A stretch of 64,000 nucleotides of DNA from the NCBI GenBank assembly GCA_900637675.1, contig LR134389.1:496001-560000 (forward strand), given 5' to 3'. This DNA is from Streptococcus equi subsp. equi (GTDB lineage: Bacteria > Bacillota > Bacilli > Lactobacillales > Streptococcaceae). The notes under the pieces are model-generated. The model was not told the DNA's origin. It saw only the letters and a list, made by a program, of their open reading frames with translations, and did not search any database. A program made the position numbers and the translations under genes. Shown here piece after piece: positions 1 to 64,000 of this stretch. The stretch's first letter is position 1. The number at the start of each line of letters is the position of its first letter.

Positions 1-1
1 C

Positions 2-1180
2 ATCAACAAGATTGACAAGCCAGGGGCTAATCCTGAGCGTGTTATTTCAGAATTGGCTGAGCATGGGATCATCTCAACTGCTTGGGGTGGTGAGTGTGAG
101 TTTGTTGAAATCTCTGCCAAATTTAACAAAAACATTGATGAGCTGCTAGAAACAGTGCTTTTGGTAGCTGAGGTTGAAGAGCTAAAGGCTGATCCTACGG
201 TTCGTGCGATTGGTACGGTCATTGAGGCTAGACTTGACAAAGGTAAGGGTGCGGTTGCGACACTTCTGGTCCAACAAGGAACCCTACACGTACAAGACCC
301 AATCGTTGTTGGTAACACCTTTGGTCGTGTGCGTGCCATGACAAATGACCTTGGTCGTCGTGTGAAATCAGCTGAGCCGTCCACACCGGTATCTATTACT
401 GGTCTCAATGAAACCCCTATGGCGGGTGATCATTTTGCGGTCTATGCTGATGAAAAAGCAGCGCGTGCAGCAGGGGAGGAGCGTGCTAAGCGTGCCCTTC
501 TCAAGCAACGTCAAAACACGCAGCGTGTCAGCCTTGATAACCTATTTGATACCCTCAAGGCAGGGGAAATCAAAACCGTTAACGTGATCATCAAGGCAGA
601 CGTGCAGGGCTCTGTGGAAGCTTTGGCAGCCTCACTCCTTAAAATTGATGTTGAGGGCGTTCGAGTAAATGTTGTTCACTCTGCTGTCGGTGCGATCAAT
701 GAGTCAGATGTGACCTTGGCAGAGGCTTCAAACGCTGTTATCATAGGCTTCAATGTGCGTCCAACACCACAGGCGCGTCAGCAGGCTGATACAGACGATG
801 TTGAGATTCGCTTGCATAGCATTATTTATAAGGTGATCGAAGAGGTTGAGGAAGCCATGAAAGGTAAGCTTGACCCTGAGTATCAAGAAAAAATGCTTGG
901 TGAGGCTATTATTCGTGAAACCTTTAAGGTCTCTAAGGTTGGGACAATCGGAGGCTTTATGGTTGTTAATGGTAAGGTAACGCGTGATTCAAGTGTACGT
1001 GTCATTCGTGATAGCGTGGTTATCTTTGATGGTAAGCTAGCCAGTCTTAAGCATTATAAGGACGATGTTAAGGAGATTGGGAATGCCCAAGAGGGTGGTT
1101 TGATGATTGAAGGCTTTAATGACATTAAGGTCGATGATACCATTGAGGCTTACGTCATGGAAGAAATTACCCGTAAATAA
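2..1180 (+). CDS. infB: Translation initiation factor IF-2, C-terminal part (5' end outside window)
   Basis: IF-2 is the GTPase that brings initiator fMet-tRNA to the 30S subunit. The reading frame is open from base 2, and its first residues include the GTPase G4 motif NKID, followed by the G5 motif SAK near base 114. The visible 392 residues therefore cover the end of the G domain plus domains II to IV, including the fMet-tRNA-binding C-terminus ending EITRK. A TTG at 53 could be taken for a start but lies inside the protein. rbfA follows, as in the usual nusA-infB-rbfA order. The identification is firm; only the N-terminus is missing. Confidence 0.97.
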
Positions 1181-1282
1181 TCGTGGTGGCTAGTAGCTTA
1201 AATAGCCTCGTCTCAAGACAATAGACAATGTCACCACTTGATTTGAACAGTCACTATTAATAGTATAGCCATCAGCCTAATA

Positions 1283-1316
1283 GAGAAAAAGGCTTGAAAG
1301 TCATCAAGCTTTTCTC
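1283..1316 (+). terminator. Imperfect hairpin in the infB-rbfA gap
   Basis: GAGAAAAAGGCTTGA pairs with TCAAGCTTTTCTC with one bulge and one mismatch, followed by TTGTTA. It could attenuate transcription between infB and rbfA. The T tail is poor, so this is a weak call. Confidence 0.3.
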
Positions 1317-1369
1317 TTGTTATTGAGCTACTGAGAGCCTGTACTATTTGACAATAGAAAGGAAGGGCC

Positions 1370-1720
1370 ATGACAAATCATCGTATTGATCGTGTTGGTA
1401 TGGAAATCAAGCGTGAGGTCAACGAGATTTTACACAAAAAGGTTCGTGATCCACGTGTGCAGGGTGTTACGATCACAGAAGTGCAAATGCTGGGCGATTT
1501 GTCAGTTGCTAAGGTTTACTATACCATTATGAGTGACCTAGCTTCAGACAATCAAAAGGCTGAAATAGGCTTAAAAAAAGCAACAGGAACCATTAAGCGT
1601 GAGCTTGGTAAGCAATTAACCATGTATAAAATTCCGGATTTGGTTTTTGAAAAGGACAATTCTATCGCCTATGGTAATAAAATTGATCAATTGCTCCGTG
1701 AGCTAGAAAAGAAACAGTAG
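1370..1720 (+). CDS. rbfA: Ribosome-binding factor A
   Basis: RbfA is a small KH-fold protein that binds the 30S subunit and helps 16S rRNA 5'-end maturation, and is needed for growth in the cold. The 116-residue length is normal. The N-terminal [17 protein letters not shown] and the internal RDPRV and [13 protein letters not shown] segments are typical. The ATG follows GGAAGGGCC, a usable ribosome binding site. It lies downstream of infB, its usual neighbour, across a 189-base gap without a gene. A strong hairpin terminator follows the stop. Confidence 0.95.
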
Positions 1721-1738
1721 TCATGCTGTGATCAGAAA

Positions 1739-1785
1739 ATGCCTACCAGGCTTTGGCAAAAAACTCAAGTCTGGTAGGCATTTTT
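1739..1785. terminator. Bidirectional rho-independent terminator between rbfA and the esterase
   Basis: ATGCCTACCAG pairs perfectly with CTGGTAGGCAT and is followed by a T run. The upstream AAAA gives a T run on the other strand. It sits between convergent rbfA and the minus-strand esterase, so it can serve both. Confidence 0.85.
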
Positions 1786-1791
1786 GTATTA

Positions 1792-2829
1792 TTATTTTTG
1801 GGGTTCGTACTCTTTTTTTATGGTATCAATGATTTGGTATTGTGCTGTCTTGGCCTCTTCAATCGGGTAAATAGGATAAACATGGTTCATCTTTTCCCCG
1901 ACAAATAGCTGGTGCTTATGTCCTTTTTGTTTTAACATACCATCAAATTTTGTAATGTCTGGGTAGAAGATTTCATGAGTTCCTACAAACATGGTGATAG
2001 GTGCTAGGTTGCTTGTATCTCCATAGATAGGGCTAACATAAGGGTGCTTAGTGTTATTTTCCCCGCGTCGTGCCCAGATATCACCTACTATGCGCAGTCC
2101 CCAAGCCGATAAGATAGGATCAGAGGCTTCGTAATTTGGGATCTCTGGATTTGATAGGGTGACATCAAGCCAAGGTGAGAGCAGGATAATGTCCTTAGGC
2201 TGCTTAATATCTTCATTTTTCAATGCTAGTGCCAAACCTAGTGCCAGACCGCCTCCGGCTGAGTCTCCCATGATGGTGATATTGTTAGCATTGTTATTAG
2301 TGCTTTTTAGAATATCCTGATAAAGACTAACTAATCTTGGCATAGCGACATCATAGGTATAGGTCGGAGCCTTTGGGTAAATCGGCAATACAATCTTAGC
2401 ATCAAGGCTAGTTGACAAGGTTTTGAGCATGTCAATATGGTATGAGGTCGGGTTGTTTAGGTAGGAGCCACCATGCAGATAGAGAATGACCTTTTGATTT
2501 GATGGATTAGTAGAGTTTTCATTCCAGCTGTGAACCTGCATGTTGTCTCTATACTCTGTCTTTAATGTTCCGTTGACCTCATTTTGAGTGAGATTAAAGC
2601 CTTGATTGCTCTTTTCACCAGCTGACTTGACGTAGTTGTAGAAGGTATTCTCATCCTGCTCGGCATAATAGCTTTTGTCTCGTTTAAGCCAAAAATATTG
2701 CTCAATAAACCAGCTTTTCCAGGATCGCGTGCTGGCCTGAACGATTGTTTGGCTACCTATAGCTGTGAGTAGAAGGGCTAGTAGAATTAGCTGTCTTTTA
2801 AGATACGTCAATGTTTTCTCCTTAATCAT
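1792..2829 (-). CDS. Secreted or membrane-anchored alpha/beta hydrolase (esterase/lipase)
   Basis: The protein has an N-terminal hydrophobic segment (about residues 10-33 of the 345-residue form), then an alpha/beta hydrolase domain. The oxyanion-hole motif HGGSY and the nucleophile elbow GDSAGG are those of the hormone-sensitive-lipase-like esterases. A late Asp in MFVGTHEIFYPD and a late His in MNHVYP can complete the triad. An upstream ATG at 2868 is possible. However, a promoter (TGTCAA at 2871-2876, ATAGTA at 2847-2852 on the plus strand) would place transcription start after it, so the ATG at 2829 is preferred. The substrate is unknown. The signal segment suggests action outside the membrane. 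Confidence 0.8.
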   Translation of the reverse strand: MIKEKTLTYLKRQLILLALLLTAIGSQTIVQASTRSWKSWFIEQYFWLKRDKSYYAEQDENTFYNYVKSAGEKSNQGFNLTQNEVNGTLKTEYRDNMQVHSWNENSTNPSNQKVILYLHGGSYLNNPTSYHIDMLKTLSTSLDAKIVLPIYPKAPTYTYDVAMPRLVSLYQDILKSTNNNANNITIMGDSAGGGLALGLALALKNEDIKQPKDIILLSPWLDVTLSNPEIPNYEASDPILSAWGLRIVGDIWARRGENNTKHPYVSPIYGDTSNLAPITMFVGTHEIFYPDITKFDGMLKQKGHKHQLFVGEKMNHVYPIYPIEEAKTAQYQIIDTIKKEYEPQK

Positions 2830-2830
2830 T

Positions 2831-2876
2831 ACAGTATTACTGTCATATAGTAATATACAAGGACTCATTTTGTCAA
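2831..2876 (-). promoter_or_regulatory. Esterase promoter with an overlapping palindromic operator candidate
   Basis: On the minus strand TTGACA (2876-2871) and TACTAT (2852-2847) are 18 bases apart. Just downstream lies the perfect palindrome ACAGTA-T-TACTGT (2831-2843), overlapping the expected transcription start. The promoter elements are seen directly. A repressor role for the palindrome is inferred. Confidence 0.55.
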
Positions 2877-2995
2877 TATAAAGTTAATCAGATAAGACTG
2901 GAAAGTTCAGACTATTAAAAGCTAGCTGCTGACTTTAGCTGTCAGTCCTTTTTTGACGCTGTTTCTCATAAAGAGACCTTTTTTAGTTATTATTT

Positions 2996-3025
2996 GTTTA
3001 CAAACGTAAACAAATAAGCTATACT
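2996..3025 (+). promoter_or_regulatory. copY promoter with a CopY cop box
   Basis: TTTACA (2997-3002) and TATACT (3020-3025) are separated by 17 bases. The -35 element is embedded in GTTTACAAACGTAAAC (2996-3011), which fits the streptococcal cop box consensus KACANNYGTM with its flanks. CopY bound here would occlude RNA polymerase and be released by Cu(I), so the operon should be copper-inducible and autoregulated. Confidence 0.88.
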
Positions 3026-3058
3026 TAATAAAACCGTAGATGAAAGAGAGGTAGCAAT

Positions 3059-3493
3059 ATGGATACGATATCTGATGCAGAATGGGAGGTTATGCGTGTT
3101 GTTTGGGCTAATGGGAGCATGAAGAGCTCTGAGATTATTGCTATTCTTCATGAAAAGCACCATTGGTCTGATTCTACCGTTAAGACCTTGATTGGACGCT
3201 TGGTTAAGAAAAAAGCCCTAAGGGCTGATAGACAGGGACGGTCCTATATTTACCAGTCCTTGCTTGATCAGGACAGGCGACAGCTTGCTATGCTACGAGA
3301 GAGGCTTGATGGCATGTGTCAACGCCACCATAGCCGCTTGTTGCTGGCATTACTAAAGGATACCCCAATGACCCTGGAAGATATTCAGGCTTTTCAGTTG
3401 CTCTTAGAGGCTAAAAAAGTCGGAGCAGTATCCCATGTAAGGTGTGATTGTGTGCCAGGACAATGTCATTGTCAGAAAAAGGAGAGGATATGA
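3059..3493 (+). CDS. copY: CopY-family copper-responsive repressor
   Basis: The 144-residue protein has a BlaI/MecI/CopY winged-helix N-terminus (SDAEWEVMRVVW, then SDSTVKTLIGRLVKK). It ends with the CxCx4CxC metal site CDCVPGQCHC that binds Zn(II) or Cu(I). In the zinc form the family represses its own operon; copper displaces zinc and releases DNA. A matching cop box lies 48 bases upstream. Its stop overlaps the start of copA (ATGA), so translation is coupled. Confidence 0.95.
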   Translation: MDTISDAEWEVMRVVWANGSMKSSEIIAILHEKHHWSDSTVKTLIGRLVKKKALRADRQGRSYIYQSLLDQDRRQLAMLRERLDGMCQRHHSRLLLALLKDTPMTLEDIQAFQLLLEAKKVGAVSHVRCDCVPGQCHCQKKERI

Positions 3494-5724
3494 TTGTTAA
3501 AGAGACCTATCTATTAGAGGGAATGCACTGCACCTCCTGTGCTCTAGCGATTGAACAGGCTGTTAAGCAACTGCCAGGTGTTGAGGGGGCAGCTGTTGAT
3601 GTGACGACTGAGAAGCTATCAGTGAGCTACTCAACTGACAGCCTCAGCTCAGCAGAGCTCATTCAAGCAGTAAGAAAGGCAGGCTACAGAGCAGAGCTGC
3701 TTGATGAGACCAATATGAGAGGGCAACTAGAGCGCCTAGAGGAGCAGGCTAGCAATGAATGGTATCGCTTTCTGTGGTCTGCTCTCTTTAGTCTGCCGCT
3801 GCTATACCTTGCAATGGGACCTATGCTTGGATTGGTGCTGCCGGTCGCTCTAGCACCTCAGTCGCATGCTATAAGCTATGGTCTTGTTCAGCTTTTGCTG
3901 ACCCTGCCTGTTCTTTTCTTGAATCGGCAGTACTATGAAAATGGCTTTAAGGCATTGATAAAGAAGCGGCCTAATATGGATTCGCTTGTGACCTTAGCCA
4001 CTAGCTTTGCTTTTATTTACAGCTCATATAGCTGTTTTAAGATTGTAGCTGGAGCTGCTCAATTTGCTCACCAGCTTTATTTTGAATCTGTTGTGGTTAT
4101 TCTGACCTTGATTACCCTTGGCAGCTATTTGGAGGGGCGTACCAAGGGACGGGCCTCGCAGGCTATTCAGAAGCTAATGTCCTTAAGGGTAACTGATGTC
4201 AGGGTTATTCGTGAGGGAGCACTTCAGCTTATTCCCTTAGAGCAGGTGACTAATGAGGATATTTGCTTTATTCAACCGGGTGAACGGGTGGCTGTTGATG
4301 GGCTGATAGTAGAGGGGCAGTCTACGGTTGATGAGTCCATGCTAACAGGAGAAAGCCTACCAGTTGATAAGGTGACAGGTGATAGTGTGTTTGCTGGCAC
4401 AATCAATGGCCAAGGAGCGCTAAGGGTAAAGCCCTCTAGGCTTGGCAATGACACCTTGCTTTCACAGATTATTGAGCTGGTGGAGCAAGCACAGCAAGCC
4501 AAGGCTCCGATTGCTGCACTTGCTGATAGGGTATCAGGAGTCTTTGTCCCTATCGTATTAAGTTTATCCCTGCTGAGCTTTCTTTTTTGGCTCTTTGTTA
4601 TGAGAGAGAGCTTTGATTTTGCCCTGACAATAGCTATAGCTGTTTTGATTATTGCTTGTCCCTGTGCTCTGGGTCTAGCAACTCCCACCGCGATTATGGT
4701 TGGCTCAGGTCGTGCAGCTGAGCAGGGGATCCTTTTTAAGGGAGGAGATATTTTAGAGAAGGCTTATCAGGTGCGGACAATTGTTTTTGATAAAACAGGA
4801 ACGCTGACAGAGGGTCAGGCTCAGCTACAGCGGATCATCCCCCTTGCTGCTAGTGAGAAGCAGGGACTTCAGGAGGTGGCTTCCTTAGAGCAGTATTCGC
4901 AGCACCCTCTTGGAGAAGCGCTTGTTAGAGTAGCACAGGAAAAGGGCTATGACTTGCTGGCTGTGACTGATTTTCAATCGCTTGTGGGCTTGGGTGTCAC
5001 TGGTGTGATTGACCAGCATCGCTTAGCTGTTGGCAATAGTGAGCTGATGTCACAGCAGGGGATTGCGATAAGCGCTGCTCAGACCTATGCCGAGCAAGCT
5101 GCCTTAAAGGGGCAAACCGTAGTGTATTATGCCAAGGATAATCAGCTATGTGCTTTATTGCTGATTGCTGATAGGCTAAAGGCTGACAGTAAGGCAGCTA
5201 TAAGGGCCTTGCAGGATTTAGGTCTTCAAACGGTTATGCTAACAGGAGATAATGCCCTCACAGCTCAAGCGATTGCTAATGAGGTGGGAATTGATCAGGT
5301 CTTTAGTCAGGTGCTGCCTGCTCAAAAGGCCCAGATTATCGCGGATTTGAAGGCTAGCGGACAGCTGGTTGCTATGGTTGGTGATGGAATCAACGACGCA
5401 CCGGCCTTGACCCTAGCGGATATTGGAATCTCAATAGGCTCAGGTACGGATATTGCGATTGAGGCGGCAGATGTTATCCTGATGACCTCAGCAGTGCGTG
5501 ATGTGGTGGAATGCCTAGAGCTCAGTCGTCAAACCATCAGAGTGGTTAAGCAAAATTTATTTTGGGCGTTTAGCTATAATAGCCTAATGATCCCCGTTGC
5601 TATGGGTATCCTTCATGTCTTTGGCGGCCCTCTATTAAGCCCAATGCTGGCTGGCTTTGCGATGAGCCTTAGCTCAATATCAGTGGTGTTAAATGCTTTG
5701 CGATTAAGGCATAAAAAATGGTAA
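3490..5724 (+). CDS. copA: Copper-exporting P1B-type ATPase
   Basis: CopA pumps Cu(I) out of the cytoplasm. It has one N-terminal heavy-metal domain with GMHCTSC (about residues 10-16). Membrane helices follow, with the copper-transporting CPC motif near residue 390, the phosphorylation motif DKTGT at about 434, the SQHPLGEA nucleotide-binding motif and GDGINDAP near 631. Length is 744 residues. A longer reading from 3448 exists in the same frame, but the ATG at 3490 follows GGAGAGG and overlaps the copY stop, so I chose it. No copZ chaperone gene follows, unlike many streptococcal cop operons. Confidence 0.95.
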   Translation: MIVKETYLLEGMHCTSCALAIEQAVKQLPGVEGAAVDVTTEKLSVSYSTDSLSSAELIQAVRKAGYRAELLDETNMRGQLERLEEQASNEWYRFLWSALFSLPLLYLAMGPMLGLVLPVALAPQSHAISYGLVQLLLTLPVLFLNRQYYENGFKALIKKRPNMDSLVTLATSFAFIYSSYSCFKIVAGAAQFAHQLYFESVVVILTLITLGSYLEGRTKGRASQAIQKLMSLRVTDVRVIREGALQLIPLEQVTNEDICFIQPGERVAVDGLIVEGQSTVDESMLTGESLPVDKVTGDSVFAGTINGQGALRVKPSRLGNDTLLSQIIELVEQAQQAKAPIAALADRVSGVFVPIVLSLSLLSFLFWLFVMRESFDFALTIAIAVLIIACPCALGLATPTAIMVGSGRAAEQGILFKGGDILEKAYQVRTIVFDKTGTLTEGQAQLQRIIPLAASEKQGLQEVASLEQYSQHPLGEALVRVAQEKGYDLLAVTDFQSLVGLGVTGVIDQHRLAVGNSELMSQQGIAISAAQTYAEQAALKGQTVVYYAKDNQLCALLLIADRLKADSKAAIRALQDLGLQTVMLTGDNALTAQAIANEVGIDQVFSQVLPAQKAQIIADLKASGQLVAMVGDGINDAPALTLADIGISIGSGTDIAIEAADVILMTSAVRDVVECLELSRQTIRVVKQNLFWAFSYNSLMIPVAMGILHVFGGPLLSPMLAGFAMSLSSISVVLNALRLRHKKW

Positions 5725-6593
5725 AGGCTCTCACCGACCTTACCGTCAGTATAGTAAAGCTAAAGGCCTGCGCCGACAAAAGGCATAAACAAAACAAAGA
5801 GCAGGAATAAAAAAGCAGATCATTTATTGGTTAAGGCTACCAGAAGCCACCAAGTGCTATAGCAACCTGATATGGCAAATAGCACCGAAAAATATGACAG
5901 GTATAGGATAACCTTACATTATCGCTGAGAGATTTAAAGGTGCTATTATTGTTACCGATCATAGGTTTCTTCATATTGACACCACTTTTTAGCTGTTAAT
6001 ATGAGAAGACGGTTTAAGCAGGCTTCGTATTTTGGTTGAGAATAGACTAAGTGAATTGTTCTATGACAAAGAAAGGATAACAGGCTTTATGAGTTAATAG
6101 GGTGTCATTAGCTCCCGGCTTATTTTTTGACTAACATCAACAGAAGAGCAGTAAACCAAGCAAGGGTTTGCTGTTTTTTCTTGCTCAGCATGAGACGGAA
6201 AAAGTGAGCATAACAAGCAATCAAAAAGAGCAGCTGAATCATGGTCAGGCAAAGACAGCATGCGAAGAACAAGCTGAATAGTGACTCCAAAAGAAGGGCT
6301 GGCGCTGATAGTCTTGATCTCATAGAGGCCTTTATGGTTTCCGCTGATAAACGGGGGTATTGCTCACAACATGATTAGGTAAAAAGAGCACAATGATGTC
6401 TATATTAACATTATGTGGTTATTATTGAGCGTCATTTAAATATAATAATAGAAAAAATAGTTTAAAAATGGTATAATATTATAAATTAGCTGTAACGCAA
6501 TTGTCATTTATAGGTTAAGCAAAAGCATAAAGTGACTGGTGTTATCAAGAGCAGCTGAGCGCTGCTGATGGAGAAGTATCTGGAGTAAGTGAG
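5725..6593. other. Long gene-poor gap after copA
   Basis: About 870 bases without a gene I can support. No copZ-like CxxC reading frame is seen where copZ would lie. The right part is AT-rich and holds an extended -10 element (TGGTATAAT, core at 6472-6477) that could drive the following DUF3137 gene. A 67-codon minus-strand frame at 6120-6323 is hydrophobic and Cys/Leu-rich, without a good ribosome binding site, and I do not call it. Confidence 0.5.
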
Positions 6594-7544
6594 ATGAACG
6601 AAAATACTAAGCGATTGACAGATCCTATTGTTTTGGAGAAGAGTAGAGCTATAGAAGCTTCGCCTGAGCATCACCAAAAGCTGGAGCAAATTAAAAGCGA
6701 GATGAGTGGAAATGCTAGAAAGAATAATCTGGGCTGGCTGGCAATGGTGATAGGCGCAATCATCTTGTATGGCATGGTTGACCGATCTCTTGCCTTATTT
6801 CTCATTATCTTTGTGGGGGGCTTGGTTTGGCCGCGGCTGAAAACATTCAAAACAGCAAATGAGCTCTCCTATGTGGATCACTTTTTGCTGCCTGTTTTAC
6901 AAGAGGCCCTGCCAGATGTCAAGATAGATTACTATTCAGGGATTGAGCTCTCCTTACTAAAGCTTGCAACACCGTCCTCCAGATGGTATGACAGTAATTG
7001 CCATATTATTTTTGGAGATGACATGCAGACAGAATTTTGCAATCTTTATGCCTACCATGAGGAAAATGAGGATGATAACTGGCATCGGGTCACTGATTTT
7101 AACGGACAGGTGCTGCTGGCTAAATATCATACAGCTATCAAGGGTTATATTAGAATTGTGCCGACTCAAAAGGGCTTTTTGGGCAGAGAAAAGGTCCATA
7201 GTGGCTACAAGGCTAAGCTAAAGGGTGAGGTGCAGCTGGAAATGGAGGACATTCGCTTTAATGAAACGTACAATGTGTACTGCACAGATGAATTAAGCGC
7301 TAGAATGCTCTTAAATCCTTATATGCTGGCAGTGCTTGATGAATGGAGAGAGGAGATGCCTGTAGCAGTTTATATGAATGGTGATACTGTTGTTGTGTCC
7401 TTCTATTCCGGTCAACAGCTCTTGAAAACCCCTAGCTCTAGAGGGGCTATTGAAAAGCTATCGTTAAGTAGCGAATATGAAAACATTCAAGACAAGCTTG
7501 TTAAGATGTACCGCTTGTTGGATACACTAAATCATCAGCTTTAA
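6594..7544 (+). CDS. DUF3137-family membrane protein
   Basis: A 316-residue protein with a soluble N-terminus of about 50 residues, two close hydrophobic segments (about 50-80, rich in Gly, Ile and Leu), then a long cytoplasmic or surface domain. That domain carries the conserved features of DUF3137 proteins: a central YHTAIKGYIRIVP stretch, then FNETYNVYCTDELSARMLLNP and a terminal helical part. The molecular function of the family is unknown. GGAG lies nine bases before the ATG. A LemA-family gene follows 12 bases later; DUF3137 and LemA genes commonly sit together, so a shared envelope role is likely. Confidence 0.8.
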   Translation: MNENTKRLTDPIVLEKSRAIEASPEHHQKLEQIKSEMSGNARKNNLGWLAMVIGAIILYGMVDRSLALFLIIFVGGLVWPRLKTFKTANELSYVDHFLLPVLQEALPDVKIDYYSGIELSLLKLATPSSRWYDSNCHIIFGDDMQTEFCNLYAYHEENEDDNWHRVTDFNGQVLLAKYHTAIKGYIRIVPTQKGFLGREKVHSGYKAKLKGEVQLEMEDIRFNETYNVYCTDELSARMLLNPYMLAVLDEWREEMPVAVYMNGDTVVVSFYSGQQLLKTPSSRGAIEKLSLSSEYENIQDKLVKMYRLLDTLNHQL

Positions 7545-7556
7545 GGAGGCTTTTTT

Positions 7557-8108
7557 ATGTCAGTGACGTCATCTATGTTAACACTTATTCTTTGCATGAC
7601 TATACTATGGCTTATTGGAGTGAGAAACAAATTAGAAAGGTATCGAATCGTTATAGAGGAGTCTAAACGAAATGTCGATATTGCTCTTGAGAAGAGATAT
7701 GATACCATTTCGGAAATGCTAAAAATCGCTAAGTCCTATGCCAAGCATGAGGAAAAGGTCTTTACTGAACTCGTGAAGCTGCGTCAGGGGCTTTCCTTGG
7801 AGGAAACAAATGATGTGATGAGGACACAGGAGCAGGCCTTGAATGAGGTTTTTGCTGTAGGAGAGGCTTATCCGGAAATGCGCTCCTCTGAGCAGTTTTT
7901 GAGCCTGCAAAATGAGATTGCTAAGGAAAATGCAGCCTTGGCAGCAGCAAAACGCATTGTCAATAGTAATATTAGTCTCTTCAATCAAGCGGTGGTTGCT
8001 TTTCCGGTATCAATTGTAGCCAGCCTTATCAATATCAAGCAGATGACCTTTCTTGATATTGACCTTGACCATAAAAAGAGTCTTGATCAGCTGGACTATA
8101 CCATTTAG
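7557..8108 (+). CDS. lemA: LemA family protein
   Basis: 183 residues: one N-terminal membrane segment (about residues 5-22), then a helical bundle. It has the LemA hallmarks YDTISEMLKIAKSYAKHE, EVFAVGEAYPEMRSSEQFLSLQNEI and YNxxV-like FNQAVVAFPVSIVA. LemA proteins are membrane-tethered helical proteins of unclear function. AAGGAGG precedes the ATG. It is co-directional with the DUF3137 gene and probably co-transcribed, with a hairpin terminator about 235 bases downstream. Confidence 0.88.
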   Translation: MSVTSSMLTLILCMTILWLIGVRNKLERYRIVIEESKRNVDIALEKRYDTISEMLKIAKSYAKHEEKVFTELVKLRQGLSLEETNDVMRTQEQALNEVFAVGEAYPEMRSSEQFLSLQNEIAKENAALAAAKRIVNSNISLFNQAVVAFPVSIVASLINIKQMTFLDIDLDHKKSLDQLDYTI

Positions 8109-8343
8109 GCTGTCTGCTCGTTAAGAGGTGAGGTAGGTAAATAGCTGTTAGAAAGCGGCTAAGCTGTCGTATGAGCCCTTTCACAGCCCTCAGCGTAGAA
8201 AAAGAGTGGAATAACCATTCAATCGTCATGACCTGGCGATGTTGATTAGGTTATCCACCCTCGAGCAGCTGATTAAAAAGGCCACATCGCTTGAAAAATG
8301 AGGGCTAAGAGCCCTCCAATCAACTCTATAGTTTGACGATTTT

Positions 8344-8377
8344 AAAAGAGGAAGGATTTTTGTCCTAGCCTCTTTTT
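8344..8377. terminator. Hairpin terminator downstream of lemA
   Basis: AAAAGAGG pairs with CCTCTTTT, with an inner AGGA/TCCT pairing. T runs arise on both strands. It lies about 235 bases after lemA; the interval 8109-8343 shows nothing else. Confidence 0.6.
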
Positions 8378-8402
8378 GCTTTGCTTAACGTGTGATAGGT
8401 TA

Positions 8403-8450
8403 AAAAAGGCATGAAGCCCCATTGCAATATTAGTGGCTTCATGCGCTTTT
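8403..8450. terminator. Hairpin terminator for lacR
   Basis: GCATGAAGCC (8409-8418) pairs perfectly with GGCTTCATGC (8435-8444). Read on the minus strand it is followed by GCCTTTTTTA, so it is well placed to end lacR transcription, about 80 bases past its stop. Confidence 0.75.
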
Positions 8451-8523
8451 ATGATGCTATTTCGTTTGATAGCTTTGTTTACCTGCTGGACTCAGGGTGG
8501 AAACAGATAGAGAGGCAGGCTGT

Positions 8524-9306
8524 CTAGCTGCTGACCTGATTGTCAGCTGGCCTTGCGATTAAGAGCTTGGCAAATTGGCGGTAACGCTCCTTAACGCTGT
8601 CACTAATCTTGGAGTCAGTGATAATGGCGTCGATATTGTCAAGGTGATAAAAGCTGTAAAAGTCATAGGCGTTAAACTTTTGGTTGTCAGCGAGCAGGTA
8701 TTTTTCGATGGCATTGTCACAGGCTAGGCGCTGAATAACCCCTTCGTTTTCACTGTAGGTGGCAATGTCATTTTTATAAATACCGTTGCAGCTGATGAAG
8801 GCCTTGGCAAACTTCAAGGATAAGATGGTCTGGCTTGCAAGGCTGCCAACAAAGGCTCCTGTGATGGCTCGGTACTCACCACCGATAAGAATGAGATCAA
8901 CAGTTTTACTTTTATTAAGAATCGTAAAAACAGGCAGACTGTTGGTAATAATACGGATGTGACGGTTGATTAGAGCCTCAGCCAAGCATTCTAGTGTTGT
9001 CCCAGGGCCTATAAAAATGGTCTCACCATCATTAATGAGCTGACTAGCGTATCTGGCAATCTCTTTTTTAGCTTCAATTTGTACGGTTAGCTTTTCAGTG
9101 TTTGAACGCTCCAGCTTTTGAGGCATAGAAATGCTCTGGGCACCGCCACGAATACGTACTAATTTTCCAGCCCTTGCTAGCTCATCTAAATTTCGCCTGG
9201 CTGTCATATCTGAAACCCTTAGGCTTTCCATAATATCAGTGACAGTGATAAAGCCGTTGGCGTTTACCTTTTCCATAATTGTTAACAATCTTTCACGCTT
9301 AAGCAT
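8524..9306 (-). CDS. lacR: DeoR-family lactose phosphotransferase repressor
   Basis: 260 residues with an N-terminal DeoR helix-turn-helix (MLKRERLLTIMEKV, then VTDIMESLRVSDMTARRNLDEL). A C-terminal sugar-phosphate-sensing domain contains the GPGTTLECLAEAL motif. LacR represses the tagatose-6-phosphate pathway operon and is released by tagatose-6-phosphate. The gene is divergent from lacA across a 134-base A-rich gap, the usual arrangement. It is intact, although the operon it controls has lost its downstream half. Confidence 0.9.
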   Translation of the reverse strand: MLKRERLLTIMEKVNANGFITVTDIMESLRVSDMTARRNLDELARAGKLVRIRGGAQSISMPQKLERSNTEKLTVQIEAKKEIARYASQLINDGETIFIGPGTTLECLAEALINRHIRIITNSLPVFTILNKSKTVDLILIGGEYRAITGAFVGSLASQTILSLKFAKAFISCNGIYKNDIATYSENEGVIQRLACDNAIEKYLLADNQKFNAYDFYSFYHLDNIDAIITDSKISDSVKERYRQFAKLLIARPADNQVSS

Positions 9307-9339
9307 AGGCCGCTACTTTCTCTGGTGTATTGTTAACTC

Positions 9340-9368
9340 ATAATAGCATAAACAGTCTCTTTTTTCAA
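9340..9368 (-). promoter_or_regulatory. lacR promoter
   Basis: On the minus strand TTGAAA (9368-9363) and an extended TGCTATTAT (core 9345-9340) are 17 bases apart. It sits about 35 bases upstream of the lacR start. Confidence 0.7.
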
Positions 9369-9440
9369 TAAACAACAAAATAATAAAAACAAAACAAAAA
9401 TAAACAATTTTGAACGGTAATGACAATAAAAGGAGATCCT
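9369..9440 (+). promoter_or_regulatory. A-rich lacA upstream region
   Basis: Several AAACAA repeats lie here, a plausible LacR operator context. The lacA ribosome binding site AAAGGAG is at 9428-9434. I do not see a clean -35/-10 pair for lacA. Confidence 0.4.
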
Positions 9441-9866
9441 ATGACTATTATCTTAGGTGCAGATGCACATGGAAATGATCTAAAAGAGGCTATTAAAGGC
9501 TTTTTGCAGCAGGAAGGCTTTGATGTGACAGATGTGACGGCGATTGCTGATGACTTTGTTGACAATACTCTAGCAGTTGCTAGGGCGCTCAAGGCTGATG
9601 AGGAAAGTCTAGGCATTATGATTGATGCTTATGGAGCAGGGCCATTTATGGTCGCTACCAAAATCAAAGGTATGGTCGCTGCGGAAGTGTCAGATGAACG
9701 CTCTGCCTACATGACTCGCGGTCATAACAATGCCCGCATGATTACCATGGGAGCAGAAATTGTGGGTCAAGAATTGGCTAAGAATATTGCTAAAGGTTTT
9801 GTGACTGGTCACTATGATGGTGGCCGTCATCAAATTCGTGTTGACATGCTCAATAAAATGGCTTAA
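9441..9866 (+). CDS. lacA: Galactose-6-phosphate isomerase subunit LacA
   Basis: LacA pairs with LacB to convert galactose-6-phosphate to tagatose-6-phosphate, the first step after lactose PTS uptake and cleavage. The 141-residue RpiB/LacAB fold is recognisable from [19 protein letters not shown] at the N-terminus and the [17 protein letters not shown] segment. A longer frame begins at 9420, but AAGGAG stands just before the ATG at 9441, which gives the standard N-terminus. lacB follows 15 bases later. Confidence 0.92.
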
Positions 9867-9881
9867 CGAAGGGAGGATATC

Positions 9882-10397
9882 ATGAAAATTGCTATTGGCT
9901 GTGATCATATTGTGACTGATGAAAAAATGGCTGTTTCAGATTTTTTGAAATCAAAGGGCTATGAAGTGATTGACTGTGGGACCTATGACCATACCCGCAC
10001 CCATTACCCGATTTTTGGGAAAAGGGTTGGTGAGGCTGTCGCCAATGGCCTAGCTGATCTTGGTGTCTGTATCTGTGGCACTGGTGTTGGGATCACTAAT
10101 GCTGTCAACAAGGTTCCTGGCATTCGCTCAGCGCTTGTTAGGGATATGACAACAGCGCTTTATGCCAAAGAAGAATTGAATGCCAATGTGATTGGCTTTG
10201 GTGGTAAAATCACAGGTGAGCTTTTGATGTGTGATATTATTGAGGCCTTTATAAAGGCAGACTATAAGGAAACCGAAGAGAATAAGAAGTTAATTGCTAA
10301 GATAGCCCATTTGGAAAGTCATAATGCTAACCAAGAAGATCCTGACTTCTTTACAGAGTTTTTGGACAAATGGGATCGCGGTGACTACCACGATTAG
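9882..10397 (+). CDS. lacB: Galactose-6-phosphate isomerase subunit LacB
   Basis: 171 residues, the partner of LacA. It has the RpiB-type N-terminus [15 protein letters not shown], the catalytic-site stretch [20 protein letters not shown] (Cys-Gly-Thr-Gly) and the C-terminal [13 protein letters not shown] typical of LacB. GGGAGG lies before the ATG. It is in the middle of the lacABC run, nine bases before lacC. Confidence 0.95.
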
Positions 10398-10406
10398 GGA
10401 GAAGCG

Positions 10407-11339
10407 ATGATTTTAACGGTAACCTTAAACCCATCCATTGATATTTCCTATCCTCTAAATCGTCTGACTTTGGACACGGTTAATCGTGTTGACAGAACGA
10501 CAAAAACAGCCGGTGGTAAGGGGCTGAATGTGACCAGAGTGTTAGCAGAAGCTGGTCAGTCAGTTGTGGCAACAGGATTTATTGGTGGGAAACTGGGTGA
10601 CTTTGTCATTCATCAGTTACAAGAACAGGGCATTTCTAACCAATTCTTCAAAATCAAAGGGGAAACGAGAAATTGTATTGCTGTTTTACATGAAGGCATG
10701 CAGACGGAAATTCTGGAAGCTGGTCCCTACATTGATATGGACGAGGCCGAAGGCTTTTTGAACCACATGAGTATTATTGCTAAGCAGTTTGATGTCTTAA
10801 CCTTTTCAGGCAGTCTGCCTAAGGGTCTGGCCGCTCACTATTATCAAGACTTGATTACTATGGCGAGAGTCTATGGCAGCAAAGTGGTTTTAGATTGCTC
10901 TGGTGCTCCTTTAAAAGCGGTACTGGCTGGCAAAGATAAACCAACTGTTATCAAACCCAATTTGGAAGAATTGGAGGATTTGATAGGCCAACCTGTCACA
11001 TTAGATGAGGAACGTTTAATCTCTCTGTTGAGTCAACCTTTATTTGAAGGGATAGAATGGATTATTGTTTCTCTTGGTGCCCAAGGGGCCTTTGCCAAAC
11101 ATCATAACAGGTTTTACCGTGTTACCATTCCTAAAATTGAGGTAGTCAATCCTGTTGGATCTGGTGACGCTACTGTGGCAGGGATTGCTTGGGCTTTGGC
11201 AGAAGGAGATGACGATGAGACGCTTCTGAAAAAAGCCAATGTTTTAGGCATGTTAAATGCGCAAGAAACAAGAACAGGTCATGTTAACATGGCACATTTT
11301 GATGAGCTATTTGACCGTATTCAAGTAGAGGAGGTATAA
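10407..11339 (+). CDS. lacC: Tagatose-6-phosphate kinase
   Basis: LacC phosphorylates tagatose-6-phosphate to tagatose-1,6-bisphosphate. The 310-residue PfkB-family protein starts [15 protein letters not shown]. It carries the family signature [12 protein letters not shown] near residue 38 and the anion-hole/catalytic motif [12 protein letters not shown] near 250. It is intact. The next genes, which would cleave its product (lacD) and import lactose (lacFE), are broken or missing, so the pathway has no dedicated exit here. Confidence 0.93.
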
Positions 11340-11340
11340 G

Positions 11341-12094
<754 letters not shown>

Positions 12095-12103
12095 TCTCCT
12101 AAC

Positions 12104-12158
12104 GAAAAGCACCGGCACAAGGGCTGCAAGGCTTCAAGAGCTGGTGCTTTTCTTTTTT
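12104..12158 (+). terminator. Terminator at the end of the lac remnant
   Basis: GAAAAGCACC pairs perfectly with GGTGCTTTTC (12143-12152), followed by six T's. It ends the original lac operon. Confidence 0.8.
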
Positions 12159-12304
12159 ATGCTATACTGGTAACGATGAGGTCATGACATAAAGAGATAA
12201 CAAGTGGGTTGTAGCAACCTCGTATTAGCTGCCAGCTGCTGATAATCTCATTTGGTGATGATGGAGAGTACCAGCTTGAATGACTCATTAAAAAGGAGGT
12301 TATG

Positions 12305-13177
12305 ATGAAAAAAGTAATGATGTCTTTGCTAATCCTTGCTACGGCAACTCTTGGGGCTTGCCAGGCTTCTCACCAGTCTGATCAGCCCAAGCAGGAGCAA
12401 AAAGAGCCACAGGCTAAGAAGGGACGTCTTTTCCTATCCAACATGAACAGTGCAAAGAGCCAGCAGGAGGTCAGGGCTGCCCTATCACATCAGCTGAAGG
12501 AAGCTAATGTCAATGCCTTTATGGCTGGTGTACAAGAATATAATAGCCTAGTTGGCAAAACAGGCTTGACAGGGGCCTTTACCTATCAGAAGCAGCCTGA
12601 CTATGATGTGGTAGCAATCGATGAGTTGTGGTCGCAAAAGCAAGGCAATTTCATTGGAACTAATTGCCGGATCAACACCTTTATGCTTCTAAAGGATAGC
12701 ATGACGATTGCGCCTACCAGCAGTGATGATACGCTTTTATTTATGGACGAGGACGCCATTACCACAAGCCAGCTCTTTACACAGGCAGAGACAGAGCGCT
12801 TTAAGCAGCTGTTTTCAAGAGTGAAAACGGAAGCCACCAAGGATATTCAGGTGCATGCCAAGCATATGCAAGAGCATTTCTCAGCTGTTAGCTTTAATGG
12901 CCCAGCCAAAATGCTTGCTGTTGTGATTCACGATCAGCTAGATGGTGATTACCTTTTTATTGGTCATGTGGGAGTGCTAGTGGAGTATAAGAGCAAGTAT
13001 CTGTTTGTTGAGAAATTGTCCTTCCAAGAGCCCTACCAAGCCATCCTCTTTGATCAAAAACAGGATTGCTACCAATACCTCTACCATAAATACAAGACCT
13101 ATCAAACCAAGACATCAGCAGAGCCCTTTCTCATGGAAAATAACAAGGCTGTGAATTTGGCAAGCTATCGCTCCTAA
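12305..13177 (+). CDS. DUF4300-like lipoprotein
   Basis: A 290-residue secreted protein with a lipoprotein signal peptide ending in the lipobox LGAC, so Cys becomes the lipidated N-terminus. A charged linker follows, then a globular domain with YNSLVGKTGLTG, GTNCRINTFMLLK and a C-terminal IGHVGVLVEYKSKYLFVEKL. The domain resembles streptococcal DUF4300 proteins, whose function is unknown. ATG codons occur at 12302 and 12305; AGGAGG ending at 12299 is better spaced for the second. It stands alone between terminator-bounded neighbours. Confidence 0.75.
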   Translation: MKKVMMSLLILATATLGACQASHQSDQPKQEQKEPQAKKGRLFLSNMNSAKSQQEVRAALSHQLKEANVNAFMAGVQEYNSLVGKTGLTGAFTYQKQPDYDVVAIDELWSQKQGNFIGTNCRINTFMLLKDSMTIAPTSSDDTLLFMDEDAITTSQLFTQAETERFKQLFSRVKTEATKDIQVHAKHMQEHFSAVSFNGPAKMLAVVIHDQLDGDYLFIGHVGVLVEYKSKYLFVEKLSFQEPYQAILFDQKQDCYQYLYHKYKTYQTKTSAEPFLMENNKAVNLASYRS

Positions 13178-13337
13178 CTCCTGCTACTAGGAGCCTAGCC
13201 TATATAGGGGCTAAATCTTTGGTGCAAACAAAAACAGGTCATCAGTAGGATTTTTGAGGACCTTGCTCTTATTTTGACTTATATTTTGATTAAAAAGATG
13301 GTAGACTAATAGGGGATTAGGAAGCATTAGGTGAGTT

Positions 13338-13952
13338 ATGACAATTGATATGTGGGAGCTTTTAAGCATTATTGGAACGATAGCCTTTGCCTTGTCCGGC
13401 GCTATTGTCGCTATGGAGGAGGAGTTTGATGTTCTGGGGATTTTTATTCTAGGCTTTGTCACAGCCTTTGGTGGTGGGGCTATTAGAAATACCCTGATCG
13501 GGCTGCCTATTGAAGCCTTGTGGGGACAAAGACCAGAATTTGCCTGCGCTTTTATAGCTATTATTCTGATCATGCTATTTCCTAAGCTTGTGGCTAAGGG
13601 CTGGGTGAGAGCAGCGGTGCTGACTGATGCTATCGGACTTGCAGCCTTTAGTGTTCAGGGGGCTCTACATGCTGTTCGACTAGCCCAGCCCTTAAGCGCT
13701 GTTATTGTAGCAGCGGTTCTTACAGGGGCAGGCGGAGGTGTGGTCAGAGATGTCCTGGCAGGCCGTAAGCCAACTGTTCTTAGAAGTGAGATTTATGCTG
13801 GCTGGTCTATTATAGCAGCACTTGTGCTTTATTTTAAGCTGGCCACTTCAAATGTTGAATGCTACTTGCTGGTTGTTTTATTGACAGTCATGCGTATGAT
13901 TGGCAACAAAAGACAATGGCACCTACCTAAGATAAAATGGAAAGAGGACTGA
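13338..13952 (+). CDS. TRIC-type cation channel / UPF0126 membrane protein
   Basis: 204 residues, about seven hydrophobic segments, built as two similar halves each with a glycine motif: FGGGAIRNTLIG near residue 44 and GAGGGVVRDVLAG near 135. This internal repeat is the hallmark of the UPF0126/YadS family, which shares the fold of trimeric intracellular cation channels. A role in K+ flux is inferred from the family. The HAD hydrolase gene starts five bases after the stop, so the two are probably co-transcribed. Confidence 0.85.
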   Translation: MTIDMWELLSIIGTIAFALSGAIVAMEEEFDVLGIFILGFVTAFGGGAIRNTLIGLPIEALWGQRPEFACAFIAIILIMLFPKLVAKGWVRAAVLTDAIGLAAFSVQGALHAVRLAQPLSAVIVAAVLTGAGGGVVRDVLAGRKPTVLRSEIYAGWSIIAALVLYFKLATSNVECYLLVVLLTVMRMIGNKRQWHLPKIKWKED

Positions 13953-13956
13953 GACG

Positions 13957-14781
13957 ATGATTCAGCTTATAGCAATTGATTTAGACGGTACTCTGCTTGA
14001 TAGCAAAAAGCACATTCCAAAAGAGAATATTAAGGCTATCCAAGCAGCTGCACAAGAGGGGATAAAAGTTGTTCTCTGCACAGGCCGCCCCCAGTCTGGG
14101 ACAAGGCCGTATTTTGAGCAATTAGGCTTGAGTGATAAGGAGGAGTACCTTATTTTAAACAATGGCTGTAGCACCTATAGGAGCCCAAGCTGGGAGCTGC
14201 TACATTATCAAAGCCTGACCTTTTCAGCTATTGAGCACCTTTATCAGCTGTCTCAGCCCTTTTCAGATATTTACCTCACCCTGACTGGAGAGCGTGATTA
14301 TCTTGTGATAGATAGCAAGGTTCCAGATATGGTTCAGGCTGATGGTGATTTGGTTTTTACAAAGGTAAAGGCTACTAACCTATCTCAGTTATCCAACAGC
14401 AGTCAAATCATATTTCAGGCCATGTACATGGGAGAAAAGGCTGCCCTAGATACTTTTGAGGCTCTTGTTAGAGAAAAACTCAGCGCAAGCTTTAGTGTGG
14501 TTCGCAGTCAAGAAACAATCCTAGAGGTAATGCCGGAGTGTGTGACCAAGGCCTCTGCCCTGAAGGAATTAACCGCTGATCTGAAGCTGCGCCCAGACCA
14601 AGTGATGGCAATTGGAGATGCAGCAAATGATCTTGAAATGTTAGCCTATGCTGGCTTAGGTGTCGCTATGGGAAACGCTGATGAGGCAATTAAAAAGGTC
14701 GCTGACAAGGTAAGCCTCTCCAATGATCAAGCAGGCGTGGCCCATGCCATTAATCAATTTGCATTGACAAAGGGCTCTTAA
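13957..14781 (+). CDS. Cof-type HAD-IIB family phosphatase
   Basis: 274 residues with all four HAD motifs: IAIDLDGTLLDS at the N-terminus (nucleophile Asp), LCTGRPQSG, a Lys in VTKASALKEL, and IGDAANDLEMLAYAG near the C-terminus. The cap is type IIB, placing it with Cof/YwpJ-like sugar-phosphate or nucleotide phosphatases. The physiological substrate cannot be told from sequence. It follows the TRIC-like gene in one unit. Confidence 0.9.
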   Translation: MIQLIAIDLDGTLLDSKKHIPKENIKAIQAAAQEGIKVVLCTGRPQSGTRPYFEQLGLSDKEEYLILNNGCSTYRSPSWELLHYQSLTFSAIEHLYQLSQPFSDIYLTLTGERDYLVIDSKVPDMVQADGDLVFTKVKATNLSQLSNSSQIIFQAMYMGEKAALDTFEALVREKLSASFSVVRSQETILEVMPECVTKASALKELTADLKLRPDQVMAIGDAANDLEMLAYAGLGVAMGNADEAIKKVADKVSLSNDQAGVAHAINQFALTKGS

Positions 14782-14925
14782 GCACAGTCAAACCAGCCCG
14801 TCAGAAAAGGCCTCCAAAAGCTAGAGATGATAAGCTCAGTTTTAGAGGTGTTGACTAGAGCTGAGCTGTCTTGGAACACCACAAGCCTAGGTGTGTGAGA
14901 TCGACTGAAAAATAAAACACGAAAA

Positions 14926-14945
14926 AACCTCCAACAAAGGAGGTT
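14926..14945 (-). terminator. Minus-strand hairpin terminator
   Basis: AACCTCC-AACAAA-GGAGGTT. On the minus strand the stem is followed by TTTTCG. It lies about 245 bases beyond the TetR gene's stop, which it could serve. Confidence 0.5.
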
Positions 14946-14952
14946 CTGGATT

Positions 14953-14992
14953 GAAGAGCAGGCTAATCCAGCCAGCCTCTTCAGTCTTTTTT
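14953..14992 (+). terminator. Plus-strand hairpin terminator
   Basis: GAAGAG(CA)GGCT pairs with AGCC(T)CTTC and is followed by GTCTTTTTTATT. It lies about 170 bases after the HAD gene. The rest of 14782-15190 shows no gene. Confidence 0.5.
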
Positions 14993-15190
14993 ATTGTCCA
15001 GCTAAATGTAAGAGCCTTTAAGCCTCTGCACAACAGCGAGCGACAAGTCACACCTTGCCTGTAGTAGGGCTAGTACATATCTTGGTAGGCAGTGCCAGTG
15101 CTTAAGTCAAGCCAGCCAAGCGTCCTGTCTGATGCTGCAAGCTTGGTTTCTTGGGAAGTTGTCTAGGAGCTATAGGTGATCTAGAGACAA

Positions 15191-15748
15191 CTAGGCTAAT
15201 AAGGGCAGCCCCATAGCAGCCATCTCCTCAGCAGGAACAACCATATCATCAGAAATCCAATTGGAAAGGACTGAGACAATAGCGTTGCTCCAAAAGAGCA
15301 GTGCGTAGTGAGACAGCTTTTTTTCCTGCCACTTTTGGTAGGCTCTCAAACGCTTGGTAACCATCTGCGTCAAGAGCTGCTGCAGGTGATGGTTAAAGAT
15401 AATACTAAGTAGCGTCGCTTCTTTTTTGGCCTCTGTAAACAGATAAAGCCATGCCTGATAGGCCTGTGTCTTTAGATCAAAGGCCTTCAGTCCACGAAAG
15501 ATACGTCTGATAACAGAAGTCAACAGACACTCAAGAATATCCTCCTTTGAGCTGTAATTGCGGTAAAAAGCATTTCTTGAAACCCCAGCTCTAGCTACCA
15601 ATTCTGAAATGGTAATGTGTCCTAAGGGCTTCTTTTCTAGTAAGCTAAGCAGAGCAATTTCAATAGCTTCTCGTGTTAACCGTCTGGATTCCTGATTGCA
15701 GTGGGCTAAATTTTGAAGGGACTGTTTAGAAATTGGTTTACCAGCCAT
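15191..15748 (-). CDS. TetR/AcrR-family transcriptional regulator
   Basis: 185 residues. The N-terminal TetR helix-turn-helix is clear: ITISELVARAGVSRNAFYRNYSSKEDIL at about residues 50-77. The C-terminal ligand or dimer domain is diverged, as usual for the family. The gene is divergent from a DegV-family gene across 131 bases holding an inverted repeat that could be its operator. The ligand is unknown; control of the neighbouring degV gene is a reasonable inference. Confidence 0.88.
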   Translation of the reverse strand: MAGKPISKQSLQNLAHCNQESRRLTREAIEIALLSLLEKKPLGHITISELVARAGVSRNAFYRNYSSKEDILECLLTSVIRRIFRGLKAFDLKTQAYQAWLYLFTEAKKEATLLSIIFNHHLQQLLTQMVTKRLRAYQKWQEKKLSHYALLFWSNAIVSVLSNWISDDMVVPAEEMAAMGLPLLA

Positions 15749-15784
15749 TACAAATACCTTTCAAGTGTTACATCTGATGTCGTT

Positions 15785-15818
15785 TAGCTAGCAAAAGTCT
15801 AGCTAGTGATGATATAAT
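15785..15818 (+). promoter_or_regulatory. Candidate TetR operator overlapping the degV promoter
   Basis: The perfect inverted repeat TAGCTAG-N7-CTAGCTA spans 15785-15805. Seven bases further comes an extended -10 TGATATAAT (core 15813-15818) facing the DegV gene. The repeat covers the expected -35 position, so a bound dimer would block transcription. Confidence 0.55.
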
Positions 15819-15879
15819 TTTATGGGAAAATGCTTACTTTGTCAACCAAAACAGACTATGAAGGAAAAGAGGAAAACGA

Positions 15880-16740
15880 ATGACCTGGAAAATTGTATCG
15901 GATTCAGGCTGCGATATTAGAGCCCTAAAAAGCCAATCCAATCACCTGCGCTTTGAGCGTGTGCCGCTAACCCTACAGATTGGTTCAGATATTTTTAGAG
16001 ATGATGATGGTCTAGATATTGATCAAATGATGGAGACTATGTATCAGTCCTCTAAGCCAGCAACCTCAAGCTGCCCAAGTCCTGATGCTTTTTTACAAGC
16101 CTACAGGGGAGCAGATAACGTCATTGCCATTACCATTACCGGTACGCTCTCAGGCAGTCACAATAGTGCTAGATTGGCTCAAAATGACTTGCTTGAGGAA
16201 AATCCGAATGCCAATATCCATGTGATTGACTCTTTGTCAGCAGGTGGTGAGATGGATTTGATTGTGTTAGAGCTAGAGCGGTTGATCAATCAGGGGCTTT
16301 CTTTTGATGAGGTTGTTGAGAAAATTACAGCTTATCAGGAAAAAACCAGGCTTGTTTTTGTGTTGGCCAAGGTTGATAATCTGGTTAAAAATGGCCGTCT
16401 GAATAAGCTCATTGGTAAGGTGATTGGCTTATTAAACATCAGAATGGTAGGACAGGCAAGTAAGGAAGGCACGCTTGAGCTGCTTCAAAAGGCCAGAGGT
16501 CAAAAAAAGGCAGTGTCAGCTGTTTTAGAAGAGATTCAAAAGGCAGGCTATAAAGGAGGCCGAGTCTTTATCTCCCACGCCAAAAACCCTAAGATCTGTG
16601 AGCAAATTGCGGAAAAATTAGAGCGATTTACCCAGAAGCAGAGATTCAAACCAGCCCAGCCTCAGGCCTATGCAGCTTCTATGCAGAAGCTGAAGGGCTT
16701 CTCATGGGCTATGAGGTTTAAGCTAAGCAAAGTGATCTAA
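15880..16740 (+). CDS. DegV family fatty-acid-binding protein
   Basis: 286 residues of the DegV family, which bind a fatty acid between two domains; Gram-positive members (FakB) present fatty acids to the FakA kinase. Typical segments are WKIVSDSGCDI at the N-terminus, TSCPSPDAFLQAY, ITITGTLSGSHNSARLA and RLVFVLAKVDNLVKNGRLNK. GAAAAGAGGAAAA lies before the ATG. Whether this copy is a true FakB cannot be decided here. Confidence 0.88.
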   Translation: MTWKIVSDSGCDIRALKSQSNHLRFERVPLTLQIGSDIFRDDDGLDIDQMMETMYQSSKPATSSCPSPDAFLQAYRGADNVIAITITGTLSGSHNSARLAQNDLLEENPNANIHVIDSLSAGGEMDLIVLELERLINQGLSFDEVVEKITAYQEKTRLVFVLAKVDNLVKNGRLNKLIGKVIGLLNIRMVGQASKEGTLELLQKARGQKKAVSAVLEEIQKAGYKGGRVFISHAKNPKICEQIAEKLERFTQKQRFKPAQPQAYAASMQKLKGFSWAMRFKLSKVI

Positions 16741-16899
16741 CGCTGCCTCTGGTTTCTGTTAGTCATAGAGGCTGAGCTATGCACAGCTTGACTCTAGCTA
16801 GTGGTCGGATAGGCATAGGTCTTTATCACAAGTCTTTAGCTGAGAGCTGCCTTAACAAATATCCCTGATACTATAGAGGCATTAAGCTGAATACAAGGT

Positions 16900-16926
16900 C
16901 CTTAAAGGTGTGTTTAAGGGCTTTTT
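16900..16926 (+). terminator. Terminator after the DegV gene
   Basis: CCTTAAA-GGTGTG-TTTAAGG followed by GCTTTTT. About 160 bases past the stop. Confidence 0.6.
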
Positions 16927-17326
16927 GTTGTGCATGCTAATCACCTCGTCAGTCCCTTAAAAGTCTTAGGGAGTGACACTGAGGAAAAAACTCAAATGGT
17001 CAAGCCAGTCAGAATATCCATGACGAATCACCAAAGCGCGTAAGGGTGAGCCGCTCTATAATCATAGCCAAGCTGATAGAGAGTTAGGAGAGGATATGGG
17101 ATTACTTATCGACTTGATTAAGCCTCCCTTCTCTTCCTACCTCAAAATCAATTAAGAAGCACAAAAACAGCTGGAATCCTTTTAGAACCAGCTGTTTTTA
17201 ATCACCTAAAGCCTCTTTTTATCAGAGAGCTTATTAGTCGTAAGTTTAGCATTATTTCAGTAGCTAAGCCCTTATTGCCTGTACTAAGAAGTGTAACTAA
17301 GCTACAGCAGCTCTGGCTGCCCTTTC
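16927..17326. other. Gene-free gap with a bidirectional terminator
   Basis: No supported gene. At 17163-17199 AAAAACAGCTGG pairs perfectly with CCAGCTGTTTTT, a strong bidirectional terminator that can end the minus-strand proline-rich gene. The remainder shows nothing recognisable. Confidence 0.6.
17163..17199. terminator. Bidirectional terminator, 12-bp perfect stem
   Basis: AAAAACAGCTGG (17163-17174) and CCAGCTGTTTTT (17188-17199) form a perfect stem with T tails on both strands. It lies about 130 bases downstream of the minus-strand proline-rich gene. Confidence 0.8.
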
Positions 17327-18073
17327 TTAGTTTTGTCCTGCTGGAGCAGTGTTTTCACTTTGCTCTGTTGCAGGTGGCTGAGGGCTAGGTGTGTTGGTTT
17401 CTGGTTGAGGATTTGGCTGAGGGTTAGGACTAGGCGTTGGCTCTGGGTTCTCTGGAGCTGGACTAGGACTAGGCTGAGGATTCGGCTTAGGACTAGGTTT
17501 AGGGTTCGGTGCTGGCGTCGTTCCCCCAGAAGACGGTGTGGTATGCTTTATTTGTGGAGCCGCAGGAGCTGGTGCTATATTTTTTTCTGCTGCTGGTGTT
17601 GCAGTCTCAGGCTGTGCAGTGCTAGGCTTTGAAAGTCCAATAGCGTCAAGTCTAGCCTGTAAGGCAGCTTTTTTAGCCTCATCAGAGAGCTTACTAATGG
17701 CTTTTTGTGCAGCCTCCTTAAGTTCAGGGCTTGGATTGTCCTCGGCTGCCTTTAGGACCTTGATAGCAACGTCTTCTTGATTGTGCTTTAAGCTGATAGC
17801 TGTTAGTCGAGCCTGTAATTCCTCCTTAGACTGGGTCTTTTTTAGCTGATTAATTGCTTTTTGAGCCTTTGCGATAGCTTCTTTAGTTGGGTTGTCTTCG
17901 GCCTCCTTGACTAATGCTTGAGCCTTAGTTAACAGCTCATAGCCCTTAGATTGGGTGGTAATGGTAGCTGGCTTTGGAGAGAGGCTACTAAAAATAAGGT
18001 AGGCCCCTCCTGCAATGGCAATAGTAAGCAAGCTAATGATGAGGTAGTGGGTCTCTTTTGTCGGTTTTCTCAT
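17327..18073 (-). CDS. N-terminally anchored protein with two helical repeats and a proline-rich tail
   Basis: 248 residues. A short basic N-terminus and one membrane segment (about 11-30) would anchor it with the rest outside. Two related helical repeats of about 37 residues follow, with EDNPTKEAIAKAQKAI and EDNPSPELKEAAQKAI in equivalent positions and LQARL near each end. The last 80 residues are a PNPxP/PSP-rich tail ending PAGQN. There is no LPXTG motif, so it is not sortase-anchored. I do not recognise a function; the plan suits a stalk or wall-spanning protein. GGAG precedes the ATG. Confidence 0.7.
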   Translation of the reverse strand: MRKPTKETHYLIISLLTIAIAGGAYLIFSSLSPKPATITTQSKGYELLTKAQALVKEAEDNPTKEAIAKAQKAINQLKKTQSKEELQARLTAISLKHNQEDVAIKVLKAAEDNPSPELKEAAQKAISKLSDEAKKAALQARLDAIGLSKPSTAQPETATPAAEKNIAPAPAAPQIKHTTPSSGGTTPAPNPKPSPKPNPQPSPSPAPENPEPTPSPNPQPNPQPETNTPSPQPPATEQSENTAPAGQN

Positions 18074-18263
18074 GGTATCTCCTTTGAAATCATTGTCGCT
18101 TGAGTAGCACTATTATACCCTGAATATAGGAAAATGAAAAGAGGACTAGGGCTCTAAAATAGGTTCTAAATGAGCACTATTTAAAAGGATTAAAAAACCC
18201 TTGTGATAACTGAATAAATACATTAAAATAGAAGAGAATAAATAAGCGAGTGAGGACAATATT

Positions 18264-19904
18264 GTGTCGGTAAATTGGCAAGACATTGCGTTTCATTTTT
18301 TGGGGGGCAGTACAGGGCTTAGGTCTTTTCTTTTCAGTATCAAATACATGGGAGACGACTTGCAGCAGGCCGCAGGTGATAAGCTTAGGTATTACATTGA
18401 CAAGTACACAAGCAACCCCTTCTTTGGTATCTTGGTTGGAATAGCTATGTCTGCTTTGATTCAGTCTAGCTCGGGTGTGACGGTGATTACAGTTGGCCTA
18501 GTATCTGCAGGCCTTTTAACCCTACAGCAGGCGATTGGTATTGTCATGGGGGCCAACATTGGAACAACAGTGACCTCCTTTTTGATTGGTTTTAAGCTGG
18601 GAGATTACGCCCTGCCCATGATTTTTATTGGAGCAGCCTGTCTCTTTTTCACGTCAAATAAAAAACTCAATAACCTAGGTCGTATCATTTTTGGTGTAGG
18701 AGGAATTTTCTTTTCTCTCAACCTCATGGGTGATGCGATGGATCCTTTAAAATCAGTCTCAGCCTTTCAGCATTACCTAGCGACGCTTGGAGACAAGCCC
18801 TTTCAGGGTGTTTTTATCGGGACAGCATTGACCATGCTGATTCAATCCTCGGCGGCCATTATTGGTATTTTACAGGGGCTTTTTTCGGGTGGCCTATTGA
18901 CCCTGCAGGGTGCGATTCCTATTTTGCTTGGCTCTAACATTGGTACCTGTATCACAGCGGTTTTGGCAGCTATTGGCTCTAATATTGCAGCTAAGCGTGT
19001 TGCTGCTGCTCATATTCTTTTTAATGTTATTGGGACGGTCATCTTTATGATTTTACTGATGCCATTTACCTCCTTTATGCTATGGCTTCAGTCTGTTTTG
19101 GCCCTGTCACCTGAGATGACCATTGCCTTTTCACATGGGACCTTTAACATCACAAATACCCTGTTGCTGCTTCCTTTTATCAACACTCTGGCAAAGCTTG
19201 TGACCACCTTAATTCCAGGTGAAGACGAAATCGTCAAATATGAAGCCTTGTATTTGGACCGTTTACTAATCACTCAGGCTCCTTCTATTGCCTTGGGAAA
19301 TGCCCACAAGGAATTGGTACATCTGGCTTCCTATGCTATTCAGGCTTTTGAGGCGTCTTATAGCTACATTATGACAGCAGAAGACAAGTTTGGCGAAAAG
19401 GTGAGGCGATATGAGAAGGCGGTCAATACGATTGATGAGGAGCTCACCACTTACCTCGTTGATATTTCCAATGAAGCCCTTAGTCCTAGTGAAAATGAGG
19501 TTTTAGCAGGTCTGTTGGATTCGTCTCGTGATTTGGAGCGAATTGGTGACCACTCTGAGTCGTTAGCGACTCTCATTGAGGGGATTACAGCAAAGCAGAT
19601 TGGCTTTTCAGCAGCTGCACGTGGTGAATTAACAGAAATGTATCACCTGACCCACTGTTTAACTTTAGATGCGATTAGGGCGATTGTGGATAGTGACAAG
19701 GCTCTAGCCCAGTCTATTGTTGAGCGTCATAGGACGATTGAGCAAAAAGAGCGTCAATTGCGTAAAACACACATCGAACGCCTCAATCGTGGCGAATGCA
19801 CAGCACAGGCAGGGATTAATTTTATTGACATTATATCTCATTACACACGTATCACTGACCACGCCCTAAATCTAGCTGAGAAAGTACTTTCAGGACAGCT
19901 CTAA
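18264..19904 (+). CDS. Na+/phosphate cotransporter family protein with PhoU-like domain
   Basis: 546 residues. The N-terminal 320 residues hold the NptA/PNaS duplicated transport domain with the QSSS signatures SALIQSSSGVTVI and TMLIQSSAAIIGI and the matching GANIGTTVT and GSNIGTCIT motifs. The C-terminal 200 residues form a PhoU-like helical domain (LDSSRDLERIGDHSESLA). It probably imports phosphate with sodium. The start is a GTG preceded by GTGAGGA. It is a single-gene unit with its own terminator. Confidence 0.9.
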   Translation: MSVNWQDIAFHFLGGSTGLRSFLFSIKYMGDDLQQAAGDKLRYYIDKYTSNPFFGILVGIAMSALIQSSSGVTVITVGLVSAGLLTLQQAIGIVMGANIGTTVTSFLIGFKLGDYALPMIFIGAACLFFTSNKKLNNLGRIIFGVGGIFFSLNLMGDAMDPLKSVSAFQHYLATLGDKPFQGVFIGTALTMLIQSSAAIIGILQGLFSGGLLTLQGAIPILLGSNIGTCITAVLAAIGSNIAAKRVAAAHILFNVIGTVIFMILLMPFTSFMLWLQSVLALSPEMTIAFSHGTFNITNTLLLLPFINTLAKLVTTLIPGEDEIVKYEALYLDRLLITQAPSIALGNAHKELVHLASYAIQAFEASYSYIMTAEDKFGEKVRRYEKAVNTIDEELTTYLVDISNEALSPSENEVLAGLLDSSRDLERIGDHSESLATLIEGITAKQIGFSAAARGELTEMYHLTHCLTLDAIRAIVDSDKALAQSIVERHRTIEQKERQLRKTHIERLNRGECTAQAGINFIDIISHYTRITDHALNLAEKVLSGQL

Positions 19905-19911
19905 TAAAAGG

Positions 19912-19945
19912 GAAAACTTGAAATAGTATTCAGGTTTTTCTTTTT
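19912..19945 (+). terminator. Terminator after the Na/Pi gene
   Basis: GAAAACTTGA pairs with TCAGGTTTTTC (one G-U pair), followed by a T-rich tail. Confidence 0.7.
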
Positions 19946-20020
19946 AACAGAAGGACTGGTATATACCATTTACAAAATAAGAATTAAGGCGTATAATAAA
20001 CGAAAAAGGGAGGAAAAAAG

Positions 20021-21169
20021 ATGACAAGCTATATTAAAGCAGATTGCTTTTATTACCCCAACGAGGTAAAGCCAGCAGGCTATTTGGAGCTAAATAATGG
20101 CACATTTGGTTATTGGACGGCTACTGTTGATGATCAGGCAGAGGTTATTGATTATACAGGCTATCAAATAGCACCAGGACTTGTAGATACTCATATTCAT
20201 GGCTATGCTGGTGCTGATGTGATGGATAATTCAGCAGAAGGTCTCCATGCCATCAGTGAGGGTCTCTTATCAACAGGAGTGACCTCCTTCTTACCGACTA
20301 CCCTAACGTCAACCTTTGAGCATCTAGAGCAGGTGTCTGCAACCGTTGCTTCTGTTGCCGATCAGGTCAAAGGAGCAAAGATTCAGGGGATTTATTTTGA
20401 AGGGCCTTACTTCACTGAGGAATACAAGGGAGCCCAAAACCCGATATATATGAAAAATCCTCGCTTAGACGAATTTGCAGCTTGGCAAAAAGCAGCTAAG
20501 GGCTTGATCAAAAAAATAGCTTTGGCTCCTGAGCGTGATGGCGTAGAAGCATTTGTCTCTGAGGTGACCAAGCAGGGTGTCACAGTAGCTTTAGGTCACT
20601 CAAATGGTACCTATACTGAGGCTAAAAAGGCAGTAGCAGCAGGAGCTAGTGTTTGGGTTCATGCCTACAATGGGATGCGTGGCTTGACTCATCGTGAGCC
20701 TGGTATGGTTGGGGCTGTTTATAATATTCCTGGAACGGTTGCAGAGCTGATCTGCGATGGTCATCATGTCTCACCTGTTGCTTGCGATATTTTGATGCAG
20801 CAAAAGGGTCATGAGCATGTGGCTTTGATTACGGACTGTATGCGTGCAGGCGGTTCACCAGATGGTGATTACATGCTTGGAGAGTTTCCGGTTATTGTGG
20901 AAAATGGCACAGCTCGCTTGAAGGATAGTGGTAATCTAGCAGGCTCTATCTTAAAATTAAAGGACGGCATTAAAAATGTTGTTGCCTGGGGAATTGCAAG
21001 TCCAGCAGAAGCAATTCACATGTCCTCTTACGTCCCAGCTGCTTCGGTTGGTATTGAAGATGTCTGTGGCCAAATCAAGGCAGGTCATGCTGCTGACTTT
21101 ATTGTTCTTGATAAGGACTTAGAATTAGTAGCAACCTACCTAAATGGTCAAAAGGCCTTTGAGGCTTAA
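20021..21169 (+). CDS. nagA: N-acetylglucosamine-6-phosphate deacetylase
   Basis: NagA removes acetate from GlcNAc-6-phosphate, feeding amino-sugar use and wall recycling. The 382-residue amidohydrolase has the metal-site motif VDTHIHGYAGAD, a metal-ligand Glu in EGPYF, LGHSNGTY, HAYNGMRGLTHREPG and the catalytic Asp in ITDCMRAGG. GGGAGG precedes the ATG. It stands alone between terminators. The family, length and motifs all agree. Confidence 0.95.
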   Translation: MTSYIKADCFYYPNEVKPAGYLELNNGTFGYWTATVDDQAEVIDYTGYQIAPGLVDTHIHGYAGADVMDNSAEGLHAISEGLLSTGVTSFLPTTLTSTFEHLEQVSATVASVADQVKGAKIQGIYFEGPYFTEEYKGAQNPIYMKNPRLDEFAAWQKAAKGLIKKIALAPERDGVEAFVSEVTKQGVTVALGHSNGTYTEAKKAVAAGASVWVHAYNGMRGLTHREPGMVGAVYNIPGTVAELICDGHHVSPVACDILMQQKGHEHVALITDCMRAGGSPDGDYMLGEFPVIVENGTARLKDSGNLAGSILKLKDGIKNVVAWGIASPAEAIHMSSYVPAASVGIEDVCGQIKAGHAADFIVLDKDLELVATYLNGQKAFEA

Positions 21170-21180
21170 TACAGCAAAGG

Positions 21181-21211
21181 AATTGGGCTGGTGATCAGCT
21201 CAATTCTTTTT
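21181..21211 (+). terminator. Terminator after nagA
   Basis: AATTGGGCTG-GTGA-TCAGCTCAATT (one G-U pair) followed by CTTTTT. Confidence 0.75.
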
Positions 21212-21255
21212 GCTTTGCTTATCATTGTGCTACAATGAAAAAGGAGGTTTTAGAT

Positions 21256-22095
21256 ATGATTAAAACAGTAACAATGGCTAATGGTCTTGCTATTCCAGTG
21301 CTTGGCTTTGGGACCTTTAAGGCTGCTGATGGTGAGGAGGCCTACCAATCCACCCTAGCAGCGATTAAGGCAGGCTATCGTCATATTGACACAGCTGCCA
21401 TTTATCACAATGAAAAAAGTGTTGGACAGGCCATTCGGGATTCGGGCGTTCCTCGTGAAGAACTCTTTATTACCACTAAGCTCTGGAATGATGCTCATAG
21501 CTATGATGGCGCTAAGGCAGCCTTAGCAGCCTCTCTTGAGCGCCTTGGACTAGAGTATGTAGACCTTTATCTGATTCATTGGCCAAATCCTAAGGCTCTT
21601 AGGGATTGCTGGCAAGCAGCCAATGCAGCAGCTTGGTCTTATATGGAGGAGGCTGTTGAAGCAGGCTTGGTTCGCTCGATTGGTGTCAGCAACTTTATGG
21701 TTCACCATCTGGAGGCTCTTAAACAGACAGCAACCATTACACCAGCAGTCAATCAGATTCGCTTGGCGCCTGGCTGCTATCAAAAAGAGACGGTTGATTA
21801 TTGCCGCAGGCATCACATTTTGCTAGAGGCCTGGGGTCCATTAGGACAAGGAGAGATATTTGCCGATGATACCATGCAGGCATTGGCTAAAAAGTACAAC
21901 AAGACAGTGGCTCAGCTAGCCCTTGCTTGGTCTATTGCTGAGGGCTTTATTCCTCTACCTAAGTCGGTGCACAAGGAACGCATAGTAGAAAATATGGCTA
22001 TTTTTGATTGTGAGATTAGTCCAGAGGATTCAGAGCGCATTCGTTGCCTGCCGGGTATGTCAGCTATCCCAGATCCTGATACCAAGGACTTTTAG
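21256..22095 (+). CDS. Aldo/keto reductase
   Basis: 279 residues of an NADPH-dependent (alpha/beta)8 oxidoreductase. The catalytic Asp and Tyr lie in HIDTAAIYHNE, the Lys in FITTKLWN and the His in LYLIHWP; SIGVSNF and the C-terminal IPLPKSVHKERI bind the cofactor. It is closest in type to streptococcal 2,5-diketo-D-gluconate reductase-like enzymes, but the substrate is not predictable. Seven extra in-frame codons lie upstream; AAGGAGG at 21241-21247 places the start at 21256. Confidence 0.9.
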   Translation: MIKTVTMANGLAIPVLGFGTFKAADGEEAYQSTLAAIKAGYRHIDTAAIYHNEKSVGQAIRDSGVPREELFITTKLWNDAHSYDGAKAALAASLERLGLEYVDLYLIHWPNPKALRDCWQAANAAAWSYMEEAVEAGLVRSIGVSNFMVHHLEALKQTATITPAVNQIRLAPGCYQKETVDYCRRHHILLEAWGPLGQGEIFADDTMQALAKKYNKTVAQLALAWSIAEGFIPLPKSVHKERIVENMAIFDCEISPEDSERIRCLPGMSAIPDPDTKDF

Positions 22096-22127
22096 CAAGA
22101 GCTGCAGGGATTAAGTGAGCTACATTA

Positions 22128-22349
22128 GTGGTCCTTGCTCGTGCTTTGGTCAAAACACCGCAGCTGTTATTGGCAGATGAGCCAACAGGCGCCCTGGATA
22201 TTGAGGCTGAGCAGGAGGTCTTACAAGCCATCAGAGCTTGTCAGACTGAGGATATGATTGTCTTAATGGCAACACACAGCGATGAGGTTGCAGCGCAATG
22301 TGACGCTATTTACCATATTGAGGATTTGTGTTTACGACAGGCGAAGTAG
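22128..22349 (+). pseudogene. ABC transporter ATP-binding protein, C-terminal fragment
   Basis: Only the last 70-odd residues of an ABC ATPase remain: the ARALVKTP helix, the Walker B with D-loop LLLADEPTGALD, and the H-loop ATHSDEVAAQCD. Walker A and the signature motif are absent; the preceding 30 bases (33 after the aldo-keto reductase stop) hold only a scrambled trace and a stop. It is of the LolD/MacB-like export type. A deletion has joined it to the aldo-keto reductase end. Confidence 0.85.
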
Positions 22350-22454
22350 GTCAGGCCTGCAAAATGCCTCTTGGGTGCTGCTTGCTGCTCGTGAATTGAC
22401 TGAGTCTAGGAGCTGTCTTTTGATGGTGATTTGGTACGACCTTAAAGCTTTGAT

Positions 22455-22494
22455 GAGGTCTCTTGATGGTGCTGTGTGACGACCTCTTGTTTTT
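22455..22494 (+). terminator. Possible terminator after the ABC fragment
   Basis: GAGGTC (22455-22460) and GACCTC (22480-22485) with a 19-base loop, then TTGTTTTTA. Apart from this and the promoter at 22531, the interval 22350-22614 holds nothing I recognise. Confidence 0.45.
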
Positions 22495-22530
22495 AGAGAT
22501 CAAAGAAAGACATCTTTTTTTGAAAACGGT

Positions 22531-22559
22531 TTGACAAGGCTGTGTAACTTAGCTATAAT
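22531..22559 (+). promoter_or_regulatory. Full-consensus sigma-70-type promoter
   Basis: TTGACA (22531-22536), a 17-base spacer and TATAAT (22554-22559), about 55 bases before the ICMT-like reading frame. It matches consensus at all twelve positions. Confidence 0.85.
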
Positions 22560-22614
22560 CTTAATTAGTGTTTCGTGAAAGAAACAGATTAAACTAGAAT
22601 AAAGGAGTCTTACT

Positions 22615-23147
22615 TTGATTATCCTGTTATTGATGCTCTTGATGTTTGCTATTCGTTTAGTATTCTTAAAAAATCGATCAAAAACGAGAAGGCTATCCTG
22701 GCTAATGGGGGCAAGGAATTTGGTGCGCAAAACACTAAGTTTTTGACCCTGCTGCATATCATGATTTATGTCTTTGCTGTGACAGAGGCATTGCTCAAGC
22801 AGATTAAGTTTGATGGCATTAGCTTTCTTGGCTTGCTGCTGATGATTTTTTCGATAGCTGTGCTATATGAGGTAACTCGGATCTTGGGAGATATTTGGAC
22901 AGTGAAGCTGATGCTGGCAAAGGACCATAAATATGTCGATCATTGGCTCTTTAAGACTGTTAAGCACCCCAATTACTTTTTAAACATTGCTCCAGAGCTG
23001 GTTGGTATTGCTTTGCTTTGCCATGCTCAGATTACGGCAATGCTGCTTTTCCCTTGCTATATTATTGTGATTTATCTGCGCATTCGTGAAGAAAATAGGC
23101 TCTTGTCTGAGGTTATTATTCCAAACGGAACTCGTCCAAAATCATAA
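22615..23147 (+). pseudogene. Isoprenylcysteine carboxyl methyltransferase (ICMT)-like membrane protein, frameshifted
   Basis: A TTG start after AAAGGAG (22601-22607) opens a hydrophobic N-terminus that runs into RLVFLKN and then stops. From 22674 the next frame continues SIKNEKAILANGGKEFG and runs to the end, with the ICMT-type motif VKHPNYFLNIAPEL and C-terminal YLRIREENRLL. Restoring one A in the six-A run at 22668-22673 gives one frame of 177 residues, normal for this family. The substrate in bacteria is unknown. A perfect promoter still drives it. Confidence 0.8.
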
Positions 23148-23155
23148 TAGTTGAT

Positions 23156-23184
23156 TAGACAATCATAGGATTTTGTGATAAACT
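23156..23184 (+). promoter_or_regulatory. glyQS promoter
   Basis: TAGACA (23156-23161), a 17-base spacer and TAAACT (23179-23184), immediately before the T-box leader. Confidence 0.65.
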
Positions 23185-23189
23185 AACCA

Positions 23190-23415
23190 ATAGGAAAGAA
23201 AATAGCAGGTTTCTGATCTAAAGCGAGCTCGGGGCTGGTGAGAGCCGAGTGATGGTACTGCTGGTTGGCGCTTTCTCTAAAGAGTAGGCTCAGGTGTTTG
23301 TAGCTTGCTTGACATCTGTTTATCAACAAGATCAAATGAAGTAATAAATTAGGGTGGAACCGCGTTTTGACGCCCCTATGCCTTTAGGTGTAGGTGGCTA
23401 TAGGCGCGGTTTTTC
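23190..23415 (+). ncRNA. T-box riboswitch (glycine) controlling glyQS
   Basis: The conserved T-box sequence AGGGTGGAACCGCG lies at 23351-23364. A terminator stem (CGCCCCTAT with ATAGGCGCG) and T run follow at about 23371-23415. Stem I can be drawn with GAAAG (23194-23198)/CTTTC (23271-23275) and AGCAG/CTGCT. This places GGC (23267-23269), a glycine codon, on the 3' side of the specifier loop. Uncharged glycyl-tRNA should stabilise the antiterminator and allow glyQ and glyS to be transcribed. Confidence 0.92.
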
Positions 23416-23512
23416 TCTTTGAAAAGCTGTTTAAGAGCCAACCAGCAGTCAAGCCATAGCCAGCTCTTGGTTAGCGCCTGCGACAAGACATAAAAAATAG
23501 AAAGAGGAAATC

Positions 23513-24424
23513 ATGAGTAACAAACTTACCTTTCAAGAGATTATTTTGACGCTACAGCAATATTGGAATGATCAAGGTTGTATGCTAATGCAAGCCTATG
23601 ACAATGAAAAAGGAGCGGGAACCATGAGTCCTTATACCTTCCTTCGCGCTATTGGTCCAGAGCCTTGGAATGCTGCCTATGTGGAGCCATCTCGTCGTCC
23701 TGCTGACGGCCGATACGGCGAAAATCCCAATCGTCTGTATCAGCACCATCAATTTCAAGTGGTGATGAAGCCTTCTCCAAGTAATATTCAGGAGCTTTAC
23801 CTGCAATCTCTTGAAAGACTTGGCATTGATCCATTGGAGCATGATATTCGATTTGTTGAGGACAACTGGGAAAATCCTTCAACCGGCTCAGCTGGACTTG
23901 GCTGGGAGGTCTGGCTTGATGGTATGGAGATTACACAATTTACCTACTTCCAGCAGGTGGGAGGCCTAGCAACATCACCAGTGACAGCAGAGGTCACCTA
24001 TGGCTTAGAGCGCTTGGCCTCATACATTCAAGAGGTGGATTCGGTCTATGATATCGAATGGGCACCTGGTGTTAAGTACGGCGAGATTTTTCTTCAGCCA
24101 GAATATGAGCATTCCAAGTATTCCTTTGAGGTATCCAATCAGGACATGCTGCTTGAAAACTTTGAGATATTTGAAAAAGAAGCAGAGCGTGCTTTAGCAC
24201 AAGGGCTTGTCCACCCAGCCTATGACTATGTCTTGAAATGCTCTCATACCTTTAACCTGCTTGACGCTCGTGGTGCAGTCTCTGTGACAGAGCGTGCTGG
24301 CTATATTGCTCGGATTCGTCATTTAGCTCGTAGCGTTGCTAAAACCTTTGTTGCAGAGCGTAAAAAGCTTGGCTTCCCATTGTTGGATGATGCTAGCCGA
24401 GTAGCCTTGCTGGCAGAGGACTAA
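23513..24424 (+). CDS. glyQ: Glycyl-tRNA synthetase alpha subunit
   Basis: The catalytic subunit of the alpha2beta2 bacterial glycyl-tRNA synthetase. The 303-residue protein has [18 protein letters not shown] at the N-terminus, [19 protein letters not shown], and the class II motifs ([18 protein letters not shown], then [10 protein letters not shown]). GAAAGAGG precedes the ATG. It is controlled by the glycine T-box upstream. glyS follows after an unusually long 362-base gap. Confidence 0.97.
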
Positions 24425-24786
24425 GCAGCTGGATCTAAACTAGTTCCTTGTAGTCAATGCAGCTTGTATGATCTTGTAAGCTCTAGTTGCTGCTAGCAGC
24501 TTACCTATCTGGTAGGTGCTTTTTAAAAGCGATGAGACTTAAAGGCCTGATGACTAGTCCTGTTAAGCTCAGTCTTTCTGCTAAGTGATCTTGTCTAACA
24601 GGCAGCTTATTAGCAGGCTTGCAGGATTAGGAGCTAGTGATTTGGTCTCCTAAACCTACCCCATAACTTGAAGAAAGGAAAGAAAGATGGGACAAATCTT
24701 GTAGACAAAGGATCGTCCAAGCTTGCCCAAGGCATGCTAGGATCGGTTTGGTCTTCTCTTTTAGATTTGATGCCCATAGGATTTTA
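24425..24786 (+). other. Gap between glyQ and glyS with a hairpin and a five-codon minigene
   Basis: A hairpin (AGCTTACC with GGTAGGTGCT, then TTTT) lies at 24498-24524 and could attenuate glyS. At 24687 AAGGAAAG leads into an ATG, MGQIL, then a stop. No other gene is visible. A gap this long inside a subunit operon is unusual and may mark a lost gene. Confidence 0.45.
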
Positions 24787-26829
24787 ATGATGACAAAAGA
24801 TTTACTTGTAGAACTTGGTCTTGAAGAGCTTCCTGCCTACGTTGTCACACCTAGTGAAAAGCAGCTTGTTGAACGTATGGCTGATTTTCTTAAGGCCAAT
24901 CGGCTTAGCTATGACGCAATCGAAGGCTTTTCAACGCCCCGTCGTTTAGCAGTGCGTGTGCTGGGCTTAGCTGATCAGCAGACTGATCTGACAGAGGATT
25001 TTAAGGGACCCTCTAAAAAAATTGCTCTTGACGCAGATGGTCAATTTTCAAAAGCCGCTCAGGGCTTTGTTCGTGGAAAGGGCTTGACTGTTGATGACAT
25101 CGAATTCCGAGAGGTCAAAGGTGAGGAATACGTTTATGTCACCAAGCATGAAGCGGGCAAGCAGGCTAAGGACGTCTTAGCAGCAGTGCCAGAGGTTCTT
25201 GCTTCCTTGACCTTCCCAGTCAGCATGCACTGGGCTAACAATAGCTTTGACTATATTCGTCCGGTGCATAGCTTGATTGTACTGTTAGATGATGAGCCTT
25301 TGGAGCTTGACTTTTTAGACATTCATTCGGGACGTATCAGTCGCGGACATCGCTTCCTTGGAGAAGAGACTAGCATTACAAGTGCTGATTCCTATGAGGC
25401 TGACCTGCGCAGCCAATTTGTCATTGCCTCTGCTAAGGAGCGTCAAGAGATGATCATAGCACAAATCAGAGCCATCGAAGCAGAGCAAAAGGTTCAGGTG
25501 GATATTGATGAGGACCTCTTAAATGAGGTGCTCAACCTAGTAGAATACCCAACTGCCTTCATGGGAAGTTTTGATCCCAAGTACCTGGAAATCCCAGAAG
25601 AGGTTCTAGTAACCTCAATGAAGAACCATCAGCGTTATTTTGTCGTGCGTGATCAGGCTGGCAAGCTAATGCCGAATTTTATTTCTGTTCGTAACGGTAA
25701 TGCTAAGCATCTTCAAAATGTGATTAAGGGCAATGAAAAGGTGCTTGTTGCTCGTCTTGAAGATGGAGAATTTTTCTGGCGTGAGGATCAAAAGCTATCT
25801 ATTGAAGATTTGGTTGCTAAGCTAGCTCATGTGACCTTCCATGAAAAGATAGGCTCTGTGGCTGAGCATATGGAGCGGACCAAGGTTATTGCAGCCTTTC
25901 TTGCTGACCAGGCTGGGCTCTCAGAAGCAGAAAAAAGTGCTGTCGCTCGTGCTGCCCAGATTTATAAATTTGACCTTCTAACTGGTATGGTTGGGGAATT
26001 TGATGAGTTGCAGGGCATTATGGGGGAGAAATACGCCCTTTTAACTGGCGAAGCTGCTGCTGTCGCAACAGCAATTCGTGAGCATTATTTGCCAAATTCG
26101 GCAGAAGGAGAGCTGCCTGAAACAAAGGTTGGTGCTGTCCTTGCTCTTGCTGATAAGCTAGACACCCTGCTGTCCTTTTTCTCTGTTGGTTTGATACCGT
26201 CAGGCTCAAATGACCCTTATGCCCTACGTCGTGCAACTCAGGGGATCGTCCGAATTCTTGAGCATTTCGGCTGGAGCATTCCTATGGATAAGCTGATTGA
26301 TAGCCTATATGAGCTGTCATTTGATAGCTTGACCTATCAGCATAAGGCTGAGGTGCTGGACTTTATTTGTGCACGTGTGGATAAAATGATGGGCTCAGCC
26401 ATTCCAAAGGATATACGTGAAGCAGTTCTGGCTAGCTCAAGCTTTGTTGTACCAGAACTGTTAGCAAGAGCGGAGGCTCTGGCTGCGGCAAGCCAGCTAG
26501 ACACCTACAAGCCTGCTGTCGAGTCGCTGTCTCGCGTCTTTAATCTAGCGAAAAAGGCAGTTGACGCTGTGCTGATTGATGCTAGCCTCTTTGAAAATGA
26601 CTACGAAAGGGCTTTGGCACAGGCTGTTGATTCACTAGTGCTATCTGGATCAGCCAAAGAACAGCTAGCTCAGGTCTTTGCCCTTAGTCCAGTTATTGAT
26701 GACTTTTTTGACCATACGATGGTCATGACAGAGGACGAAGCTATTAGACGTAACCGTTTAGCGCTGTTAGCAGAGCTGGTTAAAAAGGTAGAGACCATTG
26801 CGGCCTTTGACCGATTAAATACTAAATAA
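24787..26829 (+). CDS. glyS: Glycyl-tRNA synthetase beta subunit
   Basis: 680 residues. The beta subunit binds tRNA and completes the glycyl-tRNA synthetase. It starts [20 protein letters not shown], the conserved N-terminus. It includes [19 protein letters not shown], the YPTAFMGSF region and [11 protein letters not shown], then an HD-like and anticodon-binding C-terminus (SNDPYALRR). A longer in-frame reading begins at 24748; AGGA and homology favour 24787 or 24790. The stop is followed by a 536-base gap. Confidence 0.96.
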
Positions 26830-27365
26830 TTCGCTGTGTAAGATTAAGCACATCGCCCTGTGTTAGCTGTTCGTATTCCCTAGATGATATAGGTGACTGA
26901 TTACCTGCCTTGGGATAAGTCCTTCCCTAAGCACTCAAGACTTATCAAGCAATTGATACTTAGTCAAATCAGTCCTCTTGCTTACTACGAGATATCGTCT
27001 TGGGCTAGCTTTGCTAGCAATAGCTGTGCTGGTCAGTGGTCAATAAAAGCATCAGGAACACTGTTAGTAAAGTGAGCATGGATTTTAGCTTTTCACAAGA
27101 AGCTTGCTACAGCCTTCTTGGCAGAAGCATAAGGCTAAGCAGCTGCTGGCACAGCCTTAGATATAGACAAAAAGAGTGCAGTACTCTATGTCACAAACGA
27201 AAGAGAAAGGATTAGAGGCAGCCCCATTTGCAGGCAGCCCTTGCTGGCACAGCTGGTGAAAAAGGACTTGAAAGGTCCTAGTAACGGTCCTAAAGAGGCT
27301 GTCTAGCCCATCATCAAGCCTCATCAGCTGCTCACTGCTTTTGGTGCAGCCCTTATATGTGATTT
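26830..27365. other. Gene-free gap after glyS
   Basis: A 60-codon frame at 26893-27075 has no family features or ribosome binding site and is not called. A short GATAAGTC...GACTTATC inverted repeat lies near 26911-26947. Otherwise I see nothing. Confidence 0.5.
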
Positions 27366-27623
27366 ATGGATCCTAAAAAAATCGCTCGTATTAACGAGCT
27401 TGCAAAAAAGAAAAAAACAGTTGGCTTGACTGGTCCTGAAAAGGTAGAGCAGGCCAAGCTGCGTGAGGAATACATTGAGGGCTATCGCCGCTCAGTGCGC
27501 CATCACATTGAAGGCATTAAGATTGTTGATGAAGACGGAAACGATGTTACTCCTGAGAAATTAAGACAGGTGCAGCGCGAAAAAGGTCTGCATGGACGGT
27601 CACTTGATGATCCGGAATCTTGA
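27366..27623 (+). CDS. DUF896 (UPF0291/YnzC-like) small protein
   Basis: 85 residues, highly charged: [18 protein letters not shown], then [21 protein letters not shown], the family core, and a tail [19 protein letters not shown]. YnzC-like proteins form a short helical hairpin; their function is unknown, though the Bacillus relative is in the SOS regulon. It lies downstream of glyQS, as in other pyogenic streptococci. A strong hairpin terminator follows at 27788. Confidence 0.92.
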
Positions 27624-27787
27624 TTATTAAATGAATATAAATATTTTGCCATGATTTAATGTTACTAATGAGAAAAAGATAAACAAAGACAAATAGCTTT
27701 AATCATTAGGTCTTTCGACAAAAGAGTCATTATTTTTAGAAATGGTTAATTGTGAGGTACTAGCCATCTGTCTCATCAATACAGTTT

Positions 27788-27818
27788 AGGTAGAGATAAT
27801 AATATCTCTACCTATTTT
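27788..27818 (+). terminator. Terminator upstream of the sag cluster
   Basis: AGGTAGAGATA-ATAA-TATCTCTACCT, a perfect 11-bp stem with a four-base loop and an ATTTT tail. It insulates the sag operon from the DUF896 gene. Confidence 0.75.
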
Positions 27819-27951
27819 AATGCGTTTCATTAAAAAGACTGATAGTTTATAAATGCCATTAAAGAGATAGGCTTAAGACTTTGTCAAGCTCAATAAGCTA
27901 ACCTTTCTGGAAAAATAATGACATTTTTGTAAGAAAATATTAAAGAAAGTA

Positions 27952-27980
27952 TTTACATATGTCTTGAATTTTAATATAAT
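27952..27980 (+). promoter_or_regulatory. sagA promoter
   Basis: TTTACA (27952-27957), a 17-base spacer, TATAAT (27975-27980). The start codon is about 170 bases downstream, leaving a long leader, as known for the streptolysin S transcript in S. pyogenes. Confidence 0.88.
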
Positions 27981-28151
27981 ATAGTTGGTAAGAATTGAAT
28001 GGTCACTTTAACAAGGGCGATACAAAATAGCTAGCCTTGTGTTGCTGGATACCTGCTCATGATTGCTTTTGCTATCAGTTGAGAGGTATTCTCATTTAAC
28101 TCTTATCAGTGTTTTGTTTTACCGATCAGGCGATATAAGGAGGTAAGCATT

Positions 28152-28316
28152 ATGTTACAATTTGCTTCAAATATTTTAGCTACTAGTGTAGCAGAAACAA
28201 CTCAAGTTGCTCCTGGTGGTTGCTGCTGTTGCTGTTCTTGTTGTTGCTGCGTCTCAGCTTCATGGGGCAATACTACCATAAACAACAATTATGGTGCAGC
28301 TGAGCCAAAAGCGTAA
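28152..28316 (+). CDS. sagA: Streptolysin S precursor peptide SagA
   Basis: 54 residues starting MLQFASNILATSVAETTQV, a leader nearly identical to that of S. pyogenes SagA, then APGG, the presumed cleavage site. The core begins with CCCCCSCCCC and continues VSASWGN to the end AEPKA. SagBCD would convert Cys and Ser residues to thiazole and (methyl)oxazole rings, producing a membrane-damaging cytolysin. Compared with S. pyogenes the Cys block has one Ser in place of two Thr, and the tail differs. AAGGAGGT is well placed. It is too short for ordinary gene callers and easily missed. Confidence 0.96.
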   Translation: MLQFASNILATSVAETTQVAPGGCCCCCSCCCCVSASWGNTTINNNYGAAEPKA

Positions 28317-28430
28317 ACTTTAATACTTCTATTTAATAGTTAATAGCTAGGTCACAATCATTAGTTTGCTAGCGACTAAGGTTACAGTTTGTAATTGATG
28401 GTGTTAGCTGGTGTTGGATAGGGGTGTTAC

Positions 28431-28475
28431 ATGACAAGAGACGAAGACAATCAGCTTGATGTCAACGTCTTGTAG
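28431..28475 (+). CDS. Possible 14-codon ORF before the sagA-sagB terminator
   Basis: ATG at 28431 reads MTRDEDNQLDVNVL and stops at 28473-28475, inside the first bases of the terminator stem. AGGGGTG lies six bases upstream as a possible ribosome binding site. A ribosome stopping here would cover the 5' arm of the hairpin. Coding is unproven and could be chance. Confidence 0.25.
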   Translation: MTRDEDNQLDVNVL

Positions 28476-28516
28476 TAATTAGCAGGTACTAGTCGGTACC
28501 TGCTAATTACTATTAT
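28474..28516 (+). terminator. Attenuating terminator between sagA and sagB
   Basis: AGTAATTAGCAGGTAC (28474-28489) and GTACCTGCTAATTACT (28496-28511) form a perfect 16-bp stem with a six-base loop, followed by ATTATTTATT. A terminator at this place is known in S. pyogenes, where it makes sagA transcript far more abundant than the downstream genes. The same excess of peptide over enzymes is expected here. Confidence 0.9.
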
Positions 28517-28543
28517 TTATTAATATATTACAGGAAGACAGTT

Positions 28544-29494
28544 ATGCCATTTTTTTCTAAGGAAAAACAACGTTCGGATAACCAAAGTGACCTAACAAGA
28601 GAAGAAGCACGACAGTTATTTGAATTTAATACCAATCACTTATCGTTATCAACCTATCATCATCAAACGGTATTAAAAACATCAAAACAGCTTGTGGCAC
28701 AGCATTTGATGCCTGATGAAACAGACAATCTTAGCCAACGGTTTTTGATGAATTACAAGGCTAATAACAATTACCTAGGGTTTAAGACCAGTGTGGCTGA
28801 GTTTTTTACGGATTCTGCAGTGACCACCTTTTCAAATAGTGACTATTTTGAGGATAGGGCAAACACGATAGCACTTCCTAAAGCTAAGAAGGTCTCAGCA
28901 GCCCTATCAACCTGTATCACCAACCGGAGAAGTCATAGGCAGTTTATAGATGAGGAGATGCCTTTGCAGGATTTGGCTGATTTGCTTTATTATGCTTGTG
29001 GTGTCAGCTCTCAGGCAATCATCAAAGAAGGCATGACTAAGACAGTAGCCTTAAGAAATTGTGCTTCTGGTGGGGGTCTGTACCCCATCACCTTATTTTT
29101 CTATGCAAGAAACGTAGAAACACTCAAGGACGGTTTTTATGAATACCTTCCTTATCAGCACGCGCTGAGGTGTCATCATCTTAGTGATCAGGAGGATATT
29201 AGAGCCTTTGCCGAATACGGACCGATCACTGCCGAAAACTGCAATGTCATTCTTATCTATGTTTATCAGTACATCAAAAACACACGTAAATATGGAAATC
29301 AAGCTACTGCTTATGCCTTTATTGAAGCTGGAGAGATTGCTCAAAATGTTCAATTGGTCTCAACAGCTTTGGTATATGGAAGTGTTGATATTGGAGGGTA
29401 CAATAAGGAATACCTCCAAGAAAAGCTAGGCTTGGATGGCTTGACCCAGCATGTGATTCACATGACGATTATTGGAAATAAGGAGTCTCAATGA
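28544..29494 (+). CDS. sagB: SagB-type flavin-dependent azoline dehydrogenase
   Basis: 316 residues. SagB oxidises the azolines made by SagCD to aromatic thiazoles and oxazoles, using FMN. The nitroreductase-like domain starts near residue 125 with NRRSHRQFIDEEMPLQDLADLLYYACG. NCASGGGLYPI, IYVYQY and GEIAQNVQLVSTAL are also typical. AGGAAG precedes the ATG. The stop overlaps the sagC start (ATGA), so they are translationally coupled. Confidence 0.95.
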   Translation: MPFFSKEKQRSDNQSDLTREEARQLFEFNTNHLSLSTYHHQTVLKTSKQLVAQHLMPDETDNLSQRFLMNYKANNNYLGFKTSVAEFFTDSAVTTFSNSDYFEDRANTIALPKAKKVSAALSTCITNRRSHRQFIDEEMPLQDLADLLYYACGVSSQAIIKEGMTKTVALRNCASGGGLYPITLFFYARNVETLKDGFYEYLPYQHALRCHHLSDQEDIRAFAEYGPITAENCNVILIYVYQYIKNTRKYGNQATAYAFIEAGEIAQNVQLVSTALVYGSVDIGGYNKEYLQEKLGLDGLTQHVIHMTIIGNKESQ

Positions 29495-30555
29495 AATATC
29501 AATTAAATAGCAATGTTCGCATTGTGCAATTTGACGATACGTTTTGCTTTAGAAAAGGCCTATGGGATTTTAATGAAGCTGTTTTAGACATTGCACAAGA
29601 GCCACAAGCCTTAAAAGAAGCCTACTACAGTATCATCTCCGATTGGTTTAACGGGAAAGTTATTGATACTGATACCTACGAAAAAACACTAGAGTCTGAC
29701 TTATTTGCAAAATTGTCAGAGGTCATCACAGCCTTGTATTATAACGACCTATTGATGCTTGAAGACGCTTATGCTCTTGAAGAAAATATCATGAAGGTCT
29801 TAACAGGCAATTATCATTTCATAGCTGAATCAGGACAGGCTAAGGATACTGCACCTGTCTTATTTATCAGTGATTCAAGCTATGTCAATGAATCTGCTGA
29901 GCTGCTGGCCAAGCACCTGAACTTAAACCTTCAGGTGGCTAGCGATGAGCTAAAAATGCTCATTCAAGAAACAGATGTTACCTCTCGCTTAGATGCTCTG
30001 GAGCACCATCGCAACATGAAGTGCTTATCTGAGAAGCTCGCAGACTATCAGAGTATTGTTATTTGTCAAGGCCGGTTGAATATTATGATGCTGCGTCACC
30101 TTAATGAAATCAGTGTGGCCTTGAAAAAACAATTGGTGCTTGGCTTTGTTGATGGGCCGTTTATCCATGCTTGTACCTTAAATCCTCCTCATAGTGCTGA
30201 TTTTGATAGCTTGGAGAGAAGGGTGCTGGCACGTTTACAGGATCACACGCTTTATCAGCGCTTTGCAAGTCAGCAGTTGCCGCCAACACAGCCTGTTAGC
30301 TCCTCTTATGTACCTTTGTTAAATGTGTTAATGAATCTGGTTGTCAGTGAGGCCTTTATTATTGCTCAAACAGGAAGCTCAAAATTTGAAGGGCGTTTGT
30401 TAAGTGTCTATTTGCCAACGCTTGAGATTCAGGTGCAGGATATTTTGAAAATGTCTAATTCTCAGACACAAGGGGCTCTGACAAAATTAAGGTATGAGGA
30501 TCAACAGATTTCAACACGTGAGATTGTTAAAAAACTCCTTCAAGAAGAGTCATAA
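29491..30555 (+). CDS. sagC: SagC, cyclodehydratase partner protein
   Basis: 354 residues of the E1-like/ocin-ThiF SagC family. With SagD it forms the cyclodehydratase that turns Cys and Ser/Thr side chains of SagA into azolines. SagC supplies the leader-binding part. The N-terminus (KYQLNSNVRIVQFDDTFCFRKG) fits a RiPP recognition element; the rest is degenerate, without a clear ATP site. AAGGAG in the end of sagB serves its start. sagD follows 12 bases on. Confidence 0.93.
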   Translation: MKYQLNSNVRIVQFDDTFCFRKGLWDFNEAVLDIAQEPQALKEAYYSIISDWFNGKVIDTDTYEKTLESDLFAKLSEVITALYYNDLLMLEDAYALEENIMKVLTGNYHFIAESGQAKDTAPVLFISDSSYVNESAELLAKHLNLNLQVASDELKMLIQETDVTSRLDALEHHRNMKCLSEKLADYQSIVICQGRLNIMMLRHLNEISVALKKQLVLGFVDGPFIHACTLNPPHSADFDSLERRVLARLQDHTLYQRFASQQLPPTQPVSSSYVPLLNVLMNLVVSEAFIIAQTGSSKFEGRLLSVYLPTLEIQVQDILKMSNSQTQGALTKLRYEDQQISTREIVKKLLQEES

Positions 30556-30567
30556 GGAGGTCTAAGG

Positions 30568-31926
30568 ATGCTACATTATTACCCTTCGTTCAACCATATT
30601 CTTGATAAGCTAAAGGGCCTTAGTGGTAACCGAACTGGTATCTTAAATCAATCTCAGGTTCCTATTTGTAACCATCCTCATGATGTTTACTTAAAGAGTG
30701 TGACAGGACAGATGCCTGACTACCACAAGCAATTTATTGGTGAGCTGAGTCAGGTGAGCTATCATATCATTGGTTATGGCAGTCATTATGAGGAAGCCTT
30801 GATCAAATACTTAGGTGAAAGCATTGAGCGTTATGCCACTGTTATTGCTGGGGAATTATTATCAGACCGGATTGTTTATGCTTCTTATAAGGAATTGAGC
30901 CAGACGGATCCTGTCATGCCCTTAGAGTATTTGCAGGTTTTTACGCAGGAACAAATTGACCGTTGCCATGATTTGCACATGATCATGTGTGATAAAATGG
31001 TGACGCAAGACGATGTCTTGGGCTGGGTTAAGTGTCCGATGTTTTTTGAAGATAAGGAGATGTATGTGCCTGCCCAAATGCTTTGCGTTGGCTATAAGAC
31101 CAATCAGGCTGTAGGCGAAAAGCACATCATTCCAGGCTTTTCAACGGGGACAGCCTCTCATACAACGCTGGAAGCAGCCATGTGTAATAGCTTGATTGAG
31201 TATATTCAAATCGACTCTATGATGCTTAGCTGGCATACTAAAAAGCCTTGTCCCAGAGTGATTATTGATGATCCGGAAATTCTAGCTCTTTTGGAAGAGG
31301 CTAGACTTGGTAAGGACAGTCTTTATGAGATTATCCCTATTGACATGACTGTTGGAGAAGATAATCCGCTTTATACCTTTGGTATTATCCTTAAAAACAA
31401 GTCCAATGAAGGTCCTTATCTCTTATTTGGGGTTCAGGCGGGCTTGGATCCTAAGCATACCCTGTTAAGAGGAATCATGGAAGCTTCAGCTATTAGCTAT
31501 AGCTATTACTATAATTTGTTTTATAATCCAACGTCAACACAAAATGCTGAGAGTGACTCTCCCTTGTTTTTAGACCTAGATAGTAACGTCTTTTACTATG
31601 CTCATCCAAAGGATCAGGAGCTTAAATGGAAGGCCTTTGAGCCCTTGATTTCAGGAGAGGTTCGTCTTAGTGACCTGACAAACCATGCTGGGAAAGATAA
31701 AAAAGAGGATTTAAAGACACTACTAGCCTACACTAAAAAAGTAAGTCCTAATGCTGTCTTTTTAGACATTACTCCTCCTGAGGCCTCAGAAAAAGGCTGG
31801 TACGTGACACGTGTCCTCACTCCTGAGCTTCTTGAGATGTGCATTCCTGCCTTTCCATTTGCTAATCATCCACGCATGAGACAGTTTGGAGGTGTGACAA
31901 ATGCCTTTGTACACCCAATGCCTTAA
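30568..31926 (+). CDS. sagD: SagD, YcaO-type cyclodehydratase
   Basis: 452 residues of the YcaO superfamily, the ATP-dependent enzyme that phosphorylates the amide backbone during azoline formation on SagA. Recognisable parts are SQVSYHIIGYGSHYEEALIKYLGESIERYA (the YcaO ATP-binding region, with ESIER), GFSTGTASHTTLEAAMCNSLIEYIQ and the proline-rich C-terminus AFPFANHPRMRQFGG, where family members end in a functional PxPxP-like tail. AAGGAGG precedes the ATG. The gene overlaps sagE by 26 bases. Confidence 0.95.
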   Translation: MLHYYPSFNHILDKLKGLSGNRTGILNQSQVPICNHPHDVYLKSVTGQMPDYHKQFIGELSQVSYHIIGYGSHYEEALIKYLGESIERYATVIAGELLSDRIVYASYKELSQTDPVMPLEYLQVFTQEQIDRCHDLHMIMCDKMVTQDDVLGWVKCPMFFEDKEMYVPAQMLCVGYKTNQAVGEKHIIPGFSTGTASHTTLEAAMCNSLIEYIQIDSMMLSWHTKKPCPRVIIDDPEILALLEEARLGKDSLYEIIPIDMTVGEDNPLYTFGIILKNKSNEGPYLLFGVQAGLDPKHTLLRGIMEASAISYSYYYNLFYNPTSTQNAESDSPLFLDLDSNVFYYAHPKDQELKWKAFEPLISGEVRLSDLTNHAGKDKKEDLKTLLAYTKKVSPNAVFLDITPPEASEKGWYVTRVLTPELLEMCIPAFPFANHPRMRQFGGVTNAFVHPMP

Positions 31927-32572
31927 CCTATGCTTTTTAATGGCTACCTTTTGTCCTTCGATCGCAATGCAGGCTATTTTTGGCCAGGGTCGTGATAGCT
32001 ATAGCTTTAATCTAATAGGTTTTTTAAGAGCTGTACTGGTTTATTATGCCCTAGTCTTAACAGGGATTTACCTGCTGTCACCTCCTATTAAAGCGCCCTT
32101 AGGTCATAGTGATGGTCGTCTTTTGATCATTGGTTTTATCTTGAGCTTTGTTGTGCTCTTTGTTGAGGTTGCTTTTTTACATCTTAGCCGCTGCTGGCAA
32201 AAAAAAGAGTGGCTTCCCTTAGTCCTATCATTTGTCGGAACGACACAAAAATGGCCACAGATAGGCTATCCCTTGGTTTTGGCCTGCTGTGAGGAAATCA
32301 CCTATCGTTTGATTTGGTTTAACATCTTGTGGCTTCAATGGCGATTGCCAATTGCTCTTGTCTTGTTGATCACCAGCCTGTGCTATGCCCTAAACCATTT
32401 CCTGATGGGCAGATCCATTTTTTACGCCAAAATACTGACTGGTCTTATTTACGGAAGTATTTATTATGTTAGTCAGAGCTTATGGCTGGTGTTGCTTGTT
32501 CATGTTGGAGGCAATTTATGGGTTGAAGGCTTGAGTCATCTTCAATCAATGCATAAGAAGGTGGTACGATGA
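31901..32572 (+). CDS. sagE: SagE, CAAX-type (CPBP) membrane protease
   Basis: 223 residues with about six membrane segments and the CPBP/Abi protease motifs CCEEITYRLIW (Glu-Glu-x3-Arg), NHFLMG and HVGGN. SagE is thought to remove the SagA leader and contributes to self-immunity. The start lies inside the end of sagD; GGAGG at 31888-31892 is spaced eight bases from the ATG, which supports this start over the later Met at 31940. The stop overlaps sagF (ATGA). Confidence 0.92.
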   Translation: MPLYTQCLNLCFLMATFCPSIAMQAIFGQGRDSYSFNLIGFLRAVLVYYALVLTGIYLLSPPIKAPLGHSDGRLLIIGFILSFVVLFVEVAFLHLSRCWQKKEWLPLVLSFVGTTQKWPQIGYPLVLACCEEITYRLIWFNILWLQWRLPIALVLLITSLCYALNHFLMGRSIFYAKILTGLIYGSIYYVSQSLWLVLLVHVGGNLWVEGLSHLQSMHKKVVR

Positions 32573-33255
32573 TCATAATACTAGCATTGCTATCCTTTTT
32601 AATCCTAGTGACCCTTTTTCTAACAAGTCATAAAAGACGGCGCTTAGTCAGATGGCATTTAAGGCACATCAGGGCAATGTCCTATCAGCAATGGCTTGAT
32701 CTATTGCTTGGTCTAATCCAGCTTGGTCTAGTGCTTGTTTGTCTATTATTTTCTGATGCTTTAGCTCTTGATGGTTTGCTGACCTTTTTGGGTCGCGTAT
32801 CCTTTGGCTGGGAAATCATTTGTTATGTGCTATTGTATAGCATAGCCTTGGTAGAGCTGACCCTGTTGGTTTTGGTCTTGCTTTTTGATCTTATGCTGAA
32901 AAAGGACAGTCGCCTGCTCTTAGGAAAAATGACTTGGCTAGCCTTTAAACCAGATAGGGCAGCAGCTAGCTTTCTTTTGTTAAGTCTTGTCACACTGGTT
33001 GATGCTTTTTGTTACTTAGGTCTATGTCTCTTTTTAGGAAAAGATTCAGTGGCAGGTCTTACGCTTGTGGTTTTGGGCTATGCCTTGGTCAAGGCCTGTC
33101 GTTACTCAGGCTGGCTACAGCAGCTACTAGCCCTATGCCTCTTTAGTGTGATTGGTGTCTGGTGTGTGACAGCAGCCTTATTATATGGTTGGTTGATTGG
33201 TTCGCTTTTATTGACCTTAACTTATCTGTTAATTAGTTTTAAAGAGCAGCGTTAG
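32569..33255 (+). CDS. sagF: SagF, membrane protein of the streptolysin S cluster
   Basis: 228 residues with about six hydrophobic segments and short basic loops (SHKRRRLVRWHLRHIR near the N-terminus). It occupies the sagF position and its size fits. SagF has no established biochemical role; it is required for full streptolysin S activity in S. pyogenes. Its start overlaps the sagE stop, and sagG begins 22 bases after its end. Confidence 0.88.
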   Translation: MIIILALLSFLILVTLFLTSHKRRRLVRWHLRHIRAMSYQQWLDLLLGLIQLGLVLVCLLFSDALALDGLLTFLGRVSFGWEIICYVLLYSIALVELTLLVLVLLFDLMLKKDSRLLLGKMTWLAFKPDRAAASFLLLSLVTLVDAFCYLGLCLFLGKDSVAGLTLVVLGYALVKACRYSGWLQQLLALCLFSVIGVWCVTAALLYGWLIGSLLLTLTYLLISFKEQR

Positions 33256-33277
33256 AGTTGGAAAGAAGGAATAATAT

Positions 33278-34201
33278 ATGAGTTTTGTAGAGTTAAAAGA
33301 TGTTGTCAAGGTCTATCGAGGCGGCAAAAAGGCAATAGATCATGTCTCACTGACAATTGAGGAAGGGAGAATCTACGGCCTTTTAGGGCCTAATGGCGCT
33401 GGTAAGTCAACCTTAATCAATGCTATTTTAGGGTTAATCCCTTTGAATGCTGGCGAAGTGACTGTTTTACAGCAATCTTATAAATCTATTCGAAAAATTA
33501 GTTCCAAGATTGGCTATGTCCCTCAGGATATTGCTGTTTATCCTGATTTAACAGCCTATGAGAATGTTGAGCTTTTCGGCTCTCTCTATGGCTTAAAGGG
33601 AAGTGAGCTCAAGGAGCAGGTTTTAAAAAGCTTGGAGTTCGTAGGGTTAAAATCACAGGCAAGCCAGTTTCCAAGCCAGTTTTCAGGAGGTATGAAAAGA
33701 CGGTTAAACATTGCCTGTGCTTTGGTGCATTCTCCTAAGCTAATCATCTTTGATGAGCCGACGGTAGGGATTGACCCACAGTCTCGTAATCATATTTTAG
33801 AGTCTATTCGCTTGTTAAATGAGCAAGGAGCTACTGTTATTTACACGACCCACTACATGGAAGAGGTTGAGGCCTTATGTGATTACATTTACATTATGGA
33901 TCATGGTCAGGTGATTGAAGAGGGCAGTCAGGCCGAGCTAGAAAGACGCTATGAGTCTGATTTCACAAAGCAAATCATGGTGACAGTCGCAGCTGACCAA
34001 GCAATCGATCTCTCTAATAAGCCCAATTGGAGACTGATGGATAACGAGCTTGAAGCAGTTCTCCTGATTGAACATGAAGACATTGGCTCGGTTGTTCGTC
34101 AGCTGACAGATGCTCATATTGCTTTTAGTGAGATTAGGCATAAGCATTTGAATTTAGAAGAAATCTTCCTGCATTTGACTGGTAAGAAGCTAAGAGATTA
34201 G
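33278..34201 (+). CDS. sagG: SagG, ABC transporter ATP-binding protein
   Basis: 307 residues. The nucleotide-binding domain has Walker A GPNGAGKST, Q-loop VPQDI, signature FSGGMKRR, Walker B LIIFDEPTVGIDP and H-loop TTHYMEE. It powers export of mature streptolysin S through SagH and SagI. The C-terminal 80 residues are a DrrA/ABC-2-type extension. It is eight bases upstream of sagH. Confidence 0.95.
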   Translation: MSFVELKDVVKVYRGGKKAIDHVSLTIEEGRIYGLLGPNGAGKSTLINAILGLIPLNAGEVTVLQQSYKSIRKISSKIGYVPQDIAVYPDLTAYENVELFGSLYGLKGSELKEQVLKSLEFVGLKSQASQFPSQFSGGMKRRLNIACALVHSPKLIIFDEPTVGIDPQSRNHILESIRLLNEQGATVIYTTHYMEEVEALCDYIYIMDHGQVIEEGSQAELERRYESDFTKQIMVTVAADQAIDLSNKPNWRLMDNELEAVLLIEHEDIGSVVRQLTDAHIAFSEIRHKHLNLEEIFLHLTGKKLRD

Positions 34202-34209
34202 GGGTTGTT

Positions 34210-35337
34210 ATGATCTTATTTCATTTAATCAAAAAAGAAAGCTTACAGATTTTTAGGGATCGGACTGCTTTGTTGATGATGGTGGTTTTTCCTATCTTGA
34301 TGATTCTGATTTTAAGCTTTGCTTTTAAGTCCAGCTTTAATACAGCAGCTACTGTTCCTAAATTGACGGTTCGTTATCAGCTTGAGGGCAAGGAAACAGA
34401 GTATCAAAAGAACTTTATCACGTTTTTAAAGCTGTTAAATAAAGAGCTTCATTTAGAAGCTAAAGAAACCAAGGATATCGCTAAGGCTAAGCAAAAGGTC
34501 AGCGAGGGCGCCTTGACGGCAGCTCTAGAGGTTAAGAGCGACCAAAACATTGAGGTGACCACCAACAGCATTAACCAACAGAATGCTGATTTGATTAATA
34601 TGCTTGTCAATATCTATGTGGATAACGCCAAGACCTATGATTCGATTGCTAACCTTTATCCAGAAGCCATTAGCAACATCAAGAAAAGAAAAATAGACTA
34701 TATCGCCTCTAGCTCTGTGCAAACCAGTAAAGGCATGAGCTCAGCGGATTACTATGCTATTTCCATGTTTACCATGATTACCTTTTATAGCATTATGTCA
34801 GCGATGAATCTGGTGCTATCAGATCGTCAGCAAGGGGTGGCTAGCCGCATTTATTTGACAGGGGTCTCAAATAGTGCTATTTTGCTTGGAAAATTAATTG
34901 GTGGTATGCTAGCAACAGCAGTCCAGCTAACCATTCTTTATGTCTTTACCCGATTTGTGTTACGTGTTAATTGGGGGACTAATGACTGGCAGATTATCGG
35001 TGTGACGGCCTCGCTAGTTTATTTGTCTGTTGCCATCGGTATCGGGCTTGCGACTGGTATTAGAAATCAATCCTTTTTGACGGTAGCGTCTAATGCAGTC
35101 ATTCCTGTCTTTGCCTTTTTGGGAGGAAGCTATATTCCTTTGTCAACCTTAAATAGCGCCTTGATTAATCAGCTGTCTAATATTTCCCCGATAAAATGGG
35201 TCAATGATAGTTTGTTTTATCTTATTTTTGGTGGGCAGTCCAATCCCATACCGGTTACCTTAATGGTTAATCTTGGTATAGGAACAGCCTTTATCCTCTT
35301 TGCTTTGGTCAGAATGAGAAAGCAGGTGGCAGCATGA
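34210..35337 (+). CDS. sagH: SagH, ABC-2 type export permease
   Basis: 375 residues. One N-terminal membrane helix, a large extracytoplasmic loop (about residues 45-190) and five C-terminal helices, the ABC-2 export permease plan, with SDRQQGVASRIYLTGVSN before the helix cluster. It pairs with SagI to form the streptolysin S channel. The stop overlaps the sagI start (ATGA). Confidence 0.93.
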   Translation: MILFHLIKKESLQIFRDRTALLMMVVFPILMILILSFAFKSSFNTAATVPKLTVRYQLEGKETEYQKNFITFLKLLNKELHLEAKETKDIAKAKQKVSEGALTAALEVKSDQNIEVTTNSINQQNADLINMLVNIYVDNAKTYDSIANLYPEAISNIKKRKIDYIASSSVQTSKGMSSADYYAISMFTMITFYSIMSAMNLVLSDRQQGVASRIYLTGVSNSAILLGKLIGGMLATAVQLTILYVFTRFVLRVNWGTNDWQIIGVTASLVYLSVAIGIGLATGIRNQSFLTVASNAVIPVFAFLGGSYIPLSTLNSALINQLSNISPIKWVNDSLFYLIFGGQSNPIPVTLMVNLGIGTAFILFALVRMRKQVAA

Positions 35338-36452
35338 TTCCTTTTATTAAAGCCTTATTTATCAAAATTAGACGTAAAAAAACAAGCTATATCACCTTTA
35401 TCCTGTTGCCTATGCTAACAACAATGCTGGCCTTGTCCTTGAGCTTTACAGGGGGAAGTCAAGCTAAGATTGGGATCTTAGATAAGGATAAGAGTCAGGT
35501 TTCCAAGCAGTTTGTGTCGCAATTAAAGCACAATAAAAAATATCAGATATATACTAGGCTAGAGGAAAAGGCTATTGATCAATACCTAAAGGCCAAGACA
35601 CTGGAGGCTGTGCTGACCATTGAGCCGGGCTTTGGTGAGAAGGTTCTAAAAGGAGACACTCAAAAGATCGCTCTACGTTCGATTGCTGATAGTCAAATAA
35701 CAGAATGGTTTAAGGCGCAGGCTAATTATCTCTTGGAGAATTACAATATCATTGGTGATGCGGCAGCAGGCAATCAAGAGGTTTTCAAGAAGATTTCAGC
35801 TCATAACACGAAGCTATCCTACAAGGTCAAAGAAATCACCCTAGCTGATCGTTCCCAAAGTAAGTCTGTTTCCTCGACAACAACTGGCTTTTTATTGATC
35901 CTAATGCTAGGCAGCACCAGTGTCTTGTACGGTGGTATCTTGCTTGATAAGTCCAGTCAAATCTACAATCGCTTAGTCTTATCAAGGCTATCAAGCCTTC
36001 AATACATGCTGAGCTATGTCTGTGTTGGTATTGTTGCCTTTGCGATACAAATAGTGATTATGCTGGGATTACTCAGGGTAGCAAATGTCAGCTTTTACAT
36101 TCCAACAGCCATTGTTTTGTTGACTTTCTTTCTTTATAGTTTGTTAGCTATAGGCTTTGGCTTAATGATTGGTGCGGTTTCTAAAAATGCGCAACAAAGC
36201 AGTCAATTGGCTAATCTGATTGTGATGCCAACCTCTATGCTGGCGGGTTGTTTGTGGCCGCTTAGTATTACGCCGCCTTATATGCAGGCGATTGGAAAGC
36301 TACTCCCACAACATTGGGTGTTAACCATCATCAGCACTTTCCAAAATGGCGGTAATCTAGGTGAGGCTTGGCCTTATTTCTTGGCCTTGTTTGTAGCAGC
36401 CATGACCTTAATGGTACTAGCAAGCGTGCTGATGAAGCCTTTACATCGCTAG
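35334..36452 (+). CDS. sagI: SagI, ABC-2 type export permease
   Basis: 372 residues with the same layout as SagH: one N-terminal helix, a long outer loop with an Asp/Lys-rich start, and five C-terminal helices including SKNAQQSSQLANLIVMPTSML. It completes the SagGHI exporter and is the last gene of the operon. A bidirectional hairpin terminator follows 35 bases later, facing the convergent adhesin gene. Confidence 0.93.
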   Translation: MIPFIKALFIKIRRKKTSYITFILLPMLTTMLALSLSFTGGSQAKIGILDKDKSQVSKQFVSQLKHNKKYQIYTRLEEKAIDQYLKAKTLEAVLTIEPGFGEKVLKGDTQKIALRSIADSQITEWFKAQANYLLENYNIIGDAAAGNQEVFKKISAHNTKLSYKVKEITLADRSQSKSVSSTTTGFLLILMLGSTSVLYGGILLDKSSQIYNRLVLSRLSSLQYMLSYVCVGIVAFAIQIVIMLGLLRVANVSFYIPTAIVLLTFFLYSLLAIGFGLMIGAVSKNAQQSSQLANLIVMPTSMLAGCLWPLSITPPYMQAIGKLLPQHWVLTIISTFQNGGNLGEAWPYFLALFVAAMTLMVLASVLMKPLHR

Positions 36453-36486
36453 ACTAAGTTGTCTTACCCTTTTTGAACCAAGCTTA

Positions 36487-36529
36487 AAAAGCCTTATCGT
36501 TCCATTTATGGCGCGATAAGGCTTTTGTG
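36487..36529. terminator. Bidirectional terminator between sagI and the adhesin gene
   Basis: AAAAGCCTTATCG (36487-36499) and CGATAAGGCTTTT (36514-36526) form a perfect 13-bp stem with T tails on both strands. Confidence 0.88.
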
Positions 36530-36584
36530 TTGTATTAGACTAGATACTGATCAACTAAACGACTATAGATAATCTTTTAGTGTC

Positions 36585-37820
36585 TTAGTCTTTTCTTTTG
36601 CGTCTTGTTAGGAAGCCTAATCCGAGAAGAGAGAGTAAGCCTGTTCCAAGTCCTGTCATTAGACTGCCTGCTTCATTTGTTCTTGGTAGTCCCTTGCCGC
36701 TAGACTGGCTAGTAGTGTTTGATGGCTTGGTTGGTTTTTGAGGCTTAACCTCTGGTTGAGGCGCTGGTTTAGGCTGAGGTTCCGGTTTAGGCTTAGGTTC
36801 TGGCATAGGCTCAGGTTGTGGCTTAGGCTCAGGATCTGGCATAGGCTCAGGATCTGGCTTAGGCACAGGTTGTGGTTTAGGCTCTGGCTTAGGCTCAGGT
36901 TGTGGTTTAGGCTCTGGCTTAGGCTGAGGATCTGGCTTAGGTTCTGGCATAGGCTCAGGTTGTGGCTTAGGCTCTGGCTTAGGCATTGGTTCCGGCTTAG
37001 GCTCTGGTTTAGGCTCGGGCTTTTTAGGAGCTCCTGCCTCACCGCTTTCTCCTTCTGGATATTTAGTTTGACCATTTTCACCTGGTAAATGATGTGGATT
37101 GTTCCCACCTGGTGGTTTAGGTCCTGGATTTGGGTTCGGAAGTTTTGGTGTTAAAGTGGAACCAAGAAGATGTTGATAAAATTTACCTGTACTATAATTA
37201 TATGATGAAGTTACATAAAGATTTAAGCTATAGGTATGTGCTGTAGTTTGGAAGTTTTTTTCAGCAGTTTCAATTAACTTTTTTAATTCTGAATCTTCAT
37301 CTTTGTTTAGATGATAACCATCTTTGAAATGATTTGTAGCGTATCCATCAGTAAAGTGCCAAATAGCTAGCTGTGTTAATCGGCGACTTTGATCTTCACT
37401 TAAATTACCTAATGTCTTATTAGGATAGCCATTTGAAAGAACAGTAACTAATTTTGAAGTTAAGTTATCACTGGGCTTCTGAGATTTAGCTCTTAAAAGG
37501 CTTTCATCTCCTTCTTTCTTTTCATAGATAGGGAGTTTTATACCTAGCTTACTTGGATCTTTAAATTGAGATTCCCAGAGCTCAGGTGAACTATTTAACC
37601 TGTTAAAGCAATAGACACAGTGCTCTTTATCGGTTTTTCTTTCGGGGTGATTTGTTGGTGTTACATATAAAAATACTGGCCAGTCTCCACCGTCTTTTGT
37701 TCCATCATCATAGCCATAGTACTGCTCTGCCAGTACTCTTGCCGCGCCTCCGATAAAGCTGCCCGACATGATGATGCAGACTGTCGAGGCTGCTAGCATC
37801 TTCTTCATTGTTTTTCTCAT
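36585..37820 (-). CDS. Thioester-domain surface adhesin with LPXTN wall-sorting signal
   Basis: 411 residues. A signal peptide (1-31, ending VLA) is followed by a thioester domain. HCVYCFN (Cys68/Cys71) and [13 protein letters not shown] (Gln150) are the Cys and Gln motifs that form an internal thioester able to bond covalently to host amines. A linker rich in Gly and Pro follows, then about 100 residues of PEPKP-type repeats. The sorting signal is LPRTN, a hydrophobic stretch and RRKRKD. LPXTN replaces the usual LPXTG. AAGGAGAG precedes the ATG. The neighbouring gene upstream is a truncated paralogue with a collagen domain. Confidence 0.85.
36755..37020 (-). repeat. PEPKP-coding repeat region
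   Basis: Short degenerate repeats based on GGCTTAGGCTCTGGC on the plus strand encode alternating Pro-Glu-Pro-Lys units. This is the wall-spanning stalk and a likely site of length variation. Confidence 0.85.
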
Positions 37821-38046
37821 GTTTCTCTCCTTTGAGTTTAGAAATAGTCATTCCCAAACCTTTCTTCTCCGTAGAATAGCTTAACATGGTGACTCTAAGC
37901 TGTGAATCATTTTCTGATAATTAGCTTCCGCAGTTTCGTTTTTTTTTTTTTTTAATTAAAACGGAAATTGTCTGATATTATTTTGGATTAACAAAACCAG
38001 CCTAAAGCTGGAAAAATAGTATTGGGACCAAGTAATAGAGAATACG
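37821..38046 (-). promoter_or_regulatory. Upstream region of the thioester adhesin with a 15-nt T tract
   Basis: T15 (37939-37953; A15 on the coding strand) lies about 120 bases before the start codon. It is flanked by AT-rich sequence with TAATTA and TATTCT candidates for -10 elements. I cannot fix the promoter. A homopolymer this long is prone to slippage and could modulate expression. Confidence 0.4.
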
Positions 38047-38086
38047 AAAAAGCTTATCGTTAGGAGTAAAACGATAAGTTTTTTTG
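38047..38086. terminator. Terminator of the collagen-like gene
   Basis: CTTATCGTT (38053-38061) and AACGATAAG (38070-38078) with T runs on both strands, about 50 bases beyond the minus-strand collagen-like gene. Confidence 0.75.
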
Positions 38087-38134
38087 TGATTTGTTTGATA
38101 GCCAATGATTAAAAAGCTATAGATAGTGCTTTAA

Positions 38135-39373
38135 TTATTGTTTTCTTTTGCGTCTAGTTAAGAAGCCCAGTCCAAGAAGAGAGAGCAAGCCTGTTCCCAA
38201 TACTGTTATCAAGCTGCCTGTGTCGTTTGTTTTTGGTAGTGCTTTGCCGCTAGGTTGGCTAGTAATGGTTGATGGCTTGTTTGGTTGTTGAGGTTTTGTC
38301 TCTGGCTGAGGCTTAACCTCTGGTTGAGGTATCGGCTTAGGTTCTGGCTTGGATTCTGGTTTAGGTGCAGGGTCAGGCATTGGTTGTGGCATTGGATCTG
38401 GGGTAGGAGTGGGATTTTCTCCACGAGGTCCTTGCTCCCCACGTTCACCTTTTTCTCCATCTTTTCCAGGATCACCCTTAGGCCCAGGAATGCCTTGTTG
38501 CCCAGGATCCCCTTTTTCACCTGGTTTACCGTCTTTACCATTACGTCCAGGGTCTCCTTTTTCTCCAGTTTCCCCTTTGTCACCTCTAGGCCCCTGAGGT
38601 CCAGCCGGACCACGATCACCTTGTTTGCCCGGTTTACCATCTTGTCCTTTTTCTCCGGTTTCCCCTTTATCACCTCTAGGACCTTGTGGTCCTTGTTTCC
38701 CAGGTTCGCCCTGAGGCCCACGTTGACCATTTAGGCCAGGCTTGCCGTCTTTCCCATTTTTTATGTATTTTTTCTGTAGTAGTTTATCTTTGTTTTTGTC
38801 ATATTTATCGTTTTTATTCGTATCCTCATAGATGTAAAGATAATAACCATCTTTTCCATTTTCTTCTATATAAATTTTAGTACATTGACAGTTCTCTTTG
38901 TTTTCTGGAGTTTTAACTACTAAGGTAGAACCTAAAAGATTTTGAAATTTTGAATTTCTATCTTTAGATATATAGATATCTAAAGTTCGATTGTTACTAG
39001 TCCCAGCAGTTTTGCCAGCCTGTATTAAATACTTTAATCCTTGAAATTCAAGATCATTTAGACTATAATTTGATTTCAACGTTTCTTCAGAAATACCATC
39101 TGTAAAATACCAAATAGCTAATTGGGTTAATTGTCTTGCCCTGATTTCATCGGGACAGTAGTCTTTACAAAAACTGCTTTTCCCGGTTGGATAACCATTA
39201 CTTAAAACAGCCACTAAAGTAGCTGTAATATCTTTGACATCCGCCCTAAAATTTGGTGAGGCATTATCTCTAAATAAACTATTATTTCCCTCATACTTGT
39301 CATATAGAGGTAGTTGATAAGGTATTTTTTCTGGAGATTCATACATACTTTCCCAAAGTGTACTGACCCCCAA
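38135..39373 (-). pseudogene. Collagen-like thioester adhesin lacking its 5' end
   Basis: The open frame of 412 codons begins with a TTG inside a palindromic IS-derived insertion. Genuine homology starts at LWES, which matches the paralogue from its residue 81. The signal peptide and the thioester Cys are gone; RQLTQLAIWYFTD with the Gln partner remains near residue 84. Then come a region to residue 206, 38 uninterrupted Gly-X-Y triplets (207-320), a proline-rich stalk and LPKTN with a hydrophobic tail and RRKRKQ. It belongs with the Scl-type proteins of S. equi. Without a signal peptide it cannot reach the surface. Confidence 0.88.
38414..38755 (-). repeat. Collagen-like Gly-X-Y repeat region
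   Basis: 38 Gly-X-Y triplets without interruption, including two copies of [16 protein letters not shown]. The DNA is repetitive and a likely recombination site among scl genes. Confidence 0.92.
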
Positions 39374-39473
39374 AAGTTGGACACGACATATTAGTGAAAG
39401 GATTTAGTTCTGTATTGCACAGGGCTAAGTCCTTTCACTAATATGTCGTGTCCAACTTTTGGGGGTCAGTACA
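39359..39473. mobile_element. 115-bp near-perfect palindrome built from an IS3-family end
   Basis: TGTACTGACCCCC opens a 49-base arm (51 with the flank) that reappears inverted with one mismatch. The first 75 or so bases are identical to the left end of the IS3-family element at 62125; the rest is the inverted copy. The palindrome continues two bases past the IS boundary on each side (AG...CT). It has no coding capacity and no target duplication is visible. It lies exactly where the collagen-like adhesin gene is truncated. Confidence 0.88.
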
Positions 39474-39531
39474 CTGCTTTGTCTAAGCATTGGGGTGTAG
39501 ATGAATGAGTGGTGATTAGGCCTGTTGTGAT

Positions 39532-40617
39532 TTATGGTGTGGGCTTAGCGATCAAGGCATGGGCGTGCGTCACTCCGTACTGATCTAGGTTGATGCAGGT
39601 CATCTGATGGTTACTACAATCGTATCGGTAAAGCCTTTTTGGAAAGAGGAAGTAGTAGTTGCTTGAGGTCATCATAAAGTAGGGAGAGCTTGTCTCCTGA
39701 CCGGCTAGCTCCTCAAAGCGAATGGTTCTCTCCTCTCCGGTATCTAGCTGGTAGATGGTCCATGCAAAGTCAGGATTATAATGCTGATCATTTTCGATGA
39801 TAAGCTCATTGGTTTTGGCATGGTGGTAAATGGCTCTAGGACTATTGACATGAAGCATGAGATAGGACTTTTGACCGCTATCTAAGTCATAGGTCATCAC
39901 CTTGTTACCAGGTCTAGGTTCTCCAGTTTCTAAAATGCCATCAGCAGCCTGGGTAATGTAAAGGGTTCGTCCGACGTTGACCATGCGCAGATAGGCAGTG
40001 CTTTCGTCCAGATCTATCCGATCAGTGATAGTAAAGGATTTGTCCATTTTCCATAGCTCAGTTTTGGGCTGCTGACTCTTGATGTCTACAGCGCTGACAA
40101 GCAGGTACAGAGCGTCATCAATCACCAGAAACTGATTGCTGGCATTAATGGTGTCTTGATTTAGAATAGACTTGTGAGCCTGTTTTTTCAAGTGGCGGTC
40201 ATACTTGTAGCAGTCAATACGATCGGCAAAGACAGCTGTTGTGTAAAAGTAATCACCATCAGTTGTAGAGGTGTAGGCGTCATTGCCATCAGCATGAAGG
40301 ACTTTTTCTTCTAGGCTTGCTTGATCAATGTGAGTTAACAGAACCTTGAGGTCATTTCCTTCTCTTGTCTTTGCAAAATACCCTTGCTTGGCCTGCTTAA
40401 AGCTTTCTCGCTCAAATAGCTTGTGCTGTGTTCGAGAGATGGTCTCAACAGGCACCAGACTGTCAGCTTTTTCCATAAAGGTCCTAACATGATCCTTGTC
40501 AAAAATAGCGACTTGATAGGGCTTACTAATCTTGGAGTGGCAAGCAGATAGGGAAAATCCTCCTAATGCTAGTGTCAACATCGTTAGCAATAGCTTATAA
40601 AAATACCTTGTTGTCAT
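39532..40617 (-). CDS. Lipoprotein of unknown function, probably beta-propeller
   Basis: 361 residues. The signal peptide ends in the lipobox LSAC, so the protein is lipid-anchored outside the membrane. The remainder shows repeated short strand patterns with aromatic and Asp residues (STTDGDYFYTTAVFADRIDCYKYD, DDALYLLVSAVD, GRTLYITQAADGIL), like a WD- or YVTN-type propeller. I do not recognise a named family. It is a single gene, adjacent to the palindromic insertion, and its downstream end is intact. Confidence 0.7.
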   Translation of the reverse strand: MTTRYFYKLLLTMLTLALGGFSLSACHSKISKPYQVAIFDKDHVRTFMEKADSLVPVETISRTQHKLFERESFKQAKQGYFAKTREGNDLKVLLTHIDQASLEEKVLHADGNDAYTSTTDGDYFYTTAVFADRIDCYKYDRHLKKQAHKSILNQDTINASNQFLVIDDALYLLVSAVDIKSQQPKTELWKMDKSFTITDRIDLDESTAYLRMVNVGRTLYITQAADGILETGEPRPGNKVMTYDLDSGQKSYLMLHVNSPRAIYHHAKTNELIIENDQHYNPDFAWTIYQLDTGEERTIRFEELAGQETSSPYFMMTSSNYYFLFPKRLYRYDCSNHQMTCINLDQYGVTHAHALIAKPTP

Positions 40618-41075
40618 TATTTATTCCGATTCTTATATTACTATGGTAAAAAATAAATCTAGAGCCTAATAGTCAGGCAAAGCAAAGACAAAAAGAAAGC
40701 GCTATCCTTACTTATAGTATCATAGTAATCAATAAAAAATGAATAATGATTCACTTGTCGCTTCCTATAATTGTCTGTTTTATGATCTAATTTAGAAACA
40801 AATAGTCTGTACTTGTTAATGATCACCGAAACTTTTAGGCAGCTCAGAAGCTGATGATAGATACTGATAGTAGTAGAGCCAGCTATGGTTTTCTATCAAT
40901 GTGTGGCTTTCTCTTTTTCTGGACGGCAGCCTTTTTGATGTAAAGGCAGCGAAGGTCCTATACTATTAGTTTGCTAGGAGCCTAGTCTAAGGGCTCAGGT
41001 ATGGCCTTCAACGAGAAGGGCTGCTATTATTTACCTCCTTGTAGGGAGTGACTTTTCCTTTATTTGAGCTGATAG
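40618..41075. other. Gene-free gap upstream of the lipoprotein
   Basis: About 460 AT-rich bases between two minus-strand genes; it must hold the lipoprotein promoter. I see no gene, clear hairpin or repeat. Confidence 0.5.
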
Positions 41076-41705
41076 TTAGATGATTTTTGTGCCATGCACA
41101 ATAGCTGTTCCTGTTAGTTGACTTAGCTCTTGGCAGTTATCAGCTGTGACACCTCCACCAATCATGATTTCGATTCGGTGCTGAGCAGCCTTGACTAACT
41201 GCTTGATATGGTCAATGTTTTCATAGATGGATCTGGTATCGCTTGAGCCATGAAGCAGGATTCGTACAAAGCCATAGTCAATGAGCTGCTCTAGGCTTGC
41301 GATTTGTTGGTCGCGAGCAATCAGGTCAAAGGCCATGTGAAAAACCAGAGGGAGTCCTTGTGTAGCTGGTAGGAGCTGTTCGATAGCATCGGTGTCAAGC
41401 TGGTTGTCCTTAGTGAGTAAGCCTATGACCAAGGCATCAGTTCCTGCTTCGATAGCCTTTAAGATATCTGCTTCCATAGCACGCAATTCAAGGTCGTTAT
41501 AGACAAAATCACCTCCTCTTGGGCGGATCATTGTTGCGACACTAATCTGCTTGTCATGTAGGAGGTCGCAGGCTTCCTTGATGACACCATAAGAGGGTGT
41601 GGTGCCACCGACTGCAAGATTGTCGCAGAGCTCAACACGATTGACCGACTGGCTGGTCAATTGGTTTAGCATGGTTAGGTTTTCAGCACAAAATTCTTTA
41701 ATCAT
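41076..41705 (-). CDS. cutC: CutC family protein
   Basis: 209 residues of the CutC TIM-barrel family: EFCAENL at the start, RVELCDNLAVGGTTPSYG, ATMIRPRGGDFVY and the C-terminal IMIGGGVTADN. Historically linked to copper homeostasis, but the function is unsettled and a copper role is not proven. GGAGAACC precedes the ATG. It is monocistronic here and not linked to copYA. Confidence 0.93.
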   Translation of the reverse strand: MIKEFCAENLTMLNQLTSQSVNRVELCDNLAVGGTTPSYGVIKEACDLLHDKQISVATMIRPRGGDFVYNDLELRAMEADILKAIEAGTDALVIGLLTKDNQLDTDAIEQLLPATQGLPLVFHMAFDLIARDQQIASLEQLIDYGFVRILLHGSSDTRSIYENIDHIKQLVKAAQHRIEIMIGGGVTADNCQELSQLTGTAIVHGTKII

Positions 41706-41915
41706 AATGGTTCTCCTTTGTGATTTACTTTATTATAGCATGATTGCTGGCAATCCTTGAAGAGGCTTTTTGTCAAATGATGACTATTGTGCTATACTCA
41801 GCTGAGATGAGAAGCAGGCATACCGCTATGAGGTGTCCCTAGCAGAGTGACAAGGTGTAAGGCTTTTTGCGGTAGCATAGCATCATCAAATCAGAATAGA
41901 TTGTGAGTGTGAACG

Positions 41916-42470
41916 ATGGAGATTAGACTTGCTTTTCCTAATGAGCTTAGTCAGATCATGACAGTGATCAATTCAGCTAAGTCTGCCTTAGCCCAATCAG
42001 GCTCCAGCCAATGGCAGAAAGCAGATGGGTATCCTGCTTATCAGGATATTGCTGCTGATGTGTTGCAAGGGCAGGGCTATGTGGCTTTGCTTGAGGGGCA
42101 GATTGTTGCTTATGCGGCTGTTATTGATGGCCAAGAGGACGCCTACGACAAGATTTATGATGGCAGGTGGCAGCATAATCACCACCGTTATGTGACCTTT
42201 CATCGTGTGGCGGTGCTGAGTGATAGGACTGGTCAGGGAATTGCTCAGACCTTTTTGCAAGGGCTCATTGAGGGGCAGCATGGACCAGATTTTCGGATAG
42301 ATACTCATGAGCATAATCAGGTCATGCGGCATATCATTGAAAAGTTAGGCTTTGTTTACTGTGGCAAGGTACCAATTGATGGCGAGCGCTTAGCCTATCA
42401 AAAAATTAAGAAAAGCCATGAAAGAGCCGCTTATCAGGAGATTAGCGAGGATAGCCGCTACAGCTATTGA
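41916..42470 (+). CDS. GNAT family N-acetyltransferase
   Basis: 184 residues. The GNAT acetyl-CoA site is visible in FHRVAVLSDRTGQGIAQTFL (motif A, RxxGxG/A form), followed by RIDTHEHNQVMRHIIEKLGFVYCG, typical of the C-terminal half. The substrate is unknown. The final 20 residues (ERAAYQEISEDSRYSY) extend past the fold. The ribosome binding site is weak. Confidence 0.88.
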   Translation: MEIRLAFPNELSQIMTVINSAKSALAQSGSSQWQKADGYPAYQDIAADVLQGQGYVALLEGQIVAYAAVIDGQEDAYDKIYDGRWQHNHHRYVTFHRVAVLSDRTGQGIAQTFLQGLIEGQHGPDFRIDTHEHNQVMRHIIEKLGFVYCGKVPIDGERLAYQKIKKSHERAAYQEISEDSRYSY

Positions 42471-42925
42471 TATAGGATCGGAAAAGCTTATCGGGCTTTT
42501 GGTTAGCTATCAGGCAAGTACAACTGAGCCGGCAAATATGTCTGCCTATCCCAATGTGATAAAGTGTAGCTCATAGACGAACTATTGATGACTTGTGAGG
42601 GATTGGTCTAGCCCCACGCTATGTGTTTTTATTTGAGTAGGTATCAGCGCATGAAATGACTTTTTAATCAGAACATTGGCCTTTAATTAGAAGAACATCT
42701 AATCAGGCACCAGCGCGTGAAACAGCTTTAGCATGTTGTGTCTTTCCAGCTTCGTTTTTCAAGGGGGGCAGCTGTATAGTAAGCGACTTTTGACACTAAC
42801 GATTGTATGGCAGCATTGAAAGAGCCGCTATTGTTTTTTCATGCGTTTGTTGTGGTGTCAGAGGGCTCCTTCTTGCCTTTAGCTAGGCTTTTTCTTATAA
42901 TAAATAGTCAAGGGAATAAGCTATT
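42471..42925. other. Gene-free gap with a short imperfect direct repeat
   Basis: Two copies of an 18-base unit (AYCAGCGCRTGAAAYRRC) lie at about 42643 and 42709. No gene or terminator is convincing. Confidence 0.4.
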
Positions 42926-43438
42926 ATGTGGGGAGGTCAGATCTTGCCATTGTACGAGTGTGTGTATCAATCGCCCTTAGGAAAAATATCCTTGGTTGCG
43001 ACTGATGTTGCTTTGATAGGAGCCTGGTTTGAAGGTCAAAGGTATTTTCAGGCTGGGATTAAAGTGCAGCCCATCTGGCAGGAGCAGCATGCCCTGTTAA
43101 AAAGAGCCTGTTTGTGGCTTGACGCTTACTTTGAGAGGAAGCCCTATCCCATGCTTGATTGCTTATCTCCACAGGGTACTGATTTTCAGCGAGCTGTCTG
43201 GCGAGAATTGCAGACGATAAGATGGGGAGAGACCTTGAGCTATGGTGAGCTTGCCAAGCGCCTGCAGTGTCGTTCGGCTCAGGCTGTTGGTGGTGCCATA
43301 GGACGTAATCCTTTAAGTATTTTTATTCCCTGTCATCGTGTACTGGCTGCTGATGGTCGCTTGATTGGCTATGCTGGAGGACTTGAAAAGAAGGCCTGGT
43401 TGCTCAGGCACGAGCAAATTAGTGTTAATAAGGAGTAG
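42926..43438 (+). CDS. ogt: Methylated-DNA-protein-cysteine methyltransferase
   Basis: 170 residues. It repairs O6-alkylguanine by transferring the alkyl group to its own Cys. The active-site motif IPCHRVLA is near residue 130, preceded by the DNA-binding helix region LSYGELAKRLQCRSAQAVGGAIGRNP. The suicide mechanism is known for the family. The next gene starts four bases after its stop, so the two form a unit. Confidence 0.93.
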   Translation: MWGGQILPLYECVYQSPLGKISLVATDVALIGAWFEGQRYFQAGIKVQPIWQEQHALLKRACLWLDAYFERKPYPMLDCLSPQGTDFQRAVWRELQTIRWGETLSYGELAKRLQCRSAQAVGGAIGRNPLSIFIPCHRVLAADGRLIGYAGGLEKKAWLLRHEQISVNKE

Positions 43439-43441
43439 CTA

Positions 43442-43795
43442 ATGATTACCATTTACCAATACCCAAAGTGTAGTACCTGTCAAAAAGCCCTTGCTGAGCT
43501 AAAGACCCTGGTTTCTGAGGTTGATATCATTGATATTAAGGCCAATCCCCCTAAAGCTGAGCAGCTGAAACAATGGCTAGAGCATTCAGATTATAGCCTC
43601 AAAAGCTTTTTCAATACCAGTGGTATGCGTTATCGTGAGCTTGGGCTTAAAGATAAGGTTAATTCACTGAGCGTTGAGGAGGCAGCGGAGCTTTTGGCAA
43701 CAGATGGCATGCTGATTAAGCGGCCGATCCTCTTACAGGATAATCAGGTCTTGCAGGTAGGGTATCGAACAGCCTATAAGGATCTAGGTCTTTAA
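43442..43795 (+). CDS. ArsC/Spx-family thioredoxin-fold protein
   Basis: 117 residues. The N-terminal YPKCSTCQKALAEL has the CxxC motif of the ArsC/Spx/YffB family, and NTSGMRYRELGLK and LIKRPILL are characteristic later segments. This form (YffB-like, Spx-related) lacks evidence for arsenate reduction or RNA polymerase binding, so the role is unassigned; a thiol-redox function is likely. It is paired with ogt. Confidence 0.88.
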   Translation: MITIYQYPKCSTCQKALAELKTLVSEVDIIDIKANPPKAEQLKQWLEHSDYSLKSFFNTSGMRYRELGLKDKVNSLSVEEAAELLATDGMLIKRPILLQDNQVLQVGYRTAYKDLGL

Positions 43796-43801
43796 GCGAT
43801 T

Positions 43802-43836
43802 AAAAAAACGGTTCTCTTGCAGAGCCATTTTTTTTT
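43802..43836. terminator. Bidirectional terminator between the ArsC-like gene and exoA
   Basis: GGTTCT-CTTGC-AGAGCC (one G-U pair) flanked by A7 and a T9 run, between convergent genes. Confidence 0.8.
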
Positions 43837-43870
43837 AATGTCTGGGTTGATTTGTCCGAATGCTTCTAGT

Positions 43871-44697
43871 CTATAGATCAATTTCTAATAAAATCGGTGT
43901 GTGATCCTGACGTTCTCCTGAGGAAATCATCTCTGAGCGACTAACCTTATCAATCAACCGATTTGACGTGAGCCAGTAATCAATTCTCCAGCCGGTATTG
44001 TTCAATTTACTGGTCTTGCTGCGCTGTGCCCACCAGCTATAAACGTTTGGAATATCGCCATGAATAAAGCGAAAGGTATCTGTAAACCCTCGGTTAAGCA
44101 GGTTCGTAAAGCCAAGCCGCTCCTCATCTGTAAAGCCCGGAGAGCGGTGGTTGCTAGCTGGGTTAGCCAGGTCGATTTCCTTGTGGGCAACGTTGTAATC
44201 ACCAGTAGCCAAAACAGGCTTTTGGGCATCGAGCTGGGCTAGGTAGTCGGCATATTTTTGGTCCCAGAGCTGGCGCTCTTCCAAGCGTCTAAGCCCATCA
44301 CCGGCATTTGGGGTGTAGACCTGTGTGACAAAGAAATAGTTAAATTCTAGGGTGATGATACGCCCTTCAGCGTCCATAGTGGTAGGAGCTCCGATATCTG
44401 GGAATGTGACAATGGGATTGAGCTCTTTTTATAGAGGAACATGGTTCCGGCATAGCCTTTTCTGGCGGGCTCAACAGATGAACGCCAAACATTGAGATGA
44501 TTAGGAAAGTAGCCAAGCAAGCTCTCAAGGTGCTTTTTGGTAGGGCCTTTGGCAGATAGCTTTGTCTCTTGAATTGCAATAATATCAGCGTCCTGTGCCA
44601 CGAGAGTATCAAGTACAGCGCGTGATAAGAGGGCTCTAGGAGATTCACCAGTGAGCGCAGCATTTAAAGAATCAATGTTCCATGAGATGAGTTTCAT
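43871..44697 (-). pseudogene. exoA: Exonuclease III family DNA repair nuclease, frameshifted
   Basis: The N-terminal frame starts MKLISWNIDSLNAAL, includes AIQETKLS (metal-binding Glu), and reaches MFLYKK, where it leaves the family. The C-terminal frame resumes at ELNPIVTFPDIGAP and continues through TGDYNVAHKEIDLANP, TGWRIDYWL and QDHTPI. Restoring one A in the A5 run (plus-strand T5, 44426-44430) gives one frame of 275 residues, the usual ExoA length. All catalytic motifs are then present. If real, the lesion removes a major AP endonuclease, so it should be confirmed by resequencing. Confidence 0.85.
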
Positions 44698-45048
44698 TTT
44701 TCTTCGCTTTCTAAATGATAATCTTAACCTATATTGTAACAAAAAATAAGGCCAAGGCGACTGTGGAAGCTTGGTTCTGTTATAGGTATGAGGACAGGTA
44801 ATGTCTAAAAATGGTGTGACATTTTTGAAGTCTAGCGGCTGAGTTTAGCCTTATCTGTTGATGAGACAGGTTCTGAGAGGCCTCATTTCAGTGAGTTGAA
44901 TGATTAAAAAATGACATAAACTGAGAGCTTCTAGTCTTATTGCTTTTGTGATTAAAAAATGGTTAAATAGCTTAGACATTATTGATTAAAACATAAATGA
45001 ATCATTTGTTTAAAATAACCTTTTTTAATAAATCTAGGAGGACATCAA

Positions 45049-48000
45049 GTGGAGAAAAAAGAACGCTTCTCACTGAGGAAATATAAATCAGGAATGGTTT
45101 CTGTGTTGATCGGAATCCTTTTTCTGACAGGGATGGGATCAGTTGTGGCTGAGGAGCAGGGAGTTAGCTCAGCTCACGTGTCAGCAGGACAACATCAAGA
45201 ATCAAGGGAGGTATTGTCTGTCTCTCAGGCTAGTGAGGGAGCTGCTGTTAATGCTCAGGACATCGACAGCCAGTCAAGTAAAGCAGAGGAAAAGACAGAG
45301 GAGGCAATGGCGACTGGATTAGTTTCTTCCGAAATGGAAGCGCTAACGGAATCTAACCAATCAGTCAAGCAGCAAGAAGAATCGCGCGAGCTACCTCCAG
45401 TAAATATGGATACTCACCGCTGGATAAAAACAGAAGGAGCTTGGAATAGAGGCTATAAGGGTCAAGGTAAGGTTATTGCTGTTATTGATACTGGTATTGA
45501 CGCTAGTCACCATGCCATGCGCATTACAAATCCAGCAGCTGCTAAGTTTACATCAAAGGCAGATATTGACCAGCGCAAAAAAGCAGCAGGCATTCAGTAC
45601 GGTGTCTGGCTAAGCGATAAGGTAGTCTTTGCCCACAACTATGTGGAAAACAATGATAAGGTAAAGGAGATAAAGGACGATCCGTTTGAGGGCCTTGACG
45701 ACTTGGATTTTGATGTGATTGTGCAGCAGATTGATATTAGGAGGAACCGTCCGCAGTCAATAGAGGCACCTCAGGAAACGGTCATCAAGCTTGATGACAC
45801 ATCAGGAGGAACTATCATTGACTGGCAAGATACAGATGATGACAGCAAATATGAATCGCATGGCATGCATGTGACAGGCATTGCAGCTGGAAATGGGCTC
45901 AAGGCGGCAGCAGCTGGCGAACGCTTTTTAGGCATTGCTCCTGAGGCTCAGGTCATGTTTATGCGGGTTTTTACCCATGATTTGATGGGAACTGGGGACC
46001 CCTTATTTATTAAAGCCATCGAAGATGCTGTGGCATTGGGCGCTGATGTGATTAATTTAAGTCTGGGCTCGGCCAATGGGTCTCAATTGAATGGGAATCG
46101 TGCCCTGATGGCAGCTATCGAAAAGGCAAGGCAGGCTGGTGTCTCTGTGGTCGTTGCTGCAGGTAATGAGCGTGCCTTTGGGTCAGATCATGCAGACCCG
46201 TTGGTGACAAATCCTGATTATGGCTTAGTGGGGGCTCCATCAGCAGGCCGGACTCCTACCTCAGTTGCGTCTATTAATAACAAAGTGATTATAGAGCGTC
46301 TGATGACGGTGGAGGGCTTGAAAGATAGGGCTGACTTAAATCATGGAAAGGCTATCTATTTGGAATCTGTTGATTTCAAGGACATTAAGACTAGTCTTGG
46401 CTTTGATGTACCATACTCATTTGTTTATGTCAAAGCTTTGACAAAAGAAGGCTACCAAGAACGCGAAGTGAGTGGCAAGATTGTCTTGGTGCAGCGTGAT
46501 CCTAATCGGAAATACGACGATATTATAGCAGAGGCCAAGCAGTACGGGGCAGCTGGGGTCTTGATTTTTAACAATGAGCCAGGCAAGGCTAACCGCACCA
46601 TGCGTCTGAGTTCAAAGGGGATGGTGCTGCCATCTGCCTTTATCTCTCATGAATTTGGCATGGCAATGGCTGCTTTAAATGGCAATGGAACAGGCACTCT
46701 GACCTTTGATGCTGAGGTCTCTAAGGCCATTAGCCAAAAGGGAAATGAGATGAACTATTTCTCTAACTGGGGCTTGACCTCAGATGGCTATTTGAAGCCT
46801 GACATCACTGCTCCAGGTGGAGATATTTACTCGACCTTCAACGATGATCACTATGGCAGCCAGTCAGGAACTAGTATGGCAACCCCACACATTGCAGGGG
46901 CAAGCCTTTTGGTCAAGCAATATCTAGAAGCGCTTCAACCACAGCTTGCCAAGGATAAGCTAGCAGATCTGGTCAAAAATATACTGATGAGTAATGCTCA
47001 GATCCACATCAACCCTAAGACCAATACCACCACATCGCCACGCCAGCAGGGAGCAGGGCTCTTGAATATAGAGACCGCGGTAACCAGTGGTCTGTACCTG
47101 ACAGGTAAAGACAACTATGGCAGTATTTCTCTTGGAAATGTGACTGATCAGATAAGCTTTGAGGTGACAATCCATAACTTGTCTAATCAGGCTAAGTCGC
47201 TGCGCTACCAGACAGAATTGTTGACTGATCAGGTGGATACTAAGGAAGGACGTTTTGCCTTACGTTCAAGATCTCTGAAAACCTATCAGGGAGAACAGGT
47301 TGACGTACCTGCTCAAGGACACAAGACCATTACCATTACCCTAGATGCCTCAAACTTTACAGAGGAACTCTCTAAGCAAATGCCAAATGGCTATTATCTA
47401 GAGGGCTTTGTTCGCTTTGTGGATAGCAAGGACGAGCACAAGGATAACATCAACATTCCATTTGTTGGCTTTAAGGGAGCCTTTGAAAACCTACCTGTTG
47501 TTGAAGCCTCTATTTATGAGCTAAAGGCTCAAGGAAAAACTGGCTTTTATTTTGACAGCTCAGGGCTAAAGGACGAGATTTATGTCGGCAATCATTTTAC
47601 TGGGCTGGTGACTGTTGGTACAGATACCAATGTCTCTATGACTACTATTGCTGACAATGGCTTGCACACACTAGGAACCTTTCGTAATAAAGACGGTAAA
47701 TTTGTGTTGGAGCGAAATGCAGTTGGCTATCCTGTGTTGGCTATCTCTCCAAATGGCGACAACAATCAAGACTTTGCTGCCTTCAAAGGGGTGTTCTTAC
47801 GTAAATACCAAGGCCTGCAAGCCAGGGTCTATAAGGGAACAGATACAGACCGTAAGGAGTTGCTCTGGACGAGCCCATCAGCCCTTCAAGGGGATAAAAA
47901 CTTTAACAGTGATATTCGCTTTGCCAAGTCAACAACGCTGTTAGAAACAGGCTTTAGTGGTAAATCGCTGACCGGAGCTGACCTACCAGATGGCAAATAC

Positions 48001-49952
48001 CATTATGTGGTTTCTTATTATCCAGATGTGGTAGGAGCGAAACGTCAAGAAATGGTCTTTGAGGTGATTGTGGATCGTCAAACGCCGGAGCTAGGAACAG
48101 CAAGCTATAACCCTGTGACCCATCGCTTCAGACCGTCTCAGTGGCTTGATCGCGGTCAGGCTGGTGTTCTTCGAGATAGTGTTTTTTACTTGGAAACAAA
48201 GGATGACAAGCCTTATACGATTACCATTAATGATGGCTTAAAGTATGTGACCGTATCAGACAATAAGCAGTTTGTTGAGCGCTTAGCAGATGGCTCTTTT
48301 GTCCTGCCAGTTGATCAGGTGGCGCTTGGTGATTTTTATTACATGGTCGAGGATTTTGCAGGCAATGTTGCCATTGCTAAGCTGGGAAATCACTTGCCAG
48401 AAAAAATCGGTCAGGCTGAGCTGGCATTGACCCTAACTGATATTAATGCTCAGCATCAGCTGAGCTACAGTGATAACCTCAACATGACTGCTGCAGATAC
48501 AGGACTGGTGACAAATGAAGCAGAGCTTCTCATTATTAGCCGCAATAGACCACAGAGTCGTTTGGCTAAATTAGGTCAAACTGCTGTCATCTCGCCGAAT
48601 GATGATGGAAACAAGGATTTGTGGCATTCAAGGGCTTGCCACATCAAGTATATCAAGATCTAAAGGTAACGGTCTTTGCCCAGGAGGATACAGCTATGAC
48701 AAGCCCAATCTGGTCTAGCCAACCAGGTGCAAGCGTGGCTAATGTTGACAGCACCGCTTGGTATGGCACAAGAGCCTCAGGAGCTAGGGTGATGTCAGGA
48801 CATTATCGCTATGTTGTTTCTTATCTAGACGCTAATGGTATGCCTCAAGCAGAGGCCTATGCGGTGACAGTTAGCCATCAAAAGCCAGTCATTACGCCAG
48901 CTAGCTTCCAAGCTGATGGTGCTACTGAGGTCTTTCGTCCGGGACCAAGCAAGGGACAAAGTCCAATAGGTATTGTTAGAGAAGAGGTCTTCTACCTTGT
49001 CAAGAAAGATGGACGCAAGTTTGATCTAACTGTCGAAGATCAGCTGATCAGATTCAAGGATAATAAGGTGATGATTGCTCAAAATGCAGACGGCACCTAC
49101 ACCATTCCTAAGGTTGAAGGCGTTGCAGAAGCAGATTATTATTATCTAGTGGAAGACGAGGCAGGTCAGATTGCTTATATGAGCTTAGCTGCTTTGCGAG
49201 CTGTAGGACCAGACAAGGGAGTAGTGTCCGTTGCCTTGGCACTTGATGTGCTTGAGAACAAAAAAGAGCCAGCCTTTACTTATCTTATTCGTGATGAGCA
49301 GGGCAAGCCAATCGAGCAGTTGGACTATTTCAATAGCTCAGCTAATAGCTTGATATTGCCATTTGGACGCTACACCGTTGAGCTCTTGGCTTATGATAAT
49401 CATCTGTTTGAGCTAAGGTCTGACAACTTGGTTAGCTTTAGTCTAGATGCGGATACAAGGCTTGCTTCAGTTGCCTTTGAGATGACAAGGCCTATTGTGG
49501 CTTCTGTTTGGCTCTTGTTTAACCAAGTCTTGCCAGAAGGCAGCAGGGTCAGCCTGAAAGCAGCAAATGGTCAGTTGATTTCTCTAGCTCCGTCTCTCTA
49601 TGTTCCAAGTGCCTATGGTAAAACACTGCGACAAGGAAGCTATGAGGTCCTCGTTGAGCTACCGGAGGGCTATCAGCTAATCGGTCAAGGAGGTCTAGAG
49701 GTATCACATAATGGCGTGATTGAGCTTACCTTTGAGGTTATCAAAGCTAAGCAGCCTCAGCTAGAACATCAGGCTGGAGGCTTGACTCATTATACCGGCT
49801 CATCAATCACTAGCTCTGCCCTAACAGCACAAGCAGTTAAAAAAGCCCAAGTCCTACCATCAACGGGTGAGCAAGCAGCGGTCAATCTAGTCCTGCTAGG
49901 CTTGCTCAGTCTTGGAGCAGCAGGCTCTTGCCAGCGTCAAAAGAAGTACTAA
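45049..49952 (+). pseudogene. cepA: SpyCEP/ScpC-type cell-envelope serine protease, frameshifted before its wall anchor
   Basis: Close throughout to the streptococcal interleukin-8 protease. A GTG start after AGGAGG gives MEKKERFSLRKYKSGMVSV, a YSIRK-like signal. The subtilase triad is Asp147 (VIDTGID), His271 (SHGMHVTG) and Ser609 (SGTSMATP), with a PA insert between His and Ser. At 48618-48620 the frame breaks after NDDGNKD; one missing T explains it, and the next frame resumes VAFKGLPHQVYQDL and continues to LPSTGE, a hydrophobic stretch and RQKKY at 49952. The restored protein has 1634 residues. The 1204-codon first frame keeps the catalytic part but loses wall anchoring. Confidence 0.9.
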
Positions 49953-50126
49953 GCAAGCTCTATGAGCGTAGCCTGTCAGCTGTATTGATCATTCTAGCTG
50001 AGGTGCTCTAAGAGCTGATAAAAATGTCTGGCTGAGATGTCATCTTTTGAGGGGAAATGTGGTACAATAGCGGTGAGAAGATATTGAATACCCCTGATAG
50101 CCTTAGGGTGTGACGAGGAGATTAGT

Positions 50127-51806
50127 ATGACAAAAAAAGTTGCTTCTTTGGTGCTGATTGGCTTAGACAGCTTGATCCTGGCTGGCTTTTACTGGATTTA
50201 TTTGCCGCCAATGAACGTGATGAGCTTAGAATTTTGGTTTTTCGTGATTCTTGCGCTTATCTTGGCGATGGTGAGTCTTTTTATCCTGTCCTTGTTTGGG
50301 TTGAAAAAAACAGTGACCAGCTTTTTCACGCAAAAGTCTGGCCGCAAGGACGTGACCTCAGGTCTTTCACTCAAGCAATTAACCGGTGGCATAAAGTGGC
50401 TTGGTCTTGCCCTTGCTGTTATCATTGCTGGCTTGTCCTTGCTGTTAGCTGTTAATACTAGAATGTTTCGTGCTAAGTCCTATGCTCATGTGATTAAGGT
50501 AAAGGACGCTGATTTTAACAAGGATTTTCCAGACACTGATCTGTCAGCCTTGGCATTGCTGGATCGAGATTCGGCTGAAAAGATTGGAGATACTTATCTT
50601 GGGACCATTGATAAGGTATCGCAGTTTGGTATTTCTGATGAGTACCGTCAGATTACGATCGGCAAGCTCCCTTATCGTGTTTCTCCCTTGGAGTACAAAT
50701 CCTTCTGGAAATGGCTAACCAATCGTAAGGACGGCATTGGCTATTATGTCAAGGTCAATCAGACAACTGGTAAGGCAGAGCTAGTCAAGTTAAATCAGCC
50801 TATGAAGTATTCTCATTCGGAATTTATGTTTAGAGACACCATGAGGCATTTGCGCTTCCAGTACCCGATGACCATTTTTTCAGACCCGTCATTTGAGGTT
50901 GATGACGATGGTAACCCTTACTATGTCGCAACAACCTACGCCCCAAAATTTGGCCTGTCCTCTCAGGAGCCGACGGGTGTGATCCTGTTAGACGCGGTTA
51001 GCGGCAAGTCTCAATACTATGAGCTAAAGGACGTTCCAAAATGGGTTGATCGTGTCTATTCTGCTGACAATGTTTTGGAGAGGGTTAATGACTATTACAC
51101 CTATCAAAAGGGCTATTGGAACACTGTCTTTAGCCAGACAGATGTCAAGCAAACAACAGACAGCTATAACTACATTACCATCGGCTCAGACATTTACCTC
51201 TATACAGGAATCACCTCAGCAACAGCTGATTCGTCAAATCTCGGCTTTATTTTGGTTAACATGCGTACCAGAGAGGTCACTAACTATAAGCTGCCTTCTG
51301 CAACAGAGGCCTCTGCCATGAAATCAGCCGAGGGCGAAGTTCAAGAGAAGAAATACACTGCAACTGCACCAACCCTAGTCAAGTTAAATGACAAGGCTTA
51401 TTACCTTATCTCATTGAAGGACGGGGCTGGTCTGATAAAATCCTATGCCTTGGTTGATGCAGAGGATTATCAGCAGGTAACAGTGAATAATGACATTCAG
51501 ACCTTAATCTCACAATTCACAGATAAGGACACAAGCTCGCTGTCAGTGTCAGACACCAATGATCAGAAGGTCAAGATGATTACTGGGCAGGTGGAGCAAT
51601 TGGCCAGCCAGATTATCTCAGGAACAACGGTTTATTACATTTCCTCCAAGGGTCAGATTTATAAAATCAAGGCAAGCAGTGAAACTAGTGACCGTCTGCC
51701 TTTCCTAAAGGTCGGAGACCAGTTTAAGGCTCAGCTGGCTGATGACAACTACCTCAATCACATGACCATTGAGAGCTCGTCAGCAGACCAAGCTATAACA
51801 GAGTAA
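50127..51806 (+). CDS. Membrane protein with large extracytoplasmic domain
   Basis: 559 residues. Three hydrophobic segments (about 7-28, 35-58 and 90-112) are followed by about 440 residues outside the membrane. That domain has strand-rich stretches such as NQTTGKAELVKLNQPMKYSHSE and a central NGNPYYVATTYAPK-like DDDGNPYYVATTYAPKFG. Orthologues are common in streptococci, but I know of no function. GACGAGGAG precedes the ATG, and TGGTACAAT about 65 bases upstream could be an extended -10. Confidence 0.65.
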   Translation: MTKKVASLVLIGLDSLILAGFYWIYLPPMNVMSLEFWFFVILALILAMVSLFILSLFGLKKTVTSFFTQKSGRKDVTSGLSLKQLTGGIKWLGLALAVIIAGLSLLLAVNTRMFRAKSYAHVIKVKDADFNKDFPDTDLSALALLDRDSAEKIGDTYLGTIDKVSQFGISDEYRQITIGKLPYRVSPLEYKSFWKWLTNRKDGIGYYVKVNQTTGKAELVKLNQPMKYSHSEFMFRDTMRHLRFQYPMTIFSDPSFEVDDDGNPYYVATTYAPKFGLSSQEPTGVILLDAVSGKSQYYELKDVPKWVDRVYSADNVLERVNDYYTYQKGYWNTVFSQTDVKQTTDSYNYITIGSDIYLYTGITSATADSSNLGFILVNMRTREVTNYKLPSATEASAMKSAEGEVQEKKYTATAPTLVKLNDKAYYLISLKDGAGLIKSYALVDAEDYQQVTVNNDIQTLISQFTDKDTSSLSVSDTNDQKVKMITGQVEQLASQIISGTTVYYISSKGQIYKIKASSETSDRLPFLKVGDQFKAQLADDNYLNHMTIESSSADQAITE

Positions 51807-52243
51807 TATTGTTTAGCTTTAGCTTGGCTGGCAGCCACTGCTTTATGCAGTTGTAAGAGTAGCTGGTACTATCAGAGTAGCCGCAGGAAAGCTCAGTCAC
51901 CTGTGGCTCAGGGACTAACGAGGAGCAGCTGCTATTGGAGATCAGTTGTAGAAAGTACCAAACCAAAGCTCGCTCCTTTCTTGAAGAAAACCATGTCATT
52001 GCAATGTGGCATGGTTTTTGTTTGCCTTTTAAAATGGCTAAACAGCTGATTGCAGGATAGTTTTGATTAAAAATTCTAATAATTAAAAACAATAATTGTC
52101 ATATAATTAATGTTTTGTGATATTATCTTATCATCAAAAAATGCTTAAAATGCCTTATCTACTGGTTTTTCAGAAAAATTAAACCAAATCAGATGTGACA
52201 TATAACTGTAAAATAACAGAAATGTAAAAGAAACAGTTTTCTC
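51807..52243. other. Gap before the SHIRT-domain gene
   Basis: A terminator lies at 51987-52019; beyond it the sequence is very AT-rich, without a gene. Confidence 0.5.
51987..52019 (+). terminator. Terminator after the membrane protein gene
   Basis: AAAACCATG (51987-51995) and CATGGTTTTT (52010-52019), with an inner CATTGCAATG pairing and a T tail. Confidence 0.75.
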
Positions 52244-52272
52244 TTGACTAAACAGAAAATACCTTTTATAAT
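52244..52272 (+). promoter_or_regulatory. Promoter of the SHIRT-domain surface protein
   Basis: TTGACT (52244-52249), a 17-base spacer, TATAAT (52267-52272), about 70 bases before the start codon. Confidence 0.85.
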
Positions 52273-52340
52273 AAAAGTGTAATTATCTGTCATTGATAAT
52301 TAGGAGACATTATGTCCATTATATTTAAAGGGGAATAAAA

Positions 52341-53362
52341 ATGGCAAAAAAAGAAATGAAGTACTATCTTCGTAAGTCGGCTTTCGGACTAGCTTCAGTA
52401 TTCTGCACCTTGTTAGTTGGTACAGCTTCTGTATCGGCACAGGTAACAATGAGAGGGCAGAAGTATGCAACTAAAGCTGAGGCTACAGCTCGTCTAACTA
52501 CTCTTAAACAACAGCATCCGGAATTGGCTTCAACAATCGCAGGTTTTGAATCGAAAATTAACGATTCAAATTTAATTCAAGTTGACGATATTAACAAAAT
52601 CTTAGCTGAGGCTGAACAAACTATAGCGGTTAAGGCAGAAGCAGAAAGATCAAAACGTGCCGAAGAAGAAGCAGCTAATGAAGCTCTTCGTAAAGAGAAG
52701 AGTACAGTTATCTACATTTTCGGTAGCAAGCAAGGTATGACTTTACCACAGGAGCTTCTTGATGTTGCTAAAATGTCAGAACTGCAACTGGTGAGTGGAG
52801 ATTTACTGGTTGGTCACGTTACACAAATGATGGTGAAACTAAACTTACAGAGGGCTATACAGCACCAGGTGATGGAGATATTACTTTAATTGGTGATTGG
52901 GAATTTGTTCCGTTTAATGCTAATGTTCTTGTATCTTATGTGGATACAGAAGGTAATGTTTTAGGTGAAACTGTTGCGGTATCACAAGGCTTGCCGGGTG
53001 AAGCGTACGATACTACCTCACTTCGTCTTGATAAGATTGAAAAAGATGGTAAGGTCTACAAGTTCAAGAAGCTTCAAGAGGGCTCACCTAGCGAAACTGG
53101 TACAACCCTAGAAGGCGATCTTCGTGTGGTTTATGTGTATGAAGAGGTTAAACCTGAGCCTAAACCAGAACCAAAACCTGAGCCTAAGCCAGAACCAAAA
53201 CCTGAAGCTAAGAAGGAAGAGAAGAAACCAGCACCTAAGCAAGAAGCTAAGAAGCTTCCATCAACAGGTGAAGCGACACATCCATTCTTCACAGCGGCAG
53301 CTCTTGCAGTGATGGCAAGTGCAGGTGTGGTTGTTGTGTCAACAAAACGCAAGGAAGACTAA
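52341..53362 (+). pseudogene. SHIRT-domain LPXTG surface protein, frameshifted
   Basis: The signal peptide has YYLRKSAFGLASV, the YSIRK-like form of M-like proteins. A charged helical stretch (about 33-118) follows, then a SHIRT-type domain starting VIYIFGSKQGMTLPQELL. The frame then slips at 52770-52773: four A's are present where five restore it, and the next frame gives [18 protein letters not shown], then DWEFVPFN, a MucBP-like domain ([13 protein letters not shown]), PEPKP repeats and LPSTGE with a hydrophobic tail. Restored length is 340 residues. As it stands the product lacks most of the adhesin and its wall anchor. Confidence 0.85.
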
Positions 53363-53747
53363 TGTTGTGCTCCAATGAAAGGCTGTCCTTAGCGCTATAG
53401 CTTGTGTAAGCTACAAGTTGTTGAAGAGGCCGACTAAGAAGTCATCAGAAATGGTGGCTTTTTAGTTTTTTTATCAGGTTTACCTGCTGGTCCTCATAGA
53501 GGGTGAGTACTTTTTGGCTAATGGTTAGTCTTATGGTGCTAGTTGATCCTGCAAAGCATCTTGATAAAAGAGACTGCCTATGCTATACTAAAGCTGTATT
53601 TGGGGGACTTACCGAGTCTAGCTGCAGAACTTGCTTTGGTGACTATCTGTGATCAAGGGCAATTGAGCTTAGCTTATCCTCCTAATAATCACATCAAATA
53701 CTGTTTGTCAGTATTTTTCTTTTGGAATCACATTAAGGAAGGCAAGT
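53363..53747. other. Gene-free gap
   Basis: T-rich stretches near 53458-53476 may act as a terminator for the surface protein, but no good stem is seen. An 80-codon frame at 53543 lacks any family feature and is not called. Confidence 0.45.
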
Positions 53748-54446
53748 ATGTCAAAGAGGAAACGAAAAACGTATCAGGTATATGAGGGCTTAAGGTGCGC
53801 CATGATGCTTTGCTTTATCAGTGGTTATGTCAATGCCTTTACCTACATGACGCAAGGCAGGCGCTTTGCAGGGGTTCAGACAGGCAATCTCTTATCCTTT
53901 GCGATTCGTCTGTCTGAGCGCCAGTTTGACCAAGCCCTGCAATTTTTATTGCCTATCATTGTTTTTATGATTGGGCAGGCCTTTACCTACTTTATGCACT
54001 GCTGGGCCAATAAGCATGGTCTGCATTGGTACCTTTTGTCTAGCTTTATCTTGACCCTGATTGCTCTTGTGACAGCAATCCTCACACCCTTATTGTCGTC
54101 ATTTTTTACGGTTTCAGCTCTAGCTTTTTTTGCTTCGATTCAGGTAGATACCTTTAAAACCTTGCGCGGTGCGAGCTATGCCAATGTGATGATGACTGGT
54201 AATATTAAAAATGCTGCCTACCTATTGACAAAGGGACTATATGAGAACAACAAAGAGCTAGTCCATATTGGTCGCAATACCTTGATTATTATCCTCTCCT
54301 TTGCCCTTGGAGTGGTCTGTTCTACTCTTTTATCACTATCCTATGGTGAGTATGCCTTATCTCCCATGCTGATCCCATTGTGCTACGTGAACTACCTCTT
54401 GGCACAGGAATTTTACCATCATCAGGTATCATTGAAAAATGATTGA
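53748..54446 (+). CDS. DUF1275 (YoaK-like) membrane protein
   Basis: 232 residues with six or so membrane segments. The N-terminal CFISGYVNAFTYMTQGRRFAGVQTGNLL is the family signature (GYVDA-like, then TGN). A second TGN occurs in ANVMMTGNIKNA. The family is probably a transporter of unknown substrate. AAGGAAGG precedes the ATG. It is not obviously in an operon with metG. Confidence 0.88.
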   Translation: MSKRKRKTYQVYEGLRCAMMLCFISGYVNAFTYMTQGRRFAGVQTGNLLSFAIRLSERQFDQALQFLLPIIVFMIGQAFTYFMHCWANKHGLHWYLLSSFILTLIALVTAILTPLLSSFFTVSALAFFASIQVDTFKTLRGASYANVMMTGNIKNAAYLLTKGLYENNKELVHIGRNTLIIILSFALGVVCSTLLSLSYGEYALSPMLIPLCYVNYLLAQEFYHHQVSLKND

Positions 54447-54559
54447 AGTCTACTAATTGATATCCTCCTCCTATAATTTTTGATGACTGCTTGTTTGTCA
54501 TTGTCTATTATGGGGGAGGTATCAGTTAATAGGCTGAGTGATCATTTTTTTATGCTAAA

Positions 54560-54585
54560 ATTATGGTATAATGTCAGTTGATAGC
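54560..54585 (+). promoter_or_regulatory. metG promoter, extended -10
   Basis: TGGTATAAT (core 54567-54572) without a good -35 element. A short GTCAG/CTGAC hairpin overlaps the start of the transcript. I see no T-box in the leader. Confidence 0.6.
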
Positions 54586-54663
54586 TGACAGGACTCAGCT
54601 TGGGAATGGGTATTGCCCTAGTCCCTGATTACAAAGGTTTCATTAGCCTTGAAAGGACGTAAG

Positions 54664-56667
54664 ATGACTAAGAAAAAACCATTTTATATTACAACACCGA
54701 TTTACTACCCGTCAGGGAAGCTTCATATTGGCTCTGCCTATACTACGATTGCCTGTGATGTTCTTGCTCGCTATAAGCGTATGTTGGGTTATGACGTTTT
54801 TTATTTGACTGGTCTTGATGAGCATGGTCAAAAGATTCAGGATAAGGCACAAGAAGCCGGCTTATCCCCTCAAGCTTATGTTGATGGCATGGCTGAGGAA
54901 GTCAAGGCACTATGGAAGCTCCTTGATATCTCTTATGATAAGTTTATCCGCACCACTGGCGACTATCATGAGGAGGTGGTTGCTGCTGTATTTGAGAGGT
55001 TGCTGGCGCAGGATGATATTTATTTAGGGACCTATTCAGGCTGGTATTCTGTTTCAGATGAGGAATTTTTTACAGAAAGTCAGTTAGCTGAGGTTTATCG
55101 CGATGAAGCTGGCAAGGTCATTGGTGGTGTGGCACCATCAGGGCATGAGGTCGAATGGGTCTCTGAAGAATCTTATTTTTTGCGCCTGAGCAAGTATGCG
55201 GATAGATTGGTTGCCTTCTTTAAGGCTCAGCCTGATTTTATTCAGCCGGACGGTCGTATGAATGAAATGCTTAAAAACTTCATCGAGCCAGGTCTGGAGG
55301 ATCTAGCGGTTAGCCGAACAACCTTTACCTGGGGGGTCCCTGTGCCGTCAAATCCTAAACACGTTGTTTATGTCTGGATCGATGCTCTCTTAAACTATGC
55401 AACAGCACTAGGCTACGGTCAGAAGGATCATGCTAACTTCGATAAGTTCTGGAGTGGTAGGGTTTTCCATATGGTTGGTAAGGATATTTTGCGTTTCCAC
55501 AGCATTTATTGGCCAATTTTGTTGATGATGCTTGATTTACCAATGCCAGAGCGTTTGATTGCTCATGGCTGGTTTGTCATGAAGGACGGTAAAATGTCTA
55601 AATCAAAGGGGAATGTGATCTATCCTGAAATGCTGGTTGAGCGCTTTGGTCTTGATCCTCTGCGTTATTACCTCATGCGTTCCTTGCCGGTTGGCTCTGA
55701 TGGTACCTTTACCCCAGAGGATTATGTTGGTCGTATCAATTATGAGCTGGCTAATGACCTTGGTAACCTTTTGAATCGTACAGTTGCCATGATTAATAAA
55801 TACTTTGACGGCAGGGTTCCTGCTTATGTCAGAAACGTTACAGCTTTTGATGCGGATCTGGAGCAGGTTGTGGCTGATCATATTTCCGAATACCACAAGC
55901 AAATGGAGGCTGTTGATTACCCACGTGCCTTGGAGGCCGTATGGACGATTATTTCACGCACGAACAAATACATTGATGAAACTGCTCCTTGGGTGCTTGC
56001 CAAAGCAGCTGATAGTAAGGAGCAGCTAGCCAGTGTGATGGCACATTTAGCTGCAAGTCTGCGCGTGGTGGCTCATTTGATTCAGCCATTTATGATGACA
56101 ACCTCAGCTGCTATTATGGAGCAGCTAGGTCTCGGTGCCAAATATCATCTGGAAGAGCTTGATTTAGCAGATCTTCCGACAGGTGTGACGGTTGTTGCCA
56201 AAGGAGAGCCAATCTTCCCTCGTCTTGATATGGAAGCAGAGATTGACTATATCAAAGAGCAAATGACAATGAGCATAGCTAAGCCACAAGAAGCAGACTG
56301 GGATCCTGAAAAGGTAGCCCTTAAGTCTGAAAAGGACACGATTACTTTTGAGGCTTTTGATGCAGTTGAGATTCGTGTGGCAGAGGTCAAAGAGGTGTCA
56401 CGAGTTGAAGGCTCTGAAAAACTGCTGCGCTTTAGATTAGATGCAGGTGATGGCTCTGATCGTCAAATCTTATCAGGTATTGCAGCCTATTACCCAAATG
56501 AACAAGAGCTCGTTGGCAAGAAGGTGCAAATTGTTGCCAACCTCAAGCCGCGAAAAATGATGAAAAAATATATCAGTCAGGGCATGCTTTTGTCAGCAGA
56601 ACATGATGGCAAGCTGACAGTGCTGACGGTTGATCCGGCAGTGCCAAATGGTACGATTATTGGCTGA
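54664..56667 (+). CDS. metG: Methionyl-tRNA synthetase
   Basis: 667 residues. The class I signature HIGS lies in [11 protein letters not shown] near residue 20, KMSKSKGN is near residue 305, and the anticodon-binding helical domain follows. The last 110 residues are a tRNA-binding OB-fold ([14 protein letters not shown] to NGTIIG) that aids dimerisation. There are no zinc-knuckle cysteines, as in many Gram-positive enzymes. In-frame codons reach back to 54649, but the ATG at 54664 has the better spaced AAAGGACGTAAG site and the standard N-terminus. Confidence 0.97.
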
Positions 56668-56687
56668 TTGGGCTTTTAGATGACAAT

Positions 56688-56740
56688 ATCCCGTATGGGT
56701 CTTGCTAATAGATTGATTAGCAGGAGCATACGGGATTTTT
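56688..56740 (+). terminator. metG terminator
   Basis: ATCCCGTATG (56688-56697) and CATACGGGAT (56727-56736), with an inner TTGCTAAT/ATTAGCAG pairing and a T5 tail. Confidence 0.88.
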
Positions 56741-57041
56741 AGTGTCTTAAAAAGACAAGAGACCTAGACTTCTTGTGGGAGCTTTGTAAACTTTGAACAA
56801 GAAAGAAGCACTAGTCTAGCAGCCTAATAGGCAATAACAGCAGTGAAAGCTCTGAGTATTGAAAATACATCATTTTTGTTTCTTTATCTCACGCTCTAGT
56901 CGCTCCCTTCATGGGGGTGTGAATTGATATGTATTGATCTTATTTGAAAAGCAAGTTGGCAGATGAGGGATTGGTGAGCATACAGACAGGGCTTTCGTTA
57001 AGGTGCTGCTAGCTCCTTTTATGATTTCTTTTTCATAAATT

Positions 57042-57094
57042 AATCTATATATTGTATCAAAAAGATTGCAAAGCACTATATATTGTGTTATTAT
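57042..57094 (+). promoter_or_regulatory. nrdFIE promoter with tandem NrdR boxes
   Basis: Two NrdR boxes share the core CTATATATTG at 57045-57054 and 57076-57085, exactly 31 bases apart, three helical turns. The second fills the spacer of a promoter (TTGCAA at 57066-57071, TATTAT at 57089-57094, 17 bases apart). NrdR with dATP and ATP should bind both boxes on one DNA face and repress the operon when deoxynucleotides are plentiful. Confidence 0.9.
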
Positions 57095-57105
57095 AACAAA
57101 CATAA

Positions 57106-57125
57106 GAATTAAGTATACTTAATTC
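57106..57125 (+). promoter_or_regulatory. 20-bp perfect palindrome downstream of the nrd promoter
   Basis: GAATTAAGTA/TACTTAATTC spans 57106-57125, starting about 12 bases past the -10 element. It could be an operator for another regulator or an RNA hairpin at the 5' end of the message. The following 220-base leader shows nothing else. Confidence 0.5.
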
Positions 57126-57347
57126 AGCCGGGGAAAAAAGCGGGCTTAGCCTTGCTTACAAAGCAGTTGCTGACTGGTTAGGGATCATCAGCAAGAAATT
57201 ATCATTAGCCTGTAGGATTGCCCTTTAGAGCAAGTCTTTTTGTGTTGTCTAAATGTGGCACTTAGCAGTCTTCCCTAGTCCTAAAGCTGTAGAAGGCTTG
57301 GCAGCTGAAGGATTGATATTGCGACTATCAAGCTTGAAGGAGAAAAC

Positions 57348-58361
57348 ATGACCCAATATTATTACGACCGATCACAGTCACCCATTGACTATGCCTTGTC
57401 TCAAACCAAAAAAAGTTTGCGCTCTGTCAATTGGAATCAGCTTAATGACGACAAGGACCTGGAGGTCTGGAACCGTGTGACGCAAAATTTTTGGCTGCCT
57501 GAGAAGGTTCCTGTTTCTAATGACCTTAATTCTTGGCGTTCTTTGGGGGAGGATTGGCAAAGGCTCATCACAAGAACCTATACCGGCTTGACCTTGCTAG
57601 ATACGGTTCAAGCAACAGTTGGAGATGTGGCACAAATTCAACATTCTTTGACCGATCATGAGCAGGTGATTTATACTAATTTTGCCTTTATGGTTGCTAT
57701 TCACGCTAGGTCCTATGGGACAATCTTTTCGACCCTGTGCAGCAGTCAGCAGATCGAGGAGGCCCACGATTGGGTGGTGTCAACAGAGAGCTTACAGGAG
57801 CGAGCGCGTGTGTTGATTCCGTATTATACTGGTGATGACCCTCTGAAGTCTAAGGTCGCAGCAGCTATGATGCCAGGATTTTTGCTATATGGTGGCTTTT
57901 ACCTGCCTTTTTACCTGTCAGCTAGAGGCAAAATGCCCAATACCTCAGATATTATTCGCTTAATCCTGAGAGATAAGGTCATTCACAATTATTACAGTGG
58001 CTACAAGTATCAACAAAAGGTGGCAGCCCTAAGTCCTGAAAAGCAGGCTGAGATGAAGGCCTTTGTGTTTGATCTGCTTTATCAGCTGATTGATTTGGAG
58101 AAGGCTTACCTGAGGGAATTGTATGACGGCTTTGATCTTGCTGACGATGCGATTCGCTTTAGCGTCTATAATGCTGGAAAATTTTTGCAAAATCTAGGGT
58201 ATGATTCTCCCTTTACTGAGGAGGAAACACGTATTTCCCCTGAGGTATTTGCTCAGCTATCAGCGCGAGCAGATGAGAACCATGACTTTTTCTCAGGAAA
58301 TGGCTCTTCTTACGTGATGGGAGTTACTGAGGAAACCATTGATGATGATTGGGAGTTTTAA
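57348..58361 (+). CDS. nrdF: Class Ib ribonucleotide reductase, small (radical) subunit
   Basis: 337 residues. NrdF carries the Mn or Fe tyrosyl-radical cofactor that starts ribonucleotide reduction. The protein starts MTQYYYDRSQSPIDYALSQ with VNWNQLNDDKDLEVW. The ferritin-like metal site includes Glu and His in FAFMVAIHARSYGTIFSTL. The C-terminal DDDWEF peptide docks to NrdE. GAAGGAGAAAA precedes the ATG. nrdI begins next to its stop. NrdR boxes lie upstream. Confidence 0.93.
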   Translation: MTQYYYDRSQSPIDYALSQTKKSLRSVNWNQLNDDKDLEVWNRVTQNFWLPEKVPVSNDLNSWRSLGEDWQRLITRTYTGLTLLDTVQATVGDVAQIQHSLTDHEQVIYTNFAFMVAIHARSYGTIFSTLCSSQQIEEAHDWVVSTESLQERARVLIPYYTGDDPLKSKVAAAMMPGFLLYGGFYLPFYLSARGKMPNTSDIIRLILRDKVIHNYYSGYKYQQKVAALSPEKQAEMKAFVFDLLYQLIDLEKAYLRELYDGFDLADDAIRFSVYNAGKFLQNLGYDSPFTEEETRISPEVFAQLSARADENHDFFSGNGSSYVMGVTEETIDDDWEF

Positions 58362-58362
58362 G

Positions 58363-58770
58363 ATGGCTGCAAGGGTAATGCTTGTTTATTTTTCATCGCG
58401 ATCTAACAACACTCACCGCTTTGTGCAAAAGCTAGATGTAAGAGCTCTAAGAATTCCAGTCACTGGTGAGCCTCTATTAGTTGATGAGGATTATATTTTG
58501 ATTGTCCCTACCTATGCTGCTGGTGGCTCAGACAGCAAGGGAGCTGTTCCCAAGCAGGTGATTCATTTTCTAAACAAGGCTAACAATCGAAGGCACTGTA
58601 AGGGGGTTATTTCCTCTGGCAATACTAACTTTGGTGATACCTTTGCCATTGCAGGACCAATCATTGCACAAAAATTGCAGGTGCCGCTTTTGCACCAATT
58701 TGAATTGCTGGGGACACAAAGAGATGTCATCAAGGTGCAGGCTATTTTAGCAGGTGATGAAGCCTTATAA
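58363..58770 (+). CDS. nrdI: NrdI flavodoxin-like activator of class Ib RNR
   Basis: 135 residues. NrdI uses FMN to supply the oxidant that assembles the dimanganese-tyrosyl cofactor in NrdF. The FMN phosphate loop is VYFSSRSNNTHRFV, and the GNTNFGDTF segment near residue 85 is diagnostic. A longer frame starts inside nrdF at 58339, but the ATG at 58363, after GGGAG, is better supported. nrdE follows 46 bases on. Confidence 0.92.
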   Translation: MAARVMLVYFSSRSNNTHRFVQKLDVRALRIPVTGEPLLVDEDYILIVPTYAAGGSDSKGAVPKQVIHFLNKANNRRHCKGVISSGNTNFGDTFAIAGPIIAQKLQVPLLHQFELLGTQRDVIKVQAILAGDEAL

Positions 58771-58816
58771 CTAATGATAGAAAAACGATCACACATTGTA
58801 ACGAAAGGAAAAAAGA

Positions 58817-60991
58817 ATGTCACAAAAAGAGTCCTACCTCTCATTAAATGCCCTTACACGCTTTAAACGAGCAGATGGTACCTATCACTTTGACAGTGAT
58901 AAGGAAGCTGTTCAGCGCTATTTAGAGGAGCATGTCTACCCACAAAGCCTATCCTTTGATAGTTTGGAGGAGAAATGGCGTTATTTGGTGGCGCATGATT
59001 ATTATGATCAAGAGATTTTAAAGGCTTATTCGGCTGAATGTATCACTGAAGCCTTTACCTACGCTTACCAGCAAAAGTTCTCATTTTTGAGCTTAATGGG
59101 AGCCATGAAATTTTACCAGTCCTATGCGCTTAAAACCCTAGATGGGTCACAATACCTAGAGCATTTTGAGGATCGTGCTGTTATGAATGCCTTGTTTTTG
59201 GCTAATGGTGATCCTGATTTGGTGCGGGATTTGATTGATCAGATACTTAGCGGGCGCTTTCAACCGGCGACCCCTACCTTTTTAAATGCAGGTAAAAAGC
59301 GTCGAGGCGAATATATTTCCTGTTATTTGCTGCGAATCGAAGACAACATGGAATCTATTTCGCGTGCGATTGGTACGAGCTTGCAGCTCTCAAAACGAGG
59401 CGGCGGCGTTGCTTTGTGTTTAACCAATCTAAGAGAGGTTGGCTCTCCCATAAAAGGCATTGAAAATCAAGCGACAGGCATTGTGCCAGTGATGAAGCTA
59501 CTGGAGGATTCCTTTTCCTATGCCAATCAGCTAGGGCAAAGACAGGGAGCAGGTGCGGTTTACCTCAATGTGCATCACCCAGAGATTCTGACCTTTTTAG
59601 ATACGAAGAGAGAAAATGCAGACGAAAAAATCCGTATCAAGTCACTGGCGTTAGGCGTTGTCATTCCTGATATTACCTTTCAGCTGGCGCGGGAAAATAA
59701 GGACATGGCGCTATTTTCTCCCTATGACATTAAGCGAGTTTATGGCAAGGACATGTCAGATATTGCCATTACCGAGGAGTATGACCGCCTAGTGGCCAAC
59801 CCAGCCATTAAAAAGACCTATATCAGTGCCCGTAAGCTCTTTCAGCTTATTGCAGAGCTTCATTTTGAATCTGGCTACCCTTATCTCTTGTTTGATGATA
59901 CGGTTAATAAGCGCAATCCACACCCACAAAAGGGGCGGATTGTCATGTCAAACCTTTGCTCTGAAATCGCTCAGGTCAGCACAGCAAGCACCTTTGAAGA
60001 GGATTTGACCTTTAAGCAAATCGGCGAGGACATTTGCTGTAACCTTGGCTCTATTAATATTGCTGAAGCCATGAAGCATGCGGTTGGCTTTGAGCAATTG
60101 ATTGCAACTAGTGTTAGGGCCTTGGACCATGTGTCAAGGGCCTCAGACGTCAGCTGCGCTCCTTCTGTTGAAAAGGGGAATGCTGCTAATCATGCTGTTG
60201 GTCTTGGCGCGATGAATTTACATGGCTTTTTGGCGACCAATCACATCTTTTATGATTCAGCTGAAGCAGTAGATTTTACTGATCTCTTTTTCCACACAAT
60301 GGCCTATTATGCCTTTAAGGCTTCTAGTCAATTAGCTAAGGAAAAGGGAGCATTTGCTGGCTTTGAGCAGTCAACCTATGCAGATGGCAGCTACTTTGCC
60401 CGCTATTTGACAAAAGAGGCTAAGCCTAAGACAGCTAAGGTTGCGGCCTTGCTTGAGCGCTACGGGCTTCGAGTGCCTAGTGTGGCTGATTGGCAGGAAT
60501 TAGTTGCGACGATTCAAGAGACAGGCCTTGCCAATGCTCACTTGATGGCAGTTGCACCAACCGGCTCGATCAGCTACTTGTCCTCATGTACGCCGAGCTT
60601 ACAGCCTGTTGTTGCACCAGTTGAGGTGCGAAAGGAGGGGCACTTAGGAAGGATTTATGTGCCTGCTTATCAGATAAGCGATGATAACTATGCTTATTAC
60701 GAGCGTGGTGCCTATGAGGTTGGGCCTGAGCCTATTATTAATATCGTAGCAGCGGCTCAAAAGCACGTTGATCAGGCAATTTCCTTAACCCTATTTATGA
60801 CAGACCAAGCAACAACACGTGATCTCAACCGTGCCTATATACACGCCTTTAAGTTAAAGTGTGCGTCCATTTATTATGTTCGCGTCAGACAGGACGTTCT
60901 GGAAGGAAGTGAGCAGTATGAGGAAGATACGATTGTAGCGCTTACCGATACCAATGCTTCAGGCGAGGCATGCCAATCCTGCATGCTTTAG
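58817..60991 (+). CDS. nrdE: Class Ib ribonucleotide reductase, large (catalytic) subunit
   Basis: 724 residues. NrdE reduces ribonucleoside diphosphates. It has FQPATPTFLNAGKKRRGEYISCYL with a redox Cys, SKRGGGVALCLTNLRE, SNLCSEI with the thiyl-radical Cys, the NLGSINIAEAM region, and ends in CQSCML, the C-terminal redox pair that thioredoxin-like NrdH would reduce. The N-terminal ATP cone of class Ia enzymes is absent, as expected. No nrdH lies in this operon; another copy is likely elsewhere. Confidence 0.95.
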   Translation: MSQKESYLSLNALTRFKRADGTYHFDSDKEAVQRYLEEHVYPQSLSFDSLEEKWRYLVAHDYYDQEILKAYSAECITEAFTYAYQQKFSFLSLMGAMKFYQSYALKTLDGSQYLEHFEDRAVMNALFLANGDPDLVRDLIDQILSGRFQPATPTFLNAGKKRRGEYISCYLLRIEDNMESISRAIGTSLQLSKRGGGVALCLTNLREVGSPIKGIENQATGIVPVMKLLEDSFSYANQLGQRQGAGAVYLNVHHPEILTFLDTKRENADEKIRIKSLALGVVIPDITFQLARENKDMALFSPYDIKRVYGKDMSDIAITEEYDRLVANPAIKKTYISARKLFQLIAELHFESGYPYLLFDDTVNKRNPHPQKGRIVMSNLCSEIAQVSTASTFEEDLTFKQIGEDICCNLGSINIAEAMKHAVGFEQLIATSVRALDHVSRASDVSCAPSVEKGNAANHAVGLGAMNLHGFLATNHIFYDSAEAVDFTDLFFHTMAYYAFKASSQLAKEKGAFAGFEQSTYADGSYFARYLTKEAKPKTAKVAALLERYGLRVPSVADWQELVATIQETGLANAHLMAVAPTGSISYLSSCTPSLQPVVAPVEVRKEGHLGRIYVPAYQISDDNYAYYERGAYEVGPEPIINIVAAAQKHVDQAISLTLFMTDQATTRDLNRAYIHAFKLKCASIYYVRVRQDVLEGSEQYEEDTIVALTDTNASGEACQSCML

Positions 60992-61406
60992 ATCTTTTTT
61001 AGCCTTAAAAATAGGCAGCACCAATCAGCCTTCATGCTCTGTCTAGCCAGTTTGTTAATAGGCTTATAGTATCGCTTGATCCAACAGGCTGATGGCAAGC
61101 TCTCTTGAGCTTAATGCAGCTCAGCCTGATTTGTGATCAATGCTTGCTGACAAGCCCCTTGTCAAATGAAGTGGGCTACCGGTGCTTGTTGTAAGGACAT
61201 TTGGCTTGGATAAGCCAATGCTTGCTGATTTGCTTAAGGAGAATCAAGAAAAAAGCTCCCTCTTCAATCGATAATTACTGGGGCTTGTCTCCGTGTTAAT
61301 CACTGGGATTTCTTGTAACTGTCAAAACAATCAGAAGATTCAAAATAACCTATAGTATTTCTAAAATATTCTGTTATAATCCCGACTTTATCACTTAAAA
61401 ACAAGT
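60992..61406. other. Gene-free gap after nrdE
   Basis: No gene, clear terminator or repeat recognised between nrdE and the insertion-sequence cluster. Confidence 0.45.
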
Positions 61407-61452
61407 AAAGACCAGCTAACCCCTTGTGTCCCAAGGGATTTTGCTGGTCTTT
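61407..61452. terminator. Hairpin at the 3' end of the transposase fragment
   Basis: AAAGACCAGC (61407-61416) and GCTGGTCTTT (61443-61452), with an inner CCCTTG/CAAGGG pairing. It serves as terminator for the minus-strand transposase fragment and may also lie at the element's end. Confidence 0.7.
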
Positions 61453-61456
61453 AAAT

Positions 61457-62125
61457 TTATTTTAGTGTTGTATATGGATTTTTAGCGTAATGTTTGAGCT
61501 CTTCAAACTTAACGATTCCCTTCGCCCATTCAATTCCTAGCAGTCTGTTTAACTCTTGCATATCAAGGCTTTCTTGAAGTCTGTAGTAGTTATCTTGTAA
61601 CGGTGTTACCTTGGCACTGTTTAAGGCAGTAATGATACGTTCAGGACTCATCTGCCAATCTATCTGATGTTGAAGGAGGCGTAGATGAACTAAAGCAATG
61701 AAACAGGTTAGAAAGTGAGCTTGAATGTGTTTTTCCGTCCAAACGTAAACAGGACGACTTTCCAGTTCTGTTTTCGTCACACGGAAACAATCTTCAATCT
61801 TGGCTAGCTCTTTATAGGCATTTAACATCTCCTCATCAGTCATTTCTATTTCACTCGTGACAAGCACATTAATCCCATCAAACTGAGCATCAAAATCAGC
61901 CTGTTCTTGATCAATCGTAATCAAAGGAGAGTAGGGTTTAACCTCGCCAGTTTCTTTATCCAAATATTGGAGCTCTAGGTATTTCTTGCCTCCCTTTTTA
62001 CTGGTTCTACGAAAAAGCTCCGCATTGGTTAACTGACTGGCATAGTCTAAAGCACCTTCACGACGAATGCGCTCCCGGTCGGCATATTTTTTAGACCAAG
62101 TGATGAGAACCTTCTCTTGAACCAT
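61457..62125 (-). pseudogene. IS1634-like transposase, C-terminal fragment
   Basis: About 220 residues of a DDE transposase C-terminus. The acidic KIEDCFRVTKTELESRPVYVW segment carries the last catalytic Glu and the K of the YREK-like signature, followed by HIQAHFLTCFIALVHLRLLQ, typical of the IS1634 group. The N-terminal half with the catalytic Asp residues is missing. The frame opens inside the end of the IS3-family element (first 10 codons), which interrupts it. It cannot transpose alone. Confidence 0.82.
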
Positions 62126-62156
62126 GTACTGACCCCCAAAAGTTGGACACGACATA

Positions 62157-62960
62157 TTAGTGAAAGGATTTAGTTCTGTATTGCACAGGGCTAAGTCCTT
62201 TTAGCTTTGCTTTAATGCGTTTGTTGTTGTAGTAAAAAATGTAATCTGTAATAGCTTGTTCAAGCTCATTAAGGGATTGATAAGTTGTCTCAAGGCCGTA
62301 AAACATCTCAGATTTGAGAATACCAAAGAAGGACTCCATCATCCCATTATCTGGACTATTTCCCTTGCGAGACATGGATGGACGAATGCCTTTAGTCTCC
62401 AAAAAGTGATGATAAGACTGATGTTGATATTGCCAGCCTTGATCGCTGTGGAGAATCGTTCCATTGTACGAATCCGCTGGAAAAGCCTTCTCAAGCATGG
62501 TTTGTACTTGCTTCAAGTCAGGCGATCGAGACAGGGTGAAATCAATAATCTCACTGTTATAGCCGTCAAGAACAGGCGATAGATAGAGTTTCCCCTCAGG
62601 TAAGGTAAATTCCGTCACATCGGTATAGCACTTCTCGTAGGGCTTAGAACCTTCAAACTGACGTTTAATCAGATTATCAGCCTTTTTGCCAACCTCACCT
62701 TTGTAAGAAGAATACTTGCGCTTACGACGGATACGAGCTTTTAAGCCCATGACAGTCATCAAACGTTGTACTTTTTTGTGATTGACGATAAAACCACGAT
62801 TTCTTAGTTCCAGATGAATGCGACGATAGCCATAATTGCCATGATGTTCATCATAGATGCCTTGAATGAGCTCCTTTAAGTCCATGTCCTTATCTTCTTG
62901 AGCTAGTTGCTTGACTTGATAATAATAGGTTGACCGCGATAAATCAAGGATTTCAAGCAA
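62157..62960 (-). CDS. IS3-family transposase OrfB (catalytic part)
   Basis: 267 residues from the first ATG. The integrase core has the DDE motif: Asp in YTDVTEF, Asp in LHSDQGWQY and Glu in MMESFFGILKSEM, with the HTH_21 segment GNYGYRRIHLELRNRG before it. It is probably made as an OrfAB fusion: a -1 slip at AAAAAAG (plus strand 63050-63056) joins orfA to this frame with no stop between, giving about 447 residues. Confidence 0.93.
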   Translation of the reverse strand: MLEILDLSRSTYYYQVKQLAQEDKDMDLKELIQGIYDEHHGNYGYRRIHLELRNRGFIVNHKKVQRLMTVMGLKARIRRKRKYSSYKGEVGKKADNLIKRQFEGSKPYEKCYTDVTEFTLPEGKLYLSPVLDGYNSEIIDFTLSRSPDLKQVQTMLEKAFPADSYNGTILHSDQGWQYQHQSYHHFLETKGIRPSMSRKGNSPDNGMMESFFGILKSEMFYGLETTYQSLNELEQAITDYIFYYNNKRIKAKLKGLSPVQYRTKSFH

Positions 62961-62983
62961 AGTTGCTAGAGAAAATTGACCGA

Positions 62984-63499
62984 TTAATTCTTGGATGATT
63001 TCTGTTGCTCTTTGAGCTTTGCTTCGTCCCTCAACCGGTATTCTCTCAGCTTTTTTAGCACAGCATTCTCCGCTCTAAGGTAGTCTAATTCTTTTTGGAG
63101 TCGCTCCAACTCTGTCATTTGTTCTAAAGTCTTCTTTGGTTGACGTCCCATCTTTGGTGGCCTCCCTCTTCTTTTCTCAAGAATAGTATAGCCGTTTTTC
63201 TTGTATTGCGCTATCCACCTTGAAAGCATACTAGAATTTGGTAAAGCATAGTCTAAGGACGTCTGTTTTTGAGATTGACCATCAATCAGAACTTTATCTA
63301 TTATCTCTTGCTTCAGTTCTGGAGAATAATAACTATTCTTACCTTTTTGGACAATGGCTAACCCATACCTGTCAATCAGGCGAATCATGTATTTGAGGTC
63401 AGATTCTGCAATACTAAACTTTTCTGATAAGCATTTAATGGACTTTCCAATGTGCCGTAGCTCATAGATTTGAACCTTGTCTTCATAACTCAATGTCAT
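62984..63499 (-). CDS. IS3-family transposase OrfA (DNA-binding part)
   Basis: 171 residues. Two helix-turn-helix units ([21 protein letters not shown] and [19 protein letters not shown]) are followed by a leucine-zipper region ([21 protein letters not shown]). This is the usual IS150-group OrfA, which binds the terminal repeats and regulates OrfAB. The frameshift heptamer lies at VLKK near residue 150. Confidence 0.92.
63050..63056 (-). promoter_or_regulatory. Programmed -1 frameshift site of the IS3-family element
   Basis: The heptamer A-AAA-AAG stands in the orfA frame (CTA AAA AAG). Slipping back one base gives a frame open through to OrfB. This is the classic IS3-family signal. Confidence 0.88.
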
Positions 63500-63553
63500 A
63501 AAAATAGCCCCCCAATTGTTAGATTTTATGTCTAACTTTTGGGGGGCAGTTCA

Positions 63554-63931
63554 AATCAGGGGGGTGAGAAAAAAGACATTAGCTACATCGAGCAAGAGGG
63601 CGATCTGTCTGCCCTATTTCAATCAGAGACAGACTTAAGCATTAAAAAGAAACAGCAGCATCGAAAAGAAACTAGTCAGACGACCAAGAATCACCTATTT
63701 ATGACTCATATTGATAGTGACAACCTTGTTGCAAGGTATCAGCCACTCTTATTTAACCCAGAGCAGCGTCTGGCAGCAACAGATGACCAGTATGGTGTTT
63801 TGCTCGCTCAAAAAACTATCGGCATCACTTGGCAAATGCTGGCCATACTTCTTGTGGGAGCTGTACTGACTGGCTATTCTCTGACTAGAGGGCGATTATC
63901 AAGGCAAAAACACAAAAGACATCACGAGTAG
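63554..63931 (+). pseudogene. EssA-like type VII secretion membrane protein, 5' end lost to the IS
   Basis: The open frame starts inside the IS end; native sequence begins NQGGEKKDISYIEQEG. About 95 polar, Lys/Gln-rich residues are followed by one membrane segment (TWQMLAILLVGAVLTGYSL) and a short basic tail GRLSRQKHKRHHE. This plan, and the LFxxx...K/Q-rich stretch, resemble EssA of the Firmicutes type VII (ESX) secretion system. The match is to the plan more than to strong motifs. No signal peptide or start remains. Genes of that system would be expected just past the window. Confidence 0.45.
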
Positions 63932-64000
63932 AATCGTCTGTCAAGAGTATCTACTCACTGAAAATAGAGGGCTAGCTTAGGAGACTTCCTAATGCTGCAT

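Follow-up and report, generated by a model that had tools for sequence, protein, structure and literature searches.

The 64,000-nucleotide stretch of Streptococcus equi subsp. equi DNA analysed here (the window) contained a beheaded gene for a collagen-like surface protein and, at the break point, a near-perfect palindrome of 57-nt arms around a 5-nt centre (39357..39475, assigned to neither strand). Inside this palindrome lies a 115-bp scar made of two ends of one type of IS3-family insertion sequence (IS), which was probably left by a deletion between two inverted IS copies, similar to the nearly precise excision of Tn10.

The existence of a fold-back palindrome had been claimed by an earlier, sequence-only reading of the window and was confirmed. 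Indeed, its arms (39357-39413 and 39419-39475; 57 nt each) were 95% complementary, and the folding energy of the palindrome as single-stranded DNA amounted to -64.6 kcal/mol, compared with -13.4 ± 2.8 kcal/mol for 200 shuffled sequences (z -18), none of which folded as well (0/200). A scan of the 64-kb window for inverted repeats (exact 12-nt seed, arms of at least 22 nt, distance of at most 150 bp) reported no other one. The palindrome is composed of two pieces. The first piece (39359..39435, + strand) is identical in sequence to the transposase-3' end (IRR end; 62125-62201) of an IS, the identity stopping after 77 bp, and the second piece (39430..39473, - strand) is the exact inverse of the first 44 bp of that IS end (62125-62168). 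Both pieces have the six bases TCCTTT at the inner junction in common (39430..39435, + strand), so that the inverse copy spans between 38 and 44 bp of the IS end, counted from its terminus. The G immediately 5' of TCCTTT comes from the first piece; hence, the junction consists of the G kept in CTAAGTCCTTT, followed by CACTAATATG. The short repeats at this junction originate from a hairpin of the IS, AAAGGATTTAG...CTAAGTCCTTT (39397..39435, + strand). The scar of 115 bp begins with TG, ends with CA and carries two intact IRR ends, and both its outer edges coincide with the TG of the IS terminus. Directly outside the right edge of the palindrome, a small hairpin (GCTT TGTCT AAGC; 39476-39488) was found.

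The IS type that supplied the arms is represented in the window by a complete element of 1429 bp (62125..63553, - strand), which starts with TG and ends with CA. Its OrfB (62157-62960, - strand) matched the NCBIfam model transpos_IS3 with 325 bits (cut-off of 160), and its OrfA (62984-63499, - strand) matched the start of this model with 45 bits, which is under the cut-off. The transposase match and the TG...CA inverted ends place the source of the arms in the IS3 family. The sequence-only reading had considered the first 75 or so bases of the palindrome as the left end of the element at 62125, provided with a small hairpin of its own. The identity held, over 77 bp, but the palindrome's IS end lies downstream of OrfB, which is encoded on the minus strand, and is therefore the right (IRR) end in the usual orientation. 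Similarly, the repeat was present, but the small hairpin turned out to be coding sequence, since OrfB ends with LKGLSPVQYRTKSFH at its C-terminus and the inverted repeat AAAGGATTTAG/CTAAGTCCTTT encodes part of it on the other strand. In an ungapped scan, this OrfB-end inverted repeat, 39-77 bp from the outer IS end, was the third strongest of the IS, surpassed by its terminal repeats and by a hairpin of the opposite end. It was kept at eight of nine related loci in other genomes of the genus, one arm being lost in L088. A 41-nt imperfect hairpin (63507-63547; IS positions 1383-1423) overlaps the upstream IS end.

Copies of the IS were located in the genome by means of exact words. The word GGGCTAAGTCCTTT occurred in 52 exact copies, one within the palindrome and 51 elsewhere, and the arms were 100% identical over query positions 20-96 to many IS copies among the 40 of 95 candidates that were scored. 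According to the part of Holden 2009 (PMC2654543) used here, the IS3-family element ISSeq3 is present in 40 copies in S. equi 4047 versus four in S. zooepidemicus H70. Based on copy number (52 hairpin words) and this report, the element of the window is presumed to be ISSeq3. Some IS copies (L011, L013, L015, L026, L028, L047, and L052-L055) ended with GCGGGTCA instead of GCAGTTCA; the former were 1436-1437 bp long where measured, the latter 1427-1430 bp. The GCGGGTCA-ended copies are possibly the ISSeq3/ISSeq5 chimera that is mentioned in the same part of Holden 2009 (PMC2654543). Further, eight IS copies (L009, L017-L020, L022, L045, and L050) were found at or a few bases from one target, CTTCCCCAGTGG/TTCAAGAGAAGG. 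The same target, read on the opposite strand, forms the left flank of the window copy at 62125, where it sits in an IS1634-family transposase gene (61457-62124); this sharing would reflect either a nested hot spot or the duplication of a composite. The flanks of the window copy (62125-63553) were unlike (AACCA before, AATC after), as was the case for other copies that lack a target repeat, which suggests that IS copies have recombined with each other. At least two further IS copies (L012 and L016) are, as judged by eye, situated in the loop of a terminator-like stem.

The gene that ends at the palindrome (38135..39358, - strand; PF01391 and PF08341) is a remnant of a gene for a collagen-like thioester-domain (TED) surface protein with an LPKTN anchor motif. 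The thioester profile PF08341 was matched at positions 19-99 of 102 only, and the anchor family reached 18.6 bits, below the cut-off of 20, the LPKTN motif being recognized by eye. The remnant has neither a signal peptide nor the Cys half of the TED and is thus not a complete PF08341 surface protein. That the signal peptide and the thioester Cys of the adhesin are missing at the palindrome, as the sequence-only reading had stated, was borne out by the full-length S. zooepidemicus proteins P0004-P0006, which are 97% identical over the searched part and possess both a signal peptide and the Cys of VYCFN. In P0004, 76 residues precede LWES, where the remnant begins, and include the signal peptide and the Cys of VYCFN (signal-peptide residues and thioester Cys assigned by eye). 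P0001, which represents a 78-sequence cluster, shares its internal start Met with the remnant and counts 400 residues versus 403 in the window, which makes it probable, as far as a cluster representative can tell, that other isolates share the truncation. A search for the missing gene head at other sites of the genome failed to find it; the best of seven matches was only 76% identical and lies at a locus where the match of the neighbouring TED gene also passes the break point. A translocation of the head to another genome site was therefore rejected. The neighbouring TED gene (36585..37820, - strand) is a full-length paralogue, and the head of its product matched five further genome loci (352734, 1611542, 1613762, 1655698, and 2019882), besides the neighbouring protein itself and the remnant. 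On the other side of the scar, the right flank (39474..40617, - strand) harbours an intact gene (39532-40617), lipoprotein-like by eye, for which no Pfam family scored above its cut-off. Synteny at the locus of this gene in one relative (L063) was uninformative, the 4 kb examined containing no adhesin. Relatives of the remnant were not found in a collection of genome contigs, from which the genome of the window may have been left out.

The scar is probably explained by two IS copies that were inverted relative to each other, with their transposase-3' (IRR) ends facing outward. One copy would have interrupted the surface-protein gene, and the second would have been located downstream of the lipoprotein-like gene. 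The OrfB-end inverted repeat would have supplied CTAAGTCCTTT in each copy and, on the other strand, CTAAATCCTTT, which in an inverted pair would constitute near-identical direct repeats near the base of a long palindrome. The nascent strand could then have slipped between these repeats during replication, or a cut hairpin could have been rejoined, whereby most of both IS copies and everything between them, the gene head included, would have been deleted, leaving a 115-bp TG...CA scar of two IRR ends. The inner junction indeed falls within a 10-of-11 direct repeat, CTAAGTCCTTT/CTAAATCCTTT, as expected of an inverted pair, so that the scar displays the short direct repeat of nearly precise excision. 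The make-up of the scar, its junction point, the missing target repeat and the loss of the gene head were observed directly, whereas we infer both the earlier IS pair and the slippage step. As the arms are common IS sequence, they cannot show that two different copies contributed. Neighbouring IS copies facing outward are plausible: one such pair, 4.9 kb apart, is present in the genome today, and random placement of 51 copies gave an average of 2.5 outward-facing neighbouring pairs within 10 kb. In the sections of PMC3519483 considered here, direct repeats strongly induce deletion of the intervening sequence in Mycobacterium smegmatis; against a deletion between two inverted copies, the same sections describe perfect deletions from inverted repeats only in cells without SSA, one of the repair pathways.

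The flanks of the scar carry no target repeat (AAAG before, CTGC after) and thus look like those of two separate insertions. To what extent this can be used as evidence follows from the intact IS copies of the genome. From the 52 copies, 46 fitted the end pattern, six variant-end copies being excluded, and 45 could be read at both ends; 25 of these 45 had a target repeat of at least 3 bp, and 20 had none. Since so many intact copies lack a 3-bp repeat as well, its absence at the scar is weak evidence, and fits only weakly with two half-sites of separate insertions. Among the copies without a repeat of their own, L023 and L060 were considered as carriers of the partner target repeat on the opposite flank, having a CAG flank, and were rejected, this flank being too short to mean anything.

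Alternatively, a single IS copy may have been involved, as the sequence-only reading had proposed by invoking hairpin-primed copying, which we consider unlikely. In that case, a 3' end that terminated in CTAAGTCCTTT, either broken or displaced, would have folded on AAAGGATTTAG and copied the IS end inversely, after which the inverse copy would have been joined to the DNA downstream of the lipoprotein-like gene, with loss of the gene head. Such priming gives the observed junction (the kept G, then CACTAATATG), and for human inverted duplications, the part of PMC3907307 used here describes fold-back at microhomologies of 2-8 bp. However, a deletion between two copies predicts the junction equally, and hairpin-primed copying of one IS end could thus not be established. 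The two inverse bases past the IS boundary, to which the sequence-only reading had drawn attention, do match and mildly favour fold-back, the dinucleotide AG preceding only two of the 46 IS ends; yet the third base differs, and a match of this length is expected by chance in about one in 16 cases, making it a weak argument. Moreover, no inverted flank extends beyond these 2 bp: the longest inverse run of the flanks was 5 nt (offsets up to 6), a length reached by 525 of 2000 shuffles, and beyond the two bases no inverse similarity of the flanks above that of the shuffles was found. It is at the outer edges of the scar that the two models diverge. Insertions that really took place have to stop at the IS terminus, whereas a fold-back copy is under no such constraint and requires a second, independent end point to fall by chance within 2 bp of that terminus. 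As both outer edges coincide with this terminus, deletion between a pair of inverted copies is preferred over fold-back.

It is very unlikely that the 115-bp unit arrived by transposition, as a MITE or mini-element bounded by two IRR ends. Its TG start, CA end and two intact IS ends would suit such an element, but it occurs in one copy in the genome instead of multiple dispersed ones, it is not flanked by a target-site duplication, and the missing gene head would require a further deletion. The word CCTTTCACTAATATGTCGTG was found 49 times in the genome, and two opposed copies within 100 bp were encountered only at the palindrome; a search by exact word, by which diverged copies could be missed, revealed no further palindrome in this genome. 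In addition, the joined word CTAAGTCCTTTCACTAATATG was searched with at most two mismatches in 284 genomes of the genus, this one included. Matches were obtained in ten of these genomes, the sole exact match listed being that of the present genome, so that the exact word occurred in none of the 283 others; nor was it matched exactly in viral contigs, which further argues against a MITE. The nine other genomes matched with one or two mismatches, and the one locus read in each of them was an ordinary IS end (9/9). A second palindrome suspected in one of the genomes (G282) was rejected, as the locus was an ordinary IS end with a one-base variant. The genome search that the sequence-only reading had suggested as a check thus returned one palindrome and no target repeats, which does not support a dispersed MITE. 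Finally, an assembly or sequencing artefact in the form of a chimeric fold-back read is extremely improbable: some read types are known to produce fold-back chimeras as artefacts, and a relative, P0011, also starts near the break point in its record, so that an annotated start there is no proof by itself, but P0001, standing for a cluster of 78 sequences known by this representative only, has the same internal Met start at a different length (400 versus 403).

The scar clearly exemplifies IS-linked gene loss of a known kind, with its palindromic nature as the unusual feature, and it fits the published IS-linked decay of S. equi, a pathogen of horses, the record of which gains one probably lost surface protein. 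At base resolution, it suggests that deletions between inverted copies can have their end points determined by a coding inverted repeat of an abundant IS. Gene loss of this type leaves a palindrome and not a complete IS, and could therefore go unnoticed where deletion borders are surveyed for complete IS elements. A more speculative and rather improbable reading is that the scar represents the birth of a mini-element, in that one deletion in an inverted IS pair yielded a TG...CA unit of 115 bp, its two IRR ends being perfect, which the transposase of resident copies might be able to mobilise in trans. If true, this would be a route to palindromic MITEs from IS3-family elements.

Nearly precise excision of Tn10 leaves a short scar of its outer ends. 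As cited in the parts of PMC5991714 (for Foster et al. 1981) and PMC12524634 (for d'Alencon et al.) used here, it takes place between short direct repeats and is aided by the internal inverted repeats of inverted IS copies. The preferred deletion between two inverted IS copies resembles it in being a deletion between short direct repeats of inverted copies that leaves a short outer-end scar. It differs from it in that two copies, belonging to the IS3 family, are inferred, the flanks are without a common target repeat, and the host DNA in between was lost. As the target repeat of one composite element is not kept on both sides, the process works like nearly precise excision without being a strict member of it. 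With IS-derived MITEs, the scar has its short length and two IS ends in common, but it occurs once, lacks a target repeat and has two identical IRR ends. As in the fold-back inverted duplications treated in the consulted portion of PMC3907307, a short inverted repeat and its spacer loop mark the start of the inverse copy, which is large in those duplications but ends at the IS terminus here. As to S. equi itself, the parts of PMC2654543 and PMC4561494 used here place IS3-family copies at the borders of lost genes and invoke recombination between IS elements, and in that of the latter (Harris 2015), deletions and amplifications are ascribed to homologous recombination between IS elements, IS flanking four of 15 deleted loci. 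The present case agrees with this published IS-linked gene loss in having IS3-family sequence at the border of the lost gene, and departs from the cases of recombination between IS elements described there in that the pieces are joined within short repeats of the inverted copies, with a palindrome as the outcome.
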